From a virus: a stretch of 33,018 nt of DNA. The translations under genes and the position numbers were made by a program. Below the pieces are notes generated by a model that was not told the DNA's origin, made no database searches, and was given only the letters and a program-made list of their open reading frames with translations. This document shows, one piece after another, positions 1-33,018 of this stretch; position 1 is the first letter of the stretch; each line of letters begins with the position of its first letter. Location of the stretch: IMG/VR virus record IMGVR_UViG_3300025009_000298, positions 1 through 33,018 of that record; one strand, written 5' to 3'.

Positions 1-417
1 CTAACCTTCGGAGCAGAAAAGAGGCCAGATTTCAAGCAAATATGAGGCGCTGGGTGGTGCGTGGTAATACGCGCTGTGGTGGATAATAGAATCAGTCCTG
101 CGTGGGTTAGGTTAGTCCTATGCTGTGATTGTGGGCAAAGGCAGTCCTATACCAGCAACTTATCAGGATGATGGGTTGATACCTTATAACCGCTGAAGCT
201 TGTTTGGCGAAGGAATGAATTAGCAAGGAAAGCAGCTATCCAGTTCAGGATAGCGGGAATGACGAGCGTTTGAAATGAGTGAGGCAAATAGGCTGCAAGC
301 GTGATGTTCGATTACTGAAAATAACGACCTGACTTTTTTTTGCGTCAGCGTGCAGCGGAAATCCTTTTTTTTAAAAGATTGTAGCTAAGCTAGCGCCCGG
401 ACGCCCAACCGAAAAAA
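1..417. other. Gene-free, structured-looking segment after the terminase gene
   Basis: No convincing open frame on either strand. It contains several hairpins: a 6-bp stem at about 57-74, a perfect 7-bp stem (GCTATCC/GGATAGC) at about 234-253, and a CTGAC/GTCAG stem around a T8 run at about 329-347. The hexamer AGTCCT occurs three times between 93 and 148. A GTGCG at position 57 followed by a hairpin resembles the 5' end of group II introns, but no domain V or maturase gene is present, because the + strand beyond 418 is antisense to the terminase. It may be an untranslated spacer, an intron fragment or a packaging site; this is not resolved. Confidence 0.4.
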
Positions 418-2136
418 TTATAGTCTTGGGCTTACAAAGGTGGAACTTCCTGAGCGATACAGAATCTCACCATACTTAGTCCAGATGCGTTTATCGACAG
501 CATCACCAAAGTGTGTGGCTTCTTCGGGCATGATGGTATCCTTACGCTCTGATGATTTGTCCTTATCAAACTTGCCATCCTTCTCGATGACCCGGGTATT
601 GTTCATTGATATGATGGTGAACTTACAGTTACGGCCATTGATGATGACCTTTGGATAGCGTGGATCGTTTCCTTTTAAGATGTTCGACCAAAGTAGATAC
701 TTGTCATGTTGTGGTGGCTCCATGCCCTTGTGTACTCTGGCTGTTACTCTCCATCCACGTTTCTCCAGTCGTTCAATGGCTTGCTCGTTGTATGGCTTTG
801 AGTTCTTCACGTTAGGCTGACGATGATCACCGTAACGATCACGGAAGTATGACAGATCACGGCATGGATGTTCTTTGTAGTAATCGCAGAACATGTCAAC
901 CAGGTCATCAACAGGTACGCTCTTGGCATCTTGGGGTTTGATATGGAATTCGTTGATCACACAATCGACTGGCTCTACCATCTTAGTGGCAAAGTTGTAG
1001 TTACGCTCCTGACCAATACTAAATAGATTGATCTTTGCTCCCCAGTCGGGAACTATCTCCAGCGGACGGTTAGGATCGCAGTCCAGATCAAAACGGCAAT
1101 CAGGAGTTGAGAGCTGATCAGCATCCCAATTGCTGTTCTCGGCAACTCCACGAATAAAATCATCATTGTATGCATCGTAATAGATGTGACGTTGCGAATC
1201 GAGCGGATAATAACAGTCTTCAACTTTATCGATAATCCAGTTCAGTATCTCGATCATGAAGGTAAGCAGGCTCTGTTTTTTGTATTCCCTGATGATATAC
1301 GACATGCCCAGGTTCTGGACATTATCGAAAGCATTAGCCAAGGTAAATAGTAATCCATCTTTCGAAACAAATGGGGAAATCTGCTTTTTTAGCCTGACGG
1401 TTTCGTTCCAGATATCCTTAAATAGTCTTTTATCTTCGGCAATGGCGGCATCTATAACCTGCAGCTGGAGTTTTACGACCCGGTTCCAGATGTCGAAAAT
1501 AGGAATTCCGGCTTCAGCCATGTAATAATCGCCATAACGGAGCAGCCACATTTGATCGCGGGTATAAGGCATTGAGGAAACGTACCTGAAGCCGTGGTGC
1601 TGTTTGATGCGTTTGGGCGCTTTAAATCCAAAATGTTCCTCGTTCCCACGGTTAGCCGGTGAAACTTCTTCATCGTAACGTTCTTTATTCAGGGTAAGGG
1701 CTTCATCAACGATTTCACGGTCGAGATTGGGACCGCGACTGGATCCGGAGCGTTCTTGCGATAACATCATGAACCCGGTACCATTTGAAAATGAAATAAA
1801 ATTATCAAAGCCCTGCTTAGTAATTTTTTCGAAAGGTTCGGCAAAACCAAGCTTTTTATCGGGACGTCCTCCAATCCTGAAATCCTTATCTTTCTCGTAT
1901 CCTAGCTTTTCAAGGAATTTCAAGGTAGATGGCAAAGTCCTGGTATAAATCTGACCATAAGTACGACCGGTTATCGATGAAATTGACCGCGGCATGTTAC
2001 GCACTATCTGGTTAATTTCCCATCCGATTTTGTACGATTTACCGGTACCACGGCCTTCGATATCAACTTCGTTTTTAGCATCGTTGATGACCGATAACTG
2101 TTGTGGAGCGTTTAATTCAATGATTTTAGTTATCAT
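418..2136 (-). CDS. terL: Phage terminase large subunit
   Basis: Motor and nuclease that drives DNA into the empty prohead and cuts concatemers. The 572-aa product has a Walker A motif EGRGTGKS at residues 27-34 and a Walker B IVDEA at 142-146. A C-terminal nuclease-like region has acidic residues around VPDWG (about residue 360) and DRYGDH (about 433). The length is typical of the family. The ATG overlaps the stop of the upstream gene (ATGA at 2133-2136), indicating translational coupling. A portal gene would normally follow but is not in the remaining 417 bases. Identification rests on the motifs and on the small upstream packaging-like genes. Confidence 0.88.
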   Translation of the reverse strand: MITKIIELNAPQQLSVINDAKNEVDIEGRGTGKSYKIGWEINQIVRNMPRSISSITGRTYGQIYTRTLPSTLKFLEKLGYEKDKDFRIGGRPDKKLGFAEPFEKITKQGFDNFISFSNGTGFMMLSQERSGSSRGPNLDREIVDEALTLNKERYDEEVSPANRGNEEHFGFKAPKRIKQHHGFRYVSSMPYTRDQMWLLRYGDYYMAEAGIPIFDIWNRVVKLQLQVIDAAIAEDKRLFKDIWNETVRLKKQISPFVSKDGLLFTLANAFDNVQNLGMSYIIREYKKQSLLTFMIEILNWIIDKVEDCYYPLDSQRHIYYDAYNDDFIRGVAENSNWDADQLSTPDCRFDLDCDPNRPLEIVPDWGAKINLFSIGQERNYNFATKMVEPVDCVINEFHIKPQDAKSVPVDDLVDMFCDYYKEHPCRDLSYFRDRYGDHRQPNVKNSKPYNEQAIERLEKRGWRVTARVHKGMEPPQHDKYLLWSNILKGNDPRYPKVIINGRNCKFTIISMNNTRVIEKDGKFDKDKSSERKDTIMPEEATHFGDAVDKRIWTKYGEILYRSGSSTFVSPRL

Positions 2137-2726
2137 GTGCTCATTATTTCTTCGGCATCGGCTTCGGTGATTTCATTACCGCCGTAAATGGCCCGGTTTA
2201 GTTCGCGAAGGGCAGCTTCGGGTAAATCCTTCAGATTATTGATATTAAGCTTAAATTGCCGGTTATCGTTCTGTATCAGGATATAGAACTGGTGTTTTTC
2301 GTTACGTTCGTTATCCGGAAGATCGGTCGGCTTTTCGCCAATGATTTTAATCAGGTTGGCATGTTCCATTGCAATTACACGCCGATCTTTATCCGATTCA
2401 CCATTCCGGCACTTGCGGATATTTTCCACAATGTCGTTCAGCAACCAGGTGCGCCACAAATCGTAATCGAATGTATGAAGCGTGTTGAATAAACGGACAG
2501 CCATGCGAAGATCTTCGTAGGCCTGGGCGCGGCTGATATGTGGATATTTCTGTTGATGCAAGCCAACCGCATGTTTTTGAACCGGGTTTTTATCGAGCAC
2601 TTTCGATGCCGATATCACCCGATCAAGCATTTCCTTCTTTTCTTCGGGAAGAGGCGAATTGTCAGGATCAATCATGTGAGCCTTTATCAATTCGTAATTG
2701 GTTTCTTCTAATGCGGTGCGGCTCAT
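2133..2726 (-). CDS. Probable packaging protein, candidate terminase small subunit
   Basis: 197 aa, largely helical and charged, directly upstream of and overlapping the large terminase by 4 bp. A segment around residues 62-80 (ISRAQAYEDLRMAVRLF) looks like a helix-turn-helix-type DNA-binding unit, as expected for a small terminase that recognises packaging DNA. A mixed middle region (about 140-165) may mediate oligomerisation. The assignment is inferred from position and general character, not from a decisive motif. The next gene upstream (2723-3007) is an equally possible DNA-recognition partner, so the two may share the role. Confidence 0.5.
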   Translation of the reverse strand: MSRTALEETNYELIKAHMIDPDNSPLPEEKKEMLDRVISASKVLDKNPVQKHAVGLHQQKYPHISRAQAYEDLRMAVRLFNTLHTFDYDLWRTWLLNDIVENIRKCRNGESDKDRRVIAMEHANLIKIIGEKPTDLPDNERNEKHQFYILIQNDNRQFKLNINNLKDLPEAALRELNRAIYGGNEITEADAEEIMST

Positions 2727-3007
2727 ATTTTGCTCTCCCTTTTATAATTCAACATCATTTGCTGGCTTGGACTGGATCCGTTCAATGCCGATTGCTTAAT
2801 TGCTTTGCGTAAAGTAATTTCAGCTTCGAGCCAACCCTTAAAGTATGCCGCTGCCCTGAAATGCCTTGTATCTTTGTTTTCGATAACGGCCATAAACTTT
2901 TCGGTTTCTTCTTCGGTTAACTCCAGATTAATGGCAATTAACTCAGGTGGAAAAAACAGTCCTGCCATTTCCTCCACTATGCTAAGTTGTTCCTCGCTCA
3001 AATTCAT
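2723..3007 (-). CDS. Small helical DNA-packaging-like protein
   Basis: 94 aa from ATG at 3007; a TTG two codons upstream is a weaker alternative. The middle of the protein (LITEEET-type acidic helix, then AAAYFKGWLEAEITLRKA) and the GSSPSQQMML segment near the C-terminus resemble the N-terminal part of phage small terminases, which often carry a GxxxAQ-type turn after paired helices. The stop overlaps the start of the 2133-2726 gene by 4 bp, so three genes from here to the terminase are tightly coupled. The function is inferred from context and weak sequence resemblance. Confidence 0.5.
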   Translation of the reverse strand: MNLSEEQLSIVEEMAGLFFPPELIAINLELTEEETEKFMAVIENKDTRHFRAAAYFKGWLEAEITLRKAIKQSALNGSSPSQQMMLNYKRESKI

Positions 3008-3644
3008 TTTCAAGTACTTTTAAATCAAATTCAAAAACTTCCTGATCGGTAAAAATCGTACCCCGTTCCAGTTTGGGGTTATCGGTCGCATTTTGGCTAG
3101 TAGTGATACAAATCTTCCAGTTTTCGTTCCAAATCAGGGCAACCTTGGCATGAACAGAGGTGCATTTGTACGGAAAGCTCTCCATTAACATCTGGAAAGG
3201 TTTCGGGCTCATGCTTCGTACCCGGTTATCGATGATCACACGAAATGAAAGCAGCTCCTGACGCTCCAACCGGTTCCGCAGCTGCTCAATGCTTTTCTGG
3301 CTAAAGCTGTACGAGGTCATCATCGCATGAGCCGGACCCGTTTGTTTTAGAATGTACATCATCAGGCGCACCAGGTTAAAGTTTCCCCAACTGTAGAAGT
3401 GAGTAGTTTTGCCATTTTCGAGCTGCCCAATGGCTTTGGTCAGGCTTCGGTCAATATCCGAAACAAAAACAGGTAAGCTATTCATCGTTACTAACCCAAC
3501 CGGATCGGGTTTAGCTCCTGGCGGCGGATAAGTGGTATTATCCTGAAGGGGCCTATAAACTCCACTGTCTTCACGAGCTGGACATGGCGGTGGATTTTTA
3601 AAGACAGGCAGTCCTGGATCTGATTTGAATGGATTAATGAGCAT
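2982..3644 (-). CDS. PLD-like (HKD-superfamily) protein
   Basis: 220 aa. The last third has an HxK element in SVHAKVALIWN (about residues 163-173), followed about 14 residues later by a conserved-looking Asn in TTSQNATDN and a Glu in KLERGTIF. This matches one half-site of the phospholipase D/HKD phosphodiesterase superfamily, whose phage members are usually nucleases. The N-terminal 50 residues are rich in proline and likely disordered. Only one HKD-like motif is present, so an active enzyme would need to dimerise. Its place beside terminase genes suggests a DNA-processing role, but that is inference. Overlaps both neighbours. Confidence 0.6.
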   Translation of the reverse strand: MLINPFKSDPGLPVFKNPPPCPAREDSGVYRPLQDNTTYPPPGAKPDPVGLVTMNSLPVFVSDIDRSLTKAIGQLENGKTTHFYSWGNFNLVRLMMYILKQTGPAHAMMTSYSFSQKSIEQLRNRLERQELLSFRVIIDNRVRSMSPKPFQMLMESFPYKCTSVHAKVALIWNENWKICITTSQNATDNPKLERGTIFTDQEVFEFDLKVLENEFERGTT

Positions 3645-3909
3645 GATTATTTTTTAAATGCTTAATAAATAGTTCTATCTCAGTTTTAAGTAATTCCATT
3701 TTTTCGATAAAATCTTCAATGGTTTCAGTGTTCTTAATTAATTTAATCGTTTTACTGCAATCTGATATTGCCAAAAAAGTAGTTCTTTCAGTCCCATCGC
3801 TATATTTCACTTCTCCATCAAAAGCGGCAACACTTCCAAGCGACGGATAAGTTTCTTTATTTAGCCAAGTTCTTTTATTGTATGGCTTGGCGTGGATGGG
3901 CTTATTCAT
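3634..3909 (-). CDS. Hypothetical phage protein
   Basis: 91 aa from ATG at 3909 (MNKPIHAKPYNKRTW). This start is preferred over a position nine codons upstream because it leaves a 7-base gap after the small membrane protein gene instead of an overlap. The N-terminal half looks like a small beta domain (VAAFDGEVKYSDGTERTTFLAI); the C-terminal 40 residues form a charged helix likely to be a coiled coil. No family recognised. It is co-transcribed with the PLD-like gene, which its 3' end overlaps by 11 bp. Confidence 0.55.
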   Translation of the reverse strand: MNKPIHAKPYNKRTWLNKETYPSLGSVAAFDGEVKYSDGTERTTFLAISDCSKTIKLIKNTETIEDFIEKMELLKTEIELFIKHLKNNHAH

Positions 3910-3916
3910 ATCAATT

Positions 3917-4090
3917 CTATTTAAAGAAACAGTCAAAAAATCCGCCGGTGTATAATAAAAACAGAATAAATCCCCACTTTAACACATAGTTCATGGTGTC
4001 AAAATTTGTGTCTTTTGATTCACCTTCATAAATAATAGAAGTAACTAATCCAATCATCACAATCACCAATAATACAATTTGTGTCCACAT
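3917..4090 (-). CDS. Small two-helix membrane protein
   Basis: 57 aa, starting MWTQIVLLVIVM. Two hydrophobic segments (about residues 4-20 and 36-51) are separated by a short acidic, polar linker. Start and stop fit cleanly in the operon: 3 bases after the previous stop and 7 bases before the next ATG. Size and topology would suit a small holin or another membrane-insertion protein, but no lysis enzyme is visible nearby, so the function is open. Confidence 0.6.
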   Translation of the reverse strand: MWTQIVLLVIVMIGLVTSIIYEGESKDTNFDTMNYVLKWGFILFLLYTGGFFDCFFK

Positions 4091-4093
4091 GGC

Positions 4094-4924
4094 TTATATT
4101 TTTAGCAGTTTATAATCAATCTCTTCAATCATTTTTAACCGGGCTTTAATCCGGTTTTCGAGTTTCATCCGTTTAGGTCCATTTGGCATTGGTTTTTTAA
4201 TTGTGCCCTGCTTTTCGCTCTGGTAGTCCAACAGGCTTTGGTCTTTCGTATTGGCGCTCTGCTGATTCTTTTTCATCTTTCGGAGCTGTTCCGCATCATC
4301 GGGTAATTCGGTTTTGGCTTTTTCTTTCGGCGTTGGCCATATTTCCGACTCTTCAGGAACAAATCCGGTGCTTTTATACACTTTCTGAATATCGTAAAGC
4401 AACTGGAGCCTATCCGATAACGATTTAACGATGCCAAAAAGCTGCTCGCGTTTTGTTTTTAATGCCTGGCTGTTGCCTTCGGGCATTTCAGTCATAATGC
4501 GGTGTGTTTTGCTTCGTTCCTGAAACGTTTCGGCATATTCGGCGATCACCCGGCGAATAATAGCAGGGTATTCCTCGATACGTTTCACATCAATAGTTTC
4601 TGGCATGGCATCGACTGCTTCGCGCTCAGCCACCGATGCTTTGCTAATCAGCGCTCCTGCTCCCTGAGCAGCGAAGCGTGTCAAAGGGAGCATATCTTTC
4701 ACCACTACGATTTTCTTTTCAACCAGCAACTGCCCGTACTCCAGTCCAACCGATTTACATAGTTCTGCAATAATTTTGGTCGAATAGCGCAACTTGTGAC
4801 CAGGGAAATCACGCCTTAACATTACGTTTCGTCCGTATGCGTTATAAAGCGCCACACCTGCCTCGTAATCGCAGCCGTCGGCAATCCATTGTAACACTTC
4901 CTGTTTAATTTCCTCTGAGTTCAT
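4094..4924 (-). CDS. Hypothetical helical late protein with palindrome-derived segments
   Basis: 276 aa, rich in charged helices. Not recognised as a known family. The first 80 residues look folded; residues about 190-250 are lysine- and glutamine-rich and likely disordered. Two short palindromic repeats lie inside the coding sequence in frame, encoding MLPLTRFAAQGAG and VAEREAVDAM near residues 80-104. Repeat insertion has thus apparently been tolerated in the protein. It overlaps the upstream sugar-transferase gene by 20 bp and precedes the small membrane protein by 3 bp, so it belongs to the same late transcript. Confidence 0.6.
   Translation of the reverse strand: MNSEEIKQEVLQWIADGCDYEAGVALYNAYGRNVMLRRDFPGHKLRYSTKIIAELCKSVGLEYGQLLVEKKIVVVKDMLPLTRFAAQGAGALISKASVAEREAVDAMPETIDVKRIEEYPAIIRRVIAEYAETFQERSKTHRIMTEMPEGNSQALKTKREQLFGIVKSLSDRLQLLYDIQKVYKSTGFVPEESEIWPTPKEKAKTELPDDAEQLRKMKKNQQSANTKDQSLLDYQSEKQGTIKKPMPNGPKRMKLENRIKARLKMIEEIDYKLLKI
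4611..4630. repeat. REP-like palindromic element, copy 1a (coding)
   Basis: TCGACTGCTTCGCGCTCAGC, nearly identical to the core of the copy at 24026-24050. It encodes EREAV in the host gene, and the 24026 copy encodes the same EREAV string. Confidence 0.6.
4660..4690. repeat. REP-like palindromic element, copy 1b (coding)
   Basis: CTCCCTGAGCAGCGAAGC followed by GTGTCAAAGGGAG. Arms CTCCCT and AGGGAG pair. Same family as the copies at 8944, 24026 and 29544 (core CTTCGACA...CTCAGG on one strand). Lies in frame inside the 4094-4924 gene. Confidence 0.65.
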
Positions 4925-5840
4925 TGTATATCATTTCAAATTTGAATTCCAGTTTGCGCTTCAGTCCTGGTGTTTCGCCCTGTTCAAATAATTTAAGCAT
5001 GTTTACTCCATGCAGGTATTTTCTGAACATTCCAACTCCTTTCTTATAATCGCGGTCACCTTCCAACCAACTACATATCTCCACCGTGCGGTCCTCAATT
5101 TCCGAAGCTTCAAAATCTGACTGTTCCGGAAAGTTTTTCCACAAAAAATAAATGAGCGAACGGTTTAATCCCTGATCGTTATACCCTAAGAATTGAGCGT
5201 TTTCCATTTTATTGACCAAATCGGCATATTTGTAATTTTTATAAATCGTCTTTTTCTGATTGCATAGGTGTTCGGCCTGTAGTTTCATTACGTTACCATA
5301 AATACTCCTGAAGGTCAGCCCAATTCCTTCGGCATAATCGTATTGTTGCATCACCATTCTGAAATCATTTTTATTCATCAGCATAGGAGCATGGTAATCG
5401 TATTGCAAGGTTGTTTCACCCCGTTCGAGTAAAGTTTCGAATGTTCGGCGAAGGCGGTGACGATAAAACTGAGCTTTCCAGAACGGTTCGGGCCTATCCT
5501 TCATATCGCCTTTGTGCATCCACGGTATTTCTGCTGCCACCACTGGTTGCATAATGATGAAATCGTCGTTCATAAACAGAAAATTATCCGATAACTCCGG
5601 AATATTACAGACATGAAGCAGTTTATGAATCATGTTCCCATCGGCATTAATTGCCGGATCAAAAATGTCTTTAGCCTTAATATGGATGATGTTTTGAAGA
5701 AATTTTGGACATTCGCCAACTACATAAATAGTACGAACACCCATCAGGTTTTTCTGAACACTTCGAAGGCTGAAGCGGATCTCATTGTCGTTCCATTTCG
5801 AGCCCGTACCCAATACATAAACCAAATCAATTGCTTCCAT
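4905..5840 (-). CDS. Stealth-like sugar-phosphate transferase / glycosyltransferase
   Basis: 311 aa. The start MEAIDLVYVLGTGSKWNDNE matches the conserved region 1 style of Stealth proteins (IDxVYxWVxGxD), and NFLFMNDDFIIMQPV (about residues 86-100) matches region 2. Stealth enzymes transfer sugar-1-phosphates to build capsule-type glycans. Region 3/4 histidines are less clear, though a YDYHAPMLMNK segment (about 148-158) fits an H-P pair region. It is the last of four adjacent surface-modification genes (7582 down to 4905). The likely job is to decorate the virion or alter the lysogen's surface; the substrate is unknown. Confidence 0.65.
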   Translation of the reverse strand: MEAIDLVYVLGTGSKWNDNEIRFSLRSVQKNLMGVRTIYVVGECPKFLQNIIHIKAKDIFDPAINADGNMIHKLLHVCNIPELSDNFLFMNDDFIIMQPVVAAEIPWMHKGDMKDRPEPFWKAQFYRHRLRRTFETLLERGETTLQYDYHAPMLMNKNDFRMVMQQYDYAEGIGLTFRSIYGNVMKLQAEHLCNQKKTIYKNYKYADLVNKMENAQFLGYNDQGLNRSLIYFLWKNFPEQSDFEASEIEDRTVEICSWLEGDRDYKKGVGMFRKYLHGVNMLKLFEQGETPGLKRKLEFKFEMIYNELRGN

Positions 5841-5843
5841 TGC

Positions 5844-6353
5844 TTATCTCATTATTCCGGCAAAGCGGATGTCGGTATTTGTATATGAAATTTCGAACCA
5901 CGAGAATTGCTCCAGATCAATCGCCTCAATAAGCATTTCGGCGGTGACATTGCAATAGTAAAATGGTGTTTTAGGGCTGTCCTGTGGCAAATGTTCCAAT
6001 GTACCATGTTCTTTTCGTCCTCTTCCGGCTGCGGTAATCAGGAGTAAACCTTCACCGTTCAGCAATTCAACCATGTGTTGTATGCTTTCTTTCCAATGCT
6101 CGTCGTGTTCAAGCATTTCGGTACTGATAATTACATCAAATACTTTTTCGGGCTGGTATAAATGCACCTGGGTAACCACATCAACGTTTTTACCCTCGCA
6201 AATGTCGATGCCTCTATATAAACCTCCATTGAACAGGTAACGATTGTTGCCGTTAATGTCAAGGCTTCCGCAGTCAAGAATATCTTTATTCTTAAACTTT
6301 TCAGGGAAGCGGCTTTTAATGCCTTCACAAAATTGTTTTACCTCTATATGCAT
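5844..6353 (-). CDS. Class I SAM-dependent methyltransferase
   Basis: 169 aa, a compact Methyltransf_11-like Rossmann fold. Motif I is represented by DILDCGSLDINGNN (about residues 24-37), with an acidic residue at GIDI (about 49-52). The post-motif VFDVIISTEMLEHDEHW (about 70-86) has the typical EMLEH, and GLLLITAAG (about 102-110) forms the next strand. Lying between sugar-transferase genes, it probably methylates a sugar or lipid-linked glycan, as in many glycan loci. Nothing suggests a nucleic-acid substrate. Tightly spaced in the operon (3 bases to the next start). Confidence 0.75.
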   Translation of the reverse strand: MHIEVKQFCEGIKSRFPEKFKNKDILDCGSLDINGNNRYLFNGGLYRGIDICEGKNVDVVTQVHLYQPEKVFDVIISTEMLEHDEHWKESIQHMVELLNGEGLLLITAAGRGRKEHGTLEHLPQDSPKTPFYYCNVTAEMLIEAIDLEQFSWFEISYTNTDIRFAGIMR

Positions 6354-6359
6354 CTGGAG

Positions 6360-7019
6360 TTATTTAAACTGTTTATAAAACTCAAAACTTTCTTTTCGTA
6401 CTCGTTGCTTAAGCCATTCTCTACTATTGTTTAAAGGAATTCTCAGGGGTTTACCGTTCTGTATCCCGTTATGAAAGTTGCCAGGGCAGAAACCAACGCC
6501 ATGTTTTATTCCAATGGGCGGATTTTGAAGATTGAGATATCCTTTGTTGCAATTGTGTTTCCAGAGTTCACGATCGAAATAAAGCAATGTAGTGTCTGGC
6601 CAGCTGAAATTTTCTAAAGCCGATATTTTAAAAGCTGTACAGAATAAAGACGATCTTCCGGGATGTTGCGAAACTCTTGGAAAGTTTTGTTGCAGCAAAT
6701 ACAATGTAGTTGTTTGAATGCCTACCATTTGTGCATTTTCTAACGCAATGCTGACTTTTTCAACGTAATCGTCGGGGTAATAATCATCATTTTCAATAAT
6801 GATGCAATATTCAAAACCACCATTTTTTGCCAGTTCAATTCCCTTTCGGATGCGAGGTACAATATCAACCACACCTTCAACAGCAATGTCGTTAAGAATA
6901 AAGTGTTCTCCTGCCTTGTATGTTTGCCTTTTCATCTGCCATATGCAATGTTCCAGAAATTTTGGGCGGTCGTTCCGATCTGGTGTTATAAGGCAAATCA
7001 GATTATTAGGTATTTTCAT
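6360..7019 (-). CDS. GT-A fold glycosyltransferase
   Basis: 219 aa. The start IPNNLICLITPDRNDRP resembles the nucleotide-sugar-binding strand of GT2-like enzymes. IIIENDDYYPDDYVEK (about residues 73-88) contains the D-x-D-type metal and sugar-phosphate site. The GVGFCPGNFHNG segment near residue 175 may contribute acceptor-site residues. Transfers a sugar from a nucleotide donor to an unknown acceptor in the cytoplasm. Second gene of the glycan-modification cluster, 8 bases after the previous stop. Confidence 0.72.
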   Translation of the reverse strand: MKIPNNLICLITPDRNDRPKFLEHCIWQMKRQTYKAGEHFILNDIAVEGVVDIVPRIRKGIELAKNGGFEYCIIIENDDYYPDDYVEKVSIALENAQMVGIQTTTLYLLQQNFPRVSQHPGRSSLFCTAFKISALENFSWPDTTLLYFDRELWKHNCNKGYLNLQNPPIGIKHGVGFCPGNFHNGIQNGKPLRIPLNNSREWLKQRVRKESFEFYKQFK

Positions 7020-7027
7020 GTTATGAT

Positions 7028-7582
7028 TTACATTAAGATGGATTTATCTGACGGTCCGTTTTTCATCCGGTAATAGTGCAGTACATACATGCCACGCATC
7101 AGGTATTGCTTCATCCCTGTTTTTCGTATCGCTTTACTAATCCGGGTATCAATGCCTAAAATGTTCTTACCGGTGGTCCAATCCTTCACCTGCTCACGAA
7201 TTAGTAACCAGGTAGATTTTCGTATCAGCATCAGGTAACCCAGCGCATTCAGTTCTCCCAAGTCGTTCACCTCTCCATGATAGGCAGCATGCAGCTGTTC
7301 GGCTTTTGTTCGGTGGTAAACTATTGATGGATTGTTCATATCGGCGCCTTTCCATTTCAATTCGGGGCGGCTCGTTCGGCTTGCATAACAGGTAAATAGT
7401 CCTGTTTCGGGATATTTATCGATGTATGTTTGCATCTGGTGACCAAAGTCTGATATCAGGAAAAGCACATCGCCGTCCATCATACACACCCAGTCGTTAG
7501 GATCCTGCACAAGGTTCATGTAAGCATCCCACGCTTCGAATAGCTTTTTATTAAAGGAATATGGAGTGAAATACCAGATCAT
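7028..7582 (-). CDS. GT-A fold glycosyltransferase
   Basis: 184 aa from ATG at 7582, chosen because it overlaps the upstream stop as ATGA and gives a start (MIWYFTPYSFNKKLFEAWDAYM) typical of this family. A longer frame reaches 7618. The acidic metal-site motif is in DWVCMMDGDVLFL (about residues 30-42). A later GYLMLIRKSTW segment and C-terminal LHYYRMKN fit small prokaryotic GT-A glycosyltransferases. Works with the two neighbouring transferases and the methyltransferase, probably adding successive sugars to one glycan. The donor is not predictable. Confidence 0.72.
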   Translation of the reverse strand: MIWYFTPYSFNKKLFEAWDAYMNLVQDPNDWVCMMDGDVLFLISDFGHQMQTYIDKYPETGLFTCYASRTSRPELKWKGADMNNPSIVYHRTKAEQLHAAYHGEVNDLGELNALGYLMLIRKSTWLLIREQVKDWTTGKNILGIDTRISKAIRKTGMKQYLMRGMYVLHYYRMKNGPSDKSILM

Positions 7583-7830
7583 GCCGCTTTTCTTCTCCTT
7601 CCATGCTGTTTTTGCCAACCTTTAAGTTTGTGGTGTTTTGTTGCCTGGGCAATAGAGGTATAATCGAGATTGAAGTTTTTGAACGCGAAATAATGATTCG
7701 TATTAACAAACTTTCCGTCATTGTGCTTTTTAGGACCACGTAAGTAAGCCGGAAGATGAGCATTTTTATTTTTTCTGAAACATTTCGGTGCAATCAATTG
7801 ACCTTTCTTTTCACTTCTGATTTTTTCCAT
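7579..7830 (-). CDS. Small basic hypothetical protein
   Basis: 83 aa from ATG at 7830 (MEKIRSEKKGQLIAPKCF), with a purine-rich GAAGAA a few bases upstream. A longer frame uses a TTG at 7896 and would add a hydrophobic leader, less likely. Strongly basic, ending GWQKQHGRRRKAA. Its TGA overlaps the next ATG, so it is translationally coupled to the glycosyltransferase. No family recognised; the repeated K/R content might bind nucleic acid. Confidence 0.5.
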   Translation of the reverse strand: MEKIRSEKKGQLIAPKCFRKNKNAHLPAYLRGPKKHNDGKFVNTNHYFAFKNFNLDYTSIAQATKHHKLKGWQKQHGRRRKAA

Positions 7831-7900
7831 GTGTTCTTCAGTTTTATATAATGATGAACCAAAAATAAAGAGCAGAAAAAAGAGCAGAAAGGACAAAACA

Positions 7901-7935
7901 ATGATGAATTATGATTTATGAATGATGAATGAAAC
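7901..7935. repeat. 7-bp-periodic degenerate repeat (ATTATGA type)
   Basis: Five consecutive heptamers: ATGATGA, ATTATGA, TTTATGA, ATGATGA, ATGAAAC. Related in period and composition to 25600-25627. Lies between the structural module and the glycan cluster. Confidence 0.65.
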
Positions 7936-7946
7936 AGTACCCTTTG

Positions 7947-7966
7947 CCGTCTGCTTTAGCTGACGG
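7947..7966. repeat. Short palindrome CCGTC...GACGG
   Basis: CCGTCTGCTTTAGCTGACGG, arms CCGTC/GACGG, in the repeat-rich gap between the structural module and the glycan cluster. Resembles small dispersed intergenic palindromes of Bacteroidota. Confidence 0.5.
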
Positions 7967-7975
7967 ACATGAAGC

Positions 7976-8002
7976 AAAAAAAAGCCCCGATCACTCGGAG
8001 CT
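7976..8002 (-). terminator. Rho-independent terminator after the capsid operon
   Basis: On the - strand an 8-bp stem AGCTCCGA/TCGGGGCT with a GTGA loop is followed by eight T. It overlaps the stop codon of the 7991-8338 gene and closes the head-protein transcript before the glycan cluster. Confidence 0.8.
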
Positions 8003-15623: not shown

Positions 15624-15636
15624 ACCCTTTTCACTG

Positions 15637-16041
15637 TCAGTTGCTTTTTTTATTATTTTTTTCTCCTTCAATTGCCCCTTCACTTTCCTTCGGTCTGATT
15701 ATGGAAATGTCCTTCAACCCTTTTCTGTACTTCCGCTTATATTCCCGGTGATACATCTTAAATTCCTCAGGCAATTCCCTCGAATTGCGGTAATACCTCA
15801 TTAAGTCATATCGTGGCAAACAATCGTGACAATACTTCGACGCCTTACCGGTATCCTCGTTCATGAAATGCTTAATGGCCTTATCCTTTTTGCAAATCTC
15901 ACACACCTTACGCTTTGGTATCGGAAATGGCCGAAGCTTATTACAATCTCTACAGTAAATATTAAATCCATCCTTATTCCCCCTGTTAATTGAATACATC
16001 AATACAGGTAAATCCTTCCGACAATGACTGCATATTTTCAT
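15637..16041 (-). CDS. Double zinc-finger protein
   Basis: 134 aa. Two CxxC...CxxC units: Cys 4/7 with 30/33, and Cys 47/50 with 71/74. The C-terminal part is very basic and tyrosine-rich (YHREYKRKYRKGL), then acidic and lysine-rich. This resembles small phage zinc-ribbon proteins related to HNH-type or DNA-binding proteins, but the HNH histidines are not evident. Lies between the primase-helicase gene and the putative origin, so it could bind the origin or serve replication. Role inferred. Confidence 0.6.
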   Translation of the reverse strand: MKICSHCRKDLPVLMYSINRGNKDGFNIYCRDCNKLRPFPIPKRKVCEICKKDKAIKHFMNEDTGKASKYCHDCLPRYDLMRYYRNSRELPEEFKMYHREYKRKYRKGLKDISIIRPKESEGAIEGEKNNKKSN

Positions 16042-16083
16042 TTTATCTTCTATTTCTCTATGTGTTCTATGTGGTTAACTCTT

Positions 16084-19000
16084 TCAGAATGGCAAATCCT
16101 TCCCATTCCCATCCGCTCCCGGAGGATACATCTGCAATTGCAGACTGACGGCCTGTTGCTCCGGAGAAGGTACCTTGTTGCCTTCTCCGTTGGCTGAGCT
16201 TGTCGAAGCCATTTGGCTCGAACTACCCAAATCAATACCCAGCTTCTCGTAGTCCAATGCAATGGCGCTTGTGCGTTTCGATTCTTCGAACATGGTAGAT
16301 ATTACCCTGCCGCTGTTATCATCGGCCAGGTTGCGTATTTCGTTCTGCCACGTGAATGTGGTATGCTTTACCGCTCCCAGATAGGCCGGGTGGTCTTTCA
16401 GGTAGTTCTGCAGGTTGTTCATTTTCAAATGTTCCTGAATGCCTACCTTATCGCGGTATTTTGGGTGAATCACTTCCAAACGGACAAACAATACTTTCTT
16501 TGGCCCTTCGTCGAAAATCTTGATGCTGCTGTTCTTTTGCCCTTCGCGGATGGTAATCTCGTCGAGCAATTCAATCTTATATTCCTTGCCACGGATCAAT
16601 CCGTTACGGGTATCTTCTGTGAGTTGTACAAACGTATCGAAGAACACGGCCAGACGGTTGGAGCTGGTAATGCTTTCGCTCTGGTGGATCAGCTGCTTTC
16701 GTGCAATCTGGTAAAACTCCTTGTAGGTGAATGGTAATTCCAGTCCGGGAACATGCTCCTCAAACAACTTCACCATGGCCAGAAACAGTGAAATAGTATT
16801 CAATACGCGGTTTTGAAATCCGGAATGATCGTCGATTAAATCTTTTCGAAGTTCCTTTTGTACAATGCGAAGTTTGTTCTGATAATGATCTCTTACAATG
16901 GTGCGGCATTTCAATACTTCTACCAGTATCTCTGTAAGCCCTTCCTTCTCCCAGCGTTTCAGAAGTTGGAAATTAGCGATCTCGTTATCGCTCCACAATT
17001 CTCTTTTTTGTACACTCAGTAGAACTGCTCTATTGCCAAGTGATGCATCATCACGTTCCGGAGCTTCCTGTCCCAACAAAATCGGAACGGCATTAACCTG
17101 GCTAACATCAAGCGCCATTCCCTGTGCGCCCTGCCGTTTGGTTTTTCCTTCACCGTCGTAAATACTGGCTTTAATTCCCTGAAACTTAATATCAGATATC
17201 TGCTGGTCGTTGTATTCTTCCATGATGACCGGAGCATCGCGGTAACGCTGGAGCATAGTAAAAAATGCGGCATCGGTTCCGGAGTTCAGGTTAAACATCG
17301 GCGCATCGGGATGAATGTACAGTGCACGGATCGATTGTGCCAACTGCGATTTTCCGCACTCTGTAGGGCCGATAAAAAACAAGGTGGTGAATAGCCGGTC
17401 GATCTTAAAAATATCGCTCCGGAAGGCACACATAATGGCCATCAGTACCGTCCAGCATCCATTGTCGTTGTATTTATATACTTCGCGCACCAGGGCAGCC
17501 CAGTCCTTGAAATTGACGTTTTTGTTTTCGCGGTAAATAAAAAAACGGTCCAGTGCAAACTGATCTTCATCCTTGCGAACGTCCTTATATATGACCGATA
17601 TGGATGGCGAATAAAATGTGGTATCCCCGTGCTCGATCAGCCCCAGATCGTCCATGTATTTGATCTTGTTTTCGGCAAATACTGCATTACTGAAGGCGTA
17701 GAAGTCTTCGTTTTGCTGGCCGAAAATGGTTAGTTCGTAGGCGACAGGGAATTGCAGCGCGATGGAATCGAGAATAGTGTCCAAATGAAACACTTTGGCA
17801 TTCCGGAGAAGATACGGACCCTGACGAAACAGAAACTTTTTGAAGGCCCCAAACTCAATCATTTCGTTACTGGGGATCTCCACATATTTCGACGATCGTA
17901 AATCGGCATGATTGAGTTTACAGATACGTTTGTTCTTCAGCGGATCGTCGGAGAATACCTGAAACTGAGGTTCCATGTAGAAGTTCCCAACCTTGGTCAG
18001 GGTGCCATGTTCGGTAGCAAATACATAAAAGATCTTCTTACCGTCTTTATTCTGTGCTGCAAAATGATTGTATTTATTGAAGAACTTCTGATCGACGTAC
18101 TCGGGCAGTTTTTCAATCGAAAAAACGTAATGCTCATCATCGATCATGATTTCTTCGTTGCGCTGCTGCACCTTGTTTTTTACCTTACTCAGGAAGGGTT
18201 TCAGCACCTGCGCAAAATCGGCTTTCGACAGGCCAAAACGTTTGGCAATTTCGGCAGTCTTAATCGATATGGTTGTGTTATCGAGTTTACTCAGAAATTC
18301 GGCAGCCAACTCAACAGCTTCTTTCTTCGAATCCGGATCATAAGGTTTGATGCTTTCGGCCAGATAATCAAAATAAAATGTTGAGAACGAAACGTATTCC
18401 TGATCTAATGCATAATGAGTTCCACAATTCAGCACTACGGTAAATCCATTCTCGGATAAAAACTTCATTTGCTTGATTTGCCGTTGAATTTTAATACCAT
18501 CTTCCGGCGAAACTCCCTTACCTGCTTTAATTGACGCTAACTGTTCAAAGTCAAACTCTTCGGCAAAAACTAAGTTTTTAGTTATACCGCTTAGCTTTCC
18601 AATCTGTACGGCAGTTAATAATCCGGAGATAACAATCGAATTCGTTTCAAGATCAGATCCGGTATTGGCAAAAGCGGTTTCTTTTGAGGTGTAGATAAAT
18701 ACCTGGTCTTTTTCGCGGATGGCCGTTTCGTTCACGATCATTCCGAAAATTTCATCAGCCTTTTCTTCCTTGAAAATTCCGGCTTCTACCTTTTTGCGGT
18801 CGATACCGAATTTGTTGGCAACTTCAGAAAAGTAGGTTTCGCGGGTAACCAGATCAGGAACTTTCTTAACAGTATCAAGCAGCTCGTTAATCAGTTTTCC
18901 TTTTTCGGCAGGTTTTTGCTCAATGTCTTTCGCTGCAAGGTCGCACATCAGCAAAATAAAATCTTTCTCATTGTCCTCAATCCAGCGATACAGTTCGTCG

Positions 19001-20052
19001 CGGCTTTTTCCTTTGGCAAACGTGTCAGGATCTTCGCCTGTTGGCAACAGAGCCACATACACATTTAATCCCTCGGCAATACAAATATCGATGCCTTTTA
19101 CTGCTGCTTTCAAGCCTGCTCCGTCGCCATCGAACAGAATGGTCAGGTTATTGGTAAAGCGGTGGATCAGCCGGGCATGTTCAACCGTTAAGGCGGTTCC
19201 CGACGTACAAATGGTATTGGTCAATCCTTGTTTATGGAAACGGATCACATCGGTATTGCCTTCAACCAGGTAAGCTTTGCCCTCTTTTATAATGGCCGCT
19301 TTGGCCTGAAATAAACCATACAATAACCGGCCCTTATGAAACAATTCAGTTTCAGGAGAATTTAGGTATTTGGAGTCGTTTTTACCCGGATTCGGGTCGA
19401 GTATGCGCCCGGTAAATCCAACCACATGCCCCATCAGGTCGAAATACGGAAACATCACCCGGTCGCGGAAGCGGTCGAAGTACTTACCGGCATCACTTTT
19501 GCTTAATAAACCGGCTTTATGCAATTGTTGCGGATTGTAACCAAGCGAAGTCATGTGCTCCAGTAATCCGCCCCAGGCAGTGGCAATACTTCCCAATTCA
19601 AATTTCGACAGATCCACCAAATCAAAATCGCGGTCTTTCAGATAATTAATAGCCTGTCCGTGGTTCTTCAGATTGTCGGCGTAAAAGGTAGCTGCAACAC
19701 GGTTCATAGCGAACATCGTATCGCGCTCACTCCGCTTCTGAAGTTCATCGGCAGTCATTTCAACCTTTGGAATCTCGACATGATATTTTTTAGCCACGTA
19801 TTCAATTGCTTCCGGATAAGTCATAGCTTCGTGCTCCATTACAAAACTGATGGCATTACCTGCCTTTCCGCAGCCAAAACATTTAAATATACCCTTGGCC
19901 GGACTGACGATCATCGACGGGGTTTTCTCGTTATGAAAAGGGCAAACGCCCAGATAATTCACGCCTTTCTTCTTCAGGTTTACAAATTCGGAAACCACTT
20001 CTGTAATATTGGCGGCTGACAGTACTTTCTGGATAGTATCTTGTGGGATCAT
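16084..20052 (-). CDS. DnaG-type primase fused to a P-loop helicase-like domain
   Basis: 1322 aa, about twice the length of ordinary DnaG. Residues 37-61 form the CHC2 zinc finger (CPFH...CFGCG). VEGNTDV (about 263-269) and LFDGDGAG (about 305-312) are the Toprim metal-binding motifs of RNA primer synthesis. After a long middle region, FFIGPTECGKSQLAQS (about 892-907) is a Walker A, and APVIMEEYND (about 940) a Walker B, as in SF3-like or VapE/D5-type helicases. One protein thus appears to supply primase and helicase for phage replication, which would make it independent of host DnaG. Near the C-terminus, the coding DNA includes palindromes at 16161-16210. Confidence 0.87.
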   Translation of the reverse strand: MIPQDTIQKVLSAANITEVVSEFVNLKKKGVNYLGVCPFHNEKTPSMIVSPAKGIFKCFGCGKAGNAISFVMEHEAMTYPEAIEYVAKKYHVEIPKVEMTADELQKRSERDTMFAMNRVAATFYADNLKNHGQAINYLKDRDFDLVDLSKFELGSIATAWGGLLEHMTSLGYNPQQLHKAGLLSKSDAGKYFDRFRDRVMFPYFDLMGHVVGFTGRILDPNPGKNDSKYLNSPETELFHKGRLLYGLFQAKAAIIKEGKAYLVEGNTDVIRFHKQGLTNTICTSGTALTVEHARLIHRFTNNLTILFDGDGAGLKAAVKGIDICIAEGLNVYVALLPTGEDPDTFAKGKSRDELYRWIEDNEKDFILLMCDLAAKDIEQKPAEKGKLINELLDTVKKVPDLVTRETYFSEVANKFGIDRKKVEAGIFKEEKADEIFGMIVNETAIREKDQVFIYTSKETAFANTGSDLETNSIVISGLLTAVQIGKLSGITKNLVFAEEFDFEQLASIKAGKGVSPEDGIKIQRQIKQMKFLSENGFTVVLNCGTHYALDQEYVSFSTFYFDYLAESIKPYDPDSKKEAVELAAEFLSKLDNTTISIKTAEIAKRFGLSKADFAQVLKPFLSKVKNKVQQRNEEIMIDDEHYVFSIEKLPEYVDQKFFNKYNHFAAQNKDGKKIFYVFATEHGTLTKVGNFYMEPQFQVFSDDPLKNKRICKLNHADLRSSKYVEIPSNEMIEFGAFKKFLFRQGPYLLRNAKVFHLDTILDSIALQFPVAYELTIFGQQNEDFYAFSNAVFAENKIKYMDDLGLIEHGDTTFYSPSISVIYKDVRKDEDQFALDRFFIYRENKNVNFKDWAALVREVYKYNDNGCWTVLMAIMCAFRSDIFKIDRLFTTLFFIGPTECGKSQLAQSIRALYIHPDAPMFNLNSGTDAAFFTMLQRYRDAPVIMEEYNDQQISDIKFQGIKASIYDGEGKTKRQGAQGMALDVSQVNAVPILLGQEAPERDDASLGNRAVLLSVQKRELWSDNEIANFQLLKRWEKEGLTEILVEVLKCRTIVRDHYQNKLRIVQKELRKDLIDDHSGFQNRVLNTISLFLAMVKLFEEHVPGLELPFTYKEFYQIARKQLIHQSESITSSNRLAVFFDTFVQLTEDTRNGLIRGKEYKIELLDEITIREGQKNSSIKIFDEGPKKVLFVRLEVIHPKYRDKVGIQEHLKMNNLQNYLKDHPAYLGAVKHTTFTWQNEIRNLADDNSGRVISTMFEESKRTSAIALDYEKLGIDLGSSSQMASTSSANGEGNKVPSPEQQAVSLQLQMYPPGADGNGKDLPF
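16161..16210. repeat. Two adjacent palindromes in the primase 3' end
   Basis: CGGAGAAGG/CCTTCTCCG arms at about 16162-16189, then GGCTGAGCTTGTCGAAGCC at 16192-16210. The second is a short REP-like member (CTTCGACAAGCTCAG core). They encode the low-complexity MASTSSANGEGNKVPSPE tail. Confidence 0.65.
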
Positions 20053-20054
20053 TA

Positions 20055-20096
20055 GTGTTTGGAATTGAATATTGGTGATTCAGCGTTTGGTGTTCT
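20055..20096. repeat. Degenerate 7-bp-periodic repeat
   Basis: Six heptamers (GTGTTTG, GAATTGA, ATATTGG, TGATTCA, GCGTTTG, GTGTTCT), all with TT at positions 4-5. Fills most of the 92-base gap upstream of the primase gene. Weaker than the other three heptamer blocks. Confidence 0.4.
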
Positions 20097-20144
20097 TTGG
20101 TTGAATTGTTTCGGGTTACTAATTCTGTACTGTCTAAAGTTTAG

Positions 20145-20507
20145 CTAAACGATAGGCTCGAAATTTCCGCAGGCTCGATCCTTTTCATATCTGGTAACCG
20201 GATCAGGGTTAAACATGCATTTCCCGTGCATATTATCCTGAATCACATCACCAGGACGATGATAACCACGCTGCCAGTATGAACAGTTTTCGCACTTCCG
20301 TTCAAGTGGTTTCGAGTTACAAAGTTGGAGTGGCCATCCAATAGCTCCTTTTAACTGATTGCCATATTGAGCGGCTTCTTTGGCCTGTACTACGGTTTTA
20401 CCATGAGTTGCTACTACATTATCATTCGCTTCTGTCACACCAAAAATTACTACGTGGGTTAATCCCAATAACTCACGAACTTGTTTTGCTTGTTTTATAG
20501 AAATCAT
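20145..20507 (-). CDS. Hypothetical protein with C-terminal Cys cluster
   Basis: 120 aa. The N-terminal half (MISIKQAKQVRELLGLTHVVIFG...THGKTVVQAKEAAQYG) looks like a small alpha/beta domain. The C-terminal half has four cysteines in the order CENC...GKC...ACG, likely a zinc site (about residues 72-113). This resembles small phage proteins located near replication genes. Role unknown. Confidence 0.55.
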   Translation of the reverse strand: MISIKQAKQVRELLGLTHVVIFGVTEANDNVVATHGKTVVQAKEAAQYGNQLKGAIGWPLQLCNSKPLERKCENCSYWQRGYHRPGDVIQDNMHGKCMFNPDPVTRYEKDRACGNFEPIV

Positions 20508-20555
20508 TCTGATTTGTTTTTTTGAGGTTAAATAAATAAATGCTATAAGTATGTA

Positions 20556-20888
20556 TTAATCATTTTTCTCTGTGGTTTTTACTTTTTTAAACAGGAAGAA
20601 AGCAATCATGCTATCATCCCTAAGGTAAGGGTATTTTTGTTTCAGGTGGCGGCTGGTCCATGCGGCATCGTGCCCGTAGGTAACTTCACAAATCAGGTTA
20701 CTCATTGCATCCAGCGGGTATCGGAAGAAGTCGCCACGTACCACCCTTGTTTCTTTTACTCCATCAATTAAAATCATTTCAACCGGTGTTTCGGCAATGT
20801 CAATCAAGTCCTTTTGTGGCGCCGGAAATGCCAGAAAAAACGTTCCGGTATCAGGAATGTGTGCTTCAATGCGTTTGGGTTCGGTCAT
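20556..20888 (-). CDS. Hypothetical phage protein
   Basis: 110 aa, starting MTEPKRIEAHIPDTGTFFLAF. Aromatic-rich and probably a compact beta/alpha fold. RGDFFRYPLDAMSNLICEVTYG is the most ordered-looking part and DDSMIAFFLFKKV closes it. No family recognised. Closely spaced with the gene at 20894-21346 (5 bases), so co-translated in the middle-gene operon. Confidence 0.5.
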   Translation of the reverse strand: MTEPKRIEAHIPDTGTFFLAFPAPQKDLIDIAETPVEMILIDGVKETRVVRGDFFRYPLDAMSNLICEVTYGHDAAWTSRHLKQKYPYLRDDSMIAFFLFKKVKTTEKND

Positions 20889-20893
20889 CTTTC

Positions 20894-21346
20894 TTATTCT
20901 TTTTGATGAAGCAGTTGAAACTGCAGTTTTGCAATGTTGACAATTGCATTAACATTATTGCAAACCTGTTTGGCACGTGGTATATATCCGGGATCGTTGC
21001 GAACTTTGTCAGTATCGTCAATCAGTCCCTGGGCAAGCGCCGGAAACATGGTTTTGGTTTCTAAAAACAGTAGCGGTACTTCCGTTTTTGGCTTATTAGT
21101 GGCCGGTACCCGAGTATTCATTTCTTCAGCTTCAGTTACCACCGGTATCTCTTCAAAACAAGCCAGGAAAAGACCGATCTTTTCCTCATTTTCCTTGATA
21201 AATTTCTGAGGTTGCCCGTTTATTTCGACAATTATCTCTATCTCCCCGGGATGAGAGGCGTCGAACGATTTAATAACTGCTGGTTGGTTGCGATAGTAGT
21301 AAGTTTTACCACCATTAGCCATTTGTTGTAGTTTCAGTAAGCTCAT
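20894..21346 (-). CDS. Hypothetical phage protein
   Basis: 150 aa. The first 60 residues form a beta-rich region (GGKTYYYRNQPAVIKSFD...); a Pro/Thr-rich linker (about 70-90) leads to a helical C-terminus (RAKQVCNNVNAIVNIAKLQFQLL). No family recognised. It overlaps the HNH gene by 32 bases. Probably an early or middle phage function because of its place beside the primase and DGR modules. Confidence 0.5.
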   Translation of the reverse strand: MSLLKLQQMANGGKTYYYRNQPAVIKSFDASHPGEIEIIVEINGQPQKFIKENEEKIGLFLACFEEIPVVTEAEEMNTRVPATNKPKTEVPLLFLETKTMFPALAQGLIDDTDKVRNDPGYIPRAKQVCNNVNAIVNIAKLQFQLLHQKE

Positions 21347-22169
21347 TGATTTGTCTTTTAAGTTTTATTTGATTTCGTTTTAATTCAATCAGTTCGGGCA
21401 TTTCCCGGAATATCGGTTTTAGATTAGGAGACATGTGTGTAAGTTTGGATAGAATGTAATTGTCGCTTAACTCTTCGCGGCCAATATTTGCGGCTATGGC
21501 TTTATCTCTCGAAACGAGTTCCCAGTTTTCCGGATCACAGTTAAGCCGATCATCAGTTTTGCAAGCAAGAATATTATCTGAAGGAATGGGACCGTATTTT
21601 TGCTCCCAGTTGTATCGGTTTAAATGAATAAACTTTCCATTGATTTTAATATACTTGTAATGTCTTTCATAATGGCCCCATACCCTAATTTGATTTTCAG
21701 GAAATGCTGTTCGATATCCCAGGCTCCAATCATTATTTTCGTAGGTGTATCCTAAATTAAATATCTGGTTGTTTCTGACCCGTATTTTATAAGTTTCTTC
21801 ATCAGTATGCTTCAACCCCAGCAATTCCTGTTTTTTCTCAACATGTTTCTTATTGAAAGTGCGATATACTTTTTCTCCGTCAATGATTCTGAATGTGCTT
21901 TTCCGGTCATTCAGCATTATTGCTAATTCAGTGTAACCATGTGTTTTATAGTTTTGATTTAGAAACTCAATATCTTCTTTACTCCATCGAATTTGAATAC
22001 CCCTTCGCAGTCCTAATCTGCGACATTGGTGCAGAACACTTGATGGTTTTAAAGTATCTGATCTCATTGAATTGATCGCTTCGCATAACTGAGCATTAGT
22101 CATACTGAAGAAATTATCCTTCAGAAAATCGAGTTCGGATTGAGAGTAATAAATAGGATCAGTTTTCAT
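21315..22169 (-). CDS. HNH endonuclease with helix-turn-helix N-terminus
   Basis: 284 aa. Residues about 1-75 look like two SANT/Myb-like helical units (YYSQSELDFLKDNFFSMTNAQL and RWSKEDIEFLNQNYKTHGYTEL). An HNH region follows at about 165-235: HYKYIKINGKFIHLNRYNWEQKYGPIP, then NILACKTDDRLNCDPENWEL, with the H, N and H/N pattern of phage HNH_3 enzymes. Such nucleases are often homing endonucleases. It lies next to the DGR but is not a known DGR component. Target unknown. Confidence 0.78.
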   Translation of the reverse strand: MKTDPIYYSQSELDFLKDNFFSMTNAQLCEAINSMRSDTLKPSSVLHQCRRLGLRRGIQIRWSKEDIEFLNQNYKTHGYTELAIMLNDRKSTFRIIDGEKVYRTFNKKHVEKKQELLGLKHTDEETYKIRVRNNQIFNLGYTYENNDWSLGYRTAFPENQIRVWGHYERHYKYIKINGKFIHLNRYNWEQKYGPIPSDNILACKTDDRLNCDPENWELVSRDKAIAANIGREELSDNYILSKLTHMSPNLKPIFREMPELIELKRNQIKLKRQINELTETTTNG

Positions 22170-22175
22170 TAATTT

Positions 22176-22481
22176 TTAAGTAAATAAGTATCGGTCATTT
22201 TCTTCAACTATTGTTGTGGTGAATGGGAATCCGCTTTCCGGCACTTGTTTGATCACTTCAATCAAACCACCTGCTCCTGTAAAAACTACATGCTTCCGCT
22301 GATCAAATGATATTTGCAGACACAAACACTTTCCGGATCCTTTCTCTTTGAATACTTTGGAGTCCTCAATTTTGAAATGATGAACAACGATCTCCCTGTT
22401 CAGAATCTTCGACATTTTGATTTTCTCACCTTCAAAAGCCTGGCTTTCTACCTTGATGTTGAATTGGCTAAACGTGTTCAT
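22176..22481 (-). CDS. Hypothetical protein coupled to the DGR reverse transcriptase
   Basis: 101 aa, starting MNTFSQFNIKVESQAFEGE. It overlaps the end of the reverse-transcriptase gene by 14 bp, so it is translationally linked. Segments KCLCLQISFDQRKHVVFTGAG and PFTTTIVEENDRYLFT suggest an OB-like beta barrel, reminiscent of single-strand-binding folds. It does not resemble the four-helix Avd accessory protein. A role in the DGR reaction is inferred only from coupling. Confidence 0.55.
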   Translation of the reverse strand: MNTFSQFNIKVESQAFEGEKIKMSKILNREIVVHHFKIEDSKVFKEKGSGKCLCLQISFDQRKHVVFTGAGGLIEVIKQVPESGFPFTTTIVEENDRYLFT

Positions 22482-23427
22482 GGAGTAATTTCTTTAGGAG
22501 GTTTTTACTGTCGCAATGCGAGGCCCATCCGTTGTAGGAGGCGATTGATTTGGCATTTCTGTTCTTTACCATCATCCGTGCAAAGTTCTGTTTGATGCTC
22601 TTCCGTAGCAGCGTGTGCGTGTGGCGAAACACATAACCGACAAAGTCAATCCCCCGCGCATCAACCGGGAATACCTGGTAGTTTCCTTTGATGGTTAGTT
22701 TAAGCCGGTCGTTCAGATAATTCCTGATTTCGGAAAGCAATTGGTGCAAATAAGGCTTGCTGCTTGAGAGGATTACCAGATCATCAGCATAGCGGAAATA
22801 GTATTTTACCCGCTTGTTTTCTTTCATCCAGTGGTCGAAATAGCTCAGGTAAAAGTTGGCGAAATACTGGCTCAGGTAATTGCCGATTGGAAGGCCGTCA
22901 GTTGAATCAATAATCTCATCGAGTAGCCACAGCAGGTCGTTATCCTTAATTTTTCTGCGGAGGAGCTGCTTGAGTATTTCATGATCAACATTGGGATAAA
23001 ACTTCTTTATATCCAGCTTCAGACAATATTGCGTATTCTCAACATCCTTTAAAGCTCGTTTCACCGCATTGGCCGCAGGATGAATGCCTTTGCCCTTGAT
23101 GCAGCTGTAAGTATCAGCGGTGAAGGTTGACACGTATATTGGCTCCAAAACGTTCATCACCGCGTGATGGGTGATCCGGTCAGGAAAATAAGGCAACCGG
23201 AAGATCAGGCGCTCTTTGGGTTCAAAAATGGTGAATGTTGTATATTCTGATGTTTGATAGGTTTTATCCTTCAGCATTTCATGCAGCTTTTGAATATTTC
23301 CTTCCCGATTCCGGTCGTGCCCGATTACTCCAGGCTGTTTCGATTTACCCTTCCGCGCAATTTCATCGGCCAACTGGAGGTTATCGATGCTGTAAATCTT
23401 CTCGTATAAATTGTTGATCCGTTTCAT
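22468..23427 (-). CDS. DGR reverse transcriptase
   Basis: 319 aa, the usual size of DGR enzymes, consisting of reverse-transcriptase fingers, palm and thumb with no extra domains. LDIKKFYPNVDH (138-149) holds the first catalytic Asp, YADDLVIL (213-220) is the active-site box, and LPIGNYLSQYFANF (179-192) is the DGR-type form of motif 4, with I/LGxxxSQ in place of the usual QG. The gene begins 105 bases after the template repeat and lies downstream of two genes carrying matching variable repeats. It makes adenine-mutagenised cDNA from the template RNA and writes it into the target genes. It is likely co-transcribed with them. Confidence 0.93.
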   Translation of the reverse strand: MKRINNLYEKIYSIDNLQLADEIARKGKSKQPGVIGHDRNREGNIQKLHEMLKDKTYQTSEYTTFTIFEPKERLIFRLPYFPDRITHHAVMNVLEPIYVSTFTADTYSCIKGKGIHPAANAVKRALKDVENTQYCLKLDIKKFYPNVDHEILKQLLRRKIKDNDLLWLLDEIIDSTDGLPIGNYLSQYFANFYLSYFDHWMKENKRVKYYFRYADDLVILSSSKPYLHQLLSEIRNYLNDRLKLTIKGNYQVFPVDARGIDFVGYVFRHTHTLLRKSIKQNFARMMVKNRNAKSIASYNGWASHCDSKNLLKKLLHEHV

Positions 23428-23532
23428 ATTTGGCCTTTGCTTTTAATGGATCGTTTTCGCTTTCGTTACCAACGCTCCGTTAAAGAATTCGTTATTTTTT
23501 GCACTGTTGGCAAGGTCTACACTGCCAGTATC

Positions 23533-23613
23533 GCATAGGTGAGAGCTGACATTCGTATTCGTGTTATCGTAGTTGTAATTCGAGTTCGAAAAACTGAAAC
23601 TGGAAGACAGAAC
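23533..23613 (-). repeat. DGR template repeat (TR)
   Basis: 81 bp, read on the - strand. It matches VR1 over the full length and VR2 over 78 bp, with mismatches only at TR adenines: 13 of 22 for VR1 and 14 of 22 for VR2. Translated in the VR frame it encodes many Asn codons (AAC/AAT), the classic design for wide variation. It sits in a frame of 63 aa (23443-23634) that is probably not a gene. The stretch from here to the reverse transcriptase start is the likely non-coding template RNA tail. Confidence 0.92.
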
Positions 23614-23647
23614 TAGCAGCAACGCAGCGTACAACCTTTCTTATATT

Positions 23648-24079
23648 TTACTCCGGATAGAGAAAGTATTCCTGGTATTCAGTCTTGAACTGTTCGGCTA
23701 TATACAAGGCTTTCTCTGAGGAGTCAGTGCAAAGGCGAGAGCCGACAATCGTATCCGCGTTACCGTAGAAGTAATCCGAGTACGAAAAACCGAAACCGGA
23801 AGACAGAACCCTGTACCAAGGGAAGTATTTGTATTGATTAGAGTCGCTCCAATCGGGTCTCCAACCGTTATTAATTGCAAGAAAGATGATCATCAGCTTA
23901 TAGGCTGCAATGATCGGTTTGCGAAGATCCTCTGGGATCATTGAAACATCAGGAAGAGCGGTCGGATCAACGTTTTGCTTTGCGCAAGCATCTTCAAACG
24001 ATTTGATTGTTCTGAAATCGAATACGCCTTCGACTGCTTCGCGCTCAGGCACCATTGTTTTTTGTGATTTTTTGGCCAT
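23648..24079 (-). CDS. DGR variable target protein 1
   Basis: 143 aa. The N-terminal part contains a conserved block shared with the neighbouring target: TIKSFEDACAK, AINNGWRPDW, NQYKYFPWYRVLSSGFGFS. The C-terminal SGFGFSYSDYFYGNADTIVGS then RLC is the variable-repeat product, in the C-type-lectin/formylglycine-enzyme-like style in which surface loops vary. This architecture matches ligand-binding display proteins of gut Bacteroidota phages. What it binds and whether it is virion-attached are unknown. A REP-like palindrome encodes its N-terminal PEREAVEG. Only 4 bases separate it from target 2. Confidence 0.82.
   Translation of the reverse strand: MAKKSQKTMVPEREAVEGVFDFRTIKSFEDACAKQNVDPTALPDVSMIPEDLRKPIIAAYKLMIIFLAINNGWRPDWSDSNQYKYFPWYRVLSSGFGFSYSDYFYGNADTIVGSRLCTDSSEKALYIAEQFKTEYQEYFLYPE
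23729..23809 (-). repeat. DGR variable repeat VR1
   Basis: 81 bp at the 3' end of the target gene. Differs from TR at 13 positions, every one an adenine in TR. Differences at the 3' end (GGCTCTCGCCTTTGC in VR, AGCTCTCACCTATGC in TR) match the pattern of an IMH versus IMH* pair that fixes the direction of transfer. Confidence 0.92.
24026..24050. repeat. REP-like palindromic element, coding
   Basis: Arms GCCT and AGGC around TTCGACTGCTTCGCGCTC. Same core as 4611-4630. Lies in the 5' part of the VR1 target gene and supplies the PEREAVEG segment. Confidence 0.65.
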
Positions 24080-24083
24080 GGTT

Positions 24084-24560
24084 TTATTTTTTGATGGTTA
24101 GAAATTGTTCATACAGGTCAATAAATTGCTTGGCAGCATAGTTTGATTTTGCCTCAGATTCGAAGCAAAGGCGAGAGCCGACAGACGTATTCGTGTGACC
24201 GTAGGTGCAACCCGAGTCCGAAAAACCGAAACCGGAAGACAGCTTGAAGTAAGGCCACCATTTTTGCTGATTGGTATTGTCCCAATCTAGAGTCCAGCCC
24301 TGGTTAATTGCCTTCACTACAATTTTTAGTTTTTCATAGTTGATAGTATCCAGATCCAGTCCAAGTGCGGCAAACTTGTAGTTAAATTCTTCTTCCGTAA
24401 TTCCAACCTCTTCGCAGGCATCTGCAAAGGTTTTGATGTCGGTGAATTCTCTTTTTTTGAAACAATCTTCTCCAAATGTTTCGGTCAGTACATTCTGAAA
24501 CCACTTAGGAGCTTCAGGATAAAGCTTTTTTGCTGTTGTTTTTTTGAGTGTTAATTCCAT
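24084..24560 (-). CDS. DGR variable target protein 2
   Basis: 158 aa, paralogous to target 1. Shared segments include DIKTFADACEEVG, AINQGWTLDWDNTNQQKWW and SSGFGFS. The C-terminal variable part SDSGCTYGHTNTSVGSRLC comes from VR2. Codons changed relative to TR give different residues from target 1 at the same positions (for example N to D, G, T or H), as expected from independent mutagenesis. It is the first target gene in transcription order. Two targets served by one TR widen the diversity. Likely a ligand-binding display protein; attachment site unknown. Confidence 0.82.
   Translation of the reverse strand: MELTLKKTTAKKLYPEAPKWFQNVLTETFGEDCFKKREFTDIKTFADACEEVGITEEEFNYKFAALGLDLDTINYEKLKIVVKAINQGWTLDWDNTNQQKWWPYFKLSSGFGFSDSGCTYGHTNTSVGSRLCFESEAKSNYAAKQFIDLYEQFLTIKK
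24165..24242 (-). repeat. DGR variable repeat VR2
   Basis: 78 bp matching TR. 14 mismatches, all at TR adenines. The final three bases of the 81-bp unit (CTT for AAC) mark the end of homology. The 3' border again reads GGCTCTCGCCTTTGC as in VR1. Confidence 0.9.
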
Positions 24561-24593
24561 GTTTTAAGATTTTATTTGATATTAGAAAGCATT

Positions 24594-25133
24594 CTACTGA
24601 TATTCAACCATCACTTTTTGAGCGTTCAGTAAATCATCTTTTGTGAAAGTAAATGGATAGATACGCCTTTCGATATCGCCATTAACGGCAAAATATTCTT
24701 GGTTATATCCAACAATAGGATTAGAACTGAAATACTTAACTACTTCCCTATATCTATCTTCCGCACTTTCAGACTTAAAATCATAAAAAACTGTTTTCTT
24801 AGGAATTGCAGGATAATCGCCAATAATGGAGAGTACTTTATTCAGTTCTATTAGAAATTGAAAAACAGTAATTCCGGCAGACAAATTGTAGCCTTCATTA
24901 TATTCTTTGTTTACCTCAATTTCCTTCGACATTCGATCTCTGAGATTTTCATATTCCTTATCAAAATAATAAGTTGTATTCCTGTAATCAATGTCCTCGA
25001 TTCCTGTTAATTGGATATTTGCGTAAATGGAAGATAACCCTTCAGCTATCTTGTAGGCTTTTATTAATTGCCTTTTCACTTTTTCAACGCAGTTATGTTT
25101 GTGACAATGTTTTGCGTATTTTATTTTCAGCAT
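24594..25133 (-). CDS. Hypothetical protein upstream of the DGR
   Basis: 179 aa, starting MLKIKYAKHCHKHNCVEKVKRQL. The N-terminus is Cys/His-rich (CHKHNC), possibly a small metal site. The rest is alpha/beta with many Tyr and Lys. The middle contains YEVNKEYNEGYN-like aromatic clusters and the C-terminus is mixed. No family recognised, and it does not look like Avd. Its position just before the variable target genes makes it a possible DGR-linked gene but without direct support. Confidence 0.5.
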   Translation of the reverse strand: MLKIKYAKHCHKHNCVEKVKRQLIKAYKIAEGLSSIYANIQLTGIEDIDYRNTTYYFDKEYENLRDRMSKEIEVNKEYNEGYNLSAGITVFQFLIELNKVLSIIGDYPAIPKKTVFYDFKSESAEDRYREVVKYFSSNPIVGYNQEYFAVNGDIERRIYPFTFTKDDLLNAQKVMVEYQ

Positions 25134-25172
25134 TTTTTTAAATTTTTGTTGATTTGAAAATGAAGCCCGAAC

Positions 25173-25592
25173 CTATATCAATGTGTATTGCACTCCGTAA
25201 TTGTAATCCCTGCTCAATTCTTTCAATGCGTTATTGGCTTCAGCATGTTCGGTCATTTCGGGAGTTACCATAATGGTTTTGGATGTCAAATCCAGATCGA
25301 GTTTAAACCCTGCTGCCTTAATTTTCCGGTTTAGGTAATATTTGCGGTCGTAGGTATTTCGGATGGTTAATCGTTGACCTTTCGCTAAATATTCGGCCGA
25401 TTTGCATTTTACGGTCGCCAGTTTCTCCAGCCTTTTATTCAGATTGGAAAAATACAAATGCAATACCTCGCCTTTAACTATTGACCGTTTGCGTTTGCTG
25501 ATATCAAGTGTAACCGGCTGCATCGTTGGAACATTATTAAGTTCAAATAGAATGCGTTCAATCTGCGCTTTAGGGATAATGATAGTGGCCAT
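25173..25592 (-). CDS. Hypothetical phage protein
   Basis: 139 aa, starting MATIIIPKAQIERILFEL. The KRKRSIVKGEVLHLYFSNLNKRL region is strongly basic, then IKAAGFKLDLDLTSKTIMVTPEM looks like a beta hairpin. This suggests an RNA- or DNA-binding role but is not decisive. No family recognised. A heptamer repeat block (25600-25627) sits just upstream of its start. Confidence 0.5.
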   Translation of the reverse strand: MATIIIPKAQIERILFELNNVPTMQPVTLDISKRKRSIVKGEVLHLYFSNLNKRLEKLATVKCKSAEYLAKGQRLTIRNTYDRKYYLNRKIKAAGFKLDLDLTSKTIMVTPEMTEHAEANNALKELSRDYNYGVQYTLI

Positions 25593-25599
25593 GTACCGA

Positions 25600-25627
25600 A
25601 TTATAAATGATGAGTTATAAATTATGG
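25600..25627. repeat. 7-bp-periodic degenerate repeat (ATTATAA type)
   Basis: Four heptamers: ATTATAA, ATGATGA, GTTATAA, ATTATGG. Same style as 7901-7935. Overlaps the stop of the 25622-26614 gene. Confidence 0.6.
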
Positions 25628-26614
25628 ATTTGGCCAGTTGTGGTGCTGTTTGCCATCAAGCAGATCTCCTGAAACCTTTTTGCCATATTTAGCTACAGAA
25701 ATAACATTGTGCGTATTTTCTCCAACAAATGATATAATTCCTTTAGCATCATTTTCAGTTACCCATTCTGCTGGGTTTTGATCAAATGGTAACCATTCGC
25801 CCCACTGTTTAAAGAAGAAAGGCACGTTTGCTGAAGCGCATTGGTCGCGAACGGATCTTACCCAATCGGGGTGCATTGACCGGGCTTTGGGTCCCGATTC
25901 ACCACCACAGATTACCCAATGTAATTCCTGAACTTTTCCGTAAGCAAAGTTTTTAGCTATAACCGATGTTTTGCAGGCTTCAGCAATATTCACACGTCCC
26001 AACATGGGTTCAATGCTTACGAATCGTTTGGCGGCTGGTATCTGTAGTAATAAAGGGATGCGTTTATTGGCTTGTTCCTGATTTTCGGCAGTAACTCCGA
26101 GCCAAACGTTTGGAGGGAAAGGTAATCCCCAGCCAACACGTTTCATTAATGGCATTACATTTTCAGGCCGTTTGGTCAATAAAATAAAAATGTGTTGACG
26201 GTATCTTGAAATCCGATCCAATACCATTTGAAACATTCCGGAAGAAACTGATTCGTGAAATAAATCACTCATCGAGCAAACAAAAACTACACGTGGCGTT
26301 TTCCATGTCAATGGTTTATCAAGGGCTTCTTTAACTAACCTTGTTACTCCAGTCCAGCCAATACTTGTCAGTTTTGAAACTTCAGAATAGTGATATCCGT
26401 TTTTGCCATGGTTTTTCAACTGCATTTGTGCGATCCGAAAAGCCATACGTTCGGCATAGCAATTATCACATCCGGGAGATACTTTTGAGCAGCCCACAAT
26501 CGGGTTCCATGTTTCGGGTTTATAGCCTGGCATGTTGAGCCAGCTTATTTTATGTTGTTTGCCGCGTTGTCCGGCTTCAATCTGATCGTGAAGGTGTTCT
26601 TTTGTTGCTGACAT
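25622..26614 (-). CDS. Phage Gp37/Gp68-family (DUF5131) protein
   Basis: 330 aa. CSKVSPGCDNCYAE (Cys 42, 49, 52) is the family signature, resembling the Cys triad of radical-SAM iron-sulfur enzymes. FVCSMSDLFHESV, FILLTKRPENVMPLM, NVWLGVTAENQEQANKRIPLLL and WVICGGESGPKARSMHPDW follow in the family's usual order and suggest a TIM-barrel-like fold. The reaction of these proteins is unknown; an iron-sulfur catalysed modification of nucleic acid or nucleotide is plausible. The upstream neighbour is an ASCH-like protein (gap 3 bases), so they may act in one pathway. Ends in a heptamer repeat. Confidence 0.82.
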   Translation of the reverse strand: MSATKEHLHDQIEAGQRGKQHKISWLNMPGYKPETWNPIVGCSKVSPGCDNCYAERMAFRIAQMQLKNHGKNGYHYSEVSKLTSIGWTGVTRLVKEALDKPLTWKTPRVVFVCSMSDLFHESVSSGMFQMVLDRISRYRQHIFILLTKRPENVMPLMKRVGWGLPFPPNVWLGVTAENQEQANKRIPLLLQIPAAKRFVSIEPMLGRVNIAEACKTSVIAKNFAYGKVQELHWVICGGESGPKARSMHPDWVRSVRDQCASANVPFFFKQWGEWLPFDQNPAEWVTENDAKGIISFVGENTHNVISVAKYGKKVSGDLLDGKQHHNWPNP

Positions 26615-26617
26615 GGG

Positions 26618-27361
26618 TTAAATTTTAATTGATTCGGGTTGCGTGTTACAAGTTGCGAGTTCTGGTTTTCCGGTTGTGGAGAGTATTTTGAATTCAATAA
26701 CCCAAACCCATGGGTTTAAGTCCCAGCTTTTGTTGCCATTAATTTTACGCCACAATGAGCGAAAGGAGTGGTAGGCAGTGGTCATTGCATTATAGCCGCC
26801 ATTGATATAGTCAAGGTAACATGGACCAATGGTACTGGATGCAAACTTTACACCTTCACGCCTGGCGTTATCTTCCGAAATATCATGCAGTCGTTCGACC
26901 CTTATTTCTACAACTTGTAACCAGATACGTGCAGCTGCTTTAGGCATATGTATGGAAGGTTTAATTTGCCAATCCCATTCTTTGTATTGTTCAATTTCAT
27001 ATTCATCACAACTTGCCTTATAATCAAACTTTGGCCAGGTATCAGCACCTTCTCTCAGAAGTTTTTGAGTTATAAAAGGTGGTTTTAGATATGTTTCACG
27101 CACCCAAAGCAGATCACCTGGTTGACCGTATGGGCATTTAACCTCAATGATATCAGCATCGGTAATTGCATGCATTGGATCTCGCGGCGCAAATGTGAAA
27201 CGTCCGGTAGCATGTAAAAAAAGTGTTTGCAAATAGTATGCTGATGGGTCAATATTGATTTTTTCTAATCCACGGGTACGTCTAGTCATTCCCTTCAGAA
27301 AGGAAATAATGGCCTGCACCATGGGAGCGCTGAATAAAATCGGTATTTCTTTCATTGCCAT
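26618..27361 (-). CDS. ASCH-like phage protein
   Basis: 247 aa, starting MAMKEIPILFSAPMVQAI. GMTRRTRGL, YGQPGDLLWVRETYLKP, KPSIHMPKAAARIWLQVVEIRVERLHDISEDNAR (about 135-170), FRSLWRKINGNKSWDLNPWVWVIEF are the conserved pieces of a widespread phage family with an ASCH-like (PUA-type) barrel, which binds nucleic acid or nucleotides. The last 20 residues (TTGKPELATCNTQPESIKI) derive from a heptamer repeat and are probably an acquired tail. Its start overlaps the HD gene by 10 bases. Grouped with the DUF5131 gene. Confidence 0.75.
   Translation of the reverse strand: MAMKEIPILFSAPMVQAIISFLKGMTRRTRGLEKINIDPSAYYLQTLFLHATGRFTFAPRDPMHAITDADIIEVKCPYGQPGDLLWVRETYLKPPFITQKLLREGADTWPKFDYKASCDEYEIEQYKEWDWQIKPSIHMPKAAARIWLQVVEIRVERLHDISEDNARREGVKFASSTIGPCYLDYINGGYNAMTTAYHSFRSLWRKINGNKSWDLNPWVWVIEFKILSTTGKPELATCNTQPESIKI
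26634..26675. repeat. 7-bp-periodic degenerate repeat (NNGGTT type, coding)
   Basis: Six heptamers TCGGGTT, GCGTGTT, ACAAGTT, GCGAGTT, CTGGTTT, TCCGGTT. Encodes part of the C-terminal tail of the ASCH-like protein. Same style as 29504-29531. Confidence 0.6.
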
Positions 27362-27999
27362 ACTCCTTCCGTATTAATCGCTTTTTTTGTTTCCGGAGTC
27401 CAGGTATCAACGCGGCCATCTTTATGCTCTTCAACCCATCGTTCAACGTATGATACAACTGCAGTTCTCCAGTCTTTTTGTGATTTAGTAGAAAGCTTTT
27501 CTTTCTCAAATTCGGTTTTTTGCTCACCGGCCAGATTCCGGCTTTCGGCCAGTTTCATGTACTCTTCAATTTCGCCACTCCAATTTACGCGGGGTAAATA
27601 CAACCAATCGGGTTCCATGCACATCGATAGTTTATCGGCGAAGCATAGTCTGGACGGTTGTACTCCTTCTTTTTTTGCCAGAAATCGGGAGTGATATTTG
27701 GTAAAATAAGCCCAATGGAAAAGCCGTTCGTTAGGTATTTGATCAATATTACTGAAAACTACCCTTGGCATATCGAATAACCAGAACATGATATCGGCAC
27801 CAAGTTTAGGGTGAGTTTCACCTTCTGGCCCGTCCATGTTTGGTTTTCCCCAATAGCCAAGGTCGTGTATAAAAAAGGCAATCCATATACGCGGATCCCA
27901 CGGGAAGCCATAGAGTTTAATCCAGGCCGCAGCTACAAAAAATGGGTGTATCAGGAAGCAATGTGCTCCAAACAATACGCTTTTGGTTCCAACTTTCAT
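27352..27999 (-). CDS. HD-domain metal-dependent phosphohydrolase-like protein
   Basis: 215 aa, starting MKVGTKSVLFGAHCFLIHPFFV. His13 and the pair His45-Asp46 in AFFIHDLGYWGKPNMDG form the H...HD core of the HD superfamily. GETHPKLGAD (about 60-70) and KYHSRFLAKKEG (about 101-112) offer further metal-binding histidines. Phage HD proteins usually hydrolyse nucleotides or nucleotide second messengers. Clustered with the ASCH-like and DUF5131 genes. Exact substrate unknown. Confidence 0.72.
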   Translation of the reverse strand: MKVGTKSVLFGAHCFLIHPFFVAAAWIKLYGFPWDPRIWIAFFIHDLGYWGKPNMDGPEGETHPKLGADIMFWLFDMPRVVFSNIDQIPNERLFHWAYFTKYHSRFLAKKEGVQPSRLCFADKLSMCMEPDWLYLPRVNWSGEIEEYMKLAESRNLAGEQKTEFEKEKLSTKSQKDWRTAVVSYVERWVEEHKDGRVDTWTPETKKAINTEGVWQ

Positions 28000-28226
28000 T
28001 ATTCTATTTTTGATTGTGATTTATTTGAGATTTCATTAAGCCCGGTCATAAACTCATCCAGCTTACCGTAAAATGTTTCGAGTACATCTGAAGCTTTATT
28101 GACATCATCGGTAATTACTTTTTCGGCTTCTTTAATCAATTTTCGCTCTTTCCGGATCGCAAAAACCGAAATTATGATGATGCCTGTGAGTATGCCATAA
28201 ATTGATAGCATGATTATTTCTTTCAT
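27999..28226 (-). CDS. Single-pass membrane protein with coiled coil
   Basis: 75 aa. A transmembrane helix at residues about 5-23 (IMLSIYGILTGIIIISVFAI) is followed by a basic segment (RKERKLIKEAEKV) and an amphipathic coiled coil. The positive residues after the helix fit a cytoplasmic C-terminus. Overlaps its neighbours by one base on each side. Might anchor a phage complex to the membrane; no family recognised. Confidence 0.6.
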   Translation of the reverse strand: MKEIIMLSIYGILTGIIIISVFAIRKERKLIKEAEKVITDDVNKASDVLETFYGKLDEFMTGLNEISNKSQSKIE

Positions 28227-28486
28227 TAGTTCTGACTTTCTGGTTTTAAGTTTTTTTTCTGATAATTATTGAATTCTACTTGCAAGCCGTGGATAAATTC
28301 TGACTGGTGCCCTTTGTAATCTTCCGGATAAATGCCCATCGTGAAGTTTTGCACTATTAAGTCTGCGCCTTTCAACTCATTTTGGTTAATAAATTCAATG
28401 GCTTCGGTAATCATTTCGTGCAGCGAGAAGTTGCAGCGTGGAACAAGCTCGACATACTGGTCGCTTTTCAATTTCAGAAAATTCAT
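28226..28486 (-). CDS. Hypothetical phage protein
   Basis: 86 aa, starting MNFLKLKSDQYVELVPRC. Probably mixed beta/alpha, with the acidic helix SLHEMITEAIEFINQNEL. No motif or family recognised. It overlaps the membrane-protein gene by a single base, so the pair is co-translated. Confidence 0.5.
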   Translation of the reverse strand: MNFLKLKSDQYVELVPRCNFSLHEMITEAIEFINQNELKGADLIVQNFTMGIYPEDYKGHQSEFIHGLQVEFNNYQKKNLKPESQN

Positions 28487-28507
28487 AAAAGTTAACTTAT
28501 AGGTTAA

Positions 28508-28894
28508 TTATTGAAGGAAATTAAAAGGCCAGTGGTTGTGTGGCCGCCGGTCCCAATTGCGGTATGGGCGTGTCCAGTCTTCGCGTGCATTTAACGAATT
28601 CTGGTGCTGTTGTACTTCCTGTATAAGGTGGTTATTGTGCTGGCGTACCTGGTATTTGGTTGTCGAACAACCTGATAGTAAAATCATGCCTAACATGGCA
28701 CAAATAATTAAGAGGAATGAAAAACTGACGGCGAAGTAAAACGCCTTTTTGTTGAATACTTTTCCGCAATCGGGGCATTGGTTTCCATGTTTGCGCTGGT
28801 CGAACCGGCTGCCACAGTGTTCGCATTCGTGCCATACTTCGTGGTTGCATGCAACCGAATTCTGGTGGCGGCGGATTGGTTTTAAGTGTTTCAT
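28508..28894 (-). CDS. Zinc-ribbon membrane protein with lipobox-like site
   Basis: 128 aa. Residues about 16-43 have C, H, C and C pairs (CEHCGSRF and CPDCGKVF: Cys 24/27 and 40/43), typical of a zinc ribbon. A hydrophobic helix at about 51-74 ends in ILLSGCSTTK, a lipobox-like LSGC with Cys 76. If processed as a lipoprotein the zinc ribbon would be removed; if not, it is a membrane-anchored zinc-ribbon protein. The tail is His-, Asn- and Arg-rich. Odd combination. A shorter product from the internal Met at about 69 (MILLSGCS) is possible. Confidence 0.6.
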   Translation of the reverse strand: MKHLKPIRRHQNSVACNHEVWHECEHCGSRFDQRKHGNQCPDCGKVFNKKAFYFAVSFSFLLIICAMLGMILLSGCSTTKYQVRQHNNHLIQEVQQHQNSLNAREDWTRPYRNWDRRPHNHWPFNFLQ

Positions 28895-28902
28895 TTTATG
28901 CT

Positions 28903-29217
28903 TTAACTAACGATTAATTGAGGTTCGTATTGATAAATTTTGCTGTCCCGATCAAGACATTCGAAGTGATACAGGAGTGCTTTAAACCCTTTATAGTTTG
29001 AGGTTGGAACCATGTACCTTATTTCTTCGCGATGCTTAATCCAAAAATTGGCCATCTTCTGATTACTGGAGTATTTCCAGCGATTAATTAATGGTTGAAT
29101 TATTGAAATACATTCGTTAACCACGCGCTGATCGCTGCGCTCGTAACCCATTCCGCGTATTTTACCCTGAATGGAAATAAGGCTTTTGATATAGTTGCGG
29201 GCTTCAGTTGCAAACAT
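28903..29217 (-). CDS. Hypothetical phage protein
   Basis: 104 aa from ATG at 29217 (MFATEARNYIKSLIS); a TTG-initiated longer version at 29229 is less likely. Helical, basic, with RWKYSSNQKMANFWIKHREEIRYM. No family recognised. Co-transcribed with the flanking early genes. Confidence 0.5.
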   Translation of the reverse strand: MFATEARNYIKSLISIQGKIRGMGYERSDQRVVNECISIIQPLINRWKYSSNQKMANFWIKHREEIRYMVPTSNYKGFKALLYHFECLDRDSKIYQYEPQLIVS

Positions 29218-29229
29218 GGTTGTGATCAA

Positions 29230-29862
29230 TTATGAGTTGGAAAAACGTCCGCCCTTTTTAAGAGGCTCAGAGTTTGGATGTGCAGCCATATGCTCGATGT
29301 ATCGGTTTTTTCGTTCGAGCGAAGTGAAAAAGACAGTGGTTTTCATGCGCGGGTCGTGCAAACGAAAAGGCATTTTGCTTACATCCGGGCTTTTTACATG
29401 TTTTACTTTCAGGAGGTGAGCATCGTTTTGTGGTTTATTGGCCAAAAACTTCATGTGCTCAACGGCAACCGCTTCGGGCTTTGTCGTTCGCTTATTCAGA
29501 ATCGTTACGGGTTGCGGGTTACGGGTTACGACATTCTGCAGGCCTCCCTTCGACACGCCTGTCGGCTGCTCAGGGAGCGTCGGTTTCTGAACTTTAACCT
29601 TTGGGTGGGTTTCCCTGAATTTTCGGTTGTATTCGCGGTTTTGCAGCCTCCTGAAAGTAATCCTGCATTGGGTATCGGCACAAGTTTTTTCGTTTGTTTT
29701 GCGCATAAATGGCTTATTGCAGATGGCGCAGGTACAAGGCTCTTTTTTCATGTGTTTTTCATGGTTTATTTTATTGTATCTGCATCGCGTACTGCAATAT
29801 AAATCACGCTGCCCTTTTCGGGTGAAAGGCGTTCCACACCAGTCGCAATCGTGGATTTTCAT
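29230..29862 (-). CDS. Double zinc-finger protein with repeat-derived linker
   Basis: 210 aa. Two zinc fingers: C6/C9...C23/C27 (DCDWCGTPF...CSTRC) and C43/C45/C48...C60/C66 (CTCAICNKPF...CADTQC). They are followed by a basic stretch. Residues about 95-125 are encoded by a REP-like palindrome (29544-29577, LPEQPTGVSKGG) and a heptamer repeat (29504-29531, VVTRNPQPVT). The C-terminus is basic and likely binds nucleic acid. Overlaps the DUF4406 gene by four bases. Repeat-derived codons split the two halves without breaking the frame. Confidence 0.65.
   Translation of the reverse strand: MKIHDCDWCGTPFTRKGQRDLYCSTRCRYNKINHEKHMKKEPCTCAICNKPFMRKTNEKTCADTQCRITFRRLQNREYNRKFRETHPKVKVQKPTLPEQPTGVSKGGLQNVVTRNPQPVTILNKRTTKPEAVAVEHMKFLANKPQNDAHLLKVKHVKSPDVSKMPFRLHDPRMKTTVFFTSLERKNRYIEHMAAHPNSEPLKKGGRFSNS
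29504..29531. repeat. 7-bp-periodic repeat (GTTACGG type, coding)
   Basis: Four heptamers GTTACGG, GTTGCGG, GTTACGG, GTTACGA. Embedded in frame in the zinc-finger gene, 12 bases from a REP-like palindrome. Confidence 0.7.
29544..29577. repeat. REP-like palindromic element, coding
   Basis: CTCCCT (29544-29549) and AGGGAG (29572-29577) arms around TTCGACACGCCTGTCGGCTG. Encodes SLPEQPTGVSKGG in the zinc-finger gene. Confidence 0.65.
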
Positions 29863-30236
29863 TCTTCAGGAACTAAGCAGGTTAATACCCCATCGTTAAT
29901 GTCGCGCTGAACATCACGGATTCCGCCATCTTCTTCATAATAAATCAGAATTGCACGTGTTGGAAGTTGATTGAGTTGGCATACATGGTTGAATTCTTCG
30001 CGTGCGCCTTTCGAATTGGTCCACCCGCGCAATAAATAAATAGCTGTGGCATCCTTGGTAATAACCCGTTTGCATTCAGCAATCTGATCGTCGTAACTCC
30101 ACGAATATGGAATTCCAAGTTTCAGTGGATTAATCACTTTTAATTCGAGTTCTCTTAATGCGCTTTCGGCTTTCTGAAATTTGGCCTCAGCTTCGGCGGT
30201 TGGTATGCCTGTCGTTTGTCCTGCAATGTAGATCAT
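29859..30236 (-). CDS. DUF4406 family protein (nucleoside deoxyribosyltransferase-like)
   Basis: 125 aa, starting MIYIAGQTTGIPTAEAEAKF, the family's MxIYIAGPxTG opening. LGIPYSWSYDDQIAECKRVITKDATAIYLLRGWTNSKGAREEFNHV follows, with the GWxxSxGAxxE signature. The family shares a Rossmann-like fold with nucleoside 2-deoxyribosyltransferases, so it may act on nucleotides. The enzymatic role is not proved. Overlaps the zinc-finger gene by four bases. Confidence 0.82.
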   Translation of the reverse strand: MIYIAGQTTGIPTAEAEAKFQKAESALRELELKVINPLKLGIPYSWSYDDQIAECKRVITKDATAIYLLRGWTNSKGAREEFNHVCQLNQLPTRAILIYYEEDGGIRDVQRDINDGVLTCLVPEE

Positions 30237-30245
30237 GGTATAGAA

Positions 30246-30551
30246 TTAATTGAGTGAAAAACCATTGATTTCGTTAATTAACTGCTGTTGCATCCATACG
30301 GCGCGGTCAGCGTCGAGCACGTAGGTTTCGAAAAGAGGAACACGCATACCTGCAATCAATTCCGATTTGCGCACCAGGTATCTTCCTCTTTCTATGTGGA
30401 TGCCTATGATGTATGTTTTGGTCATTTGTTCAACTCTTTTTTCGGTCACTGTTGTAAGTTTAAGCATGTTTGGTTTGTTTAAAAGCGGCACCGATAAGGA
30501 CTCTACCGCTTTAGTTATCTGTTCGGGAAAAAAGTTTGGCGGGAGTATCAT
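30246..30551 (-). CDS. Hypothetical phage protein, start uncertain
   Basis: 101 aa from ATG at 30551. Internal Mets at 30467 (MLKLTTVTEKR) and 30425 (MTKTYIIGIHIERG) are good alternatives, because the first ATG lies inside a palindrome. The likely fold is a small beta domain (TYIIGIHIERGRYLVRKSELIAG...LFETYVL) with a C-terminal helix. No family recognised. Placed between the antirepressor and DUF4406 genes. Confidence 0.45.
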   Translation of the reverse strand: MILPPNFFPEQITKAVESLSVPLLNKPNMLKLTTVTEKRVEQMTKTYIIGIHIERGRYLVRKSELIAGMRVPLFETYVLDADRAVWMQQQLINEINGFSLN

Positions 30552-30573
30552 TCTCAGGATTGCTAATCCCGCC
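30538..30573. repeat. Nested palindrome over the start of the 30246-30551 gene
   Basis: Outer arms GGCGGGA (30538-30544) and TCCCGCC (30567-30573); inner GGATT/AATCC around GCT. The loop covers the ATG at 30549-30551. Looks like a small dispersed repeat rather than a tRNA. Confidence 0.55.
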
Positions 30574-30608
30574 GAGGCATAGTCCGATTCCTAGCTTCTG
30601 AATATGCC

Positions 30609-31139
30609 CTAAGTATCGAAAAGTGTTTTTTCTTCTTCCATTACTTCATTGTCGAGGGCACGGAGCGAAGCGTTTATTTTATTGATCTGGCTGTTGGCAC
30701 GGTCGAGCCTTAAAGCAACTTCAGGGTCGAGGGTATTGAAGCAACGGTCGATTTCGAGTTGAACACGGGCTTTTTCTGAGAGCAGCTCTTTGCGGCCAGT
30801 AATTGATCCATGGAAGAATTCGTAAAGTATGCGGTAACATTCCCATTTGTAGGCAGCCAATTCTTCGGAGTCAGATTGAATCTGGAAAATCCATCCGTAA
30901 ATGTAAAATTCGGGTAGTGAAGTCATTTCTCGAAGCTTTCCATCGGCAGCTACCATTTGCTGCTCAGCAAATCGTTGACATAATATTTTATCCTCTTTTA
31001 GGTTCTGAAATTGGCGGTTCCAATTCACATTTAAGGCTTCGCAAATTGGTTTTAAAGCAATCCAGAATTGACCATCGACGGCAAGGAAATAAATCGACTT
31101 GCCATTGAACTCGAGAAATTTTTTGATTTGATTTTTCAT
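30609..31139 (-). CDS. P22-type antirepressor
   Basis: 176 aa from ATG at 31139 (MKNQIKKFLEFNGKSIYF); a TTG three codons upstream is possible. IYFLAVDGQFWIALKPICEALNVNWNRQFQNLKED (about 15-50) and MTSLPEFYIYGWIFQI (about 72-87) match the N-terminal domain of phage antirepressors (P22_AR_N type). The C-terminal part is helical, with LDRANSQINKINASLRALDNE as a coiled coil. Such proteins inactivate the CI-type repressor to allow lytic growth. Position directly after the Cro-like gene in the leftward early transcript supports this. Confidence 0.75.
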   Translation of the reverse strand: MKNQIKKFLEFNGKSIYFLAVDGQFWIALKPICEALNVNWNRQFQNLKEDKILCQRFAEQQMVAADGKLREMTSLPEFYIYGWIFQIQSDSEELAAYKWECYRILYEFFHGSITGRKELLSEKARVQLEIDRCFNTLDPEVALRLDRANSQINKINASLRALDNEVMEEEKTLFDT

Positions 31140-31151
31140 CGAGTACAATGG

Positions 31152-31364
31152 TTAGAGTGATTTAATTTTGGCCTTCAACGATTCGAGGTACTCTTTATGC
31201 TCTGCGGCCATCTCAATGGCTTCGGCAATAATGTCGGTTCGGTCTTGTGCTCCCCGTAAAACACGGTCGATAGTTACGGTTGTAACATTAAACTTAACAG
31301 CCAGCTGATCTCTGTACCCCTTGGGCATAGACGTCTTTAATTTTGTTAAATCTTTATTTGTCAT
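31152..31364 (-). CDS. Cro-like helix-turn-helix regulator
   Basis: 70 aa. MPKGYRDQLAVKFNVTTVTIDRVL (residues 13-36) is a compact helix-turn-helix with the recognition helix around VTTVTIDRVL. First gene of the leftward operon, facing the CI-like gene across a 145-base operator region. By analogy with lambdoid switches it would repress the CI promoter and control early genes. Ends 13 bases before the antirepressor start. The short length is typical for Cro-like proteins. Confidence 0.7.
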   Translation of the reverse strand: MTNKDLTKLKTSMPKGYRDQLAVKFNVTTVTIDRVLRGAQDRTDIIAEAIEMAAEHKEYLESLKAKIKSL

Positions 31365-31375
31365 ATGATTTAAAC

Positions 31376-31434
31376 TTTTTTAGTTTACTTTCGTATAGTG
31401 TTTGTATAATGATTGTATAAAGTAAACTAAAAAA
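31376..31434. promoter_or_regulatory. Divergent operator: 16-bp perfect inverted repeat with tandem 11-mers
   Basis: Arms TTTTTTAGTTTACTTT (31376-31391) and AAAGTAAACTAAAAAA (31419-31434) are exact reverse complements, 27 bases apart. Between them lie two tandem near-identical 11-mers, TGTTTGTATAA (31399-31409) and TGATTGTATAA (31410-31420). Likely the binding sites for CI and Cro and the divergent promoters between the two regulator genes. Confidence 0.75.
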
Positions 31435-31438
31435 TTTG

Positions 31439-31466
31439 AATAGTACACAATAAAACATGTACTATT
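31439..31466. promoter_or_regulatory. Second operator-like inverted repeat
   Basis: AATAGTACA (31439-31447) and TGTACTATT (31458-31466), 9-bp perfect arms with a 10-base spacer. Different sequence from the neighbouring repeat, so it may bind another regulator. Confidence 0.65.
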
Positions 31467-31509
31467 TTAGATTAAATATATTATTTAAAATCATTTTAAA
31501 TAATTAAAA

Positions 31510-31905
31510 GTGAAAAATATTGTAAATCAGAGACTTAAAATGTTTATCGAATATTTAGGGATAAATAATGTTCAGTTTGGAAATTCTATAGGAGAAACAA
31601 AACAATCAGTTGGCAATTGGTTAAATGATATAAAAATACCAGTGACATGTTTGTCTGAAATTGTAAGAGTTTATCCTACTCTAAATGCCCGCTGGCTCCT
31701 AACTGGCGAAGGACAGATGATTGAAGGTGAAAAAATGAATGGTTATGCCGAGAATGGGAGTTTACGTTTAGTTGAAGAAGCTTTTGCCTTACCCTATAAA
31801 CAACAACTTGAAATGATGCAGAAAATGTTGGATATGCAGGAGAAATATGTAAAAGCGGTAGAGCGCGAAAACGAAGAGTTGCGAATAAAGCAAAATCAGG
31901 ACTAA
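31510..31905 (+). CDS. CI-like phage repressor
   Basis: 131 aa, starting with GTG at 31510 (first codons KNIVNQRLKMFIEYLG). A later ATG would cut the first helix of the domain, so GTG is preferred. The N-terminal helix-turn-helix (about residues 5-60) has NNVQFGNSIGETKQSVGNWLND, followed by the Bacteroidota CI signature NARWLLTGEGQM (about 57-68). The C-terminal part is a helical coiled coil (LEMMQKMLDMQEKYVKAVERENEEL) for oligomerisation, not a RecA-cleavable domain. It maintains lysogeny and is likely antagonised by the antirepressor. Confidence 0.8.
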   Translation: MKNIVNQRLKMFIEYLGINNVQFGNSIGETKQSVGNWLNDIKIPVTCLSEIVRVYPTLNARWLLTGEGQMIEGEKMNGYAENGSLRLVEEAFALPYKQQLEMMQKMLDMQEKYVKAVERENEELRIKQNQD

Positions 31906-32157
31906 CAACCCATGTAAAATAGCCAAAAGTGAACCCACCAGACCTTTATATACAAAATAGACAACTTATAAACTCAGTAAAATCAATACGTTGGAGGCAG
32001 GGATAGACTCCTACTACCCCGACATAGTACACTAAAACGCTTAAAATCATCTGTTTACGTTAAAAATAGACAAATTTCAAAACGTAAATAGACAAAAGTG
32101 TACAAATTGATTTCTGCTTAGTTTGTTTGTTCGGGAAAACTGATAAACGAAAGCAAA
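31906..32157 (+). promoter_or_regulatory. Intergenic region before the integrase, with arm-like direct repeats
   Basis: Non-coding. Three direct copies of AAATAGACAA at 31955-31964, 32064-32073 and 32086-32095, the last two about two helical turns apart. They resemble arm-type sites of tyrosine recombinases. A GGAGGCAGGGATAG segment at 31992-32005 lies between the copies and may be part of the attachment core, but no second att copy is visible. The integrase promoter should also be here. Confidence 0.5.
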
Positions 32158-33018
32158 ATGAAAAGAGAGAAACTTGTGAGGCTGCCAATCGTTTGCGATG
32201 CGGGTGGCGATCTTACCAAAAACTGGTTTGTCGAGTTTTATTGCCGAAATCCTAAGAACGGCAAGTTCGAACGCCAGAAAATCTATAAAGGCATTAATAA
32301 ACTGCATACCGTTTCGGAACGGCGCAAGGCTTCCCAGGCATTGTGCAACGAATACACCGATAAGATCCGTAATGGATGGAGCCCATATATTGATGACCTG
32401 GTTATTTACGACGACAATCTCCAGTTTCAATCGGCCATTAAAAACTACCGACGGGCAAAGTCTCACAACGGGACTTTCAATTTTTACTCTTCCAAATTTC
32501 TAGACCATATTAAACAGAGTGTCGATCCGGAGGGAACACTGCCCACCTACCGCAGTAAATTACGTTGCTTTAATGCCTGGTTAGAAGATAAACGAATGAA
32601 CGATGTGGATATCTCGTGCATCGATCAACCTGTGTTGTACGACTTTTTCAGCTTTATTATTAATGATCTGAAGCGTTCTGCTATTACCATTAAAAAATAC
32701 AGGCAGATATTATCAGCGGTTTTCGATTTTGTCCGTAAAGACCGAAAACTTTTTCAGAATCCTTGTTTCGACTTGCCAACCACTAAGCGCATTAATGACC
32801 AGACCCCGCAGCCTATTCAGGAATTCGATATTGAAACTTTCCGTGATGCCATCAAAGAGCATGATCAGCAATTGTGGCTGGCTATCTCATTTGAGTATTA
32901 CTGTTTTTTGCGCCCTGGTAAAGAGATAAGACTTCTGCGTATCGGTGATATCGACTTTGGACGTGGAATGATTCGCGTTTCGCCGGTTAATTCGAAAACT
33001 ACGGAGCGGCACATACCC
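32158..33018 (+). CDS. int: Tyrosine-family phage integrase (cut by window end)
   Basis: Open from ATG at 32158 to the last base (287 codons, no stop). The N-terminal 200 residues are the arm-binding and SAM-like core-binding domains. The catalytic domain begins near residue 215. The first catalytic Arg is in YYCFLRPGKEIRLL (Arg 252), and the beta-hairpin Lys in PVNSKTTERHIP (Lys 280). The remaining catalytic residues (HxxR, H/W and Tyr) lie past the window edge. It would integrate and excise the phage genome at an att site. It points away from the leftward operon, beside the CI repressor, as in typical lysogeny modules. Confidence 0.9.
   Translation, partial: MKREKLVRLPIVCDAGGDLTKNWFVEFYCRNPKNGKFERQKIYKGINKLHTVSERRKASQALCNEYTDKIRNGWSPYIDDLVIYDDNLQFQSAIKNYRRAKSHNGTFNFYSSKFLDHIKQSVDPEGTLPTYRSKLRCFNAWLEDKRMNDVDISCIDQPVLYDFFSFIINDLKRSAITIKKYRQILSAVFDFVRKDRKLFQNPCFDLPTTKRINDQTPQPIQEFDIETFRDAIKEHDQQLWLAISFEYYCFLRPGKEIRLLRIGDIDFGRGMIRVSPVNSKTTERHIP

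Follow-up and report, generated by a model that had tools for sequence, protein, structure and literature searches.

The 33,018-nt window, by which we mean the whole stretch of viral DNA that was analysed (IMG/VR record IMGVR_UViG_3300025009_000298, positions 1 to 33,018), was confirmed to contain a diversity-generating retroelement (DGR) of a Bacteroidota phage with two target genes. The spacer between its template repeat (TR) and its reverse transcriptase (RT) carries a short element that is complementary to the 3' ends of the VRs, not to that of the TR. The best explanation is probably a DGR of an active lineage in which this element acts as both primer and guide, so that cDNA is directed to a VR and the TR is spared.

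Locus Organization and Reverse Transcriptase

The cassette lies on the minus strand in the order target 2, target 1, TR, RT, and a 101-aa gene whose start overlaps the end of the RT gene, followed by an HNH gene. The features are as follows.

24084..24560, minus: target gene 2, TR-distal, 158 aa; ORF, PHROG 11581 (E 1.8e-26), holds VR2
24165..24242, minus: VR2, 78-bp core, in target 2
24163-24172 (+): VR2 3' end including two bases below the core, coding-strand sequence GCCTTTGCTT; complementarity with the spacer over 10 nt
23648..24079, minus: target gene 1, TR-adjacent, 143 aa; ORF, PHROG 11581 (E 1.5e-25), holds VR1
23729..23809, minus: VR1, 81 bp, in target 1
23729-23736, minus: VR1 3' end, GCCTTTGC; complementarity with the spacer element over 8 nt
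23533..23613, minus: TR, 81 bp
23533-23540, minus: TR 3' end, ACCTATGC, IMH*-like; two mismatches against the VR end
23428..23532, minus: TR-RT spacer, a conserved structured RNA
23433..23440, minus: spacer element, GCAAAGGC; complements the VR 3' end (IMH) exactly, but not the TR
22468..23427, minus: DGR reverse transcriptase, 319 aa; RVT_1, PHROG 1423
22176..22481, minus: candidate accessory protein, 101 aa, predicted OB-fold-like; PHROG 19665 (E 1.4e-10)
21315..22169, minus: HNH gene, after the 101-aa gene

A first-pass annotation, made from the sequence alone, had described a DGR-type RT with IGNYLSQ and YADD motifs and had proposed an RT-family HMM search as a check. The RT matched the RVT_1 profile above its cut-off and PHROG 1423 (reverse transcriptase) at E 3e-131, and was 33% identical to the Bordetella BPP-1 bRT over 318 columns. 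Both motifs were found, YADD as a YxDD box and IGNYLSQ as an IGxxxSQ-like motif, which we take to be a mark of the DGR type; profile, family, and motifs agree with the description. Scores against the NCBIfam RT models were all under their cut-offs. PADLOC matches of the RT were to defence RTs in general. The interval from target 1 to the RT held no ORF the size of Avd, apart from a 63-aa frame over the TR. The Avd profile, PF05635, had zero matches in 16 records, a search that also missed the BPP-1 control.

Template and Variable Repeats

The annotated 81-bp TR and pair of neighbouring paralogous targets were borne out by the ORFs, the PHROG 11581 matches, and the VR alignments. Our recount of mismatches was also identical to the earlier one, with 13 of 13 in VR1 and 14 of 14 in VR2 falling at TR adenines (chance of such placement 2e-9 and 3e-10, respectively), of which the 78-bp TR core has 22. 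The targets had been said to differ from each other at many such sites; VR1 and VR2 differ at 10, each a TR adenine, and have an identical base at 7 mismatching TR adenines.

Numbering the C of CGCCTTTGC as 0, three TR/VR differences at the 3' end were fixed in the family (-6 A>G, +1 A>G, and +5 A>T) in a set of 128 TR/VR pairs that includes 4 mis-anchored rows (L072, L074, and L075). Two more were fixed at the 5' end, the VR base being G at 238 of 240 adenines of this TR CAG type (rows not deduplicated), and the remaining 2 of the 7 shared sites fall in variable columns. Setting aside the five family-fixed adenine mismatches leaves about 8 diversified sites for VR1 and 9 for VR2. The earlier reading of the adenine mismatches as a signature of DGR mutagenesis stands for these sites and falls for the five fixed adenines. 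The fixed differences at the 3' end include a synonymous site, at which all 103 VRs paired with a TR carrying A have T. An IMH at the VR 3' end and a differing IMH* at the TR 3' end were found across the family, and the alignments indicate that the 3'-end adenine mismatches are this conserved distinction and not a trace of mutagenesis. Where the TR has A at position -6 (122 pairs), the VR has G in 120, though adjacent sites track the TR, a pattern that a guide role of the element leaves unexplained.

Activity of the Lineage and Its Two Targets

Comparison of TR and VRs across relatives, also proposed as a check by the first-pass annotation, identified five VR rewrites between near-identical phages. 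Of 56 differences inside VRs, 54 were at TR adenines and the other 2 were a return to the TR base, whereas the TR had 0 differences in each of the five pairs. At least 1 other VR was unaltered in every pair, and the rewrites stood out from the backbone with Fisher p values of 3e-8 to 7e-22 (one extra difference counted, 80 bases upstream). Because near-identical relatives carry freshly rewritten VRs beside an unaltered VR, these comparisons support activity of the DGR lineage in close relatives. The window and its closest relative, L002, were identical over 5500 bases, so the DGR is unchanged between them.

At least two VRs were present in 71 of 80 related loci, and both targets belong to one small family (PHROG 11581) that duplicated early in the lineage. 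Having two targets is a lineage trait, and a single template here serves two genes, each rewritable alone. Two-target phage DGRs have already been published, according to the accessible part of PMC10743442. Target 1 had no match among named phages at E 1e-5. Its model had a mean pLDDT of 81 but 46-51 across most of the VR, and a comparison of the model with the CLec fold gave no Foldseek match at E<=0.001 and one VIA row, with Z 3.1, among 13 chains. SRLC/A was present in both targets.

Spacer RNA and Its Element

Of the 62 distinct spacers, 61 placed the RT 93-134 nt from the TR. Relative to shuffles, the spacer RNA had more paired cells (95.9% vs 83.3), more cells with two-sided change (98 vs 21), and higher covariation (0.428 vs 0.173), each matched by 0 of 500 shuffles; additional pair types were not clearly over shuffles (43/500). 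Covariation was at most 0.112 when the spacer RNA was slid. These data indicate that the spacer between TR and RT forms a conserved RNA with covarying structure, new here, and the window had no Rfam match at the gathering score.

Within this RNA, GCAAAG occurred in 59 of 62 distinct spacers. The spacer contained the complement of VR +3 to +8 in 56 of 62 loci, and that of the TR 6-mer in 2 of 62. In every one of the 128 pairs (4 of them mis-anchored), the TR departed from the VR at 2 or more of the 8 element positions; the commonest TR end matched the element at 6 of 8, and TR ends broke the match at varying positions (ACCTATGC, GCAATTGC, ACCTCTGC, ACCTAAGC, GAGTTTGC, ACCTTTCC, and GACTATGC). 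In a within-locus control of 118 spacer clusters, the longest complement was longer for the VR in 80 and for the TR in 15, with 23 ties (sign p 3e-12). The element also covaried with the VR, as in the variants GCCTGGCTTT, TTCGCTT, CTTTGTTTT, and CGCCTTGC; that of Bacteroides phage Versailles was TTGTGCCGTT. For 21 tail clusters without GCAAAG, the fit to their own VR was 6.90 nt, compared to 5.51 for the VRs of other loci and 5.0 for their own TR (permutation p 2e-4). Element sequences are mostly shared through common ancestry; independent classes are far fewer than locus counts.

The preference was weak (27 to 14, p 0.03) in 59 clusters without TTTGC in the VR, and among 61 tail clusters, 7 (L065, L081, L278, L282, L294, L297, and L098) had a VR complement no longer than that of the TR. 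Loci with the GCCTGGCTTT class (L285, L288, L311, and L312) had a good fit only in the TR-distal VR, the TR-proximal one fitting at about 5 nt. One VR apiece broke the match in L057 and L062, and no element was found in the spacers of L074 and L075. Among loci with RT identity below 55%, the VR exceeded the TR in 11 of 17 and the reverse held in 6, which was not significant. ANMV-1-like DGRs had the stronger duplex energy with the VR in 9 of 24 and with the TR in 15 of 24, and by run length were 9 to 6 with 9 ties; as a group they lack a VR preference, and for them a universal element rule was rejected. The BPP-like group of 3 loci was 3 to 0 by run length and 1 to 2 by energy.

In most loci the element immediately precedes the start codon of the RT gene (median distance 0). 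It was rejected as a ribosome-binding site, since L004, L007, and L018 have it 25-27 nt, and L065 95 nt, from that codon. In the 45-nt stretches directly after the VR, 57 from target 1 and 58 from target 2, no hairpin was evident (mean z -0.44 and -0.57; 9 of 115 below -2). The accessible part of PMC12875486 describes such a hairpin as boosting BPP-1 efficiency without being strictly required; for that reason we did not treat it as DGR-defining. We found no description of element/IMH pairing in the accessible parts of the DGR literature (PMC3240598, PMC12875486, PMC7290462, PMC10743442, PMC4372165, PMC6642488, PMC8144416, PMC10053308, PMC8867640, and PMC11792537).

The Gene Following the RT

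The targets had also been described as coupled with a 101-aa gene and an HNH nuclease. The 101-aa gene was present in 77 of 80 related loci, and the RT in 97 of 99 loci with the 101-aa gene, so that part of the description held. The HNH gene was found near the cassette in 2 of 80 loci, one being the near-identical relative of the window itself, in flanks of up to 4 kb, some shorter; it was ruled out as a cassette member.

The AlphaFold model of the 101-aa protein had a pLDDT of 88.5 and the order beta-beta-beta-alpha-beta-beta. Foldseek gave zero matches at E<=0.001, and the best VIA match had Z 6.3 (under 8) over 69 residues at 3.3 A. Among the VIA matches were RuvBL external domains, SSBs, PriB, POT1, and HIN domains, all of which we take to be OB-folds. 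The protein is predicted to be OB-fold-like and is a candidate non-Avd accessory protein that is widespread. According to the accessible part of PMC10053308, a further DGR-associated protein, lacking a Pfam, was suggested by the study cited there on DGR accessory proteins. That protein may be the 101-aa family. We presume the cited accessory-protein work to be Wu 2018. With that exception, no description of the 101-aa accessory gene was found in the accessible parts of the ten papers listed above for element/IMH pairing.

Proposed Mechanism and Alternatives

Replacement of VR by TR sequence, adenine specificity, rewriting of single VRs, a structured spacer, a conserved gene after the RT, and complementarity to the VR only were each apparent from comparison among loci; from these we infer the role of the element as primer and guide. 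The RT copies one TR RNA, inserting random bases wherever the template has adenine; the resulting cDNA replaces the VR of either of the two small paralogous proteins. By analogy with BPP-1, the cDNA would be primed from an adenosine at the place of the element in the spacer, and the cDNA and element would therefore be one branched molecule. The BPP-1 priming site is presumably adenosine 56 of its spacer. On the coding strand of the VR, the cDNA (VR to about position 0) and the element (+1 to +8) could anneal side by side as a continuous duplex. The IMH* of the TR would permit priming but not stable pairing; owing to this weak pairing the molecule would move to the VR, and the TR would be spared. 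The 101-aa protein may protect or hand over single strands in place of Avd.

RNAalifold paired TGC of the TR with GCA of the element in 98.0% of cells, as a priming duplex needs, the commonest TR retains a 6 of 8 match, and IMH/IMH* differences are known in BPP-1 (accessible part of PMC3240598). These observations would suit an ordinary two-target DGR in which the IMH is read by protein or DNA structure, the element merely primes with the TR, and the fit to the VR is a by-product of TR drift to IMH*. A priming duplex by itself, however, would preserve complementarity to the TR and not the VR, whereas the TR breaks the match at shifting positions, the VR retains it even at a synonymous site, and the element covaries with the VR. 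There is also no BPP-1-like hairpin after the VR (mean z -0.44 and -0.57 vs -3.8). We consider this explanation rather unlikely. It is improbable that the VR end in a polycistronic mRNA pairs with the element to regulate RT synthesis: the element adjoins the start codon in most loci, but is 25-95 nt away in L004, L007, L018, and L065 and 88 nt away in BPP-1, and in L065 the element is also farther from the TR (151 vs a median of 92). A dead DGR at the window locus, with only old VR/TR differences, would fit its identity with L002 but is very improbable given an open RT frame and the five rewrites among relatives that carry this cassette.

The accessible part of PMC12875486 still called cDNA homing of DGRs into the VR incompletely understood in 2026. 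Base pairing between element and IMH, if true, would address both homing and the sparing of the TR, and would make DGR targets simple to predict.

Comparison With Known Systems

The nd4/nd12 phage DGRs with tentaclins likewise have one TR and two targets, but those targets have distinct topologies and are depicted with an AVD gene (accessible part of PMC10743442), whereas the window targets are one family. The DGR of crAss-like phage LMMB (lineage 3, CLec3-class) shares an RT about 50% identical, the order TG-VR-TR-RT, and an apparent lack of avd. It differs in having a single tail-collar fibre target and VRs that have lost SRLC/A, with which CLec3-class VRs are described (accessible part of PMC7290462) and which both window targets have. 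The post-RT gene of crAss-like cr55_1 had no match to the 101-aa profile. In the archaeal virus ANMV-1 (KP703175; accessible part of PMC4372165), a homologue of the 101-aa protein directly follows the RT (34.9% identity; profile E 6e-20), and the VR binds the spacer better than the TR by duplex energy (-21.0 vs -15.3); unlike the window, one TR/VR pair was found and the longest exact complement is just 5 nt.

BPP-1 (NC_005357) resembles the window in its RT (33% identical), its A-specific TR/VR differences, its distinction between IMH and IMH*, and its TR-RT spacer. It differs in having a single target, which is a tail protein, together with avd, annotated repeats of 134 bp, and a hairpin after the VR (z -3.8), compared to two small paralogous targets, an extra gene after the RT, and no clear hairpin after the VR in the window. 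Bases 48-56 of its spacer, AGGTGGTCA, are the exact complement of its VR sequence TGACCACCT and fit the TR at 6 of 9. It is close to an even call whether this lineage and BPP-1 would share RNA-guided homing by pairing of the element with the IMH, from which the mismatched TR escapes, with an OB-fold protein replacing Avd in the lineage described here.

The DGR cassette

The window is a virus record consisting of a single contig of 33,018 bases. Its cassette comprises the following features.

Target 2: 158 aa, minus strand, ORF call.
Target 1: 143 aa, minus strand, ORF call.
Template repeat (TR): 23613-23533, minus strand, repeat matching the variable repeats VR1 (target 1) and VR2 (target 2).
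Reverse transcriptase (RT): 319 aa, minus strand, ORF call, PHROG 1423 match.
101-aa gene: minus strand, start overlapping the end of RT.

The system is a diversity-generating retroelement (DGR). As the first-pass annotation had held, the RT is of the DGR kind, since it matches PHROG 1423 and is 33% identical to bRT of Bordetella phage BPP-1 (E 2e-49), and all mismatches to TR on the coding strand are at TR adenines (13/13 for VR1 and 14/14 for VR2), with 22 adenines in the 78 bases compared. Targets 1 and 2 each have a match to PHROG 11581, a family of unknown function; a Pfam scan of the two gave no match above cut-off, and an Rfam scan of the window gave none at gathering score. The two-target state is already known among DGRs. 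Elsewhere in the window is a DnaG-type primase of 1322 aa (16084-20052), the long C-terminal part of which has no Pfam match. The phage half that includes the head protease gene also encodes, at 4905-7618, a protein with a Stealth_CR2 domain and another resembling methyltransferases, and then has two ORFs that lack a Pfam match.

Rewriting of variable repeats

Related DGR loci (L-numbers) were compared for differences in VR. The window did not differ from L002 over 5500 bases. Whole-VR rewrites separated five near-identical pairs (L004/L005, L038/L044, L038/L041, L041/L042, and L071/L073), the backbones of which had 1-12 base differences in 1.9-8.7 kb and the TRs of which had 0. The differences support activity in the family: the rewritten VRs held 56 differences, 54 at TR adenines, and the other two were reversions to the TR base, which at the level of sequence comparison are direct evidence for copying from TR. 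The Fisher-test repeat included one more difference, 80 bases upstream, for a total of 57 with 55 at A. At least one other VR was left unchanged in each pair, two VRs differed in L041/L042, and the last altered base of the five rewrites was at position -10 to -12 (3'-end positions are numbered from 0, with minus upstream). L042 and L043 differed only in the third VR, at 13 sites (13/13 at TR adenines), and were identical across the 5666 bases that lie outside the repeats.

Conservation among relatives

An RT scan found 244 viral stretches, and the best 80 (70-100% identity) were compared and searched for near-repeats with adenine-biased mismatches. At least two VRs were present in 71 of these best 80; three were found in six relatives, which are cassette versions with three targets (L041, L042, L043, L062, L072, and L081). 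A single VR was found in four (L051, L064, L074, and L080), and the near-repeat search found none in five (L014, L036, L037, L039, and L066). Seven of the nine relatives with fewer than two VRs have less than 700 nt of sequence upstream of RT; L080 has one VR despite 2.3 kb upstream, and no TR/VR pair was found in 4 kb upstream of RT in L037. With VR removed, the target tree separated TR-proximal from TR-distal copies (local support 0.964), and 9 of 117 tips were on the wrong side. Because these tips look like ORF-choice errors (L018, L025, L048, and L057), are extra middle copies (L038, L041, L062, and L072), or are the lone target of L080, the target pair is, judging from the tree, an old duplication.

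The first-pass annotation had coupled the targets with the 101-aa gene and an HNH nuclease. The former was kept in 77 of the best 80 of 244 relatives; the sequences of L007 and L011 stop 6 and 13 nt past RT, and a search of L079 gave no match. Coupling of HNH was not upheld, as it was present in only 2 of 80 relatives (L002, a near-identical phage, and L004) in flanks of up to 4 kb; DUF5131 was present in 5 and primase in 7 of 80 in such flanks. Ten flanking proteins from six relatives were two primase-like proteins, one helicase/primase, one DNA methyltransferase, one head protease, two members of unknown-function families, and three without a match; a receptor-binding role of the targets thus has no positional support.

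The 101-aa protein

The 101-aa alignment was scanned against viral (best 80 of 233, many records being the same as in the RT scan) and bacterial collections, and two archaeal-virus loci were added. The gene was found in at least 99 loci, with RT present in 97 of 99; in the other two, it begins 2 and 47 bases from the contig end. Bacterial matches were named Bacteroidota or Ignavibacteria in 25 of 26 cases (the other was an uncultured bacterium), and the nearest were Prolixibacteraceae MAGs. Loci were grouped according to how identical their RT is to that of the window or of crAss-like cr55_1, excluding 8 too-short loci. The family followed RT in 35/37 loci at 68% identity or higher, 27/40 at 55-68%, 3/23 below 55%, 1/55 ANMV-1-like loci (the archaeal virus ANMV-1 itself), 0/3 BPP-like loci, and 0/1 for the Bacteroides phage Versailles. 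One Prolixibacteraceae contig, DMSQ01000040.1 (L172, L197), has two DGRs separated by approximately 40 kb; one resembles the window in having two targets, and the other has a single VR found, 115-bp repeats (19/19 mismatches at A), and a 101-aa homologue 38% identical.

The protein model (pLDDT 88.5) has OB-fold strand order. Its VIA rows, largely OB-folds of nucleic-acid-binding proteins, were below the safe-match level (best Z 6.3; SSB 3lgj 5.6). Foldseek gave no match at E 0.001 or better, and a profile search for solved relatives found none (best E 0.2). Position, RT overlap, and co-occurrence make the protein a candidate DGR accessory protein. Such proteins are given as Avd, HRDC, MSL, and one further that is not named in the passage concerned (PMC10053308); the 101-aa protein may be that one.

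The TR-RT spacer RNA

TR and RT are separated by 93-134 nt in all but one of 62 distinct spacers; in L065 the separation is 255 nt. A 14-pair structure, derived from the same 49-spacer alignment used to score it, had 95.9% of cells paired (83.3% in shuffles), 98 two-sided changes (21 in shuffles), and covariation of 0.428 (0.173 in shuffles and at most 0.112 on sliding). Further pair types numbered 23 compared to 20.3 in shuffles, a number equalled or exceeded by 43/500 shuffles. The 13 spacers outside the alignment are four with insertions (L004, L007, L018, and L065), three that are divergent and lack GCAAAG (L070, L074, and L075), and six others (L015, L023, L026, L042, L050, and L069). In L004, L007, and L018, the stretch from the spacer element to the start of RT includes a short palindrome, imperfect and resembling CCTTCGACGGGCTCAGGAACC, that looks like an inserted repeat.

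A spacer element complementary to the VR end

The element at the 3' end of the spacer, GCAAAGGC, is complementary to VR positions +1..+8 (GCCTTTGC). GCAAAG is invariant across the 49 aligned spacers and present in 59/62 of all distinct spacers, and the VR 8-mer is GCCTTTGC in 112/128 pairs. In 128/128 pairs (4 mis-anchored), TR departs from VR at a minimum of 2 of these 8 positions. An exact complement was found in the spacer of 42/62 loci for the VR 8-mer and of 56/62 for VR +3..+8, compared to 0/62 for the TR 8-mer and 2/62 for the TR 6-mer. Misses for VR +3..+8 were L018, L024, and L051, off by a G-T wobble; L070, with a matched change (CGCCTTGC/GCAAGGCG); and L074 and L075, mis-anchored and also without the element.

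Chance would make the fits of TR and VR to the spacer equal. In this within-locus control, VR was better in 195, worse in 18, and tied in 40 of 253 pairs, and better in 80, worse in 15, and tied in 23 of 118 spacer clusters (p 3e-12); the 59 spacer clusters without TTTGC in VR gave VR 27 and TR 14 (p 0.03). Across 61 tail clusters, the fit was 8.34 nt for own VR, 7.33 for other VR, and 4.90 for own TR, with own VR exceeding TR in 54/61. The 21 tail clusters without GCAAAG gave 6.90, 5.51, and 5.0 nt, respectively, VR being longer than TR in 16 and shorter in 3. The own-VR advantage had a permutation p of 2e-4 in both sets. The TR-distal VR fits 10-12 nt and the TR-proximal only about 5 nt in the GCCTGGCTTT class (L285, L288, L311, and L312); in the window the fit is 10 nt for target 2 and 8 nt for target 1. 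By duplex energy, VR was stronger in 38 and TR in 4 of the near group (n = 42), with counts of 31 and 0 at RT identity of 55% or higher (n = 31) and 11 and 6 below 55% (n = 17). Own VR and other loci's VRs did not differ in the near group (-17.58 vs -17.89), as would be expected of an element common to the loci.

The 3' boundary and a proposed homing mechanism

Columns at the 3' end were taken from 128 distinct TR/VR pairs. At -6, TR has A in 122/128 pairs and VR has G in 120 of those 122; at +1, TR has A in 112 and VR has G in 112/112; at +5, a synonymous site, TR has A in 103 and VR has T in 103/103. VR is the same as TR at -1 in 128/128 pairs and at -4 in the 124/124 without A there. By this pattern, the three sites, unlike the rest, are the boundary between IMH (the VR 3' end) and IMH* (its mismatched TR counterpart). 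All adenine mismatches had been read as a trace of mutagenesis; at these three sites they are a conserved difference between TR and VR.

Position -6 site: TR 23547, VR1 23743, VR2 24179; A in TR, G in VR.

On the VR coding strand, to which the cDNA and the element are each complementary, the two would sit next to one another, with the element covering +1..+8 and the cDNA extending upstream from about 0, a placement that agrees with the IMH/IMH* boundary in the 128 pairs. The mismatched IMH* would give a weak priming duplex and would stop TR from becoming a target. We infer this chain from element pairing to homing. The A/G contrast at -6 (120/122 pairs), where neighbouring sites match TR, is unexplained by the pairing model.

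Comparison with known DGRs

The target-complementary element above all, together with the lineage, the RNA, and the candidate accessory gene, sets this DGR apart as a variant that merits experiment. By duplex energy, VR was stronger in 9 and TR in 15 of the ANMV-1-like loci (n = 24), VR in 1 and TR in 2 of the BPP-like loci (n = 3), and VR in 1 and TR in 0 for Versailles. BPP-1 spacer bases 48-56, AGGTGGTCA, are the exact complement of BPP-1 VR TGACCACCT (p 0.01 against shuffles, BPP-1 being among many loci tested), and BPP-1 TR fits them at 6/9; the last base of this stretch would be the adenosine that serves as the cDNA primer.
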